47,416 bases of DNA from assembly GCA_902514875.1 (NCBI GenBank), contig CABXSY010000010.1:1-47416 (forward strand), read 5' to 3'. The notes below the pieces were generated by a model that was given only the letters and a program-made list of their open reading frames with translations, searched no databases and was not told the DNA's origin. Shown piece by piece: positions 1-47,416 of the stretch (position 1 is its first letter; every line of letters starts with the position of its first letter). The position numbers and the translations under genes are program-made. The stretch comes from an uncultured Alphaproteobacteria bacterium (GTDB taxonomy: Bacteria; Pseudomonadota; Alphaproteobacteria; HIMB59; GCA-002718135).

Positions 1-2
1 CT

Positions 3-740
3 TGGACAGGGTCTATAATTAAAAATAATAGTAAATGGCATTATTTTTATACTGGAAGAAATAAAAAAGAAAATGGAAACAAACAAAGAATTGGTCACGC
101 AATAGGTGAAACACCCTATTCTTTTAATAGAATTGGAAATGGATTAGCGTTAGATTTAGATACAAATATTTATCAGGAACTAGAGAATGACAATTATTGG
201 AAAGATCGTGCTATGCGTGATCCATGGGTAATGAAACACCCTTATGAAAATAAATTTATAATGGCTTACACTGCAAGAGCATCAATCAATAACGATCCTT
301 ATCAGTGTGGAGTTATTGGTATGGCAGAATCAAATGATCTTTATAAATGGAAATCTACTAAACCTTTATTTGGAGGTTTTTTTAGTCAATTAGAAGTTCC
401 ACAAATATTTAAAGTTAAAAATAAATGGTATTGTTTATTTTGCAACCATCCTGAAGATTGGTCCAGCAAATTCAAGAATAATTATAAAGGACCAAATAAG
501 CGAGGCACACATTATTTAATTGCTGATAAATTTGAAGGTCCATGGGAATTGGCACCTGGCCCTTATTTAACAACAAGCTCTGAAATAGAACTTTATGCTG
601 GAAGAGTTATTGAAAAAGATAATAAATTTTTTTTTATGGCTTTTTTACATGATGATCAAGATGGTAATTTTATTGGAGAAATATCAGATCCAATTCCAAT
701 TAATTTTGATACAAATGGTTTAATGAGTTTAGAAGTCTAA
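3..740 (+). CDS. GH32-like glycoside hydrolase (beta-fructosidase type), 5' end outside window
   Basis: The open frame enters from the left edge, so the N-terminus is missing; 245 residues and the stop are visible. Three features match the five-bladed propeller of GH32 beta-fructofuranosidases. WTGS and then YTGR lie at the visible start. RDPWV (Asp at visible residue 73) corresponds to the RDP motif whose Asp stabilises the transition state. LEVPQIF (Glu 131) sits where the WEC(P)D acid/base Glu is found. The N-terminal nucleophile Asp would lie off-window, and there is no C-terminal beta-sandwich. The likely substrate is a fructoside such as sucrose or a small fructan; related GH43/GH68 folds cannot be excluded. 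The stop overlaps the convergent SDR gene by 4 bp. No signal peptide can be judged. Confidence 0.7.
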   Translation, partial: WTGSIIKNNSKWHYFYTGRNKKENGNKQRIGHAIGETPYSFNRIGNGLALDLDTNIYQELENDNYWKDRAMRDPWVMKHPYENKFIMAYTARASINNDPYQCGVIGMAESNDLYKWKSTKPLFGGFFSQLEVPQIFKVKNKWYCLFCNHPEDWSSKFKNNYKGPNKRGTHYLIADKFEGPWELAPGPYLTTSSEIELYAGRVIEKDNKFFFMAFLHDDQDGNFIGEISDPIPINFDTNGLMSLEV

Positions 741-1591
741 TTAATATTCTTCCATGAATATTCTGGTTTAAATCCTAATACTTTTTTCGCTTTCTCATTA
801 CTTAATAATGTTTTATTTTTTCCAATCTCTCCTTTAATTTGAATATTTGGAAATACTTTATCGAGAAGTAATTTATTATCCTCTTCCATAACAGTGTCGT
901 CTGCAGCTATAATAAAATTATCAGCACCTTTTAAATTACTTTCCATAGCTAAGAGACAAGCCTGGGCTACATCTCTAGCATCAATATATCCCCAAAAATT
1001 CCATTTTCGTAAAAAAGGATCATTTTGAAATGATTTAAATTGTTTGTAATCATGTTCTTCCATTATATTAGAATAGCGAAGTCCAAATATTTTCATCTCT
1101 GGATTTCTCCTACAATATTGCCTGGCCATTTCTTCACCCATCACTTTAGAAAGTGAATAGCTTGACTCTGGTCGTGGATCATATTCTTCATCAACAGGTA
1201 CATAAGGCGGATAGGTATCAAATGGTAAACCTAGAACTGTTTCACTTGATGCCCATACAATATTATTTATTTTCATAACTTTTGAAGCTTGGAAAATATT
1301 ATAAGTGCTTAGAGTATTAGCTTTAAAAGTTTTATGATTTGCTTCCAAACCGGAAGCAGGAATAGCTGCTTGATGAATTACCGCATCTATGCCATTTATA
1401 CGGTCATCAATTTCAGAAACTACTTCCATAGCATCACCAAAATCCTCTAAGTCAACCTTTGTAAAAGGAACGCCCAAATCAGAGTTATTTACAAAATCAA
1501 CATTAAAAACATTATAATTTTTTTTCAATAATAGTTTTATTGTTGCTCTTCCAGCTTTACCTGAGCCCCCAGTAACTAAAATATTTTTCAT
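737..1591 (-). CDS. NAD(P)-dependent epimerase/dehydratase (extended SDR)
   Basis: This 284-residue protein opens with a Rossmann glycine motif, TGGSGKAGR (residues 7-15), and has an acidic residue after beta-2 (NVDF) that suggests NAD. The catalytic YSLSK (YxxxK) follows an ASSET serine stretch, as in extended SDRs that act on nucleotide sugars or free sugars. It lacks signatures that would fix a substrate. Uronate dehydrogenase-like or UDP-sugar epimerase-like activity is possible, and the neighbouring GH32-like gene hints at sugar metabolism. The gene is convergent with that hydrolase, and the two stop codons share bases. It ends in a short FxPxYSW tail typical of the family. Class is confident, substrate unknown. 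Confidence 0.85.
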   Translation of the reverse strand: MKNILVTGGSGKAGRATIKLLLKKNYNVFNVDFVNNSDLGVPFTKVDLEDFGDAMEVVSEIDDRINGIDAVIHQAAIPASGLEANHKTFKANTLSTYNIFQASKVMKINNIVWASSETVLGLPFDTYPPYVPVDEEYDPRPESSYSLSKVMGEEMARQYCRRNPEMKIFGLRYSNIMEEHDYKQFKSFQNDPFLRKWNFWGYIDARDVAQACLLAMESNLKGADNFIIAADDTVMEEDNKLLLDKVFPNIQIKGEIGKNKTLLSNEKAKKVLGFKPEYSWKNIN

Positions 1592-1665
1592 TTAATATTA
1601 CTTTAATAACTTTTTAATAAAGAATCATCAATTTTTTGATTATTATATTAATTTAAGGAGATTTT

Positions 1666-2097
1666 ATGGCTGAATATATTTTAGAAGCTGGAGGAACAAT
1701 GGCATTTACATTCCATGTTTTATTTATGCTTTTCAATTTATTTATTATCTATCAATTTTATTTTAATGATAAATTTTTTAATGAATTAGGATTTTCAAAT
1801 GAAGAGCCTAAATTAGTTTTTAGAGGTCCATTAGGTGCAGTTTTCCTAACAATGCTGTTAATGTCTATATTGTTAACATTTGATGTAACTGGAAATACTT
1901 ATGATGAGAATGTTGTGCAATATAAATTTTGGTATTCATTTTTATTTATGCTTATGTCCATAGCTTTAATTAGTTCTGTTGTTAGGTATTTTAATCTGGT
2001 AAACAATTACGGCATTACCCCTAATTTTAGAGGAGTTATGTTTCCATTAATTGGATTGATTTTAATAATTCTTAGAACAATTTTTGAAGGATATTAA
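1666..2097 (+). CDS. Small integral membrane protein, unknown
   Basis: A strong Shine-Dalgarno AAGGAG lies about 7 bp before the ATG and fixes the start. The 143-residue product has four hydrophobic spans (approximately residues 13-32, 54-71, 87-107 and 122-140), separated by a polar loop that begins FNDKFFNELGF. There is no signal peptide, cysteine pair or obvious catalytic motif. I do not recognise the family. It is a single-gene unit, divergent from the SDR gene and closed by a good hairpin-plus-T-run terminator directly after the stop, so it is probably expressed alone. Hydropathy and the strong ribosome site support a real gene. Confidence 0.7.
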   Translation: MAEYILEAGGTMAFTFHVLFMLFNLFIIYQFYFNDKFFNELGFSNEEPKLVFRGPLGAVFLTMLLMSILLTFDVTGNTYDENVVQYKFWYSFLFMLMSIALISSVVRYFNLVNNYGITPNFRGVMFPLIGLILIILRTIFEGY

Positions 2098-2104
2098 TTT
2101 ATTA

Positions 2105-2147
2105 TAAGCGGTGTAAAAGCCGCTTAAAATAATTTTTTATTTTTTTT
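2105..2147 (+). terminator. Rho-independent terminator
   Basis: TAAGCGG and CCGCTTA form a perfect 7-bp stem around an 8-nt loop (2105-2126), followed by A4 and then a T-rich tract from 2131. It lies 8 bp after the stop of the small membrane protein. The far side of the stem overlaps the stop of the convergent 131-aa gene. Stem G+C is high for this genome, which makes it the clearest terminator in the window. Confidence 0.75.
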
Positions 2148-2519
2148 AATTTGCCTTGAAGCAAAATGAATTATTATTGAGACAATTAAAAAAAATAACA
2201 CAAATCTCCATTCGCTAAATGGAATTTTCATTGAATAAAAAACAAATACACCGCAAACAGTAAGAGACTTTATGTATATTTCTAAAAATTGAATAGGGTA
2301 CAACTTTTCACTTTGAAAAAATAAATATCTAATTCCAAAATAAATAAATGTTAAAAACACTGATAATCTTACTGAGTTAATTCTATGGTAAGGTATTGCT
2401 TCCCTTTCAACGAAATTAAATGGAAAATAAACTGTAATTCCCATTATTTCTGAAACAAGAATAAAAATTGCCCATAAAGATAATATTGCTACAATTATTT
2501 TTGATAGATTTTTAGCCAT
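2124..2519 (-). CDS. Small integral membrane protein, unknown
   Basis: This 131-residue protein has four predicted transmembrane spans (about residues 8-26, 50-67, 85-100 and 104-122) and a lysine-rich C-terminus, so a cytoplasmic tail is likely. There is a periplasmic-type loop between spans 1 and 2 (NFVEREAIPYHRIN). No family was recognised. It is convergent with the preceding plus-strand membrane gene and separated by 131 bp from the next minus-strand gene, so it may have its own promoter; I saw no convincing one. Support is the long hydrophobic reading frame and its position in an otherwise empty interval. Confidence 0.6.
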   Translation of the reverse strand: MAKNLSKIIVAILSLWAIFILVSEIMGITVYFPFNFVEREAIPYHRINSVRLSVFLTFIYFGIRYLFFQSEKLYPIQFLEIYIKSLTVCGVFVFYSMKIPFSEWRFVLFFLIVSIIIHFASRQIKKNKKLF

Positions 2520-2650
2520 AATAATCTTATTGGCCTTTTTTTACTAAGTCAAAACTTTCAGGCTAGTGACCGACTGAACAATTGCATAATAATTAAATTT
2601 CATAATTTAAAAAGTCATTTAAAATTATTGTTGAAAATAAAGGGTTTTTT

Positions 2651-3046
2651 TTAGGAAAAATTATTTTTAACTGGTGAAAAATATAAAAGTATCAAAATTG
2701 CTCCACTAATTAAGCCACCAATTTGATCCAGCATACCACTAAAAGCAGTATAGATAACAGAACCACTAAAATAATTTAGAACTATGCCAGCTGCTACTAA
2801 AAATAAATACAATGGTTTGCCGTAAGAGATAAATCTATAAAGTAAATTTAAAGTAAATAGATATAGAAAGAATAAACTAATAGATACTATTCGAGAAAAA
2901 TTTTCAAAATTAGATAATAGTCCATCATTTAATTCTTCATAAAGATTGGAAATTTCTGATGGTTGATACATAGAAGATATAACCATTAAAATAATGACAA
3001 TAAAGTCAGCTAAAATTAAATTCTTAAAAATTTTTTCAATTTCCAT
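2651..3046 (-). CDS. Small membrane protein cotranscribed with pcs, unknown
   Basis: A 131-residue protein with four hydrophobic spans (about residues 10-25, 50-70, 78-97 and 105-124). The loop between spans 1 and 2 is rich in Glu, Asn and Leu. It starts only 5 bp after the phosphatidylcholine synthase stop, so it is almost certainly in the same transcript and may assist membrane-lipid synthesis; that role is inference from position only. I do not recognise a family. A glycine-rich last span (GGLISGAIL) is the only notable sequence feature. Confidence 0.65.
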   Translation of the reverse strand: MEIEKIFKNLILADFIVIILMVISSMYQPSEISNLYEELNDGLLSNFENFSRIVSISLFFLYLFTLNLLYRFISYGKPLYLFLVAAGIVLNYFSGSVIYTAFSGMLDQIGGLISGAILILLYFSPVKNNFS

Positions 3047-3051
3047 TGATT

Positions 3052-3759
3052 TTAATAATCTTTTATTGATCTAAGAAAACAAATATAAATAAAATAACCA
3101 GTACAAATTAACCAAATTAAAAGCACAATGGTATCATTCATAATTAAGTTTATTTCTGATTTTGTTACAAGTCGTAGTGTTGTTGCAGCCCAAACAACAG
3201 TAAAAAATATAGTTAAATTTCTAAATGATTTAACCCTTAATGGATGAACAAATTTCCATGGAACAAATGTCAAAACTAATAAAATAATTATAACAACTAG
3301 ATTTATCCATTCATTTGTATTTAATATAAAGAAATACAAGACTACAACATTCCAGAGTGCAGGAAAACCTTGAAAATAATAATCATCAGTTTTCATATTA
3401 ACGTTAATAAATGTATATAAAGAGACTCCAAATATTAGAGCAGGCATAATCATTTCAAAGCCAGATGGAACCATCTGAAACCAGTAAATCATTAATGCGG
3501 GATTGATAACGTAATTTAGATAATCAATAATTGAATCTAAAATAATCCCATCTAGATTAGGAGCTTTTTCTTCTACTCCAACTTTCCTGGCTAATGTTCC
3601 ATCAACACCATCAACAAGTAAGGCCATTCCAAGCCATAGAAAACTACCGACTTGATCATTATTTAATATTGATATTAAGGCAAGAAAACCAAGTATAGCT
3701 CCAGATCCAGTGAAGGCATGAACACCCCATGCGGATATTTGATCTTTATCAACTTTCAT
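3052..3759 (-). CDS. pcs: Phosphatidylcholine synthase (CDP-diacylglycerol:choline phosphatidyltransferase)
   Basis: Pcs condenses choline with CDP-diacylglycerol to give phosphatidylcholine in one step in the inner membrane. The CDP-alcohol phosphatidyltransferase motif is intact: D50-G-V-D53-G-T-L-A-R, then G71, D75 and D79. Length (235 aa), about eight membrane spans, and Pcs-specific stretches (VHAFTGSG near residue 13, MKTDDYYFQGFP and the FVHPLRVK block) match the rhizobial enzyme closely. It needs exogenous choline, so the organism presumably imports choline or gets it from osmolytes. It is first in a two-gene unit with a small membrane protein. Its ribosome-binding site lies inside a 16-bp palindrome. 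Confidence 0.92.
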   Translation of the reverse strand: MKVDKDQISAWGVHAFTGSGAILGFLALISILNNDQVGSFLWLGMALLVDGVDGTLARKVGVEEKAPNLDGIILDSIIDYLNYVINPALMIYWFQMVPSGFEMIMPALIFGVSLYTFINVNMKTDDYYFQGFPALWNVVVLYFFILNTNEWINLVVIIILLVLTFVPWKFVHPLRVKSFRNLTIFFTVVWAATTLRLVTKSEINLIMNDTIVLLIWLICTGYFIYICFLRSIKDY

Positions 3760-3760
3760 A

Positions 3761-3776
3761 GATAAAGGCCTTTATC
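3761..3776 (-). promoter_or_regulatory. Perfect palindrome over the pcs ribosome-binding site
   Basis: GATAAAGGCCTTTATC is a perfect 16-bp palindrome ending one base before the pcs ATG. On the pcs strand its AAAGG is the only good Shine-Dalgarno, 9 nt from the start. The RNA could fold as a 6-bp stem with a GGCC loop and hide the site, or the DNA could be an operator for a dimeric repressor. Symmetry and position are seen; function is inferred. Confidence 0.4.
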
Positions 3777-3853
3777 ACTAAAATATAAGAAAATAAAAAA
3801 TTTTGAAAAAAAAAGCAGAAAAATTAAGGTTTTAAGGGATATTAAAATTGGGC

Positions 3854-4231
3854 TTATAACAATTTTATAATATCACTATCTCCTTCAGCGAAATTGTAGT
3901 TTTTAAATTCATTTTTTGCAATCCAAGCTGAGTCCTCATGTTCATTTAAATAAATTTCACCATCAATATGAGAACATATAAAATAATGTAATTTGACATT
4001 TATTTTGTCATCTTGATAATTTTCTTCACCTAATTTTTTTTTAATATTTATTTCTATATTTAGCTCTTCTCTTATTTCTCTTTTTAAAGCCATCTCAAAA
4101 GATTCATTTTTTTCTACTTTCCCTCCAGGGAATTCCCAGCTTAATCCCATATGTTTATTTCTATTTCTTTGAGCTATAAAATATTTATCATCTTTTATTA
4201 TTATTGCTGCAACGACATCAAATTTTTCCAT
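3854..4231 (-). CDS. mutT: Nudix hydrolase, MutT-type 8-oxo-dGTP diphosphatase
   Basis: The Nudix box is complete: G36-G-K-V-E-K-N-E with REIREEL at residues 51-57, fitting GX5EX7REUXEEXGU. The protein is 125 residues, the usual MutT length, with the MutT-like stretches IAQRNRNKHMG and WEFPGG. It should hydrolyse 8-oxo-dGTP to the monophosphate and keep oxidised guanine out of DNA. Its ATG overlaps the stop of the upstream photolyase-family gene by one base (TAATG), so the two are translationally coupled; DNA damage repair is the common theme. The many Nudix substrates make the precise assignment probable, not certain. Confidence 0.85.
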   Translation of the reverse strand: MEKFDVVAAIIIKDDKYFIAQRNRNKHMGLSWEFPGGKVEKNESFEMALKREIREELNIEINIKKKLGEENYQDDKINVKLHYFICSHIDGEIYLNEHEDSAWIAKNEFKNYNFAEGDSDIIKLL

Positions 4232-5712
4232 TAATTAGTGTTATCACGAATAAACTGATTTGCCTTTTTTATAATATGATTTTTCCTATCAATATTCATT
4301 TTATCATAGATAACAACCATCATATTTAAACGTGGATTAGACTGAAAAAATTTTCTATTTTTATTAATAAAACGCCAATACAATCCGTCCATAATATCAT
4401 TCCAATTACCTCTTTTAAAATTCATCATTTTCATAAAATAACTTGAACCACAAATATAAGGTTTGGTACTAAATATGCCCCCATCACTAAACAATCCCAT
4501 CCCGTAAACATTAGGTGACATTACCCAATCAGAGCTATCTACAAACATTTCCATGAACCAATTATAAACTTCATTAGGTTTAATTTCACATAAGTTCATT
4601 ATGTTACATAAAACCATTAGTCTCTCAATATGATGAGTGTAACCGTATTTTTGTGCATTTTTAATTGAGTGATCTAAAGGATCTAATCCAGTTGTTCCAT
4701 CATACCATTTATTGGTTAGAGAATTTTTGTGCTTAAAGAAATTATTTTCCTCTAATTGCTTATCGTAATTTTGGTAAATTCCCCTAATAAATTCTCTCCA
4801 TCCAATAATTTGTCTGATGTAACCTTCATAAGAATTGATTTTAATTTTATTTTCTACTTTTTTTACTCTTTCGATTATAATTTCTGGTGTTAATAAACCT
4901 AAATTAATCATGGGACTAAGTGCACTATGAAATAAAATATTATTATTAGTGTCAACTGCATCTTCGTAATCACCAAATAAATTAAATTTTTTAATAACAA
5001 AATAATCTAACCATTTAACTGCATCATCATAAGTTGTAGGTAACCAAAAATTATCAACTTCACCTGGATGATTTTTAAAAATTGTATTAATTTGTTGTTT
5101 TAAATCTTTTGTGTGTTTTGTTTCTTTTGCAGTAATCATTTCTGGTATTTTAATATCTTTAGGAAGTTTTTTTCTATTATCCTCATCAAAACTCCACTTA
5201 CCACCTTTAGGCTTATTATTTTCCATCAAAATATCTATTTTTGTACGGGCAATTTTATAAAAATTTGCCATAAAAGGTTTTTTTGTTTTACTTAAATAAT
5301 TTTTAAATTCATCTCTTGAATTCAAAAACATAGGTGATTGGATAAAAGTCAATTTAATCTTATTTTTTTTACATAAGTTGCTTATTTTTTTTTCAAAAAA
5401 TTTATCTTCAATTTCAAAAGATATTAACTCTTCGTATTTATCTTTTTTTATAAAATTTTCTAATTTTTTTTCGTAGGATATTTTAAAATCTTTTTTTAAA
5501 TCAATATAATTTACTTTGAAATTATTTTTTTTTAGTTGATCAGCATAAGATCTCATTGAAGAAAGAAAAAGAATGAGTTTTAATTTATGATGTTTTTGAA
5601 AAGTACAAAGATCAAAACTTTCACACATAAAAATAGTTGAGTTTTTATGTTTCCTAAGATGTTTTTGGGGGAATAATTGATTTCCTAGAATTAAAAATAA
5701 ACTTTTCATCAA
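4231..5712 (-). CDS. Cryptochrome/photolyase of the PhrB (COG3046) family, iron-sulfur cysteines absent
   Basis: The 493-residue sequence follows the PhrB/FeS-BCP architecture: an N-terminal Rossmann antenna domain (residues 1-135), then the helical FAD domain with FGDYEDAV (246-253), the IRQIIGWREFIRG block (299-311), YTHHIERLMV (358-367) and MSPNVYGMGLFSDGG (398-412). The known members (for example Agrobacterium PhrB, a (6-4) photolyase) carry a 4Fe-4S cluster. Three of its ligands come from a CxxC...C insertion after the KPY stretch. Here residues 421-445 run directly from CGSSYFMKMM through FKRGNWND to LYWRF, with no insertion and only one Cys. A FeS-free photolyase is therefore likely. 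Light-driven (6-4) photoproduct repair is the expected role. Coupled to mutT. Confidence 0.85.
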   Translation of the reverse strand: MMKSLFLILGNQLFPQKHLRKHKNSTIFMCESFDLCTFQKHHKLKLILFLSSMRSYADQLKKNNFKVNYIDLKKDFKISYEKKLENFIKKDKYEELISFEIEDKFFEKKISNLCKKNKIKLTFIQSPMFLNSRDEFKNYLSKTKKPFMANFYKIARTKIDILMENNKPKGGKWSFDEDNRKKLPKDIKIPEMITAKETKHTKDLKQQINTIFKNHPGEVDNFWLPTTYDDAVKWLDYFVIKKFNLFGDYEDAVDTNNNILFHSALSPMINLGLLTPEIIIERVKKVENKIKINSYEGYIRQIIGWREFIRGIYQNYDKQLEENNFFKHKNSLTNKWYDGTTGLDPLDHSIKNAQKYGYTHHIERLMVLCNIMNLCEIKPNEVYNWFMEMFVDSSDWVMSPNVYGMGLFSDGGIFSTKPYICGSSYFMKMMNFKRGNWNDIMDGLYWRFINKNRKFFQSNPRLNMMVVIYDKMNIDRKNHIIKKANQFIRDNTN

Positions 5713-5803
5713 TATATAAATAGTAAGTTATTAGAAAATTTATATAATTTATTAAATTTATTTGCTTATTTTAGACAATTTTTAATTATAATAATTTAAA
5801 TAA

Positions 5804-6313
5804 ATGATCAAATTAGTGAAATTATTAGTAATCCCCTTAATTATTAGTTTTGTACTAGCTTCTTGTAATACAACATCTCCAAACAAGGTAAAAAGATCTG
5901 ATGCACAAAAAGTAACTAATATTGAATATGGAACAATCAAAACCTCTCTTCCAGTAAAAATTGAAGGTGAAAGTGATTGGATTGGAGCAACTGCTGGAGC
6001 AATGTTAGGAGGGCTTTTAGCATCTCAAATATGTGGAGAAGAAGAAATATTGGGAACTAAGTGTCAAGATATTGCGATAGTTTATGGAACTATTGGAGGT
6101 GCTGTAATGGGCTCAGTAATACAAGCTAAAATTGGTAATCATGATGGCTTTCAATATATAGTGAATATTGATGAATGTGGTAATGACATTTCTAATTGCC
6201 AAAATGATCAACAAAAAGCTTTTGTGCAAGGAGATGATAATGCCCTTCCAAATGGTCAAAGAGTTGTAATTATCTACGGAGATGTAATAAGAGTTATGCC
6301 CTATGAAGAATAA
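5804..6313 (+). CDS. SlyB-like outer-membrane lipoprotein with glycine zipper
   Basis: A 169-residue lipoprotein precursor. After a hydrophobic leader, lipobox LASC places the lipidated Cys at residue 21. The motif IEYGTIKTSLPVKIEG followed by a glycine-zipper membrane hairpin (about residues 62-105, with GATAGAMLGG and GTIGGAVMG) matches the SlyB/Rickettsia 17-kDa antigen family. Such proteins sit in the outer membrane and stabilise the envelope. The two cysteines in the zipper loop (ICGEEEILGTKC) may form a disulfide, and two more lie at DECGNDISNC. The end overlaps the start of the next gene by 11 bp. Family fairly certain, physiological role general. Confidence 0.8.
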   Translation: MIKLVKLLVIPLIISFVLASCNTTSPNKVKRSDAQKVTNIEYGTIKTSLPVKIEGESDWIGATAGAMLGGLLASQICGEEEILGTKCQDIAIVYGTIGGAVMGSVIQAKIGNHDGFQYIVNIDECGNDISNCQNDQQKAFVQGDDNALPNGQRVVIIYGDVIRVMPYEE

Positions 6314-7160
6314 TTTACTAAAATTCATTTTTAGTATTTTTTTATTATTTCCATTTCACCTCAATGCAGAATTAATATTTGAGGATAATTTTCCAAAAGA
6401 TATGCAAGGTATTTGGAGTGATGATTGTGATGCAGAATATCAAGTATTCATAATATCAAATAACACAAGTATGTGGATTGACAAGACATATGTTGGATTT
6501 AATGTATCAAAAACATCAAAGGTGCAAGATTGGTCAGTTTATAAATGGGGTGAACTAGATGGAAGTTATTATTATTTTTTAAAAAAAGATGGCGATAATT
6601 TACTTGAGATTACTGCTCCTGATGATTGGGATGGTATAGATTATTCTTTTTTAAATTCATCAGATTATTCTCTTTATGAAAAATGTGAATCAATCCCTAG
6701 TGTCTTTCAAATTATTTATGGGGAAATTATCAACTTAATGAATTCTCAATTAATTGAAACGTGTAATAATGATAGCAATCCTGCAAATTGTATTAATGAA
6801 ACTTTTACATTTTTAGATGTGTCACAAGATAATGAATTATCTGTAGCAGAATTAACACGTGCAGCAAGAATAGCTATTTATTTTACCTTTATCGATAAAA
6901 GACAAGACGAAGACAGAGACATAGGATTTGCAACTTATACAACCACATCACTAATATTTCCTGCATTATCAAAAATATTAATTGGTAATTATGATTATGA
7001 TAATTCAAATACAATTTCTTTAAAAGAAATATATACGGATCGTATTGATACATTAGACTATCAAAATTTATTTAAAGAAAATTTAAAAGGATTAGACCCA
7101 GAGGAATTAAGACGATTAATTGAAAACTTAGATTTTTTAAAATCTTTAATGTTAAATTAA
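6303..7160 (+). CDS. Secreted protein with two EF-hand calcium-binding loops
   Basis: The 285-residue product starts with a Sec signal peptide ending near NAELIF (cleavage around residue 22). The N-terminal half (30-130) contains a small beta-rich region with Trp and Asp (MQGIWSDDCDAEY), possibly a lipocalin-like or unknown domain. The C-terminal half has two EF-hand loops with canonical spacing: D172-S174-D176-E178-S180-E183 and D231-D233-S235-T237-S239-E242. It should bind Ca2+ in the periplasm or outside the cell. The ATG lies inside the SlyB-like gene, with an 11-bp overlap, so coupled translation and a shared envelope role are likely. Not assigned to a named family. Confidence 0.75.
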   Translation: MKNNLLKFIFSIFLLFPFHLNAELIFEDNFPKDMQGIWSDDCDAEYQVFIISNNTSMWIDKTYVGFNVSKTSKVQDWSVYKWGELDGSYYYFLKKDGDNLLEITAPDDWDGIDYSFLNSSDYSLYEKCESIPSVFQIIYGEIINLMNSQLIETCNNDSNPANCINETFTFLDVSQDNELSVAELTRAARIAIYFTFIDKRQDEDRDIGFATYTTTSLIFPALSKILIGNYDYDNSNTISLKEIYTDRIDTLDYQNLFKENLKGLDPEELRRLIENLDFLKSLMLN

Positions 7161-7169
7161 ATTAGTATG

Positions 7170-7199
7170 TTGACTTTTAAGTATAATTTTAATTATAAA
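7170..7199 (+). promoter_or_regulatory. Candidate sigma-70 promoter
   Basis: TTGACT (7170-7175) and TATAAA (7194-7199) are separated by 18 bp, just after the EF-hand gene and 5 bp before the 27-codon ORF. If used, transcription would start at or near the ATG of that ORF, giving an almost leaderless message. AT-rich background makes chance -10 matches common. Confidence 0.4.
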
Positions 7200-7204
7200 T
7201 ACAT

Positions 7205-7288
7205 ATGAACAAGAGAAATTTATACGCAGCTATTGCGATAGTATGTATCTTTGCTGCTTTAAATTTAACTATATATTTTTTCTATTAA
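7205..7288 (+). CDS. Single-span membrane microprotein (27 aa), putative
   Basis: ATG at 7205 opens a 27-codon frame: a basic start (MNKRN) followed by one hydrophobic span and a final FFY. It ends 3 bp before the next ORF, and a promoter-like sequence lies immediately upstream. Basic-then-hydrophobic layout fits a genuine membrane microprotein, but a frame this short can arise by chance in AT-rich DNA. It has no recognisable family. Confidence 0.35.
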   Translation: MNKRNLYAAIAIVCIFAALNLTIYFFY

Positions 7289-7291
7289 ATT

Positions 7292-7495
7292 ATGGTGATC
7301 AAAAGAAAATCTAGTATTTATAAAAAATTATATGAAATTAATGGTCAGAAAATGATGTTTGGTCACGATAATATACATTTTAAAACAATTAACTTACCTA
7401 CAAAACAGAGATACAAAAATCTATGCAGTAAATTTGGTTTAAAAAAAATTAAATCTTCCAGTAAAAAAAATTTTCAAATAATTAACATTAATTAA
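7292..7495 (+). CDS. Small basic protein (67 aa), unknown
   Basis: Sixty-seven residues, strongly basic (Lys-rich), with a central segment HDNIHFKTINLPTKQRYK and a lysine/serine tail. There are no hydrophobic spans or cysteine pairs. It lies 3 bp after the microprotein ORF, and its TAA directly abuts the GTG of the renalase-like gene. This gap-free packing is the main argument that it is translated. The charge suggests nucleic-acid or ribosome contact, but nothing specific was recognised. Confidence 0.5.
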   Translation: MVIKRKSSIYKKLYEINGQKMMFGHDNIHFKTINLPTKQRYKNLCSKFGLKKIKSSSKKNFQIININ

Positions 7496-8473
7496 GTGAA
7501 AAATATTGCAATAATTGGAGCTGGGATGACTGGCTTATCTCTTGCTTATAATCTTCAAGAGCATAATATTACAATTTTTGATAAATCATGGAGACCGGGA
7601 GGAAGAGTATCAACTAGAAAGCATGATAATTATCTTTTTGATCATGGTGCACATTATCTATCGACAAATCATTCTGTAAATCAATTAAATGAAGTAATAA
7701 GTAGATATAACTTGGGACAAGTAATAGAAATAGATTTTGCAACTGATTATTTAAAAAATAAAAAAACTAGAAAAAAAATTATTATTGATCAAAATGGAAT
7801 TAATTCTATTCCAAAATCTATTTTTGATAATATCAAAGTAAATAGTTATTTAAATTCAAAAATAATTAAAATTTCAAAAAATAGTAATGATCTCTTCTCG
7901 CTATTTTCTGAAAAGGAAGAATTTAAAGATTTTGATTATGTTTTAATTTGTATACCGTATTTACAATCAAAAGAACTTTCAAAAAATTTGATTGATTTTA
8001 CTCAGATTGTTAGCGAACCATCATATGATCCAATACATACTGTAATGTTAAGTTATAAAGATATTAACAACATAAATATTAAAGCAGGATTAAATCTTCA
8101 TAAAGATATTAGTTTCTTTATGAATCAAAATATCAAATTTAATGAATTATCTGATGATTGTTGGGTATTAAATATGAGTTCTGAATATACGAATAACAAT
8201 ATTAACATTGATAAATCTGATCTAGAAAAATACGCTCAATCAATATTTGAAAAAACATTTGGTATAAAAAATGAGATAAGTTTTATTAAATCACACAGAT
8301 GGCTATTTGCGCAAACAAAAGTCAGTTATAATAGTATTTCAAAAAAAAATTGGATTAATTCTAAGGATAACAAATTATTTTTAAGTGGAGACTGGGTTAT
8401 AGGAAAAAGTCTAAGTGATGCATGGGATGCAGGTGAAAAATTATCTCATTATATTAAAATTTTATCAGTTTGA
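7496..8473 (+). CDS. Renalase-like FAD/NAD(P)-dependent oxidoreductase
   Basis: Start is GTG, immediately after the preceding TAA. The protein (325 aa) has an FAD-binding GAGMTGLS (residues 8-15), then the signature PGGRVSTRK (34-42) with FDHGAHY. The C-terminal FAD-contact motif is LSGDWVIGKSLSDAWDAGE. This is the layout of the COG3380/renalase branch of amine-oxidase-like flavoproteins. Human renalase oxidises isomeric dihydro-NAD(P), and bacterial relatives do the same, so metabolite repair of damaged NAD(P)H is a sensible role. It is the last gene of a three-ORF unit, and a stem-loop with a T-run follows its stop. Family is confident, substrate inferred. Confidence 0.82.
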   Translation: MKNIAIIGAGMTGLSLAYNLQEHNITIFDKSWRPGGRVSTRKHDNYLFDHGAHYLSTNHSVNQLNEVISRYNLGQVIEIDFATDYLKNKKTRKKIIIDQNGINSIPKSIFDNIKVNSYLNSKIIKISKNSNDLFSLFSEKEEFKDFDYVLICIPYLQSKELSKNLIDFTQIVSEPSYDPIHTVMLSYKDINNINIKAGLNLHKDISFFMNQNIKFNELSDDCWVLNMSSEYTNNNINIDKSDLEKYAQSIFEKTFGIKNEISFIKSHRWLFAQTKVSYNSISKKNWINSKDNKLFLSGDWVIGKSLSDAWDAGEKLSHYIKILSV

Positions 8474-8475
8474 TA

Positions 8476-9666
8476 TTAAGTATTAAAATATTTTTTAATA
8501 TTTTTAGCTGCCTGTCTTATTCTTTGGGTATTTTCTACTAGACCAATACGTACAAAACCCTCACCTCCTTTTCCAAAAGCTAAACCAGGTGCTACTGCAA
8601 CGTCGGCATTTATCATTAAATTTTTGGAAAATTTCATGGAACCCATCTTTTTAAATTTTTTTGGCAAAGGAGCCCACACAAACATTGATGCCTCAGGAGA
8701 TGGAATTTTATCCCAACCAGCTCTTTCAAAAGACTCTATTAAAACATCTCTTCTTTTTTTATAAATCTCTCTTATTTCTTCTACACATTTTTGAGATCCA
8801 TTTAATGCAGCAGTGGCTGCTACTTGCACAGGAGTAAAAGCACCATAGTCTACATATGATTTAATTTTTGTTAATGCCTCAATTAAAGTTTTGTTTCCAA
8901 CAGCAAAACCTATTCTCCATCCTGCCATTGCATAAGTTTTAGATAAAGTCGTAAATTCAACAGCTATGTTTTTAGCTCCATTAACTTCTAATATTGATGG
9001 AGGCGGATTATTACCAAAGTAAATTTCAGAATAAGCTAAATCGGATAAAATATAAACTTGATATTTTTTTGCAATTTTTACTAATTCTTTATAAAAATCT
9101 AAATCAACTATCTGAGCTGTTGGATTTGACGGAAAAGAAACAATAATAACTTTTATTGAAGAATATTTTTTTAAATTATTAACTATATTTAATAAAAATT
9201 TATTTTTATCGAACTCTCCATTAAAAAATGTTTGCAATGGTGTTAATTTAGCTCCAGCAATAATAAAACCGTATGGATGAACAGGATATGATGGATCAGG
9301 ACATAATATTCTATCTCCTCTTGAAGTTATAGCTTGTGCCAAATTTGCTAAACCTTCCTTTGAACCAATTGTTACTATAATTTCACTTGATGGATTTAAA
9401 TCAACATTAAATCGTTTTTTATAATATTTAGCTTGGGCTTTTCTTAATCCATTAATACCTTTAGAAACTGAATAACGTCCAACACCTGGCTTATCTATAA
9501 CTTCTTTCAATTTCTGTCTTATGTGAAGAGGTGTTGGCATATCAGGATTACCCATACCAAAATCAATAATATCCCTACCCTCAGATCTCAGTTTCATTTT
9601 TAATGAATTTATCTCCCCAAATATATATGGGGGGAGTCTATTAATTCTTTCAAATTTAGATTTCAC
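8476..9666 (-). CDS. AlaC-like pyridoxal-phosphate aminotransferase
   Basis: A 396-residue class I/II aminotransferase starting at a GTG. Fold-type I marks are intact: MGNPDMPTP (38-46), Tyr/Pro-rich CPDPSYP (122-128), SFPSNPTA (177-184), SDLAYSE (208-214), the PLP lysine K243 in LSKTYAMAGWRIG, and a C-terminal FVRIGLV carboxylate-binding Arg. The SKTYxMAGWRIGF block and overall length resemble E. coli AlaC (glutamate-pyruvate aminotransferase). Alphaproteobacterial homologues are often labelled LL-diaminopimelate aminotransferase. Alanine synthesis from pyruvate and glutamate is the likeliest reaction. It stands alone, convergent with the renalase-like gene and divergent from the YugP-like gene. 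Confidence 0.85.
   Translation of the reverse strand: MKSKFERINRLPPYIFGEINSLKMKLRSEGRDIIDFGMGNPDMPTPLHIRQKLKEVIDKPGVGRYSVSKGINGLRKAQAKYYKKRFNVDLNPSSEIIVTIGSKEGLANLAQAITSRGDRILCPDPSYPVHPYGFIIAGAKLTPLQTFFNGEFDKNKFLLNIVNNLKKYSSIKVIIVSFPSNPTAQIVDLDFYKELVKIAKKYQVYILSDLAYSEIYFGNNPPPSILEVNGAKNIAVEFTTLSKTYAMAGWRIGFAVGNKTLIEALTKIKSYVDYGAFTPVQVAATAALNGSQKCVEEIREIYKKRRDVLIESFERAGWDKIPSPEASMFVWAPLPKKFKKMGSMKFSKNLMINADVAVAPGLAFGKGGEGFVRIGLVENTQRIRQAAKNIKKYFNT
8481..8505 (+). terminator. AT-only stem-loop with T-run
   Basis: TATTAAAA and TTTTAATA form a perfect 8-bp stem around TATT, followed by TTTTT. It starts 8 bp after the stop of the renalase-like gene and lies within the last codons of the convergent aminotransferase. 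The all-AT stem makes it weak by usual criteria. Confidence 0.35.
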
Positions 9667-9749
9667 TTTTTAAGCAATAATTAATTATTGATAATAATAC
9701 TAGTTTAAATAAAATTGATTTTTAATAATATTATTCCTATTTTTATATT

Positions 9750-10454
9750 GTGATTAAATTATTTTACTATTTTTTACCATTTATTGCTCTCTTTCTACCA
9801 AGTTTATGGGTAAATTATATTTTAAAAAAATATAATAAAATTTTACCTGATATGCCCTTTACTGGCAGAGAACTTGGAAAAAAAATACTTGAAGAAGAAG
9901 AAGTCACGAATGTATCAATTAATCCTATTCAGCAATTAGATCATTACAATCCTAAAGATAAAAAAATACATATAGCGACTGATAAACTTGACAAAAAAAG
10001 TATAACAAGCATTGCAGTTGTTGCTCACGAAATTGGTCACGCAATTCAAGATAAGGAAAAATATAAACCACTTATCCTTAGACAATCATTAATTGAAAAA
10101 ACAATGATATTTCAGAGAATTGGTTCATTTTTATTAATTATAGGACTACCATCAATATTTGCCTTCACTAAAAGTCCATTTATTACCCTTATTGCTGCGA
10201 TAATAATAATGGGATGTTTATCTACAAATGTGTTAATCCATTTGATTACTCTTCCTGTAGAATTTGATGCAAGTTTTAAGAGAGCTTTACCAATACTCAA
10301 AAGATATGTCCCTAAAGAGAATATGTATCAGTGTAAATCTGTTTTAAGAGCTGCTGCATTGACATATTTAGCTCAATCAATTGTGAGTATATTTAGATTA
10401 AAAATAATACTGTTATCTTTTATTAATATTTTTAAATCAATTATAAGAAGATAA
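9750..10454 (+). CDS. YugP-family membrane zinc metallopeptidase
   Basis: This 234-residue protein starts at GTG with an N-terminal span (residues 2-22). It then has the zinc-protease motif HEIGHAIQ (approximately residues 93-100; two His plus catalytic Glu) preceded by VVA, and two further spans around 125-170 and near the C-terminus. Segments PDMPFTGRELG, DHYNPKDKKI and LPVEFDAS are typical of YugP-like Zn_peptidase_2 proteins. The third zinc ligand would be the Glu of the LPVEFDAS block. It is a likely inner-membrane quality-control peptidase; the natural substrate is unknown for the family. It has a short intergenic hairpin after the stop. Confidence 0.85.
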   Translation: MIKLFYYFLPFIALFLPSLWVNYILKKYNKILPDMPFTGRELGKKILEEEEVTNVSINPIQQLDHYNPKDKKIHIATDKLDKKSITSIAVVAHEIGHAIQDKEKYKPLILRQSLIEKTMIFQRIGSFLLIIGLPSIFAFTKSPFITLIAAIIIMGCLSTNVLIHLITLPVEFDASFKRALPILKRYVPKENMYQCKSVLRAAALTYLAQSIVSIFRLKIILLSFINIFKSIIRR

Positions 10455-10458
10455 TATT

Positions 10459-10482
10459 TTTCTCTTTAAATAAAAAGGGAAA
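10459..10482 (+). terminator. Weak stem-loop after the YugP-like gene
   Basis: TTTCTCTTT can pair with AAAGGGAAA (one G-U pair) around a 6-nt loop, followed by TTTATT. It sits in the 48-bp gap between the metallopeptidase and the 870-aa gene. It could reduce read-through or stabilise the upstream mRNA end. Evidence is structural only. Confidence 0.3.
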
Positions 10483-10502
10483 TTTATTAAGTTAGTTAAT
10501 TA

Positions 10503-13115
10503 ATGAATTTAAGCGAAAAAATATCTTTAATACTTGTAGATAAAGGTTTTTCTTTGTCTCCGAAAAAACATACTGAAGATTTAATAAATTCTGGTATTGA
10601 ATTTCATAAAAGTAATGAAGACATCAAAATTGCAGAACAGCATGGTATTGCAGATCAAATTTTTATACTTGTAAAAGGTGAAGCAGAATTTGTAAAATAT
10701 CATAATAATGTTTTTTATAAGTTAGCAACATTAAAAAATGCTGGATCACCTCTTGGTATTTCAGGGTTAAATGCACCAGGTAGATATATGTCAGATATAT
10801 TTATTAAAGGTAGTTCAGAATATATTTCTATCAAAATAGAAAAATTAAAAGAATTGGAAGAAGCTGATCCTGACTATGCAAGTTTTTTCTATTCTTTTTT
10901 ATTATTTGAATCAATTAATTTAATATGGTCATCTCGTAATTTAGAAAAACCTATTGAACAAAAAGAAATTAATTTAGCAGATGGTGTTAAAACTGGTGGA
11001 GATATTGTAAATACCAAAAGAATAAAGAATTCAGCATTTTTAGCTTTTCTAGATGATAAAGATTTAGATGAACTGATAAATTATGCAAACATTAGATTAT
11101 TTTCTGCCGGTGAATATGTAACTCTAGAAGGTACAAAATCAGACGGAATAAATATTTTGTTAAAAGGTAAGGTTGAAGCCTCTTTTACAAATTCTAAAGA
11201 TGATCAATTAGAAAATAATTCAAGATCAATAGCTAGAACAGGAGTGGCATTATCATTATCATCAGGATTGCATGATATAGAATCACCCTACTCTTTGAAA
11301 TCTACGCGAGATACAACAATTTTAAAATTTTCAAACGAATTTATTGATAATCTAATTAAAACTAATCCAAAATTAGCTATAAAATTTTTTAAAAGACAAT
11401 TATGGCAATTAGGTCGTTATGTTCAAAGCTCAACTGGTTTGACAACATATCCTGCTAAAAATGAAAAAGAGTTTTTTAAATATTTACTAGAAGATAATTC
11501 TTCAAAAATACCAAGTAATTCAAAACTTTACACAATTCCTCATTTGTTAGAAAATCATTTAACTCATTCTTTAGCATTTGATACGATTTATGATTTAATT
11601 GTTACAGGTAATGATGAAGAAAAATCTATAGCTAGTCTCATGATAGATGCACTGAGTGGTTTAGAGAGAAAAAATAGATTTTTTAAACAACTAAATAAAA
11701 TCTACAACAGGGTAGCAACATCATATGAGTCAATAAATAAACAAGCATTACAAAAATTAACAAATTCAGATTTTACAAAAGCTTTTGATCAGGTTCCTTA
11801 TGTTATTAAAGGTATGGAGAATTTACCAGAAGAACCTACAAACATATTTTTTTATAATCACTTGGCAAGCATTGAAGAAAATGGTTTAGCTAATGGACAT
11901 CAATTTAGTATAGATAGTCATTTTATAAGTGCAAAAATTTTATTTCCAAAATACGGTGATGGTGGTCAAAGAATTGCTCGATATTCTAGAAATACAGAAT
12001 TTTGGAGATATAATTATTATGAAAATTTAGATTACATTTTTGTTCATACACCAGAGTCAGACTATTTAAATGAAACTCAAGACCAAAAAAAGAAAAGGAA
12101 AAGTAAATTATTTATCGAAACTCAGAATATTTTTGATCAAAACAGACCTTTAGTTATTGCACCAGAAGGAACATCTGAAACTGAAGATAATTTAACTCCA
12201 AATTCCCCAGGTCCTTTAAAGCCAGGTGCATTTTTATTAGCAGACCAATTAAAACCTGAACCACTACTTGTTCCAATAGCATTAGCTAATTTTGATTATT
12301 CAATCTCTGATACTATTTATTCTGCAGTAATTAAAGAACCAATTAAATTAAAAGATTTTGTAAATGATATGAAAAATAAAAAAGAGTTAGAAAATTTTTT
12401 ATCTAAGTATAGAAAAACTTTTAAAACTTATGTTGAGGAAGCAATTGAATTAGCAAAATCTGCTTCAAAATATAAAATTAATAATAAAGATGTAGTTAGC
12501 AACTTAAATTTAGTCAGCCCTATTGAAGAAGAATTCGAAGCAGATGTGAGAGAATTAGAAATTAAATTACATACAGATCAATATAAAAATAATAAAATAG
12601 TCTTATTTGGAAGTTCGACATTTAGAGATTGGGAAAATGCAAAAACTGATTTGTCATTTGATAGTTTATTAAATTTAGGATTCGGTGGATCCACATTAGT
12701 TTCATGCCGTACATATTTTAACAGAATAGTAGTCCCAAATAACCCTGATAAGATGATTTTTTATGCAGGAGATAATGATATTGGCAGTGGAATGAGTGCT
12801 GAAGATTTAGAAAATGAATTTTTATTATTTGCTTCTGAAGTTAATGAAAAATTACCCCATACATTATGTTTTTTTGTATCCATTAAACCAAGTGTATTTA
12901 GGAATAATTATTTAAATACAATTTTAGATGCAAATGAACGAATTAAAAACAAAATTGAGAATTTTAGTCAATGGCGCTATATTGATCTATGCTCTCCTAT
13001 GCTTGATGCTGGATTTGAAAAATTTTATTCAGAAGATCCATTACACATGGATGTACTTGGTTATAGTCTCTTAAGTAAGTTAATAAGAGATGAAATATCA
13101 AAGTTTACAATTTAA
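10503..13115 (+). CDS. cNMP-binding-like / PlsC-like acyltransferase / SGNH esterase fusion protein
   Basis: An 870-residue protein with no signal peptide. Residues 30-125 and 175-305 each look like a cyclic-nucleotide-binding beta-roll (QIFILVKGEAEFVK; GINILLKGKVEASF with FSAGEYV). Neither shows a clear phosphate-binding cassette, so ligand binding is doubtful. Residues 430-620 resemble PlsC-type acyltransferases: NH at 452-453 (in place of NHxxxxD) and EGT at 555-557, followed by PLKPGAFLLA. Residues 695-865 are an SGNH hydrolase with GSS at 703-705 (nucleophile), GDND at 756-759 (block III Asn) and DPLH at 845-848 (catalytic Asp/His). Phospholipid or lysophospholipid remodelling under allosteric control is the natural guess. 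It is transcribed alone. Confidence 0.75.
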   Translation: MNLSEKISLILVDKGFSLSPKKHTEDLINSGIEFHKSNEDIKIAEQHGIADQIFILVKGEAEFVKYHNNVFYKLATLKNAGSPLGISGLNAPGRYMSDIFIKGSSEYISIKIEKLKELEEADPDYASFFYSFLLFESINLIWSSRNLEKPIEQKEINLADGVKTGGDIVNTKRIKNSAFLAFLDDKDLDELINYANIRLFSAGEYVTLEGTKSDGINILLKGKVEASFTNSKDDQLENNSRSIARTGVALSLSSGLHDIESPYSLKSTRDTTILKFSNEFIDNLIKTNPKLAIKFFKRQLWQLGRYVQSSTGLTTYPAKNEKEFFKYLLEDNSSKIPSNSKLYTIPHLLENHLTHSLAFDTIYDLIVTGNDEEKSIASLMIDALSGLERKNRFFKQLNKIYNRVATSYESINKQALQKLTNSDFTKAFDQVPYVIKGMENLPEEPTNIFFYNHLASIEENGLANGHQFSIDSHFISAKILFPKYGDGGQRIARYSRNTEFWRYNYYENLDYIFVHTPESDYLNETQDQKKKRKSKLFIETQNIFDQNRPLVIAPEGTSETEDNLTPNSPGPLKPGAFLLADQLKPEPLLVPIALANFDYSISDTIYSAVIKEPIKLKDFVNDMKNKKELENFLSKYRKTFKTYVEEAIELAKSASKYKINNKDVVSNLNLVSPIEEEFEADVRELEIKLHTDQYKNNKIVLFGSSTFRDWENAKTDLSFDSLLNLGFGGSTLVSCRTYFNRIVVPNNPDKMIFYAGDNDIGSGMSAEDLENEFLLFASEVNEKLPHTLCFFVSIKPSVFRNNYLNTILDANERIKNKIENFSQWRYIDLCSPMLDAGFEKFYSEDPLHMDVLGYSLLSKLIRDEISKFTI

Positions 13116-13129
13116 GCTTAAATTAAAAA

Positions 13130-14152
13130 TTAAATTTTAATTTCTTTTCTTAGCTTATCAGATTTATATGAATTGAAAACTAATGATAGACTCTTTATGT
13201 TATCTTCACCACTGGTTTCGTGTTCAATGTTATTTATCAGTGAATCAATGAAATGTTTGTGTGTATTGATTACGCTTTCTTGAATTTGATCCCAAGGCTT
13301 TGAAATCCATTTATATTTCTTTGGTTTTCCATCATAAATCTTCTTCTTATTATTTTTGTGTAAAGTAATTTTGTAATTGTAGTCCAAATCAATTGAACCG
13401 TTAGAGAATTCTAAATTAACTAGTGTTTGAGCAAATCTATCTGGTTTTTTTATTGAAGAAATAGATGCATCAACAATAGTAATACTTTTATTTTTATTTC
13501 TTATTAGGGATATAAAATCAGTTTCACCTTTAAATTTATTATTTGTATTTTGATTTACTGTATAAATACTTTTTGCTTCTCCCATAAAAAATCTGCTTAA
13601 ATCAAATAAATGGATGCCTACGTCTAAGGTTAAATACTCTTTTAAATTATATAAATATGTCTGATTGGTATATCCAACAGGATTTGCGTGTCTAAAAGAT
13701 ATCTTGGCATAATGTGGTTTAGTTAACTTCTCTATATTTATAATTTCTTTTAATTTTAATAGAGGGCTTTGCCATCTAAAATTCTCATGAACCATAAGTG
13801 GCGTTTTATTTTTTTTATAAAAAGAAACAATTTTTTTCGCATTTGATAAATTTTCAGCAAATGGCTTTTGTATGGAAGTTGGAATTTTATACTTAGATAA
13901 AATTTTACCAATATTTAAATGTGTCTCCATTGTTGTTACAACATCAACAAAGTCAATTTTATGTTTTTTTAACATTAATTCTATGGATGAATAAGAATGT
14001 AAAATATTAAATTTAGATTTAAATTTATTAGCTTTTTTTATATCTAAATCACAAACACATATTATTTCTATATTTCTTAATTCTTTCCAAGCTAAAATAT
14101 GATTTTCAGCAAAGAAACCACATCCGATTAATGCTCCTTTTAATTTTTTCAT
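13130..14152 (-). CDS. Gfo/Idh/MocA-family dehydrogenase, probable D-apiose dehydrogenase
   Basis: A 340-residue protein with the N-terminal Rossmann fold LIGCGFFAENH (residues 8-18), acidic VCDLD after beta-2, and the family motif QKPFAENL in place of EKP. H182 in the DVGIHLFDLSRF block is the conserved catalytic His region. The opening GCGFFAENHILAWKEL resembles the D-apiose dehydrogenase ApsD, as far as I recall. The upstream partner looks like D-apionate lactonase, so oxidation of D-apiose to apionolactone with NAD is the proposed reaction. It is the last gene of a three-gene operon, and its ATG overlaps the upstream TGA (ATGA). Family is certain; the apiose assignment is inference. Confidence 0.8.
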   Translation of the reverse strand: MKKLKGALIGCGFFAENHILAWKELRNIEIICVCDLDIKKANKFKSKFNILHSYSSIELMLKKHKIDFVDVVTTMETHLNIGKILSKYKIPTSIQKPFAENLSNAKKIVSFYKKNKTPLMVHENFRWQSPLLKLKEIINIEKLTKPHYAKISFRHANPVGYTNQTYLYNLKEYLTLDVGIHLFDLSRFFMGEAKSIYTVNQNTNNKFKGETDFISLIRNKNKSITIVDASISSIKKPDRFAQTLVNLEFSNGSIDLDYNYKITLHKNNKKKIYDGKPKKYKWISKPWDQIQESVINTHKHFIDSLINNIEHETSGEDNIKSLSLVFNSYKSDKLRKEIKI

Positions 14153-15963
14153 TTATCTTCTATAAATTTAATTTCTAATGGTTCGAACGTATATGGATTT
14201 GTATCTTTTTTAAAGTTAAAAAAAGAAAAATCATTATTAAAAATATCAGTATAATTTTTTAAATTTAGCTTATATTGATAACTAAAATTTAATTCAGAAA
14301 TATTTATTTCTTTTTTTTGTTTTGAAGAATTTACAAATAAATAATACTTTTTTTCATTTAGTACAATTTTTAATCCATACACTTCATTAATTGGATTAAA
14401 TTTAAAAATTTCAGAATTTGACAATGAAATAAGAAAATTATTTAAATGATATAATGGTTTTTTGGTATTATCTTTATTTAATATTCCATGATGTCCATAA
14501 ATAGAATTAATAGTAAAAAATTTTGATTCTTTATTTATTGATTGAATAAAAATTGCTAGTGTCCAAGTAAGTGAAAATAATTGATCATGTCTTGGATCGC
14601 TATCAGCCATTTCTAATCTTATTTTCTTTTTGTTACTTACAGGACTTTCGCCATACGGATTGAAATGCATACCAAGAGATATTGGGCCAATATGAACATC
14701 AGTACTATTAGAAAAATTTTTTAAAGTTTTAAGGATATAAGGTATGGTTTCAGGTGTATTTAATACACCAAAATCACTAGAATCATGAACAATTGGAGTG
14801 AAGGAAAAACTAACCAAATCATAAAACATTTTTGGTCTCTTTCTATTTAATTCTGTAAAATTAGTAACCATTCCAGAAACAATTAGGCTATTAGAAAACA
14901 TCTTTTTAGCAATTTTATAGTATTCATTTAATTCTGGAACATTAGGCCATTCTCCAGCAGGTTGAAAACTATTCAAATATATTTTTGGACAAATTAAAAT
15001 TTTATTTAATTTAATAGTATTTTCGCTTATAAAATTATAAATTTTTGTTAATTCCTCATGAGGGTCATTAGTATGATCAACCAAAGCCACAAGAAACACT
15101 TTGTTATCAGATCTTGAAGTTATTCTTTTAGAATCTTCAGTAAAATCAATAATATAGTAATAATAATCAAAGTTGTTTATTAAATTATCATTTGGAAGAA
15201 TTGGAGAATCAATTTTTATACCAATTTTAGGAAATTTATAAGAAGTAGTATGATCAATTTTTACAATATTCTTAGATGGAAATGATCTCTGTTTTTTATT
15301 TAAAAAGTCTATTTTTACAGTTTGTGAAAAATTAGAACCTCGTTTTTCTAAATAAGGAAAAGGATCTAATAAAGAGCCACTATATATTTTGTAAGAAGCG
15401 TCACCCCAGTTTCTTTGATCCTCCATTTCAAATAAAATACCTGCGAAATTTATATTAACTATCAAACTATCGTCTAAAGTATAAGCAAGATTTTTAAATT
15501 TAAAGAATGGTTGATCGGGACTTATAAATTCTGGAAATTTTTTTTCTTCTTTTACGTCATTTTCACTTGTTACAATGATATTTGAACCAACATGATATTG
15601 TAATGGAATTAATAAATTAAAGCCTATTCTATTAGTCCAAAAATCATTTAAGAATTCTCCTTTTGAAGATAGAGTTATAGATTTTTCAGAAAATAATATA
15701 GAATTTGTTGTTTTAAGAATTTCATTTATACCATATTCTAAATCGAATATATATTCTAAAGATGTATCAAGTTTCTCTTCATAATTTAGAATTTTAGGAT
15801 TATAATTATTCCAATTTTTGTCTCTTACCAAGAATGATATCATCTTTAAAATTTGAAAATTTTGAAATGTTATATTTCGAAAAAAAAGATTATCTTTTAA
15901 TAAGGTAAAATTATTATTTGATGATTTTATAAATTTTTCTTCTAATAATTTAGGGTTATACAT
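14149..15963 (-). CDS. Probable D-apionate lactonase (ApnL-like)
   Basis: A 604-residue soluble protein without a signal peptide. Stretches PLQYHVGS, FPEFISPDQPF, the very characteristic FEMEDQRNWGDASYK (around residue 180), TELNRKRP and GMHFNPYGESP match my memory of the D-apionate lactonase ApnL of apiose-using bacteria, which has a TIM-barrel-like middle and a C-terminal beta domain. It would open apionolactone to D-apionate. Evidence is motif recall plus the adjacent Gfo/Idh/MocA gene of ApsD type. It overlaps the upstream TTC38-like gene by 8 bp and the downstream dehydrogenase by 4 bp. The enzymes that take apionate further are not in the window. If the recall is wrong it is a large unknown hydrolase-like protein. 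Confidence 0.6.
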   Translation of the reverse strand: MYNPKLLEEKFIKSSNNNFTLLKDNLFFRNITFQNFQILKMISFLVRDKNWNNYNPKILNYEEKLDTSLEYIFDLEYGINEILKTTNSILFSEKSITLSSKGEFLNDFWTNRIGFNLLIPLQYHVGSNIIVTSENDVKEEKKFPEFISPDQPFFKFKNLAYTLDDSLIVNINFAGILFEMEDQRNWGDASYKIYSGSLLDPFPYLEKRGSNFSQTVKIDFLNKKQRSFPSKNIVKIDHTTSYKFPKIGIKIDSPILPNDNLINNFDYYYYIIDFTEDSKRITSRSDNKVFLVALVDHTNDPHEELTKIYNFISENTIKLNKILICPKIYLNSFQPAGEWPNVPELNEYYKIAKKMFSNSLIVSGMVTNFTELNRKRPKMFYDLVSFSFTPIVHDSSDFGVLNTPETIPYILKTLKNFSNSTDVHIGPISLGMHFNPYGESPVSNKKKIRLEMADSDPRHDQLFSLTWTLAIFIQSINKESKFFTINSIYGHHGILNKDNTKKPLYHLNNFLISLSNSEIFKFNPINEVYGLKIVLNEKKYYLFVNSSKQKKEINISELNFSYQYKLNLKNYTDIFNNDFSFFNFKKDTNPYTFEPLEIKFIEDK

Positions 15964-17203
15964 ATAATTTTGAAACAGATTTATAATTATTATATTCTAA
16001 TATTAAATCTGATTTATTTTTTTTATATTTTGTATTTTGAATTAAACTTAAAAAAATCAGTTCTCGTTGAGCAAAACTACCTCCAAGGTATTTAAATTGT
16101 GACTTAATTACATCTTCATTTAATAATTCATTTGTTTTAATGCTATAAATAATTGGTTTTAGAAAATTAATATAATTTTCTTTAAAAGAATTTTTTAAAT
16201 AATTCCCCTCCATCCTTTCTTCAAGTTGTTGAAAATAATCTTGATCATTATAGTATAAGTAATAAAAAATAAGATGATAATCAATGAAAGGAAGTATGTG
16301 TTGATTTTTAAAATATTCAGCATAATCTTTTAATTTATCCATTCTATCTTTAATATCCACTCCCTTGTAATGAAGTCTTAATAAAAAAGAACAAGCATTG
16401 CAAAAATCTAAGTAAAAGATTTCTGATGAAGAGAAATAATTATCAAATAGTTTTAAGCTTTTCTCATATTCTTGATTGTAGAATAATATTAATGATTGGT
16501 GCCACCATATATGTCTTTTTATTGGTCCGTAAATTGACCAATTAATTTTATTGAAATTATCATTTTTGATAATTGAGTCGTTATTCTCATTATCGTGAAC
16601 ATGTAAAAGAGCATGCCAACTCCATAAATCATTGGATGATTGTTTTAGTGAATTTAAGGCTAGAACCTTAGCTTTATCAATTACATTATTTTCTTCAAAT
16701 GCATAGCTAGTCATCCCTAATAGTAAATTATAATGTTGGTCATTTTTGGACCAATTACTTAGTATCTCTTCATGTTTGTTTAAAAAATTATCATCTATGC
16801 CTAAGAAAATGTTATTAAAATGAAACAATCTAATAGCAAAAATATCTTTGGGATTATCTTTTATAATTAATTCCAATTTATTTAATAAATTTTTTAAATC
16901 ATTTTTAATCCAAAGATTAACTATCTCTAAATATTGATGAAAATAATTATTTACTTTATCAGTAGTAATAGATTGGAATGTTTCTCTAGCTAATGAAATT
17001 TTATGTATATCTCTAGAAAAAAGTAATAAAACTGTTTTTAATAATTTTGGAGCATTAAATTCTGGATTTTTTTTAATTAATTTATTTGTTTTATAAAGAG
17101 CATCTTTCTTAAAATAAATATATGAATCAATACATTCTTTAAAACTATTTATTTCGTCATCTTTATTACTATCTATCCATTTATAGAAATAATTATTTTG
17201 CAT
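15956..17203 (-). CDS. TTC38-like tetratricopeptide repeat protein
   Basis: A 415-residue helical protein. The central part carries the pattern of the TTC38 family: GMTSYAFEENNVIDKAKVLA, then NDLWSWHALLHVHDNE, then the WWHQSLILFYNQEYEKSLKLFD segment (about residue 225-250), with conserved His and Trp pairs. TTC38 proteins are TPR-like solenoids of uncertain activity that often accompany sugar or cofactor genes in bacteria. Here it is the first gene of the operon with the lactonase and dehydrogenase, overlapping the lactonase start by 8 bp. That suggests a job in the same pathway. No signal peptide and no catalytic motif that I can defend. Confidence 0.7.
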   Translation of the reverse strand: MQNNYFYKWIDSNKDDEINSFKECIDSYIYFKKDALYKTNKLIKKNPEFNAPKLLKTVLLLFSRDIHKISLARETFQSITTDKVNNYFHQYLEIVNLWIKNDLKNLLNKLELIIKDNPKDIFAIRLFHFNNIFLGIDDNFLNKHEEILSNWSKNDQHYNLLLGMTSYAFEENNVIDKAKVLALNSLKQSSNDLWSWHALLHVHDNENNDSIIKNDNFNKINWSIYGPIKRHIWWHQSLILFYNQEYEKSLKLFDNYFSSSEIFYLDFCNACSFLLRLHYKGVDIKDRMDKLKDYAEYFKNQHILPFIDYHLIFYYLYYNDQDYFQQLEERMEGNYLKNSFKENYINFLKPIIYSIKTNELLNEDVIKSQFKYLGGSFAQRELIFLSLIQNTKYKKNKSDLILEYNNYKSVSKLYV

Positions 17204-17245
17204 GAACTAATAATACACATAATCTAATGATGTTAAATATTTATA

Positions 17246-18136
17246 TTACGAATTAATATTTAGTCTCTTCCTTGTAATTTCTTTATTTAAATGAAGTTCC
17301 CTGTATGAAATTAAAAGTACACCACAAAAGATTACAGACGCACCTAACCAAGTATAAAAATCAGGTTTATCACTAAAGACAAAATACCCAATTATTGATG
17401 AAACTACCAAACCTAAAAATGAATAAGGTTGAGTCATAGTTACATCAACTAATTTATATGCATGATTTAATGCAATATGTAAGATTGTTCCTGACATTGC
17501 TGCACATAATATTAAAATAATTGTTTTTAAGCTTGGTTGATCCCAAAAATATATAACTAATGGAAATGAAAAAAGACTCATATAAACATACTGATGTGAT
17601 AATATTGTTATAGCACTATCATTCTTAGATACTTTTTTAGTTAAGATAATAACTACTGACCAAATTAATGATGAAATAAGTGCCATATATATTCCAATAG
17701 AAATATCTATAATACCTGGTCTCAATATTATTAACATTCCTAAAAAACCCATCACTAAAGCAATTGACCTATATAAATATATTTTTTCCTTTAAAAATAT
17801 CACTGCTAAGATTGTAACAATAATTGGAACTATAAAATGAATGGCTGTCATTTTCTCTAATGGAAGCATAGCTAAAGCTGCAAAGCCAAGAAGCATTGCA
17901 GGTAAATTTAATGCTGAACGTACAATATGAATTTTTAAATTTTTAGTACTAAATACTTTAAATTTTGTTTTTAGAATGTAGGGGGTAATGATTAAAAAAC
18001 CAAAGAAAAATCGTAAAAAACCCGTTGTAAATACATTTAATTCTTCTTGAGCTAATTTTATAAATGTACCCATAAGCGTACCAAAAATAATAGATATAAT
18101 AATTAAAAAAATTGCAAATTGATTATTGTTTAACAA
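17246..18136 (-). CDS. EamA/DMT-family transporter
   Basis: 296 residues with ten hydrophobic spans arranged as two EamA repeats. Diagnostic segments are the loop before span 5 (FLKEKIYLYRSIALVMGFLG) and its copy near the end of repeat two. The start is TTG; an AGGA seven bases upstream supports it. No substrate can be read from sequence: members move amino acids, amines, nucleosides or metabolites, usually outward. It is the first of five EamA genes within about 9 kb and follows the apiose-type operon on the same strand with a 42-bp gap, so it might belong to the sugar region or to the transporter cluster. Confidence 0.88.
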   Translation of the reverse strand: MLNNNQFAIFLIIISIIFGTLMGTFIKLAQEELNVFTTGFLRFFFGFLIITPYILKTKFKVFSTKNLKIHIVRSALNLPAMLLGFAALAMLPLEKMTAIHFIVPIIVTILAVIFLKEKIYLYRSIALVMGFLGMLIILRPGIIDISIGIYMALISSLIWSVVIILTKKVSKNDSAITILSHQYVYMSLFSFPLVIYFWDQPSLKTIILILCAAMSGTILHIALNHAYKLVDVTMTQPYSFLGLVVSSIIGYFVFSDKPDFYTWLGASVIFCGVLLISYRELHLNKEITRKRLNINS

Positions 18137-18233
18137 ATAATATTCCTAACTAAAAAGAATTAAGATAATGATATCATAATTTTTCCTTATTTATATCTCT
18201 ATTAAAACAAAATTTGATTATATTTTGAAAACT

Positions 18234-18332
18234 GTGGCACTTATTAAAAGAATAGTTCTTTTTTTCATAACATTAATTTTCATTATAATTCTCCTTGTAG
18301 GTGCCAAACTTCATTTTAAGATTAGAAAATGA
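18234..18332 (+). CDS. Single-span membrane microprotein (32 aa) coupled to yjbQ, putative
   Basis: A GTG at 18234 (or TTG at 18225) opens a frame with KR, a 20-residue hydrophobic span and the basic tail KLHFKIRK. Its TGA overlaps the yjbQ ATG as ATGA, the classic coupling arrangement. This layout suggests a real membrane microprotein or a leader that helps translate yjbQ. No good Shine-Dalgarno is visible, so it stays putative. Confidence 0.4.
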   Translation: MALIKRIVLFFITLIFIIILLVGAKLHFKIRK

Positions 18333-18748
18333 TAAATTTACAAGATGAATTGATAATTTCTAATAATGGACAAGGAATGTATGAAATTACAAATAATATT
18401 CATGACTGGATTGTTAAAAATAATATTATTAAAGGTCAGCTAAATTTATTTATACAACATACCTCTGCTTCATTAACAATCATGGAAAATGCTAGCCCTG
18501 ACGTTTTAGAGGATATTAATTCTTTTTTTCAAAAAATAATTCCTGAAGATTCTTCATTATATAAACACGGTTATGAAGGAGATGATGATATGCCTGCACA
18601 CATAAAATCTATGCTTACTCAAACTTCATTAACAATTCCTATAAACAACAAAGAAATGAAATTAGGTATGTGGCAAGGAATATATCTTATTGAACACAGG
18701 TACAGCAGGTACAAAAGAAAAATAATTTTAAGTTATATAGGTGAGTAA
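18329..18748 (+). CDS. YjbQ-family (UPF0047) protein, secondary thiamine-phosphate synthase activity
   Basis: A 139-residue protein with the family marks FIQHTSASLTIMENASPDV (residues 43-61), HGYEGDDDMPAHIKSML (about 82-98) and GMWQGIYLIEHR near the end. Members form a trimeric beta-barrel with conserved His residues, and E. coli YjbQ shows weak thiamine-phosphate synthase activity; the true role is unsettled. The ATG overlaps the stop of a putative 32-aa membrane ORF. The stop is one base away from the end of the convergent MFS gene. Family assignment is secure. Confidence 0.92.
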   Translation: MINLQDELIISNNGQGMYEITNNIHDWIVKNNIIKGQLNLFIQHTSASLTIMENASPDVLEDINSFFQKIIPEDSSLYKHGYEGDDDMPAHIKSMLTQTSLTIPINNKEMKLGMWQGIYLIEHRYSRYKRKIILSYIGE

Positions 18749-18749
18749 A

Positions 18750-19937
18750 TTATACTCTTACTTTTTTTAAATTACTTTGATCTAAAATAATCTTTGATAA
18801 ATTATTAGGTATAAAGAATGAAGCAATTAAAGATAGTAGAGCAAAAAAAGAACCAATTAAAAAAACTATTGAGTGAGAATTAATCCAAACAAATCCTAAA
18901 ATTACTGGGATAAATACAGCAGCTATATGATTGATAGTAAAGGAAACACCTGCAGTACTTGCTATATCTTTAGGATCAGCAATTTTTTGAAAATATGTAT
19001 TAATTGCTATAGCTAATGCGAAAAACATATGATCAATAATATATAATCCCGCTGCGATATAGGCATTAGTGACAAATGCATAAGATGTAAAAACAATTAC
19101 TAGTCCAATATATTCAAATATAAGGCATTTTTTCTCACCAAATATATTTATTAACTTTCCAATACGTTCTGCAAAAAACCAATTAAAAATGTAATTAACC
19201 AAAAAAAGTAATGTAACCTGCGATGCTGAATATCCAAATTTTTCTACCATCAAAAAAGCAGCAAAAACTACAAAAATTTGTCTCCTAGCACCTGATAAGA
19301 AAATTAAAATGTAATATAGAGAATATTCTTTTTTAAGAATTATTTTTTTATGTTGCTTATTTTTGATCTCAAAAAAAGGAAAAGAAATAAAAAGATATAT
19401 AGAAATAAGAATACAAATTAATCCAGCAATTAAAAATATAAACTTATAATCTAAATTAAAGATTTCTAGCAAACTCCAAATAATACAATACAAAAATAAG
19501 GATGTAATTGAACTAACAGCTATTAATTTTCCTAAAACTTGTGGAGCTTCCTCTTTTGAAAGCCATTGCAAACTCAAAGAATTTTTTGCAGTTTCACAAT
19601 AATGAAAGCCAGTACTCATAATAATTGTTGTAAAATACAAACCATAAACAGTTGGTAAGAAACCTGTAATTGCAACACCAAAACCAGTTAAGGCTAAAGA
19701 AAAAATAGCAAAATATTGTTCTTTAAAATAGAAAAGTAGAAAAATAATAGTAAATGCAAGGAAACCAGGAATCTCCCTGATACTTTGAAGTACTCCAATT
19801 TCGACTCCAGTAAAACTTGCTCTTTCAACTGAGAAATTATTTAGTAAAACCATCCAAGTACTAAAAGCAATGGGCATGGCTATTGATGATAAAATTAGCA
19901 AAGTTATTGGGTTTTTATTATTTAGTAAATTTTTCAT
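18750..19937 (-). CDS. MFS transporter
   Basis: 395 residues with about twelve predicted spans in two bundles and a polar, lysine-rich central loop (FFEIKNKQHKKIILKKE, around residues 190-206). FSVERASFTGVEIGVLQSIREIPG near the N-terminus resembles MFS proteins of the AraJ/YfcJ-like broad group. The A-motif between spans 2 and 3 is weak (FKEQYFAIFS). Substrate unknown. Convergent with yjbQ with one base between the stops. Followed by an EamA gene on the same strand, but separated by 55 bp. Confidence 0.85.
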   Translation of the reverse strand: MKNLLNNKNPITLLILSSIAMPIAFSTWMVLLNNFSVERASFTGVEIGVLQSIREIPGFLAFTIIFLLFYFKEQYFAIFSLALTGFGVAITGFLPTVYGLYFTTIIMSTGFHYCETAKNSLSLQWLSKEEAPQVLGKLIAVSSITSLFLYCIIWSLLEIFNLDYKFIFLIAGLICILISIYLFISFPFFEIKNKQHKKIILKKEYSLYYILIFLSGARRQIFVVFAAFLMVEKFGYSASQVTLLFLVNYIFNWFFAERIGKLINIFGEKKCLIFEYIGLVIVFTSYAFVTNAYIAAGLYIIDHMFFALAIAINTYFQKIADPKDIASTAGVSFTINHIAAVFIPVILGFVWINSHSIVFLIGSFFALLSLIASFFIPNNLSKIILDQSNLKKVRV

Positions 19938-19992
19938 ATTAAATTTATGATACTAAAACATTATCACAAAGTTTTGATTTATAACTATTAAT

Positions 19993-20904
19993 TTAGTGAC
20001 CTCTATTAAATTGGTCACGAAATCTTGAATCTTCTTTAATGTAAGGTCTAATTCCTATTTTTGTTTCTCTAATTATTATATAAATTCCACTACCAACAAT
20101 AATTAATGATCCTATAATTTCATAAATATCTGGAATATCTGCAAAAAATAAATAACCTAAAATCGCTCCAGATATTAATTGTGTATATTGAATAGGAGCA
20201 AAAACACTGGACTCTAAAAATTTTGAAGCGATTGTTAAACAATTACCCCCTATTCCACAAATAATACCACAAAAAACAAGTGTCATTAAATCATTAAAAG
20301 ATAATGCGATGTGACTATTAAAGCTAAGTAATCCATTTAAAATAGTTGCAGATAAAAAAGCATAAAAAGTAAATGCTATTGATGATTGATTATTTGAATA
20401 CTTTCTTACTAAAGTAATATTTATTGCCATTAGTAATGCAGAAAAAAACAAACCAAATAGACTTAATGAAAAATGAATAGTGCCAGGTCTACTAACTATT
20501 AATACGCCAATAAATCCAACTGTTACCGCCGACCATCTTCTAATACCAACTTTTTCACCTAAAAAAAAATGGGATAACATTGTTATCATTAATGGAGCAC
20601 TAAATAATATTGGATAAATTTCACTAAATGCATGTTCTCTAAATGAATAAACTACTAAAGCGCCAGAAATTAATCCGAATAATCCTCTAAGAAGCTGAAT
20701 ATGAATTATATCATTTTTTAGTGAGCTCCATTTGTTTAAAAAATAAAGAGTTAATAATGTTGGTATAAAACTAAAAAGACAAATATAAAAATTTATTTGA
20801 AAAACAGAATATTCATTAACTAGGTATTTTTTAATTATTGTATCTAAAATTACAAATATCGTATAACCTATAAATCCGATACTAATTCCAGATAAAACAT
20901 TCAT
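19993..20904 (-). CDS. EamA/DMT-family transporter
   Basis: 303 residues with ten spans in two EamA repeats. FFLGEKVGIRRWSAVTVGFIGVLIVSRPG (residues 113-141 region) is the classical repeat-one signature, and the C-terminal repeat ends in IIIRETKIG. A hydrophilic tail of about 15 residues (RPYIKEDSRFRDQ) follows. It is more like the 24207-25061 gene (GEKVGIRRW against KEKVGIHRW, and similar tails) than the other EamA proteins here, suggesting an old duplication. Substrate unknown. Confidence 0.88.
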   Translation of the reverse strand: MNVLSGISIGFIGYTIFVILDTIIKKYLVNEYSVFQINFYICLFSFIPTLLTLYFLNKWSSLKNDIIHIQLLRGLFGLISGALVVYSFREHAFSEIYPILFSAPLMITMLSHFFLGEKVGIRRWSAVTVGFIGVLIVSRPGTIHFSLSLFGLFFSALLMAINITLVRKYSNNQSSIAFTFYAFLSATILNGLLSFNSHIALSFNDLMTLVFCGIICGIGGNCLTIASKFLESSVFAPIQYTQLISGAILGYLFFADIPDIYEIIGSLIIVGSGIYIIIRETKIGIRPYIKEDSRFRDQFNRGH

Positions 20905-20966
20905 ATGATTTAATTTAAAAGAACTTTATTTAAAATTGTCTTATTTGAGATTCTAGTAAATAAATA

Positions 20967-21746
20967 TTATTTTTTTCTTATTGTTTCATTATAATGATCA
21001 TTTAATACTAAAAGATGTTGATAAGCTTCATAATCAAAGTCATCTTTAGCTACCTTATCTGTCTTAAAATTTTTATATTTATCTTCTCCCCTTACACAAA
21101 TAGCACTATCATTTTTGCTTTTCAATTGTTTCATATCAGTAGAAATAAATTGAAAATTTAAACCTATTCTTCTGTCATTACTAAAATTAGGTTGAGATGC
21201 GTGCAATGTTAGGCCATGATGAAAAGAGACTTCACCTGGTTCTAGTGGACATGATACTGCTTTATTTATATCAAAATCTTTTACAGTTTGACCTCTAGAT
21301 AAAACATTATTTTTATCTTCAGTTGAATGATGTTCAAAAAAACCATTTTTATGAGAGCCTGGTATCATTTGCATACACCCACTTTGATCATTAGCTTTTG
21401 ATAAAGCAAGCCATGCACTAACTTGACTTTCATTATTATCAAACCCCCAATATGTTAGATCTTGATGCCAACTTACATGTGTTTTAGTGTTTGGTTCTTT
21501 TATTATAAAAGTTGCATTATATAATAATATATTTTTACCAATTATTTCTTCGACAAAATCAAGCAATATTCTATTAGTTGCTATTTCATACACCCATTTC
21601 ATTATCGTATAAGTTTTCACAATATAATGAAGTTTACCTAGTTTTTTTTCTGATTCTTCTAATTTATTTCTAAAAAAATTTGCTTCTTTTGCATTGTAAA
21701 TTTTTAATGGAGAAAAATAACCATTTTGATCATAGAATTCTTTCAT
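20967..21746 (-). CDS. Phytanoyl-CoA dioxygenase (PhyH) family Fe(II)/2-oxoglutarate oxygenase
   Basis: 259 residues. The iron facial triad is visible as H94 and D96 in SWHQDLTYWG and the distal H182 in LHASQPN, with R193 in DRRIG as the 2-oxoglutarate-binding Arg. MQMIPGSHKNGF and LEPGEVSFHHGLTLH are standard PhyH blocks. Bacterial members hydroxylate varied small molecules, including ectoine, phosphonates and amines, not only phytanoyl-CoA. No signal peptide. It lies between the EamA cluster and the divergent amidohydrolase gene, so a hydroxylation substrate carried by a neighbouring transporter is plausible but unproven. Confidence 0.88.
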   Translation of the reverse strand: MKEFYDQNGYFSPLKIYNAKEANFFRNKLEESEKKLGKLHYIVKTYTIMKWVYEIATNRILLDFVEEIIGKNILLYNATFIIKEPNTKTHVSWHQDLTYWGFDNNESQVSAWLALSKANDQSGCMQMIPGSHKNGFFEHHSTEDKNNVLSRGQTVKDFDINKAVSCPLEPGEVSFHHGLTLHASQPNFSNDRRIGLNFQFISTDMKQLKSKNDSAICVRGEDKYKNFKTDKVAKDDFDYEAYQHLLVLNDHYNETIRKK

Positions 21747-21856
21747 TCTTAAAATATTATTTAAATTGATTATTTATTCAATAAAAATTGACAATAAATA
21801 AACCAATTAAACAAATAATTAATAAATCAAATATTAAAACAAATTCCATATTGGTT

Positions 21857-21923
21857 GTGACACTAATTCTTTATGGATAGAATACATTTACTCACTAAAT
21901 ATATATTGGTAGATTAGTGCCAC
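21857..21923. promoter_or_regulatory. Inverted repeat in the PhyH / HDAC-like divergent region
   Basis: GTGACACTAAT (21857-21867) and ATTAGTGCCAC (21913-21923) are inverted copies matching at 10 of 11 positions, 45 bp apart, in the 232-bp divergent gap. Their separation of about five helical turns centre-to-centre would suit a looping regulator. In RNA they could frame a long stem over the amidohydrolase 5' leader. Nothing else in the gap was recognised apart from a TTGACA-like box near 21789. Confidence 0.35.
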
Positions 21924-21978
21924 ATAATCTATGTACAAATTAATTTAGGCGTAAATTGAGTTAAAAAGAGGCAAATTT

Positions 21979-22887
21979 ATGAAAAAAATCAGTTGGGTAA
22001 CACATGAAGATTATGACATTCATCTACCTGAAAATCATAAATTTACTGCAAGTAAGTTTTCAGATTTATATAATGAATTAAAAATTTCAGATTTTTATCA
22101 TCGTGCAAAAATTCTAAGTCCTCAAAAAGCAAGTGTTGATGAGGTTTCTATATGTCATGATTTAGATTACATATTAAAAATTAAAAATGGCACTTTATCA
22201 GATAAAGAAATAAGAAGATTGGGTTTTAAATGGTCAGAAACACTTTCTAATCGTTCCTTTTTAGCAGTTAATGGAACTCTATTAACATGCAAAGAAGCAA
22301 TTAAGAATGGTATAGCAAATCATTTAGCTGGCGGTACACATCATAGTCATAGAGATTTTGGTTCAGGATACTGTGTTTTTAACGATTTGGCTTATGCTTC
22401 ATTACATTTAATAACAACTCATCAAGTAAAAAAAATATTAATTTTTGACACTGATGTGCATCAAGGTGATGGCACAGCTTCAATCCTTAAGAATAATGAT
22501 AAAATATTTACATGTTCTATTCATTGTAAAAATAACTTTCCCTTTAGAAAATCAATAAGTGATATGGATGTTGAATTAGAAGATAATTTAGAAGATGATA
22601 AGTATTTAGAAATATTAAATCAAACACTTAATAGATGTTTAAAAAATTTTAACCCTGAATTAGTAATTTTTGATACAGGAGTTGATATTCATAAAAATGA
22701 TAAATTAGGAAATTTACAAATAACAACAGAAGGTCTTTTAAAAAGAGATATTACAGTACTAGAATTTTTTAAAAATAAATCAATCCCTATTGCTACAGTA
22801 ATAGGAGGTGGGTATTCAAATGATAAGTTAGAGTTAGCTAAGAGACATAGTTTAATTTTTAAAGCAACATCAATGGTTTTCAATTAA
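21979..22887 (+). CDS. Histone-deacetylase-like amidohydrolase (acetylpolyamine/acetoin-type)
   Basis: 302 residues of the class II HDAC-like fold found in bacteria. The active site is complete: HH at 121-122 in AGGTHHSHRDFG, zinc ligands D159 and H161 in DTDVHQGDGT, D236 in DTGVDIH, and the catalytic Tyr in GGGY (279). AGAGG ten bases upstream supports the ATG. Such enzymes remove acyl groups from small amines such as acetylpolyamines, or from acyl-lysines. The substrate here is not evident. It is divergent from the PhyH gene across an inverted repeat and overlaps the convergent 135-aa gene by 4 bp. Confidence 0.92.
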   Translation: MKKISWVTHEDYDIHLPENHKFTASKFSDLYNELKISDFYHRAKILSPQKASVDEVSICHDLDYILKIKNGTLSDKEIRRLGFKWSETLSNRSFLAVNGTLLTCKEAIKNGIANHLAGGTHHSHRDFGSGYCVFNDLAYASLHLITTHQVKKILIFDTDVHQGDGTASILKNNDKIFTCSIHCKNNFPFRKSISDMDVELEDNLEDDKYLEILNQTLNRCLKNFNPELVIFDTGVDIHKNDKLGNLQITTEGLLKRDITVLEFFKNKSIPIATVIGGGYSNDKLELAKRHSLIFKATSMVFN

Positions 22888-23291
22888 TTACATTTTGAAA
22901 TAACTACCTGTATTGACTTATCATTATCAAGGTATGCAAAACAAAAATTTTTAAACAAATTAAAATGATTACTTATAATTTTTAAATTTTCTTTGTTGTC
23001 ATCTAAAAAAATATATTCAAATTTAATTTTTTCAACAATATCTCTAGAAAAAATTGGCATTGTAATTATTTCGCCATCATTAAATATTGATTTTAAATAA
23101 AATACATCTGATTCACTATCAACTTTAGAAAATGAATTCTTTTTTATGAGGAAAAGAACATTTTCGTTCCAATCATTTTTTTGAATATCGAAAAGTATAT
23201 TTAAATCTTCAAGGTTTATTAATTTATTTGAATCTAAGGCGAAAGTATTTAGTGATAAAAAAATAAAACATAAAAAAAGTAATCTTTTCAT
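22884..23291 (-). CDS. Exported protein, unknown (135 aa)
   Basis: The N-terminus has KR followed by a strong hydrophobic core and an ALDS cleavage-like end near residue 19, so Sec export to the periplasm is likely. The mature part is acidic with a beta-rich pattern and two C-terminal cysteines (FCFAY and SKC) that could form a disulfide. No domain recognised. It is convergent with the HDAC-like gene, and their stops share TTAA. Codon use looks like the neighbours. Confidence 0.6.
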   Translation of the reverse strand: MKRLLFLCFIFLSLNTFALDSNKLINLEDLNILFDIQKNDWNENVLFLIKKNSFSKVDSESDVFYLKSIFNDGEIITMPIFSRDIVEKIKFEYIFLDDNKENLKIISNHFNLFKNFCFAYLDNDKSIQVVISKCN

Positions 23292-23359
23292 AAAAACAAC
23301 TGTTATTAAAAGAACGATACTGATAAATATATTAATAATCTATTTATTTTCAAATATTT

Positions 23360-24214
23360 ATGAAAACAAGAAATAAGGGGCTTATACTATCATTTGTTGG
23401 GGTTTTAATTCTTAGCCCTGATAGTTTATTTATTAGATTAGTAAATTTAGATGATTTTAGTTTAATATTTTATAGAAGCGCTCTACCAATTGTTACAATA
23501 TTAATTTTTCTTGTTTACACTTACAAAAGATCTTTTCTTAAATCATTTTATCTAATTGGAGTACCAGGTATAATCTATGCTATTATCTATGCTATAACTC
23601 ATATTTGTTTTGTGTATTCAATTCAAAATACTGCAGTAGCTAATACATTGGTTCTGATTGCATCAGCTCCCATTTTTGCTGCATTGTTTTCAGTTTTTAT
23701 ACTTAAAGAAATACCAAGTCTTTTTACATGGATAGTGATTTTAATTTCTATGCTTGCAATGATAATAATTGGAATAGGAAGCTTTACATCTACAGGATTA
23801 TATGGAGATATTATGGCTCTGATTGTAGCAGCTGGAATGGGTTTTAGTATGGTTCTCGTTAGATTATTTAAAAATAAAGATTTGATACCTGCATGTTTAT
23901 TAGGATGTTTAATATCAGCTCTTTACGCTCTACCATTTGGAATTAACTTTGATTTAAATAATGATCAAATTTTATTTCTTTTCATAATGTGCTTATTAAT
24001 ACTACCTATTCCATTTATGATTTTAACAATTTCTCCTAAATTTGCCCCAGCACACGAAGTAGCTCTAATATTTTTATTAGAAAGTGTTTTAGGTACTGCT
24101 TGGGTTTGGTTTGTTATAAATGAAATACCTCCTCTAAATACAATTATTGGAGGAGCCCTACTGCTTGGATCTGTTACAATATTTATTTATCAAACAACTA
24201 GAAAAACTAATTAG
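23360..24214 (+). CDS. EamA/DMT-family transporter
   Basis: 284 residues, ten spans in two repeats. LSPDSLFIRLVNLDDFSLIFYRSALP (split over residues 19-44) is the repeat-one opening, and FAPAHEVALIFLLESVLGTAW is the repeat-two counterpart with Glu residues in spans 9 and 10. This is the PFxP/PAHEVALI subtype, distinct from the three minus-strand members. Substrate unknown. It is convergent with another EamA gene, and the two overlap by 8 bp. Confidence 0.9.
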   Translation: MKTRNKGLILSFVGVLILSPDSLFIRLVNLDDFSLIFYRSALPIVTILIFLVYTYKRSFLKSFYLIGVPGIIYAIIYAITHICFVYSIQNTAVANTLVLIASAPIFAALFSVFILKEIPSLFTWIVILISMLAMIIIGIGSFTSTGLYGDIMALIVAAGMGFSMVLVRLFKNKDLIPACLLGCLISALYALPFGINFDLNNDQILFLFIMCLLILPIPFMILTISPKFAPAHEVALIFLLESVLGTAWVWFVINEIPPLNTIIGGALLLGSVTIFIYQTTRKTN

Positions 24215-25061
24215 TTTTTTTAATCTCGCTTCTTTCTCTAATAAAAATATAAATTCCACTAAAAACAATCAAAGATAATCCTAAATATATCCAAATACCA
24301 GGCAAATCACCAAAGAAAGCATATCCAACAAGTATGTTTGTAGATATCTCAAAATAACCCAAAGGAGCTAGTTTAGAAGCTTCTCCAAGTCTTAAAGAAA
24401 GAATTATTAAAAAATGTCCTAAAGTTCCAATTGAAGCTAATGAGATAAGTAATAATAATTGTCTTAAATCTAAATTTATCCAGTAAAAAGGAACAATGAG
24501 AGATATAAAAATACAACCTACGATACCTGTAAAAAGCAAAGTAACTACAGCACTATCTGTAAAAGATAATTTTCGAGTATAAATTATATAAAAAGCATAT
24601 GAAATTCCTGCTGCAATAGCTGAAAAAGATGCAAAATTAATTTCTATAAAACCTGGTCTTATGATGATCATAACACCAAAAAACCCAATCAAAACTGCAA
24701 TCCATCGATGAATTCCAACTTTTTCTTTTAAATAAAAAATTGATAATATTGTCACTATTATTGGAGAGATAAAGGCAAGGGTTAAAGCTTCTGCTAAAGT
24801 TATTACTGAAATTGCATAAAAGAAAAAAACGGTAGATAAAAATAAAAAAAAACTTCTAAATAACTGTATTGAAATTGATTTTGGAAAACTAATTTCTTTT
24901 CTAAAAAATATAAATGCTAATGGAAAACTAACTAAAAGCATAAAAAAATATCTTCCCCAAACAACTTGTATAAAATGTATTTCTGAAGATAGATACTTTG
25001 CGATACCATCCATGAAAGGTAATAACAGCCAACCTGATATATTAAGAATATACGCTAACAT
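24207..25061 (-). CDS. EamA/DMT-family transporter
   Basis: 284 residues with ten spans in two EamA repeats. YLKEKVGIHRWIAVLIGFFGVMIIIRPG is the repeat-one hallmark (read in two parts around residues 108-135), and GYFEISTNILVGYAFFGDLPG that of repeat two. The charged tail IRERSEIKKTN resembles the 19993-20904 protein. The 5' end lies 5 bp downstream of the four-CxxC protein gene on the same strand, so the two are probably cotranscribed. Substrate unknown. Confidence 0.9.
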   Translation of the reverse strand: MLAYILNISGWLLLPFMDGIAKYLSSEIHFIQVVWGRYFFMLLVSFPLAFIFFRKEISFPKSISIQLFRSFFLFLSTVFFFYAISVITLAEALTLAFISPIIVTILSIFYLKEKVGIHRWIAVLIGFFGVMIIIRPGFIEINFASFSAIAAGISYAFYIIYTRKLSFTDSAVVTLLFTGIVGCIFISLIVPFYWINLDLRQLLLLISLASIGTLGHFLIILSLRLGEASKLAPLGYFEISTNILVGYAFFGDLPGIWIYLGLSLIVFSGIYIFIRERSEIKKTN

Positions 25062-25066
25062 TAATT

Positions 25067-25468
25067 TTATTTAAAAGATGATGGATCGCAAATCTTGCAA
25101 ATTAAATCTCCAATTGATTTTTTAGGATTATAAGTTTGATAGAAAATGTCTTTTGCAGAAATATTATTTTCAGATAAATATTTTTCTATTTCCCAATAAT
25201 ACCTAAAACATTTTGAACATTGTGCAGCATTTTCTTTATGTGATGGTTTATATATTTCATTCCAAAGTTTGGACATTTCATTTTGCTTATCAGGAGCTAT
25301 ATTTTCTGAAATAATTGATGGAATATCCATAAAACACTTAGCGCATTGTATTTCAGATGTTACATTTTTATATGGCTCATCTTTATAGTTTTTTCCTATA
25401 GTAGTTTTACCAATATATTTATCTGAACTACAGTTTGGACAAAAAAAATTGATTTTATTGTTAAGCAT
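25067..25468 (-). CDS. Four-CxxC zinc-ribbon-like protein, unknown
   Basis: 133 residues with four Cys-x-x-Cys pairs: CPNC (residues 10-13), CAKC (about 42-45), CSKC (about 83-86) and CKIC (about 124-127). They would bind two zinc ions, with the first two and last two pairs forming two ribbons. The middle is acidic with a conserved-looking KLWNEIYKPSH. No known family recognised. It is the first gene of a two-gene unit with an EamA transporter and could be a regulator or a structural zinc protein. The motif count makes a real gene very likely. Confidence 0.6.
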   Translation of the reverse strand: MLNNKINFFCPNCSSDKYIGKTTIGKNYKDEPYKNVTSEIQCAKCFMDIPSIISENIAPDKQNEMSKLWNEIYKPSHKENAAQCSKCFRYYWEIEKYLSENNISAKDIFYQTYNPKKSIGDLICKICDPSSFK

Positions 25469-25528
25469 TTTATTCTATGAATAAATTTTCATAACATTTA
25501 TAAATAAAGAATAGAATTATTATTTATA

Positions 25529-26389
25529 ATGAACCTATATCTTTCATATCTATTTATCTTTTTTTGGAGCAGTGCTTTTATAAGTGGTCAATTTATTGTA
25601 CAATCAGCAAGCCCTTTTGCAGCACTATGTTTTAGGTTTTGTATTGTAAGTGCATTTTTTTTAATTTTTTCTATTATTCTTAGGGAAAGAATAAGAATAA
25701 ATCGAAATTTAATCTTTCAAGCTATGATTACTGGAATTCTTTTTCACGGATTTTATTTAGGTGGAGTATTTTTTTCTTATTCTATGGGACTTACTGCAAC
25801 ATTATCTGCGTTAATTGTATGCCTCCAACCTATTTTAACAAATATTCTAAGTGGACCTATTTTAAAAGAAAAAGTTACTGTTACGCAATGGATAGGAATA
25901 TTTTTTGGTTTTTTAGGTACTATATTAGTTATAGGTTATGATATTGGAGCAAAAATCCCAACAATAGGTGTTATTGCTTCTATTGTTGCACTTTTAGGAG
26001 CAACTTCAGCTACTATTTGGCAAAAAAAATTTACCCATGAAATAAGTCTTTCAGTTAATAATTTTTATCAAGCATTAAGTGCTGGTATATTTTTATTTAT
26101 AATTTCATTATTTTTTGAAATATCATTTATTAATTTTGATACACGTTTTATTTTATCAATATCGTGGCAAATCATTATGGTGTCTTTTGGAGCGTATGCA
26201 ATACTTATGTATCTAATAAAAAATGGAACAGCTTCTAAAACTAGCAGTCTTTTTTTCCTTGTTCCTCCAACTACTGCTGTAATGGCTTGGTTTGTTTTAG
26301 ATGAAAAATTATTTATAATTGATATTATTGGACTATTAATTTGTACATTTGGTGTCTATATAGCTACAAGAACAAATGTAATTAAATAA
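25529..26389 (+). CDS. EamA/DMT-family transporter
   Basis: 286 residues, ten spans. FIFFWSSAFISGQFIVQSASPFAALCFRF (read in parts from residue 9) is the opening of the subgroup that includes YedA/RhaT-like exporters. GPILKEKVTVTQWIGIFFGFLGTILV marks repeat one, and KTSSLFFLVPPTTAVMAWFVLDEKL marks repeat two. Divergent from the four-CxxC gene. Its TAA overlaps the ATG of the DUF3147-like gene (TAATG), so the two are translated together. Substrate unknown. Confidence 0.9.
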   Translation: MNLYLSYLFIFFWSSAFISGQFIVQSASPFAALCFRFCIVSAFFLIFSIILRERIRINRNLIFQAMITGILFHGFYLGGVFFSYSMGLTATLSALIVCLQPILTNILSGPILKEKVTVTQWIGIFFGFLGTILVIGYDIGAKIPTIGVIASIVALLGATSATIWQKKFTHEISLSVNNFYQALSAGIFLFIISLFFEISFINFDTRFILSISWQIIMVSFGAYAILMYLIKNGTASKTSSLFFLVPPTTAVMAWFVLDEKLFIIDIIGLLICTFGVYIATRTNVIK

Positions 26390-26736
26390 TGTATTTTTTT
26401 CTTAAAACTATAATAAGTGCTATTATAATTGTTGCAGTATCTGAAATAGCAAAAAAATATACTTGGACTGCTGCAATAATTGTTTCCTTACCATTAACAT
26501 CTTTATTAGCTTTTATATGGTTGTATTGGGACACAAAAGATTATCAAAAAGTAATAGAGTTATCTTATAGTACACTTGTTATGAGTGTTCCTTCTTTTGT
26601 TTTTTTTATTGTTTTACCTATTCTTCTGAAATTTAAACAAAATTTTGTTTTTTCACTAATTGTTTCAATAATCAGTACTGCAATAGCTTATGCAATTTTC
26701 ATGTTTATAATTAAAAAATTTAACTTTAATTTTTAA
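26389..26736 (+). CDS. DUF3147-like membrane protein
   Basis: 115 residues with four hydrophobic spans (about residues 3-17, 26-45, 59-77 and 85-107). It carries the DUF3147-like pattern: a start rich in IISAIIIVAVSEIAK, then SLPLTSLLAF, then WDTKD before span 3. Its ATG shares a base with the preceding EamA stop, so the two proteins should be made at similar levels and may act together. The role of the family is not known. Confidence 0.75.
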   Translation: MYFFLKTIISAIIIVAVSEIAKKYTWTAAIIVSLPLTSLLAFIWLYWDTKDYQKVIELSYSTLVMSVPSFVFFIVLPILLKFKQNFVFSLIVSIISTAIAYAIFMFIIKKFNFNF

Positions 26737-26911
26737 TAACATTCTCTTTATTCATTAAAATTGGTCTTCCATCATGTGCAGTATTTAATGGGTAATAATC
26801 ACCATTATATTTAACGCATAATGTTAAGCCATTTCTTTTTTCTTTACCTAAATTTACCTCTAAATCGACTATAACTAATTCAGTTTTTTCTAAAACTTTA
26901 ATAATTTTCAT
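26726..26911 (-). CDS. Small protein (61 aa), unknown
   Basis: 61 residues, beta-rich by pattern: MKIIKVLEKTELVIVD, then LTLCVKYNGDYYPLN, then RPILMNKENV. An AAAGGA about 4 bases before the ATG is a good ribosome site and supports translation. The last 11 bases overlap the end of the convergent DUF3147-like gene. No hydrophobic segment, and no recognised domain. The intergenic position and RBS are the evidence that it is real. Confidence 0.5.
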   Translation of the reverse strand: MKIIKVLEKTELVIVDLEVNLGKEKRNGLTLCVKYNGDYYPLNTAHDGRPILMNKENVIKN

Positions 26912-26971
26912 AACTATCCTTTCAAATTATATAAATATATTTAGTAAGTACTATAAGATGTATCAAGTTTT

Positions 26972-27763
26972 ATGATTAGAGTTTTTCTAATATTTATTTT
27001 AATATTTTTGATTAAGAATGCATTTGCTAATAAATATATAACCATAGCTAGTACAACTTCTACACATGATACGGGTTTATTAGAATATATTAACAAAGAA
27101 TTTGAAAAAAAATATAAAATAAAAGTCAGAGCATTATCTCTTGGAACAGGTCAAGCAATTAAAGTTGCAATGGATGGAAATGTAGAAATTTTATTAGTTC
27201 ATCATAAAAAATCAGAGGTAGAATTTATGAATAAGGGATATGGCACCCTAAGATATGATTTGATGTATAATGATTTTGTCTTGATAGGACCAAAAAAAGA
27301 TAACAAAACATGCTCTTCAATTGAAAACAAAATGATTGAAATTAAAAAATCGAAATTATCATTTGTATCAAGAGGTGATGAGAGTGGAACACACAAAAAG
27401 GAAAAAGAGCTTTGGGAACTATCAAATATAAAAATACCATTTAAAGAAAATTGGTATCTCAGTGTTGGTCAGGGAATGGGGTCAACATTATTAATAGCTA
27501 ATCAAAAGAATGCTTACACTCTTAGTGATCGTAGCACTTGGATAGCTTTTAATAAAAAAGAAAATCTACAAATTGTCTGTGAGAATTTACCGCCATTATT
27601 TAATCAATATGGAATAATTTTAGTAAGCAATAAGATAAATAATAATTTAAATATTGAAGAGGCTAAAAAATATATTGATTGGATTACATCAGAAGAAGCA
27701 AAAAAATTGATTAATAATTATCAAGTAAATGGAAAACAATTATTTTTCTTTAATCATTATTAG
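26972..27763 (+). CDS. tupA: Tungstate-binding protein (TupA-type ABC substrate-binding protein)
   Basis: A 263-residue periplasmic binding protein with a Sec signal peptide (cleavage near residue 19, FANK). The family motif ASTTSTHDTGLL follows directly, with SLGTGQAIK, LLVHHKKSE, MYNDFVLIGP and SRGDESGTHKKE at the positions expected for TupA. These Ser/Thr/Gly segments bind the oxyanion. TupA feeds tungstate (sometimes molybdate) to the TupBC transporter. No permease or ATPase gene lies next to it in this window: the 3' neighbour is a convergent oxygenase sharing TTAG at the stops. The system may be split or its partner encoded elsewhere. Confidence 0.85.
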   Translation: MIRVFLIFILIFLIKNAFANKYITIASTTSTHDTGLLEYINKEFEKKYKIKVRALSLGTGQAIKVAMDGNVEILLVHHKKSEVEFMNKGYGTLRYDLMYNDFVLIGPKKDNKTCSSIENKMIEIKKSKLSFVSRGDESGTHKKEKELWELSNIKIPFKENWYLSVGQGMGSTLLIANQKNAYTLSDRSTWIAFNKKENLQIVCENLPPLFNQYGIILVSNKINNNLNIEEAKKYIDWITSEEAKKLINNYQVNGKQLFFFNHY

Positions 27764-28542
27764 TTAATTCTTCCAAAAAACGTTAATCTTGCATTTTCTG
27801 ACAGCATTGTACCGTCTTCTTCATTATAATTTAGCGTTACTAATATTCTTGGTTTTTCTGATTCTACTGGTGTTACACGATGCAAATAGTTTCTGCCATA
27901 AAACAATATAAGAGTACCGGCATTAACATCTGCTTTTTGTGGTAAAGTTTTTCTATCTAAAATATTTTTAATATATGATTTATCGATATAGTTTTCTGAA
28001 AAATTTCTTCCTTTGCTAACATATTCAAATTCACCACCTTTATCTGATGATTGTATCATTAAAGTAATAGCAAATGATGCATTATCAAAATGCCATCCTA
28101 GCTGTTGTGATTTTTGATAATAATTATAATTTATTGAAGATAAGGTATCATTATATGGATAAATATCTTTTAAATTTAATACACCTTTTAAAAAATTTTT
28201 AAAAATATTTGATTGATATAAAATATTTAATTTAGATTGCTGATTTAACAAATCATGAGGAACACAACCTTTATCACTTACGACCTCTCTATTTAAAGGA
28301 TCATTCAAGTCACTTAATTTATCTTGTTGATTAAGTAAGATAGTATGATTTTGAGAGCAATAAAAAGCTTGATCTTGTAATCCATGTGCTTCAGTAATTA
28401 ATTCACTTAAGCAACCATTAGTTAAAAAATCATTTAATATTAGTATAGAATTTTTTTTAATTTCATCATTGCAATATTGAATATATTCATCTCTATCTAT
28501 TGGATGTTTTGACTGATTAACTATATCAATTATGGTATTCAT
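27760..28542 (-). CDS. 2OG-Fe(II) oxygenase
   Basis: 260 residues. The iron ligands are H151 and D153 in GWHFDNASF and H221 in YLHRVTPV, and R232 after PRI binds 2-oxoglutarate. The double-stranded beta-helix has the GGEFEYVS and NAGTLILFYG strands expected. The Asp of HxD is retained, so a halogenase (HxG/A) is excluded. N-terminal 130 residues are a helical region. The sequence suggests a small-molecule hydroxylase of the broad 2OG family; substrate unknown. It is divergent from selO by 70 bp and convergent with tupA. Confidence 0.82.
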   Translation of the reverse strand: MNTIIDIVNQSKHPIDRDEYIQYCNDEIKKNSILILNDFLTNGCLSELITEAHGLQDQAFYCSQNHTILLNQQDKLSDLNDPLNREVVSDKGCVPHDLLNQQSKLNILYQSNIFKNFLKGVLNLKDIYPYNDTLSSINYNYYQKSQQLGWHFDNASFAITLMIQSSDKGGEFEYVSKGRNFSENYIDKSYIKNILDRKTLPQKADVNAGTLILFYGRNYLHRVTPVESEKPRILVTLNYNEEDGTMLSENARLTFFGRIN

Positions 28543-28612
28543 TGCTGACTTAATACTTATATACTAAAGTTGTAGATATTAAATTTAAAAAATTTATATA
28601 TATTTATTCTAA

Positions 28613-30001
28613 ATGGTTTGGAATTTTCAAGATAGTTATACGAAATTACCTAGTATTTTTTATAGTAAAGTTAATCCTGAAAATTTTAGTAATAAAAAAT
28701 TAGTTTTGTTTAATACCTATCTTGCAAGGCAGTTAAATTTAGACTTTAGTAAATATGATGATGATGAAAAGTGTAATATTCTCTTGGGAAAGAATAAATT
28801 AAATAAAAATTACTTTTCTCAAGCTTATGCTGGACATCAATTTGGAAATTTTACAATTTTAGGCGATGGTAGAGCTGTAATTATTGGTGAACATATTACT
28901 AATAATAAACAAAGGCTAGATATACAGTTAAAAGGATCAGGACAGACACCCTACTCTAGAAATGGAGACGGAAAAGCTGCATTAGGGCCTATGATAAGAG
29001 AATATATATTGAGTGAAGCTATGCATAATCTTGGTATATCATCAACTAGAGCACTTGCAGTTATTACTACAGGTGAAAATGTATTGCGTGATAGATTAGA
29101 GCCAGGGGCAATTTTAATTAGAGTAGCGAAATCACATATTAGAGTTGGTACTTTTCAGTTTGGAAGCCTTTTAAAAAATAGAGATGAATTTCAAAATTTT
29201 ATATCTTATACAATATCAAGGCTATATCCTGAAATAGATAGCAATAATGATAAATATTTAAAATTCTACGAAACAATTTGTGACTTACAAATTAAGTTAG
29301 TCATAGATTGGATGAGAGTTGGCTTTATTCATGGCGTTATGAATACTGATAATATGTCTTTATCTGGTGAAACTATAGATTATGGTCCAGCAGCATATTT
29401 GGATGAATATAATCCAAAAAAAGTTTTTAGCTCAATTGATAAAATGGGAAGATATTCTTTTGAAAATCAATCAAAAATAACGTTGTGGAATTTAGCAAGA
29501 TTTGCTGAAACTTTTCTTCATTTAATTGATTCGAATGAAAAAACAGCAATTAAAAAAATCGAAGATATATTAAATAAATATAAAGAATTGTTTGATCAAT
29601 CTTGGTTAACAATGATGTCTAAGAAATTAAATTTAGATACTAATAATAATAACGAAGAAATTGTTAAAGAATTTTTAGATTTGATGCATATTTATAAACT
29701 TGATTATACAAATACATTTTTAGATTTAGAAAATAATACTCTTGATAAAAAGATTTTTAAAAATTGGGAAGAAAAATATAAAAATAATAAATTAAGAAAA
29801 TTTAAAAATATTAACCCTCAAATTATACCCAGAAATCATATTATTGAAGAAATAATTAATGAAGCTTACAGCAATAATTATATTCAATTATATGAATTCG
29901 AAAAATTACTAAAAAATCCTTATGAGAAAATAGAAAATAAAAAATATATTACCCCACCTCTTGAAAGTGAAAAAGTTTTTGAAACTTTTTGTGGTACTTA
30001 A
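28613..30001 (+). CDS. selO: Protein adenylyltransferase SelO (YdiU)
   Basis: 462 residues. SelO is a pseudokinase-fold enzyme that transfers AMP from ATP to Ser, Thr or Tyr hydroxyls of proteins and responds to oxidative stress. Hallmarks: AYAGHQFGNFTILGDGRA (residues 73-90), LKGSGQTPYSRNGDGKAALG (residues 108-127), IRVAKSHIRVGTFQ, and the reversed-polarity active site GVMNTDNMS. The C-terminal CGT places a Cys at the third-to-last position, where eukaryotic SelO has selenocysteine and many bacteria have Cys. A single-gene plus-strand unit, with its stop next to that of the convergent M81-family gene. Length is normal for bacteria. Confidence 0.94.
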   Translation: MVWNFQDSYTKLPSIFYSKVNPENFSNKKLVLFNTYLARQLNLDFSKYDDDEKCNILLGKNKLNKNYFSQAYAGHQFGNFTILGDGRAVIIGEHITNNKQRLDIQLKGSGQTPYSRNGDGKAALGPMIREYILSEAMHNLGISSTRALAVITTGENVLRDRLEPGAILIRVAKSHIRVGTFQFGSLLKNRDEFQNFISYTISRLYPEIDSNNDKYLKFYETICDLQIKLVIDWMRVGFIHGVMNTDNMSLSGETIDYGPAAYLDEYNPKKVFSSIDKMGRYSFENQSKITLWNLARFAETFLHLIDSNEKTAIKKIEDILNKYKELFDQSWLTMMSKKLNLDTNNNNEEIVKEFLDLMHIYKLDYTNTFLDLENNTLDKKIFKNWEEKYKNNKLRKFKNINPQIIPRNHIIEEIINEAYSNNYIQLYEFEKLLKNPYEKIENKKYITPPLESEKVFETFCGT

Positions 30002-31378
30002 TTAAATAGCTATATTATATCTAAAATTTTTTTGGAAAGGATAAATTGGTTTTTCCCTAAATAAATTTTTAATTCTTTTAAAATCTTGGGTAACAAATCC
30101 ATCTGTTAAAATCATAAAATTATCTGCTTTAAGTTTTTTAAGTTCTGGCGAAAGATATCCTGATTTTACAATCAATATTTTGTATTTTTTTAAATTTATA
30201 TTTAATTCCCTAAAATCACTAAGATAATGAAAGGGTTTTCTATATTTTGTAAAAATTACTGTATTAGTATTTGAGATTACAATCGCATTATCATTTTTTA
30301 GATAAAATTTATCAATTGAAATAGAAATTTTCTTTTTTGAGATACTATCTTTTATGACAATTTTGTTTTTTTTATTTTTTAACTCTCTAAAAATTTCTTC
30401 ATTATAAATTCCTGCAAATAGTGTGTTTTCTATCTTGTTTTTAAATACGTGCTCTAATACATCAATTCTATTACCTACTCCTCCAGCTGTTGGATTGTCT
30501 CCGCTATCGGCTAAAATTGTAAATCTTTTTTTATTAACTACATGAAAAATCTTATTTAACTTATAAGATTTCATATCATAAACTAAATTAAACCTATTAT
30601 TCCAATAACTTAGTGCTATTTTCTTACAAATTCTTTTACCAATATTAACATCTGAACAATTTACAATTGCAGAAGCTGTTGCCCTCTTAGTATCAGCCCA
30701 AACATATCCTATAAGTAAATTACAATCATTAACCCCATTCAATTTATTAAAAATATTAAGATTTTTATAAATTTTTTTACATGGCTCAACTAATGTAGAT
30801 GACATTTCGCCTGAAACTAAAACTGGTATTTTTTCCCAAATAATATGATTTTTTTTATTTTTTAATATTCCGTCTATTAACATTTTCAATGACCGTGAGT
30901 AAGTTTGCTTAACGTCGATATGTGGGGCTGTTTTATATGCTGCAAAATAATCGATATTTTTTATAATTGAATCAGTCATTTGTCCGTGAAGGTCATAAGA
31001 TAATGATATTTTACAGTTTTTAGATACTTTAGAGCGAATTTTTTTAATAAAAAAACCTTCGGGATCACTAATACCTTTTGCATACATCGCGCCATGCATG
31101 ATTAGCAAAATACCATCAATAGGTTTTGATTTTATTAAATCATTTGTGATATTGATAATTGTTTTTATAAAAAATTTTTTATCTACAGGGCCACCAGGCA
31201 AACTTCGATAAAATTTATTTGGTATAAATGTTACATTATTATATTTGGAATACGGAAAATTTATATATTTTAAAAGTTTTTTTCCACTTAAAACTTCAAA
31301 ATCTTTTTTATTTTGTATTAATGTTGAATAAGAGCAACATTCAGTACTAATACCGCAAATAAATATTTTTTTTTTCAT
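30002..31378 (-). CDS. M81-family (MlrC-like) metallopeptidase
   Basis: 458 residues. M81/DUF1485 features: an N-terminal ISTECCSYS (in place of TECNTFS), LLIMHGAMYAKG followed by DPEG, SYDLHGQM, AYKTAPHIDVKQT and the C-terminal ADSGDNPTAGGVGN. The Asp and His residues in these blocks are the expected zinc ligands of the microcystinase fold. Bacterial relatives cleave linear peptides or amide bonds of small molecules; many are found with catabolic genes. Last of a 12-gene minus-strand run, 4 bp after the phhB stop. Family is fairly certain, substrate not. Confidence 0.85.
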   Translation of the reverse strand: MKKKIFICGISTECCSYSTLIQNKKDFEVLSGKKLLKYINFPYSKYNNVTFIPNKFYRSLPGGPVDKKFFIKTIINITNDLIKSKPIDGILLIMHGAMYAKGISDPEGFFIKKIRSKVSKNCKISLSYDLHGQMTDSIIKNIDYFAAYKTAPHIDVKQTYSRSLKMLIDGILKNKKNHIIWEKIPVLVSGEMSSTLVEPCKKIYKNLNIFNKLNGVNDCNLLIGYVWADTKRATASAIVNCSDVNIGKRICKKIALSYWNNRFNLVYDMKSYKLNKIFHVVNKKRFTILADSGDNPTAGGVGNRIDVLEHVFKNKIENTLFAGIYNEEIFRELKNKKNKIVIKDSISKKKISISIDKFYLKNDNAIVISNTNTVIFTKYRKPFHYLSDFRELNINLKKYKILIVKSGYLSPELKKLKADNFMILTDGFVTQDFKRIKNLFREKPIYPFQKNFRYNIAI

Positions 31379-31382
31379 TAAA

Positions 31383-31718
31383 TTAACTTTTAATTAAATC
31401 AATTTTGGAAGCTAATATAAAATCATTAACTGATAATCCTTCTATTGCGTGAGTATGGACCATAACCAAACAATAACCCCATCCTATTGATATATCGGGA
31501 TGATGACCTTCATTTTCTGCTACTTCCCCTACTTCATTTGCAAATGATATAGCTTTTTTAAAATTGCTAAATTTAAATTTTTTGAAAATCATTTCTTGAT
31601 TATCATTGACTGACCATTCATTGAGCTCAGATAAAAATTTACTAATTTCTTGATAATCTAATTTAGGAGTGTTCCCATTGCATGGTTCACACTTTCCCGA
31701 AGATAAAGGTTTATTCAT
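31383..31718 (-). CDS. phhB: 4a-hydroxytetrahydrobiopterin dehydratase (PCD/DCoH)
   Basis: Start chosen at the ATG (31718), which has an AAGG 11 bases upstream; an in-frame GTG 12 bases further up (31730) lacks a site. The product is 111 residues. EGHHPDISIGW carries the catalytic His pair, and THAIEGLSVNDFILASKID is the C-terminal helix. PCD dehydrates 4a-hydroxytetrahydrobiopterin after aromatic amino-acid hydroxylation, or acts in molybdopterin-related roles where no hydroxylase exists. No phenylalanine hydroxylase is in view. The start overlaps the SMP-30 gene's end by 8 bp. Two N-terminal Cys (CEPC) are common in the family. Confidence 0.9.
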   Translation of the reverse strand: MNKPLSSGKCEPCNGNTPKLDYQEISKFLSELNEWSVNDNQEMIFKKFKFSNFKKAISFANEVGEVAENEGHHPDISIGWGYCLVMVHTHAIEGLSVNDFILASKIDLIKS

Positions 31719-32664
31719 AAAATCTAGCACCTTGTTGTTTTAATTCAATTGAATATAAACTAGTTGTGGCTGTTATGTACAAGATATTTCCTTCAACTCC
31801 TCCAAATTCTAAATTTGATACTAATTCAGGGATTATGAGTTGCCCAATTAATTCGTTTTGAGGATTAAAACATTTAATTGCTTTTCCTGCACTTGTCCAA
31901 ACATTACCATCTTTATCACATCTAAAACCATCGGAGAAAAAAGGTTTAAAATCATAAATTAATTTTCTGTTATTGGGTAATCCGTCAATCATATCATAAA
32001 CATACAAATGTTTGATATTTTCTCCAGTATCTGCAACATATAATTTTTTTTCGTCTGGAGAAATGGCAATTCCATTCGGTCTATCAAGGTCGTCAATCAT
32101 AACTTTTAAAGTATTTAGTTTAGGATCAAAAGAAAAAACATTACAGCCACCATATTCTTGCTCGCCAGGATATCCCTCATAATCTGATAGAATACCATAA
32201 GGTGGATCTGTAAACCAAATTGTATCATCCGATTTAACAAATATGTCATTTGGCGAGTTAAGCTTCTTACCATTATAACTATCAACTAAGACTTCCACTT
32301 CTAAATTATCATTGGTTTTATAGATACATCTTCCTCCATGTGAACAAGAGATTACATTCTCTTCTTTATCAATAGTATTTCCATTACAATAGTTTGAGGG
32401 ATTTTTATATTCAGATACTAAATCATTTGATAACTTTAGCATCCTGTTATTTGGTATATCGCTCCAGACTAATGTATCTAAATGAGGAATATAAGCTGGC
32501 CCTTCTCCCCATAACATTCCAGAAAAAATTTTTTTAACTTCAGTAGACTTTACATAATTATTGAATTGAGCAGTATTTTCTACATGTTCATTATATTTAT
32601 TTTTGTAAGCATAACTTGGATTTCTTGGATCTAAATCGGCAGGTAACAATTTTTTATCTGACAT
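31711..32664 (-). CDS. SMP-30/gluconolactonase-family lactonase
   Basis: 317 residues forming a six-bladed propeller. The divalent metal ligands appear as Glu in MLWGEGPAYI, Asn in LNSPNDIFV and Asp in FFSDGFRCDKDG, with WSDIPNNRM in blade one. It should hydrolyse a sugar lactone to the acid. The N-terminal extension of about 40 polar residues is not a signal peptide. It lies one base after the HIBADH-like gene and overlaps phhB, so it is cotranscribed with them. It may pair with that dehydrogenase in sugar-acid breakdown, but the lactone is not known. Confidence 0.88.
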   Translation of the reverse strand: MSDKKLLPADLDPRNPSYAYKNKYNEHVENTAQFNNYVKSTEVKKIFSGMLWGEGPAYIPHLDTLVWSDIPNNRMLKLSNDLVSEYKNPSNYCNGNTIDKEENVISCSHGGRCIYKTNDNLEVEVLVDSYNGKKLNSPNDIFVKSDDTIWFTDPPYGILSDYEGYPGEQEYGGCNVFSFDPKLNTLKVMIDDLDRPNGIAISPDEKKLYVADTGENIKHLYVYDMIDGLPNNRKLIYDFKPFFSDGFRCDKDGNVWTSAGKAIKCFNPQNELIGQLIIPELVSNLEFGGVEGNILYITATTSLYSIELKQQGARFYE

Positions 32665-32665
32665 A

Positions 32666-33601
32666 TTATACTTCTACACCTTTTTGCTTTTTTTGTTTAT
32701 CAATTAATTGTTTTGGGAAATTTTTTGCTCTTAATTTAATTTTTGCATCTTTTTCAATTAATTTAATAATACTAGTACTAAATGATCTTTTACCTAAAAT
32801 TTTGATACCAAGTTTAAATTTTTTACTTAGATAATTTCCCAGTTCTAATTTTATATTTTTTCCAAGTTTATTAAAAAGATTTATATCTTTATTGACTAGA
32901 TCCATTGTAAATCCAACATCATAACTGCCTCCAAGTATGACCTTTGTTTCAGTTTCATTTACAAAACTATTCCCAGAGCTTATTTTTATCGCTTTATACG
33001 TTAAACCTAAGTCAATTTTATTTTTTTTTGCAACACTCAAAGCCTCACCTATACCTACTAAATGTAATGATGCTAAATAATTTGTAATCACTTTTAATAT
33101 TGAGGCATTTCCAATTTTTCCACAATATAAAATTTCATGACCAAGCAATGATAAAATTGGGAAACATTTTTTGAAAGTTGATTTTTTGCCTGCAGCTAAA
33201 ATAGATATATTCCCTGATTTAGCTCTATGTTCTCCTCCGGTAATAGGACATTCTAATACTTTTCCACCTTTGCTAGTTACTTTTTTGGATAAACTTATCA
33301 TATCGTTTTTATCTGTAGTACTCATCTCAATCCAGATATGTTTTTTAGTTAAATATTTTAATATAGTTTTTAAAACTTTGCTTACCGCTTTTGGTGAAGG
33401 TAAACAGGTTATTATAATATCACTCTTTTCAATTAATTCTTTTAAGGTTTTACAAGGCTTGTTTTTTAGATTTTTTAATCTTGAATAAGATTGATTATTT
33501 TTATCATACACAAAAACATTATTATTTGATTTTAATAAATTATTTGCAAGGTTTGAACCAACGTTTCCTACACCTATGAAACCAATAAATTCTGATTTCA
33601 T
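32666..33601 (-). CDS. 3-hydroxyisobutyrate dehydrogenase / 2-hydroxy-3-oxopropionate reductase-like protein
   Basis: 311 residues. N-terminal NAD motif GFIGVGNVGSNLANNLL (residues 6-22) and the family substrate motif CPITGGEHRAKSG (about 115-127), then Lys in NASILKVITNYL as the catalytic Lys. The HIBADH family oxidises 3-hydroxy acids such as 3-hydroxyisobutyrate or reduces tartronate semialdehyde; which of these applies is not clear. It is the gene that starts the catabolic tail of the long operon and overlaps the MBL gene by 4 bp (ATGA). Confidence 0.87.
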   Translation of the reverse strand: MKSEFIGFIGVGNVGSNLANNLLKSNNNVFVYDKNNQSYSRLKNLKNKPCKTLKELIEKSDIIITCLPSPKAVSKVLKTILKYLTKKHIWIEMSTTDKNDMISLSKKVTSKGGKVLECPITGGEHRAKSGNISILAAGKKSTFKKCFPILSLLGHEILYCGKIGNASILKVITNYLASLHLVGIGEALSVAKKNKIDLGLTYKAIKISSGNSFVNETETKVILGGSYDVGFTMDLVNKDINLFNKLGKNIKLELGNYLSKKFKLGIKILGKRSFSTSIIKLIEKDAKIKLRAKNFPKQLIDKQKKQKGVEV

Positions 33602-34350
33602 AAATCAATAATCATTCCATCATATCCAGGTTTAACATTTGATGGGCACATATTTATTAATTGTTTTTCATCTAGTAAAGCTGTCATATGAGTAAAAATA
33701 GTTTGTTTTGGTTTAATATAAGAAATGAAATCCATTATTTGATCAAATCCAGCATGTGAAGGATGCGAATCCTCTCTTAACAAACCAACTATCCATAGAT
33801 CTAGATTTTTTAATTTATCAATATCTTTATTATAAAATTTTTTTAAATCTGTAGAATAAGCAAAATTTCCAATCTTGTAAGTTTGAACATCAATTGACCC
33901 ATGATTATGTTTAAATGTTTCAATATTTATATTCTGAAAATTTATACTAGAATCTAATTCTTTAATTTCCATAAATGGTAAATAATCTTTTTCTCCTTTA
34001 AAAATATATTTATAATTTGTTTCCATCTCTGGAATCATTTCTTTAGGCATATATGCAGGGATAATTTTTTTATTTATTAATGACATTGCTCTCATATCTG
34101 GCACACCTGATGTATGATCAGAATGAATATGAGTATAAAGAACCGCATCAATATTAGTACATTTAGCATTATAAAGTTGCTGTCTAAGGTCTGGACTAGT
34201 ATCAATTAGAATATTTGTATTTTTATATTCAATAAGTACTGATGATCTTGTTCGAAAATTTCTTTTATTACTAAGATCAATATTACCATGTCTATTCCAT
34301 GCTAAAGGTGATCCGAAAGATCCTCCACAGCCTAAAATTGTAATTTTCAT
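33598..34350 (-). CDS. MBL-fold metallohydrolase (PhnP-like)
   Basis: 250 residues. TILGCGGSFGSP at the start and THIHSDHTSGVPDM with the HxHxDH zinc site at residues 74-79 are clear. The later ligands are His and Asp in FKHNHGSIDV, FAYSTDLK and FTHMTALL. The gene follows tatD and metG in many alphaproteobacteria, and homologues are often called PhnP-like phosphodiesterases acting on cyclic phosphates. It overlaps tatD by one base and HIBADH by four. The function in this order is unassigned; its retention with metG and tatD hints at RNA or nucleotide metabolism. Confidence 0.87.
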   Translation of the reverse strand: MKITILGCGGSFGSPLAWNRHGNIDLSNKRNFRTRSSVLIEYKNTNILIDTSPDLRQQLYNAKCTNIDAVLYTHIHSDHTSGVPDMRAMSLINKKIIPAYMPKEMIPEMETNYKYIFKGEKDYLPFMEIKELDSSINFQNINIETFKHNHGSIDVQTYKIGNFAYSTDLKKFYNKDIDKLKNLDLWIVGLLREDSHPSHAGFDQIMDFISYIKPKQTIFTHMTALLDEKQLINMCPSNVKPGYDGMIIDL

Positions 34351-35132
34351 TATAGATAATTATCTCTTTTAGCTTTCGTAAACAAATTAAAAAAATTATT
34401 ATCAGTGATTTTTTCAAATTCTTCTAAGGATAATTTAAAAAATTTTGCCAGATATTCAGCTGTGTATTTTACAAAAGATGGCTCATTAACTTTACCTCTC
34501 ATTGGTTCGGGTGCTAAAAAAGGACTATCAGTTTCTATAAGTATAGAATCTAAAGGAGCATCCTTAATAATATCTCTTAAACTTGATGCATTTTTAAATG
34601 TTATTATTCCAGAAATAGAAATGTAGTAGTTATTCTCTAAACAAAAATTTAGTAGTTGTTTTGAACCGGTAAAACAGTGAAAAATTAATTTTAAATTATT
34701 TGATTTATAATTTTTTAAAATATCTACTATTTCTTTTTCAGAATTTCTTTGATGAATGATAATTGGTAGTGAATGCTTTATTGAAGCTTCAATATGGGTT
34801 TCAAATACTTGTGTTTGTTCTTTGAGAAATTTATCATTATGATATAAGTCAATGCCTGTTTCACCTATTCCTATTACTTTTTCATTATTACAGTATTGAT
34901 CAAAGTTTTGTAATTTAATTTGGTTCATTGATTGAACATCACTTGGATGAAGTCCATATGAGAGATAAATAGAGTCATAATTTTTTATTAGACTTAAATG
35001 ATCTTGGAAATCTTCAGGATTTGTATTGATTGATAATATTGAGCTTATATTATTTTTTTTGGAATTATTAATAATATTCTGAAAATTTTCTGACAATTTT
35101 TTAAAATTTAAATGACAATGTGAGTCAATCAT
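34350..35132 (-). CDS. tatD: TatD-family metal-dependent deoxyribonuclease
   Basis: 260 residues with the full metal-binding set: IDSHCHLN (residues 2-9), GLHPSDV, IGIGETGIDLY (Glu), IIHQRNSE (His), IFHCFTGS (His), ETDSPFLAPEPMRGK (Asp). This is a TIM-barrel 3'-5' exo/deoxyribonuclease that acts in DNA repair and RNA turnover. Overlaps metG by 8 bp and the MBL gene by one, the usual alphaproteobacterial order. Length and motifs normal. Confidence 0.94.
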   Translation of the reverse strand: MIDSHCHLNFKKLSENFQNIINNSKKNNISSILSINTNPEDFQDHLSLIKNYDSIYLSYGLHPSDVQSMNQIKLQNFDQYCNNEKVIGIGETGIDLYHNDKFLKEQTQVFETHIEASIKHSLPIIIHQRNSEKEIVDILKNYKSNNLKLIFHCFTGSKQLLNFCLENNYYISISGIITFKNASSLRDIIKDAPLDSILIETDSPFLAPEPMRGKVNEPSFVKYTAEYLAKFFKLSLEEFEKITDNNFFNLFTKAKRDNYL

Positions 35133-36645
35133 TCAATATTCTTGGAAATATTGGTTCTGGATTGTTTATTTTTATATTTTGATTGATTAGTCTAGTAAAA
35201 TTCTCAAATTTATTATTGTCTATGTTATAATCAAAAATATTAAGAATTTTTTTTGAACTAGTTGGTATTATTGGATAAAGCATTATAGCTGATTTAATAA
35301 TTATATTTGTAACAATATATAAAACTTCTTCCATTCTAATTTTATTTGTTTTTTTCAATGTCCATGGTGCTTGAGTGTCAACATATGCGTTGCAAGCAGA
35401 TATTAATTCCAAGACAGACTTGATTGCTCTATCAATTTGTTGATTATTCATAAATTTACAATATTCATCAAATTTATTTTGAAGAGTATTAATTAAATCC
35501 TGATCATCATTAGTTAAATTTTCTGTTGGCTTTAGTATGGAATCATTATTTTTTACAACAAATGATGAAATTCTTTGTACTAAATTGCCAAAATTGTTTG
35601 ATAGATCTGCGTTAATTCTATTTGCGATTGCTTGTTTTGAAAAATCTCCATCATTTCCAAAAGGCACCTCTCTAAATAAAAAAAACCTAATTTGATCCAG
35701 GCCATATTCATTAATAATTTCGTAAGGATCAATGACATTACCAAGTGATTTAGAAATTTTTTGCCCTTCATTAGTCCACCAACCATGCGCAAATATTCTT
35801 TTAGGAGGTTCGATACCCGCAGCCATTAAAAAAGCTGGCCAATACACTGCATGAAATCTTAATATATCTTTTCCTACAATGTGTGTTGCAGGCCAAAATT
35901 TCTTGTAATTATTATTATTTGTATCTGGATAACCAATTGCAGTTAGGTAATTACATAATGCATCAATCCAAACATACATCACGTGTTTAGAATTATTTGG
36001 AACTGGTACTCCCCAATTAAAAGTTGTTCTCGAAATAGACAGATCTTTTAATCCACCTTTAATAAAACTTAATACTTCATTATATCTTGTTTTTGGTAAG
36101 ATTGATTCTGGATTTTTTTCATAATAATTGATCAGCTTATCTTGCCATTCTGAAAGCTTAAAAAAATAACTCTCTTCCTTAACCCACTCTACAGGGGATC
36201 CATTATCGGTAACATATTTACCATCAATCTTTTTTAATTCATTTTCTAAATAAAATGCTTCATCTCTAACCGAGTACCAACCTTCATAATTTGAGAGATA
36301 TATTTGATTATTTTTTTCTAATTGCTTCCAAAGTTCTTGTGAAGCTTTAATATGTCTTTCTTCAGTAGTTCTTATAAAATCATTTATTTCACATCCTAAA
36401 AAAGGTATTAAATTAATAAAATTAACTGAAAGTTTATCGACGAATTCTTTAGGTTTTAAGTTTGAATTAATAGCAGCTTTTTCTACTTTTTGCCCATGCT
36501 CGTCTGTACCTGTTAAAAAGAATACATTGTTTCCTAATAATTTATTATATCGCGCAATAATATCGCAAGCTATACTTGTATAAGCATGCCCTATATGAGG
36601 AATATCATTAGTGTAGTATATTGGTGTAGTTATATAAAAATTCAT
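35125..36645 (-). CDS. metG: Methionyl-tRNA synthetase
   Basis: 506 residues, class Ia. The HIGH signature is seen as PHIGHAYTS (residues 15-23), and KISKS at about 295 stands for KMSKS. The stem-contact insert after EGWYSVRDEAFY lacks the CxxC zinc pairs, so it is of the single-domain, zinc-free type that is common in alphaproteobacteria. There is no C-terminal tRNA-binding EMAP domain. Charges initiator and elongator tRNA-Met. Starts one base after holB's stop and is followed by tatD with an 8-bp overlap. Confidence 0.96.
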   Translation of the reverse strand: MNFYITTPIYYTNDIPHIGHAYTSIACDIIARYNKLLGNNVFFLTGTDEHGQKVEKAAINSNLKPKEFVDKLSVNFINLIPFLGCEINDFIRTTEERHIKASQELWKQLEKNNQIYLSNYEGWYSVRDEAFYLENELKKIDGKYVTDNGSPVEWVKEESYFFKLSEWQDKLINYYEKNPESILPKTRYNEVLSFIKGGLKDLSISRTTFNWGVPVPNNSKHVMYVWIDALCNYLTAIGYPDTNNNNYKKFWPATHIVGKDILRFHAVYWPAFLMAAGIEPPKRIFAHGWWTNEGQKISKSLGNVIDPYEIINEYGLDQIRFFLFREVPFGNDGDFSKQAIANRINADLSNNFGNLVQRISSFVVKNNDSILKPTENLTNDDQDLINTLQNKFDEYCKFMNNQQIDRAIKSVLELISACNAYVDTQAPWTLKKTNKIRMEEVLYIVTNIIIKSAIMLYPIIPTSSKKILNIFDYNIDNNKFENFTRLINQNIKINNPEPIFPRILND

Positions 36646-36646
36646 T

Positions 36647-37630
36647 TTATTGAGTTAAAAAATTTAATATAAATATTTTTTTATCAAGATTTAAACTAAA
36701 TAATTCTTTTTGGTTATTAGTTAAATAATCAAATCTATCAATAAGATTTTTTTTGCTAAGATTTGTAGATAATGACTCTAACTCTATATAATTTGGCATA
36801 TTAATCAGGCTTTTATCATCTCTGTTTACTTTTAGCTTATTAGCAACAATTAGGATAAATTTTAGCATTGATAAATAATTATTAAATTCATCATTAGTAA
36901 GTTTTGATAAAATATTAGATAAATTTATTTTATCATCATCTAGATCATTTGATAGAAGACATTTAATTGATAATTGGAAAATATCCAAAAAATCATTATT
37001 ATAATAAAGAATAGTGGTTCCAGGTGATCCATATGTTAATTCAAAGTAAAAATTTATTTCTTCATTAGATATTTCATCAATATTATTTTTAATAATATTA
37101 GTAAAATTAGTTAAATTATGAGTATTTAATTTAATTTTTAAACATCTTGATCTAATTGTTGGCAGAAGTAATGAAATCTGGTTTGATATTAAAAAAATAT
37201 AGGTATTGTCTTTTGTTTCTTCTAGAATCTTAAGAATACTATTTGCAGAACTAATATTAAAATAATCAGCAGAATCAATGATAACTATTTTAGAAGAATT
37301 TTGAATGATTGATGTTGAATTTAAAAATGTTTTTAATCTTCTAATTTGATCAATAGTTATATTAGTTTTAATTTTTCCAGTTTTGCTATCAATTTCTTTT
37401 TCAATTATTTTTATATTTGGATGTGTATTATTTTTAAATAAATTTAAATGATGATCAACATTATTATCTTTAAATTCTATATTTATAATGTTTTTAACTA
37501 ATTTGTTAAGAAAAGTTCTTTTACCTATACCGGTCAATCCATGAATTAAAATTGAATTTGGAAGATTATTTGTTTCGTATCTGTTAAGAAGATCTCTATA
37601 CTCTTTTTCAAAACCTATTAATTCAATCAT
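36647..37630 (-). CDS. holB: DNA polymerase III subunit delta prime
   Basis: 327 residues. AAA+ clamp-loader module: Walker A GLTGIGKR at 31-38 and the arginine-finger SRC motif in TIRSRCLKIKL. The zinc-binding CxxC module of E. coli HolB is absent. Delta prime is the stator of the clamp loader that opens the beta ring. Between tmk and metG, with gaps of 3 and 1 bp, which is the standard alphaproteobacterial order. The C-terminal half is weakly conserved, as expected for this subunit. Confidence 0.9.
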   Translation of the reverse strand: MIELIGFEKEYRDLLNRYETNNLPNSILIHGLTGIGKRTFLNKLVKNIINIEFKDNNVDHHLNLFKNNTHPNIKIIEKEIDSKTGKIKTNITIDQIRRLKTFLNSTSIIQNSSKIVIIDSADYFNISSANSILKILEETKDNTYIFLISNQISLLLPTIRSRCLKIKLNTHNLTNFTNIIKNNIDEISNEEINFYFELTYGSPGTTILYYNNDFLDIFQLSIKCLLSNDLDDDKINLSNILSKLTNDEFNNYLSMLKFILIVANKLKVNRDDKSLINMPNYIELESLSTNLSKKNLIDRFDYLTNNQKELFSLNLDKKIFILNFLTQ

Positions 37631-37633
37631 TAA

Positions 37634-38245
37634 TTACAACTTTAATTTTTCAATAATATTTTTATGAATTATATCTCTAGATAAAGAAGCATCTACAGTT
37701 ATATATCTTTTTGGATTTGCTATTTTGTTATATCCTTGAATTACCTTTTGATGAAATAATAAGTTAGATTTATCATATTTGTTTTTAACTTTTCTTTGTT
37801 TTAATCTTTTGATTATTTCTTTTGGATTAATTTTAAAAATAAAAGTATAGTCAGGAAAGAAATTATTTAGAAGTTCTTTATGAAGTTTTTGAGCTCTTTT
37901 AATACCAAATTTATTTACATATCCTTGATAAACAAAAGAGGAATCTGCATATCGATCTGAAATGACAATCTTACCCTTTTTAAGATTCGGGATAATTACT
38001 TCATTGATATGATTTGATCTAGCTGCCATAAGAAGAAGTAATTCTTCTAAATTATTAATTGTAGATTTATTATCTAAAATTAATTTTCTTAATTTTTCTG
38101 AAAAATCAGTTCCCCCTGGTTCTCTGGATACAATAAAAGAAATTTTATTTTTTTTTAAATATTTTGATAAAAGTAATATTTGAGATGATTTTCCACTTGC
38201 TTCCGGCCCTTCAAAACTAATGAACAAACCTTTATTTAATTTCAT
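37634..38245 (-). CDS. tmk: Thymidylate kinase
   Basis: 203 residues. P-loop FEGPEASGKS (11-20), SREPGGTDFSE with the DR(E/H)PGGT-type Arg (40s), and DRYADSSFVYQG (about 95-106) are all intact. The enzyme phosphorylates dTMP to dTDP for DNA synthesis. Its start overlaps the end of dacA by 14 bp, and holB starts 3 bp later. The LID segment with Arg/Lys-rich LKQRKVKNK is present. Length usual for the family. Confidence 0.95.
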   Translation of the reverse strand: MKLNKGLFISFEGPEASGKSSQILLLSKYLKKNKISFIVSREPGGTDFSEKLRKLILDNKSTINNLEELLLLMAARSNHINEVIIPNLKKGKIVISDRYADSSFVYQGYVNKFGIKRAQKLHKELLNNFFPDYTFIFKINPKEIIKRLKQRKVKNKYDKSNLLFHQKVIQGYNKIANPKRYITVDASLSRDIIHKNIIEKLKL

Positions 38246-39365
38246 CTAAACTTCTTCCAAAAATTAAGTATTTTGCTGCGGCAAAAATTTTAAATAAAGG
38301 ATTAACTTCAGTTACATCTTTTTCAGCTATAAGGGGTACTTCTATTTTTGGCTTTCCATCTATATTTATAATTAATTTTCCTAATTCATCACCTTTTTTA
38401 ATTGGAGCAGATATTGGTTTTGTATATGTAATAGAAGAATTCATTAATTGAATTTGATCAAATGATAATGTTGATACGAATTTTTGTGCGCTGATTAAAT
38501 TTATACTACTCTCACTACCTAGCCATACATCTACTTTTTTAATAAATTGATCTTTTTCAACTAAAGTTTGTTGCGAAGTTTGATTAAAAGCCCAATTTAT
38601 TAAATTGGAAGATTCATTTAATCTTGATCTAGAGCTATTGGTACCGTTTATAACAACTGTAATCCTTCTATCATTCCTTAATGCTGTAGCAGCTATTCCC
38701 CAACCAGATTCTTTAGTAAACCCTGTTTTTAATCCATCAGCTCCTTGAACTTGATATAAAAGTTTATTTCTATTGGGTTGACTAATATCATTATAAGTAA
38801 ATTCTTCCATTTTGAAATATGAATAGAGCTGAGGGAAATCTTTAATTAGAGCGTTTGAAAGAATTCCAAGATCATAAACAGTGGAATAATGAGTATCATC
38901 TGGCCACCCAGATGAATTAATAAAGTTTGTATTTTTCATTCCTAAACGCTCTGCATAAACATTCATAAGTTTAGCAAAGTCATCTTCCGTACCACCTAAA
39001 CATTCTGCCAAGGCTATAGAAGCATCATTACCAGATTGAACAATAATACCTTTTAATAAATCATCAACTGTTACATTATCATCTATCTCTAAAAATGTTC
39101 TAGAACCTCCCATTTTATATGCTTTAGGAGAAACTTTACATTCATTAGAAATTGCAAAATTAGTATTCTTTATTCTATCAAATGCAACATAAACAGTCAT
39201 GATCTTAGTCATTGAAGCAGGTATAACTTTTGTATTAGAATTTTTTTCAAAAAGAACTTCATTTGTATCAAAATCAATAACAACCGCTTGCTCTGCTTTC
39301 GTATCAATAGCGTAAAGTTTAAAAGAAATTATAAAAAATAAAAGAAAGCTAAAAATTTTTACCAT
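38232..39365 (-). CDS. dacA: D-alanyl-D-alanine carboxypeptidase (PBP5/6 type)
   Basis: 377 residues with a Sec signal peptide (to about residue 19). Serine-protease-type penicillin-binding motifs: SMTK (S51, K54), SGN (111-113) and KTG (213-215). The C-terminal beta domain and a final hydrophobic/amphipathic helix (KIFAAAKYLIFGRS) would anchor it in the membrane. It trims the pentapeptide terminal D-Ala of peptidoglycan. Between rlpA (35-bp gap) and tmk (overlap), as in other alphaproteobacteria. Confidence 0.95.
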   Translation of the reverse strand: MVKIFSFLLFFIISFKLYAIDTKAEQAVVIDFDTNEVLFEKNSNTKVIPASMTKIMTVYVAFDRIKNTNFAISNECKVSPKAYKMGGSRTFLEIDDNVTVDDLLKGIIVQSGNDASIALAECLGGTEDDFAKLMNVYAERLGMKNTNFINSSGWPDDTHYSTVYDLGILSNALIKDFPQLYSYFKMEEFTYNDISQPNRNKLLYQVQGADGLKTGFTKESGWGIAATALRNDRRITVVINGTNSSRSRLNESSNLINWAFNQTSQQTLVEKDQFIKKVDVWLGSESSINLISAQKFVSTLSFDQIQLMNSSITYTKPISAPIKKGDELGKLIINIDGKPKIEVPLIAEKDVTEVNPLFKIFAAAKYLIFGRSLDEIK

Positions 39366-39400
39366 AAATATTAATAATTCTTAATTATGACCTTTATTTG

Positions 39401-40336
39401 TTATTCAATAAGAATTTCAGTTTCCTTATAACCTTTTGAGATAAAGTATGAAACCAAATTATTTGCTTCTGTATTTTCTAAAGGACCAATAATTACGTCA
39501 TATTTGGAATTATTTTTTTCTGAAGTATATTTTAAATCATTGTCATAATTATCTAATACTGATCGAATACTCTCATAATTTTCAAATCCTATTACTCTTA
39601 AATATAATTTAAAATCAGTTATTTTTTCTGATTTTAACTCAATTGGCTCCTCTATAATTGTATTGGTTTCATCTTCTGCTTCTGTAATTTCATCAATTTC
39701 TTCAATAGATACAATATCTGTTGGTGCAGAAGAGATAGTTTCATCAAAATTTTCTTCATTCAATGAATTTGCAACACTCTTCCATTGCTTACTAGCATCA
39801 GAAAGTATTTCCACTTTTACAGTAGCTAATTTAGATTTATAAAAACCAAGAAGTTGAGCTACTTTTCTTGATACTTGAATAATAACTGTATTATCATCAT
39901 GTCTATCTATAATTTTTACATTTATAGATAAGCCATTATCCAAGTTAGTGACCTTGACCATACTTGGAATAGGTAAAGTTTTATGCCTACCAAGTAATTC
40001 TGTAACTTTATTGTAATCGTTATTTACAGTTTTAATATTGTGTAATTCCTTACCATAAAAAGAAGAAAGTCCAATTTCTGAATAATTATAATTTTCCTCT
40101 GGAGTATAACTAACTCCTTCAATAAAATAGGGCTCTCCAACATAATAAAAAATATTATCTTTTGTTTGTTTATTATTCGATAGATTTTTTTCTTTTTTAT
40201 CTTCTTTTGTATTATCAATTATTTCTTCTATTTTGTTTACATTATTTTCTACAACATCAGAAACATTATTAAGATCTAATTCATTACAAGAAAATAAAAA
40301 TAAAATTAAAATTAAATTAATTAGAAATTTTATCAC
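39401..40336 (-). CDS. rlpA: Lytic transglycosylase-like lipoprotein RlpA with SPOR-like tail
   Basis: 311 residues, starting at a GTG inside mltB. Lipobox FSC puts the lipidated Cys at 17. A long polar region (20-85) is followed by a double-psi beta-barrel with GLSSFYGKELHN, catalytic H118 in LLGRHKTLP and D144 in KIIDRHDD. The usual DRGPF motif after the Asp is changed to DRHDD. The C-terminal 75 residues look like a SPOR domain (LYLRVIGFENY ... YDVIIGPLEN) that binds denuded septal glycan. Acts at the septum in cell separation. The upstream overlap with mltB is 20 bp. Confidence 0.88.
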   Translation of the reverse strand: MIKFLINLILILFLFSCNELDLNNVSDVVENNVNKIEEIIDNTKEDKKEKNLSNNKQTKDNIFYYVGEPYFIEGVSYTPEENYNYSEIGLSSFYGKELHNIKTVNNDYNKVTELLGRHKTLPIPSMVKVTNLDNGLSINVKIIDRHDDNTVIIQVSRKVAQLLGFYKSKLATVKVEILSDASKQWKSVANSLNEENFDETISSAPTDIVSIEEIDEITEAEDETNTIIEEPIELKSEKITDFKLYLRVIGFENYESIRSVLDNYDNDLKYTSEKNNSKYDVIIGPLENTEANNLVSYFISKGYKETEILIE

Positions 40337-41354
40337 TTAGAAGGCCTACTGATACAGCGTAATATGATGAACAATTATAATAAAGAATATTTTTGTAATT
40401 TGGATAAACTATGAACATTCTTCCGTCTATCCCATCTGGCATTATTAATCTAGCCTCTAAATCATCTCTTATTGGTAAAGGATCTCCATTAATTTTTGTA
40501 AATCCTAACTTTGACCATTCCGATAATGTTTTTGGAATTGATCTACGTTTAACTGCGCCACAACCTTTGGGGTTAACTTGCTTTATAGAATCAAAGAAAG
40601 ATGAGGAAATATTTTTAGGAGGAAGCACTTCTCTTCCCCAGGTGCTATCATTAGACCATGGATTTTTATCTAATGAAGTTAAATAATTTGCAGTACTAGC
40701 AAACGCATCTGCATAACTATTCCATATATCAATTCCATCACCGTCCCAGTCATATGCTGTTTCTAAAAAAGTTGTCGGTATCATTTGAGTCATACCAACT
40801 GCCCCACCCCAACTTCCTTTTAATTCTCCACTAGGAACAAGATTTTTATCTAAAATTTCAAGAGCTGCAAATAATTGTTTTTTATAAAAATCACTTCTTC
40901 TTCTATCAAATGCAAGAGTTGTGATTGCAATTATGGAATTAATTTTTCCTTGATTTCTTCCATAATAACTTTCCATACCTAATACAGCTACTATAAACCT
41001 AGGTTGTATTTTAAAATACTCTCCAATTTCTTTTAATAAATTTTCATGTTTTTTTATAAAATTTTTTCCCGCAAATATTTTATCTTTTGTAATTGTATAA
41101 AATAAATACTCATCTAGGGTCATTGTTGATGCTGGTTGGCATCGATCACGCATAATAATTTTACTTTGTGGCTTAACATTATTTAATTGTTTTGAGATAG
41201 TATTTTGACTTATGCCTATTTCTAAGGCTTCTTTTTTAATATTTGAAAGCCAACTATTCCATTCTTCATCAGTTGGCATTTTTGGTTTTTCACAATCTGC
41301 TGAGTAGAGATTAAATGATATAAATAAAAATAATATTACAAATCTAAAAATCAT
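40317..41354 (-). CDS. mltB: Membrane-bound lytic murein transglycosylase B
   Basis: 345 residues with a signal peptide (about residues 1-20); C21 could make it a lipoprotein, but no good lipobox precedes it. The SLT-type catalytic Glu is E128 in VLGMESYYGRN, with SWGGAVGMTQMIP and AYDWDGDGIDIWNS typical of MltB. The C-terminal peptidoglycan-binding domain is lacking, and the protein ends in a polar tail. It cleaves murein with 1,6-anhydro product formation. First gene of the 12-gene run; its promoter is presumably in the 93 bp before the tRNA-Ser gene. Confidence 0.92.
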   Translation of the reverse strand: MIFRFVILFLFISFNLYSADCEKPKMPTDEEWNSWLSNIKKEALEIGISQNTISKQLNNVKPQSKIIMRDRCQPASTMTLDEYLFYTITKDKIFAGKNFIKKHENLLKEIGEYFKIQPRFIVAVLGMESYYGRNQGKINSIIAITTLAFDRRRSDFYKKQLFAALEILDKNLVPSGELKGSWGGAVGMTQMIPTTFLETAYDWDGDGIDIWNSYADAFASTANYLTSLDKNPWSNDSTWGREVLPPKNISSSFFDSIKQVNPKGCGAVKRRSIPKTLSEWSKLGFTKINGDPLPIRDDLEARLIMPDGIDGRMFIVYPNYKNILYYNCSSYYAVSVGLLSDKISN

Positions 41355-41408
41355 TATATAAAAATACCAAAACTATCATTAATTAGGAAATGATATATAC
41401 TTAATATT

Positions 41409-41435
41409 TTGACATTTTTATGTTGAAACTATAGT
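41409..41435 (+). promoter_or_regulatory. Promoter of tRNA-Ser
   Basis: TTGACA (41409-41414) and TATAGT (41430-41435) with a 15-bp spacer end 12 bp before the tRNA-Ser gene. The -35 is a perfect consensus and the position is as expected for a tRNA. A spacer of 15 bp is short, so strength may be moderate. Confidence 0.55.
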
Positions 41436-41447
41436 AAGCACTTAAAC

Positions 41448-41537
41448 GGAGAGATGGCTGAGCGGTTGAAAGCACTGGTCTTGAAAACCAGCAACGGGGC
41501 AACTCGTTCGTGAGTTCGAATCTCACTCTCTCCGCCA
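41448..41537 (+). tRNA. tRNA-Ser (anticodon TGA)
   Basis: A full class II cloverleaf with encoded CCA. Acceptor GGAGAGA pairs with TCTCTCC. D stem GCT/AGC, anticodon stem CTGGT/ACCAG around CTTGAAA (anticodon TGA, reading UCN codons). The long variable arm has AACG/CGTT. T arm is GTGAG-TTCGAAT-CTCAC, discriminator G. The strand and the long arm identify tRNA-Ser. The 3' 75 bases are repeated at 43867-43941. Confidence 0.95.
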
Positions 41538-41546
41538 TATTAAAAG

Positions 41547-41585
41547 AATTTTAAACGTTTTATATTTTAAAATTATAATTTTTTT
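41547..41585 (+). terminator. Stem-loop and T-run after tRNA-Ser
   Basis: AATTTTAAA (41547-41555) and TTTAAAATT (41566-41574) form a perfect 9-bp stem around a 10-nt loop, with T7 ending at 41585. It lies 10 bp after the tRNA CCA end. AT-only stem, overlapping the stop of the convergent 59-aa gene. Confidence 0.4.
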
Positions 41586-41752
41586 CTAGCATAGTAAATT
41601 GGTCCTATAAATAATACTAAACCAATTAAAATCCTAATAACTGATACACCTCTAAAACCAAATTGAGGAACAACTACAAATAATTCAACTAAAATATAAA
41701 GACCCCAAAAAATTCCAAAAATCCATAATAATAATTTAAATAATGATTTCAT
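41573..41752 (-). CDS. Small two-span membrane protein (59 aa)
   Basis: An ATG at 41752 opens 59 codons. Two hydrophobic spans (about residues 5-25 and 34-52) are separated by VPQFGFRG, and the protein ends in YYARKKL. Start is 14 bp after the stop of the 106-aa gene on the same strand, so it is probably the third gene of the islet operon. Hydrophobicity over the whole length makes a real product likely. No family recognised. Confidence 0.5.
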   Translation of the reverse strand: MKSLFKLLLWIFGIFWGLYILVELFVVVPQFGFRGVSVIRILIGLVLFIGPIYYARKKL

Positions 41753-41766
41753 AAATCAAATTAATA

Positions 41767-42087
41767 TTAAAATTTCCAAAGATTATCACAATCAAGTATC
41801 CAGCTTGCTGCATCTGTTCCATTACCCTCAGGAAACATTTGACTCATTATAGGGCTATTGATTGTTTCTTTCATTTCTTGCATACACTCATCCCTCGAAT
41901 TGAAATTAGCGTTTCTATTTTCAAAATATATTTTATAAAAACTATTAGCTCCACTACAATTATCTTTTGCTAAATTGTAGGAGACATAATAATTACATAC
42001 AAAGAGCTTATAACCTTTACTAAAAACAGACTTTGAAAAAGAAATAGTAAACAATAATGAAAATAATATAATTGCTACTTTTTTCAT
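41767..42087 (-). CDS. Secreted small cysteine-containing protein (106 aa), unknown
   Basis: The start is put at the ATG at 42087, where MKKVAIILFSLLF gives a normal Sec signal peptide; a TTG further up (42114) would add nine residues before it and is less likely. The mature part has Cys residues in FVCNYY, NCSGAN, ECMQEM and LDCDNLW, four in all, which could form two disulfides. It ends in a Trp-rich WKF. No domain recognised. The gap to the 550-aa gene is 29 bp, so they share a transcript. Confidence 0.6.
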   Translation of the reverse strand: MKKVAIILFSLLFTISFSKSVFSKGYKLFVCNYYVSYNLAKDNCSGANSFYKIYFENRNANFNSRDECMQEMKETINSPIMSQMFPEGNGTDAASWILDCDNLWKF

Positions 42088-42116
42088 TATAATATTGTAA
42101 TAAATTTTAATCAATT

Positions 42117-43769
42117 TTACAACTTTTTCATCTCTTCATTATATTTTAGTCCTAGAATTCTTAATTCTTCTTGAATTATTCCCAACTCATAAATAGTGTT
42201 TGAAAAAAAGGTATCTACATTCATATAACTATCAAAATAATTTGAATAATCTGAGAATTCTGTAATAAAAGGATAATTTTCTTCTAAATTTTTATATTCG
42301 TAATAAAGTCTTTCATAAAGTTCCAGTTGAAGATAAAATTTATCAAACATTTGAGAAGAAATTTGCAATACACTATCATTATTTCTCAGTTTATTAAGTA
42401 TATTAAAAATATATTCTTCATATTGTATTATTTTCTGATCAGCAAATTTAAAAGCTAAATCTATGTTATTATGCGCAACTTTATTTTCACGCAACAAAGT
42501 AAGATAGAAAATCGGCGCATAATCAGTTCCATATTGATAAACATCATATAAAAAATTTAAACAATTTATGTGTAATTGATATAATTCAGTTGATATTTTA
42601 GTAATAGTTAAAGTTGGACTTTGGTCACTAATAGTTAAATTTTGATTAATTTTAATTAAAGATTGTTGATGTTTCAAATCATTCAAGGATGAAGAATATT
42701 CTAAACTAACTAATTTATTTAAAAGATCAGTATTAGGATCGTCTGAAACACTTTTTACAGTTTCAGAATAAATAGAAAATTCATTTTCAAATTCAACAAA
42801 TAAATTTTCAATATAATATTCAAATTTACTTAAAATATAATTATATCTTCCATCCATCCAATTAGAAAAATCTTTTCTTTCATAAGATTTGTATTTATTT
42901 TTTATCTTATAAATTTTTTCATTTAATATTTTTGAACTATTATTAAAATTATTATAAAAATTAGTTAAATCAATATTAGCATTTTGATATTCATTAATGT
43001 TTGTATACATTTGGGTCATTAATTCAGAGCGAATTAACGTAATTTCTTGTAAAAGATCAGAATAGTAATTCTGAATTTGTATTAATTCTGCAACATTTCT
43101 TGTAAATTCATTTTCAAAATTATCACTATCTTCACCATATACATTTTCATCACCAAGTAATTTAGCTAAATCTTCCAAGCTATATCTAGGAAATATTTTA
43201 ATAAAATTTTCTAAATCTTCATTTGAAATTATTTTATCACTAAATATACTTATTGTAGCAAATCTATTTTCAGGAAGTAAAATTACTGCTTGGTTTTTTA
43301 TAATATCATTTGAATTTTCATAAAAATAATCATTTTCTTCAAATTTGATATTAAAATTGCGAGTATAAATTCGATATCCATCAATCCAAATTTTTTGAAA
43401 TTTATCTTTATTATTCTCTAATTTATTGTTTATAGAACTTAAAAATTGTTCTTTTGTAAAAATATTCTTTTTATTACTTTGGATTATAAGCATTGTTGGA
43501 AAAACTTTTTCAGATATTTTATCCAAGTATCCATTTTCAACCCACATTTCGTGAAAAACTTCATCATTATTGTAAGTTTCTATGTGCTTATTATTAGTTT
43601 TGTTGTAAATTTTTTGCTGTGATACACTATCAATTTTTTGGAATGAAAATGGAGCACTTACTGTAATATCTACATCTTCACTTAAAAGATTGTACGTGTT
43701 TGCTAATAATTTATATGAAAAAAGAATTAGAAAAAAATTAAGTAATGTTATTTTTGTTAAATTAATCAT
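42117..43769 (-). CDS. Large exported coiled-coil protein (550 aa), unknown
   Basis: The N-terminus has a Sec signal peptide (hydrophobic core about 8-20, LLANTYN cleavage-like). The next 180 residues look globular (DVDITVSAPFSFQKID, VFPTMLIIQSNK, NRFATISIF), and from about residue 220 long amphipathic helices with Asn, Tyr and Glu repeats continue to the end, likely coiled-coil. No known family. First gene of the islet unit. The 3' neighbour is a small secreted protein, so a surface or periplasmic structure made by the islet is possible. Composition is very rich in Asn, Lys and Tyr, like the rest of the window. Confidence 0.65.
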   Translation of the reverse strand: MINLTKITLLNFFLILFSYKLLANTYNLLSEDVDITVSAPFSFQKIDSVSQQKIYNKTNNKHIETYNNDEVFHEMWVENGYLDKISEKVFPTMLIIQSNKKNIFTKEQFLSSINNKLENNKDKFQKIWIDGYRIYTRNFNIKFEENDYFYENSNDIIKNQAVILLPENRFATISIFSDKIISNEDLENFIKIFPRYSLEDLAKLLGDENVYGEDSDNFENEFTRNVAELIQIQNYYSDLLQEITLIRSELMTQMYTNINEYQNANIDLTNFYNNFNNSSKILNEKIYKIKNKYKSYERKDFSNWMDGRYNYILSKFEYYIENLFVEFENEFSIYSETVKSVSDDPNTDLLNKLVSLEYSSSLNDLKHQQSLIKINQNLTISDQSPTLTITKISTELYQLHINCLNFLYDVYQYGTDYAPIFYLTLLRENKVAHNNIDLAFKFADQKIIQYEEYIFNILNKLRNNDSVLQISSQMFDKFYLQLELYERLYYEYKNLEENYPFITEFSDYSNYFDSYMNVDTFFSNTIYELGIIQEELRILGLKYNEEMKKL

Positions 43770-43810
43770 ACCATTTGAATGCTGTATTTATACTTTAAAT
43801 TAAATTTAAT

Positions 43811-43848
43811 ATCTACACGACATCTACACAACATGCCATTTTATGGCA
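43811..43848. repeat. Tandem 11-mers plus inverted repeat beside the tRNA fragment
   Basis: ATCTACACGAC (43811-43821) is followed at once by ATCTACACAAC (43822-43832), matching at 10 of 11 bases. Then TGCCAT-TTT-ATGGCA (43834-43848) is a perfect 6-bp inverted repeat. The tRNA fragment starts 18 bp further on. Such clustered short repeats beside an attachment core look like integrase or excisionase binding sites. Confidence 0.5.
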
Positions 43849-43866
43849 GAAATATTGGACAAAAAA

Positions 43867-43941
43867 CGGTTGAAAGCACCGGTCTTGAAAACCGGCAACA
43901 GGGCAACTCGTTCGTGAGTTCGAATCTCACTCTCTCCGCCA
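43867..43941 (+). pseudogene. tRNA-Ser 3' fragment (att-like duplicate)
   Basis: 75 bases matching tRNA-Ser from the D loop through CCA, same strand, with three changes. The 5' acceptor strand and D-stem 5' side are absent: the preceding bases do not pair with TCTCTCC. So it is not a functional tRNA. Two of the changes (T to C and A to G) keep an anticodon-stem pair, now CCGGT/ACCGG. The third breaks one variable-arm pair. Confidence 0.85.
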
Positions 43942-43974
43942 TTATTAATCAAAGATATTAATATTTTAAAAAAA

Positions 43975-44091
43975 TTAATATTTATCTTCAAGTTTATCTA
44001 CTCTTTTTTTTAAATCTTGGAGTAAAAAATAAATATAGACAATTGGCCCCATAATCATGACGCCAACTAAAAAAGCTAAAAATTCAAACAT
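43975..44091 (-). CDS. Single-span membrane microprotein (38 aa), putative
   Basis: ATG at 44091 opens a 38-codon frame with a hydrophobic span (FLAFLVGVMIMGPIVYIYF) followed by a charged helix LQDLKKRVDKLEDKY with heptad-like Leu/Val spacing. This membrane-anchor-plus-coiled-coil design suits a small membrane partner. It lies in the interval between the islet and the PQQ-dehydrogenase gene. No RBS stands out. Confidence 0.4.
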   Translation of the reverse strand: MFEFLAFLVGVMIMGPIVYIYFLLQDLKKRVDKLEDKY

Positions 44092-44138
44092 ATAAATATT
44101 ATAAATTAAAAAAAATTTTACTCAATAGACACAAAAAA

Positions 44139-45233
44139 TTATTTTTTTTCAAATAACCATAATTTATCTTGAGCTAAAAAAAATATTTTACCATTATCTG
44201 GATGAATTTTAATATCTCTTATTCTTCCTATTTCTTTTTTAAAAATAATATCTTCTTTTACATTATCTAAATTTGAAAAATCTAATGCGCGTAAAGATTG
44301 ATCTTTTAAAGATGTTATAAGTGCTAATCCTTTAAATTCTGGAAATTCTTCTCCATTATATATTGTAATTGCACTAACAGCAATTGAGGGCACCCAGTAA
44401 TGAATTGCTTTAGTGTAACCCGGTAACCATTTAGGGCCAATGTTGGAATTATCATAATTAGTACCACCCCAACCTAATATTTTCCAACCATAATTTTCAC
44501 CTTTTTTTACTTCACCAAACCAATCACCGCCTTTTGCTCCGTGATTACTAATATAAATTTTATTATCAAAAGGTGAGATAGACATTCCTTGAGGATTTCT
44601 TACACCGATTTGATATATTTCTGGTAACCACGTTTCTTGTGAAATGTAATGAGGGTTATCTTTAGGTGAAGTTCCGTCTAATTTAATTCGAATAATACTT
44701 CCAGGATGTTGTTTTGCATCCTGAGCTATCATTCCTTTCCCTCTTTCCCCCACAGATGCATATAAATAATCATCATGAATAGCTATTCTAGAACCAAAGT
44801 GATAAGGAGATCTTATAGGTGGATTAGCTCTAAAAATGTTTTCAAAATCTAAGAAATTTAAATCTAAATCAGCTTTTGCAATAGATGTGGTTGAAGGGCT
44901 AAATAATTTATCACCAATCTTTTCGGAGTAGGAAATAAAAATCTGATCATTATAAAAGTAAACATCTAAAAGGCCTCCTTGCGAATTTTTATCTCTAATA
45001 AAATTTAAGTTGTGATCTATTGCGGTAATCTTATTATTTTGAATATCAAATAGCTTAATTTTTCCTGTTTTTTCGCTTATTAAAATTTGATTATTATTTA
45101 TAAATGTAAAACTCCAAGGAGAATTTAAATTTGATTTTAAAATTTCGAGTTTATATTTGTTGTCTAAAGACAAAACATATTTACTAAATAATGAAAAAAT
45201 AAAAAAATTAAATATGATAATAATTTTAACCAT
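44139..45233 (-). CDS. PQQ-dependent soluble aldose sugar dehydrogenase (YliI/Asd-like)
   Basis: 364 residues with a signal peptide (about residues 1-22). The six-bladed propeller of soluble PQQ glucose/aldose dehydrogenases shows SPWSFTFINNN, GGLLDVYF, PYHFGSRIAI (His at the active-site position), SVGERGKG, QIGVRNPQGMSI and NHGAKGGDWFGEV. It oxidises aldoses to lactones in the periplasm with PQQ. The lactone product would suit the SMP-30 lactonase gene elsewhere in the window, though pairing is not shown. Its ATG overlaps the mfd stop (TAATG), so it is co-translated with mfd, an unusual partner. Confidence 0.88.
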   Translation of the reverse strand: MVKIIIIFNFFIFSLFSKYVLSLDNKYKLEILKSNLNSPWSFTFINNNQILISEKTGKIKLFDIQNNKITAIDHNLNFIRDKNSQGGLLDVYFYNDQIFISYSEKIGDKLFSPSTTSIAKADLDLNFLDFENIFRANPPIRSPYHFGSRIAIHDDYLYASVGERGKGMIAQDAKQHPGSIIRIKLDGTSPKDNPHYISQETWLPEIYQIGVRNPQGMSISPFDNKIYISNHGAKGGDWFGEVKKGENYGWKILGWGGTNYDNSNIGPKWLPGYTKAIHYWVPSIAVSAITIYNGEEFPEFKGLALITSLKDQSLRALDFSNLDNVKEDIIFKKEIGRIRDIKIHPDNGKIFFLAQDKLWLFEKK

Positions 45234-47416
45234 TATTTAATTAAATTAATTATATTTTTAGATAATTCAAATCTGTCATCAAATAAATTGCCTCCAAAAT
45301 CATAAAAAATTTTTTGATCTGGTCTTAATATTATAGAATTATTTTTTGATAATGAAAGTTCTAATAATTTTTCAGGATTTTTTGGTTTATTTTGAAAAAA
45401 ACTAATCAATATACCCTTTCTGCTAAATTCAAACTTTTCAATGTTGTTTTTTAGACAAATAATTTTTATTTCTACTAATTTTAGTAAATTAATTAATTGT
45501 TTAGGCAATTTACCAAACCTATCTATTAACTCTATTTTAATTTCTTCAATTTCTTTTTTATTATTTATATTTGAAATTCTTTTATAAATAGAAAGCCTTA
45601 AATCAACATCGTTAATAAAATCTTCAGGTATATAAATTTCAACAGGAATTTTAATAATTGGTTGAAAATTATCTTTTTTTACAAAGTCAGAATTAATTAT
45701 ACTTTTTTGTAAATTTATCTCTTCTTCGAGCATTTGATGATAAAGCTCAGTTCCAATTTCTTTGATAAAACCACTCTGTTCTTCACCAATAATAGAACCA
45801 CCACCTCGAAGGTCTAAATCTTGAGATGCAATGTTAAAACCTGCCCCAAGATGATCAGAAGAGTTTATTATCGATAATCTTTTTCTCCCATTATCTTTTA
45901 ACTCATTTTCCTTATATGTAATGTATGCGTATCCTCGTTTAGAAGATCTCCCCACCCTACCTTTCAATTGATATAGTGCAGCTAAAGAAAAAATATTAGA
46001 TCGATAAACTATAATTGTATTTACGTGAGGTAAATCTAAACCATTTTCAATAATATTTGTGCTTAACATTAAAGGTACTTCTTGATTATAAAATTTTGAA
46101 ATTCTACTTTCTAATAATTTAGGACTAAGCTGACCGTGAGTAATTACATATTTAATTTTTGGTAAATTATCATTTAAAAATTGTTCAACAAAAGGTAAGT
46201 CTTTTTTTCTTGGAACAACAAAATAGACACCATTTTTTCTTCCATATATCTCTCTTTTTATAGCTTCTGTGATAGTCAAAGAATCAAAAGGTGAAACAAA
46301 AGTCCTAACTGCCATTCTTTCAAATGGTGCTGTAAGTATTAGACTTAGATCTCTTATTCCTGACAGAGACATACTTAAAGTTCTCGGAATAGGTGTTGCG
46401 CTAAGTGAGATACAATGCGCTTTTGGAGCTATTTCTTTAAATTTTTCTTTTTGAATTGTTCCTAGTTTTTGTTCTTCATCGTAAACTATCAGACCAAGCC
46501 TGTTAAATTTTAATTTATCGTTTAATAAAGCATGAGTTCCAACTAAAACATCTATTTTACCAGTATTACATTTTTCAAAAATTTCTTTTTTATCTTTTAA
46601 TGATACTAATCTAGAAATTTCTGCAATATTAATTCCAAAAATAGATAACCTTTTTTTAAAATTAATAAAATGCTGTCTGGATAAAATTGTGGTTGGCACT
46701 AAAACTACAGATTGTAAATTTGATTTTGCAGCTAGAAAAATAGCTCTTAAAATTACTTCTGTTTTTCCAAATGCAACATCGCCTACAATTAATCTATCAG
46801 ATGGTATCATCTTAGAAAAATCATTAATTACATCTTGAATTGCATTCAACTGATCATCAGTTTCAACATATGGGAAAGTGCTAACAAATTTATCGTATTC
46901 AGGAATATTTGTATTGATTTCATAAGATTGAGATTGAAGTCTCTTAGAAGCTATTGAAATAAGTTTTTTTGCAGCATCTCTAATTTTCTTTTTTGCATCT
47001 GCTTTTCTTTTTTGCCAATGAGAAGCACCAAGTTTATCTAAAATAATATTTCCATCGGTATCATCACTGTATTTTGATACATAACTTAAATTTTCAACTG
47101 GTAAAAAAAGTTTTTGATTTTCAAAAAATTCTAATTCTAAACACTCATGAATTGAATCATTTAATTCAATTTTTCTAATATTATTAAACTTACACAGGCC
47201 GTACTCAGAATGAACTAGAATAGAATCAATAGATAATTTATTTAATTCTTCAAAAAAAATAGTTTGTTTACGTGATTTAGATATTTGCGTATTAAAAAAA
47301 TAACCAAACAAGGATTTTTCATTAATAAAAATATATTTATTAAATTTAAATGACTCTTCAATATCCAGAATAGTTAAAAGAATTTTATCTGAAAGTGAAT
47401 GATTAAAGTTTGTTAC
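45233..47416 (-). CDS. mfd: Transcription-repair coupling factor Mfd, C-terminal part (5' end outside window)
   Basis: The frame stays open to the right edge, so the N-terminal UvrB-like part lies beyond the window. Visible residues start with the end of that part. They continue into the RNA-polymerase-interacting domain (SILVHSEYGLCKF) and the helicase core with Walker A GDVAFGKTE (GDVGFGKTE is usual), DEEQ box YDEEQKLG, LSATPIPRTLSMS and GRVGRSSKRGYAY. The C-terminal TRCF domain follows. Mfd moves along DNA, releases stalled RNA polymerase and recruits UvrA. The stop shares bases with the following PQQ-dehydrogenase ATG. Confidence 0.95.
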   Translation of the reverse strand, partial: VTNFNHSLSDKILLTILDIEESFKFNKYIFINEKSLFGYFFNTQISKSRKQTIFFEELNKLSIDSILVHSEYGLCKFNNIRKIELNDSIHECLELEFFENQKLFLPVENLSYVSKYSDDTDGNIILDKLGASHWQKRKADAKKKIRDAAKKLISIASKRLQSQSYEINTNIPEYDKFVSTFPYVETDDQLNAIQDVINDFSKMIPSDRLIVGDVAFGKTEVILRAIFLAAKSNLQSVVLVPTTILSRQHFINFKKRLSIFGINIAEISRLVSLKDKKEIFEKCNTGKIDVLVGTHALLNDKLKFNRLGLIVYDEEQKLGTIQKEKFKEIAPKAHCISLSATPIPRTLSMSLSGIRDLSLILTAPFERMAVRTFVSPFDSLTITEAIKREIYGRKNGVYFVVPRKKDLPFVEQFLNDNLPKIKYVITHGQLSPKLLESRISKFYNQEVPLMLSTNIIENGLDLPHVNTIIVYRSNIFSLAALYQLKGRVGRSSKRGYAYITYKENELKDNGRKRLSIINSSDHLGAGFNIASQDLDLRGGGSIIGEEQSGFIKEIGTELYHQMLEEEINLQKSIINSDFVKKDNFQPIIKIPVEIYIPEDFINDVDLRLSIYKRISNINNKKEIEEIKIELIDRFGKLPKQLINLLKLVEIKIICLKNNIEKFEFSRKGILISFFQNKPKNPEKLLELSLSKNNSIILRPDQKIFYDFGGNLFDDRFELSKNIINLIK

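Follow-up and report, generated by a model that had tools for sequence, protein, structure and literature searches.

The locus raises the question of what a large exported protein of unfamiliar sequence is doing beside a tRNA gene of an uncultured marine bacterium, and how it came to be there. The window, by which we mean the whole stretch of 47,416 nucleotides analysed, encodes on its minus strand P1, a protein of 550 residues (42117-43769). A sequence-only reading had taken P1 for an exported protein. The open frame is indeed present, and a 547-aa homologue with 36% amino-acid identity in pairwise comparison is found in a second genome, G089, which marks P1 as a genuine gene rather than a chance frame. 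By reading, signal peptides could be assigned to P1, to its small neighbour P2 and to both G089 homologues, as the earlier claim of export would have it. P1 has a single cysteine in the window copy and none in the G089 copy.

Strands are predicted for the N-terminal part of P1 and helices for residues 214-549. Two structure predictions were obtained, both of low confidence (mean pLDDT 46.2 and 47.9). In the AlphaFold2 model, with a whole-model mean of 46.2, long helices begin at residue 214 (H214-262, H268-295, H305-343, and others), and pLDDT reaches 63-88 in the blocks 231-300 and 311-350. The helical hydrophobic moment of residues 214-549 lies above that of shuffled sequences (z 4.0 in the window, 3.7 in G089), and for residues 25-200 the corresponding values are -0.5 and -1.6. 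P1 had been described as a coiled-coil protein with long helices from about residue 220; the helices are reproduced in this low-confidence model, and a coiled coil or an antiparallel helix bundle would fit the predicted helical part equally well.

Two further genes lie on the same strand, P2 (41767-42087, its ATG start picked by comparison with G089) and P3 (41573-41752), transcribed in the order P1, P2, P3 with gaps of only 29 and 14 nt; in G089, the P1 and P2 frames overlap by ATGA. P2 is the small exported partner with four cysteines that had been noticed beside P1. It has 106 residues, and the cysteines are invariant across four aligned sequences and were also seen, by reading, in four further loci (L089 and L091-L093). 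P3 has 59 residues with two hydrophobic stretches and corresponds to the third, small membrane protein assigned earlier to the unit. The three genes occur together, in conserved order, in both genomes that carry P1 (2/2), which answers the suggestion that their co-occurrence be checked. P2 and P3 are not exclusive to P1, as homologues of each are found without it. We infer a periplasmic location for P1 and P2, probably two disulfides in P2, and a role of P3 in tying both to the inner membrane.

At an E-value of 0.01, P1 matched 3 of the 110 family genomes, namely the window, G089 and one chance match, and a profile built from the two P1 sequences matched 3 of 162 genomes of the order, one of them again by chance. 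Two matches were rejected as chance: that in G006 (E 3.5e-4, 26% over 75 residues) has two stops in frame and sits within a conserved gene neighbourhood, and that in G032 (E 0.0047) falls inside what reads as an aldo-keto-reductase-like protein. Absence counts among the 110 genomes are soft, because only 10 of them are at least 90% complete with at most 5% contamination; the 38 tRNA-Ser loci compared below give a firmer basis for absence. With P1 in 2/110 genomes, chance match aside, it is not one of the housekeeping envelope proteins that all relatives keep; such an identity was the finding that was to speak against the earlier reading.

The genes are enclosed by traces of site-specific insertion. 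The insertion site is a tRNA-Ser(TGA) gene (41448-41537, plus strand), overlapped by an attL-like direct repeat (41463-41538, plus strand), and an attR-like copy of the tRNA end lies downstream (43867-43942, plus strand). These 76-nt repeats are 96% identical and stand 2404 bp apart, start to start, and the sequence beyond the downstream copy corresponds to what follows the tRNA at an empty site in a relative (L043). Four loci have such a downstream repeat, namely the window, G011, G098 and G017, and it was found in none of the remaining loci compared, the G089 islet included. Just inside the right border, a sequence with a short palindrome (43820-43848, plus strand) is common to the G011 islet and may represent recombinase arm sites. 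Allowing up to three mismatches, it occurs in G000 and G011 only among the 110 genomes, and the G011 islet shares this right end but lacks the P1-P2-P3 genes. Two open reading frames at this border, 43779-43961 (plus strand) and 43824-43991 (minus strand), look spurious, as they overlap the tRNA repeat.

The tRNA gene itself appears to carry a mark of the event. All 18 empty sites have a C-G pair in the anticodon stem (CACCGG..CCGGC), whereas in the window the 3' part of the gene, from the anticodon stem on, has a T-A pair (CACTGG..CCAGC), and the downstream copy retains the C-G pair of empty sites. The T-A variant is present in the window, G089, G011 and G017, that is, in four of the five loci longer than 2 kb; C-G is retained in the remaining one (G098) and in the 13 other occupied loci, and of two shrunken loci one (G100) has T-A and the other (G029) C-G. 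The insert of the window seems to have come with a tRNA 3' part of its own, and the simplest reading would be a crossover immediately ahead of the anticodon stem, the element supplying the new tRNA end. The variable and T arms also come in a second variant, seen in G089, G029 and G074; since the G074 site is empty, tRNA ends also vary without a present insert.

In order to follow the site in relatives, we compared the window with 37 other loci, taken as the best-ranked 38 minus G042; the ranking drew on the 66 of 109 other genomes that carry the flanking sugar-dehydrogenase-like gene. The distance from the tRNA to this gene is 187-200 bp in 18 of the 38 loci (empty site), 938-5219 bp in another 18 (occupied, with differing cargo) and 24-25 bp in the two shrunken sites. 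A 275-aa protein that we take, by motif, to be sulfotransferase-like is the cargo of 11/18 occupied loci (with two copies in G017), another that on the same basis is alpha/beta-hydrolase-like is found in 2/18, and the remaining five (G045, G098, G011, the window and G089) hold other sets. The locus of G017 (L063) is a tandem islet, with two complete tRNA-Ser genes and a sulfotransferase-like gene behind each of them. Extra DNA is also found on the other side of the tRNA: in L068 (G098) the transglycosylase-like gene and tRNA-Ser lie about 2.5 kb apart, and in L060 (G084) the transglycosylase-like gene was not found in the 5.3 kb examined. Taken together, the direct repeats, the empty site in relatives and the turnover of cargo bear out the proposal that P1 is islet cargo.

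No recombination gene is present among the open reading frames of the islet, and a family profile search of P1-P3 gave no match to serine recombinases. The integrase family PF00589, matched in 87 of 110 family genomes, has no match on the window contig (C10), and the single match of the same genome lies on contig C28. A 352-aa integrase, read in this genome and in G027, G038, G095 and G021, could act in trans on the tRNA-Ser site, to which we found no link. In L113, L114, L115, L116 and L119, a 352-aa tyrosine integrase lies by a gene that reads as Sir2-like, with changing neighbours, likely a second hotspot. An 84-89-aa protein, typified by L045 1751-2002 and starting like KILKFPNRNSPA, was found in 9 of the 110 family genomes and is absent from the genome of the window; its relatives occur in L068, L047, L113, L117, L118, L114, L115 and L116, and it is present in several islets, including that of G089, where it lies beside P1. 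The L113 copy has no Pfam match.

The two islets that carry P1 were then compared with each other and with their flanks. Amino-acid identity between the window and G089 is 36% for P1, 72% for P2 and 76% for P3. Synonymous divergence is 0.89, 1.37 and 0.75 for P1, P2 and P3, and only 0.12 and 0.20 for the flanking dehydrogenase-like and transglycosylase-like genes. As islet dS exceeds flank dS, the cargo split earlier than the flanks, and the cargo of the two islets arrived separately or was replaced. The dN/dS ratios (Nei-Gojobori, from the single window-G089 pair, with codon bootstrap intervals) are 0.62 (0.47-0.79) for P1, 0.13 (0.04-0.26) for P2 and 0.21 (0.08-0.44) for P3. Within P1, the ratio is 0.49 (0.27-0.78) for residues 25-200, 1.24 (0.84-1.87) for 201-380 and 0.36 (0.14-0.57) for 381-550; since the interval around 1.24 includes 1, relaxed constraint suffices to account for the middle segment. 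The variability between strains that had been put forward as a check is therefore strong for this pair, with P1 changing fast and P2 and P3 slowly.

None of the libraries searched gave P1 a convincing match, whether Pfam, PHROGs, NCBIfam, PADLOC, PDB sequences, phages, plasmids or IMG/VR, even though family searches with P1-P3 were taken up to an E-value of 10. The Pfam matches are all weak (TelK_muzzle, E 2.2, for P1; YncO, E 5.2, for P3), as are those in PHROGs, whose lowest E-values are 0.1 for P1 and, over residues 4-35 (mostly signal peptide), 0.014 for P2. NCBIfam gave none for P1-P3, the PADLOC 2.0.0 defence-protein models matched none of the three, and the family searches found in them no enzyme, binding, toxin or protease effector domain. 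Searches with the G089 copy, with the N-terminal part of P1 and with the helper homologues likewise gave nothing over the cut-off, the best being PsiE at 0.035 for the G027 homologue of P3. Among PDB sequences there was no match to P1 as a single sequence or profile or to P2 as a single sequence, and the one match of the P2 profile (E 2.4) was judged chance. Pattern searches returned no relative of P1 among 8 stretches in genome_contigs, none of P1 in IMG/VR (600 stretches in one search) and none of P2 there (231); phage records held none of P1 or P2, and plasmid records none of P1.

Structural comparison was equally sparing. No Foldseek match reached E 0.001. For the N-terminal part of P1, an alpha/beta fold of the Mog1/PsbP/DcrB type is a candidate: human MOG1 appeared at rank 8 (E 0.49), the query being a low-confidence model; Pfam gave no match there, and the VIA-align comparison barely covers the region. 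The best VIA-align match is the synaptobrevin-Munc18-syntaxin complex, with a Z of 9.3, below the level of the tool for helical models. The ligand-binding domains of PcaY_PP (Z 7.5-8.5, 126-138 aligned, rmsd 3.9-4.1) are also below that level, and we do not claim a sensor domain. The original verdict of "no known family" is upheld in the libraries searched, which returned only weak or chance matches for P1-P3, and we recognised no account of a P1-P2-P3 module in the open-licence literature, seen mostly as titles and the beginnings of abstracts.

The partners of P1 lead further. At E 0.01, P2 matched 9 of 110 family genomes, strongly in the window, G089, G021 and G056, and P3 matched five, strongly in the window, G089 and G027; in genome_contigs, P2 has 7 loci, those of G089, G021 and G056 and the new L089 and L091-L093. 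CHAT was matched in 2/110 genomes, G027 and G056 only, and Peptidase C14 in 6/110. In G027, the P3 homologue lies 119 bp downstream of a gene for a 996-aa TPR-CHAT protein, with a Sel1-caspase gene following. In G056, the P2 homologue is convergent with a Sel1-SH3-caspase gene and itself lies 6 kb from a CHAT gene. The CHAT/caspase-type proteins of both genomes start, by reading, with signal peptides. Neither CHAT nor C14 was matched in G021, which has a strong P2 homologue, nor in G089 or the genome of the window (78% complete).

Other neighbourhoods are of a different kind. In L089 and L091-L093, the P2 homologue is flanked, by reading, by a small membrane protein on one side and a channel-like protein, not a caspase, on the other. 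The exported channel-like protein of L091 (6355-7755) resembles Neur_chan_memb at E 4.2e-5, under the cut-off; similar genes occur in L089, L092, L093 and L081, and PrsW-like membrane proteins (by reading) are found near the channel-like genes of the P2-homologue loci. In L122 of G095 (7114-18449), five tandem genes encode proteins with signal peptides (by reading) and common caspase-like regions at the C-terminus (280 residues, 67-78% identity, GHG and DTCYS-type motifs kept), and largely different N-terminal parts. A Peptidase_C14 match at E 1e-5 was obtained for four of them, and the array adjoins an 89-aa relative of the L045 small protein and a 352-aa integrase.

Our preferred explanation, held tentatively and at less than even chances, is that P1-P2-P3 form a modular conflict system of the envelope in which P1 is the fast-changing contact protein. 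The genes would be cargo of a small integrase-less islet, moved by site-specific recombination at tRNA-Ser(TGA) with a recombinase supplied in trans. The helical middle of P1, known from two sequences only (window and G089), would meet a fast-changing partner at the envelope, most likely a protein of a phage or a competitor, and helpers of the P2 and P3 types would pair with different large exported proteins, P1 here and CHAT/caspase proteins in other genomes. A defence or competition role is a candidate that rests on the neighbours and on the rate of change. Counting against the explanation are the four P2 loci (L089 and L091-L093) with a channel-like gene in place of a caspase by reading, the lack of CHAT and C14 matches in G021, in G089 and in the genome of the window, the lack of a PADLOC match, the interval spanning 1 for the middle of P1, the G089 islet without a downstream tRNA repeat, and a P1 set of two sequences. 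Alternatively, the module may bind a ligand, polymer or cell wall as ordinary niche cargo, an accessory envelope function without conflict, which we consider somewhat unlikely. Enzyme-like cargo at the same site in other genomes (11/18 and 2/18 occupied loci, as above) and the strong conservation of P2 would suit it; however, P1 diverges much faster than its partners and the searches found no enzyme or binding domain in P1-P3.

The high dN/dS of P1, overall and in its middle, and its presence in just 2/110 genomes would also be expected of a decaying or weakly constrained orphan that drifts with little function. We regard this as improbable, given that both copies are intact and of near-equal length (550 and 547 aa), that residues 381-550 have a ratio of 0.36 and that P2 and P3 are kept. 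A big, fast-changing exported protein by two small ones, one of them a membrane protein, also recalls a toxin aimed at kin, with P2 or P3 shielding the producer; yet an immunity protein should change along with its toxin and P2 and P3 change slowly, homologues of both exist without P1 and no toxin domain was found in family searches, which makes this quite improbable in our view. Finally, the genes might serve the element itself, in the style of a phage satellite, through its spread, its packaging or the exclusion of rivals. The small size, the lack of an integrase and the marine satellites described in the available part of the literature (PMC11389934) count for this reading, which is nevertheless very improbable: there is no convincing PHROG match and no match in phage records, the right end and the tRNA 3' pattern were each not found in IMG/VR by exact pattern, and the G011 islet shares the right end but lacks P1-P2-P3.

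Should the envelope conflict system prove true, uncultured marine bacteria would pass between their cells a rapidly evolving envelope protein, P1, whose helpers would point to exported caspase/CHAT proteins on genomic islets; caspase-type conflict would operate also in the periplasm, a compartment in which the entry of phages could be checked. The more specific proposal of an apoptosis-like or entry-blocking response that is periplasmic rather than cytoplasmic, in which P2/P3-type helpers work with interchangeable large exported proteins (caspases, TPR-CHAT proteases and P1) and spread at fixed sites on small integrase-less islets among streamlined marine Alphaproteobacteria, is speculative, and we give it little credence. 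Should the conflict reading be false, the locus is still a clean case of a very small cargo islet with an apparent swap of the tRNA-gene end, and the roughly 100 genomes at hand for the genus allow its turnover to be followed.

Among known systems, CIMEs are described, in the parts of the reports available to us (PMC5704250, PMC7563491), as bounded by att-like repeats at a host-gene end and carrying only cargo, without a recombinase gene. The window islet is alike in its att-like repeats on both sides, its clean empty site and its interior free of recombination genes; however, CIMEs are by definition decayed conjugative or mobilizable elements, and for the window islet neither such an origin nor a helper could be found. 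As far as the accessible text of PMC10872708 goes, the additive flexible genomic islands of marine and freshwater Methylophilaceae have variable cargo separated by tRNA-end repeats, as in the window, but belong to another lineage and use tRNA-Lys instead of tRNA-Ser, and tycheposons are likewise tRNA-associated cargo islands of streamlined water bacteria but are described with a tyrosine recombinase, which the window islet lacks. Caspase/CHAT effectors are described in bacterial conflict systems in the portion seen of PMC10907252. The CHAT and caspase genes beside the P3 and P2 homologues of G027 and G056 recall those systems, whereas P1-P3 are without a protease domain and the proteins here have signal peptides by reading. 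The islet is therefore of a known type, att-flanked and integrase-less, its cargo is a new orphan family in the libraries searched, and P1-P2-P3 may possibly represent a new kind of system.
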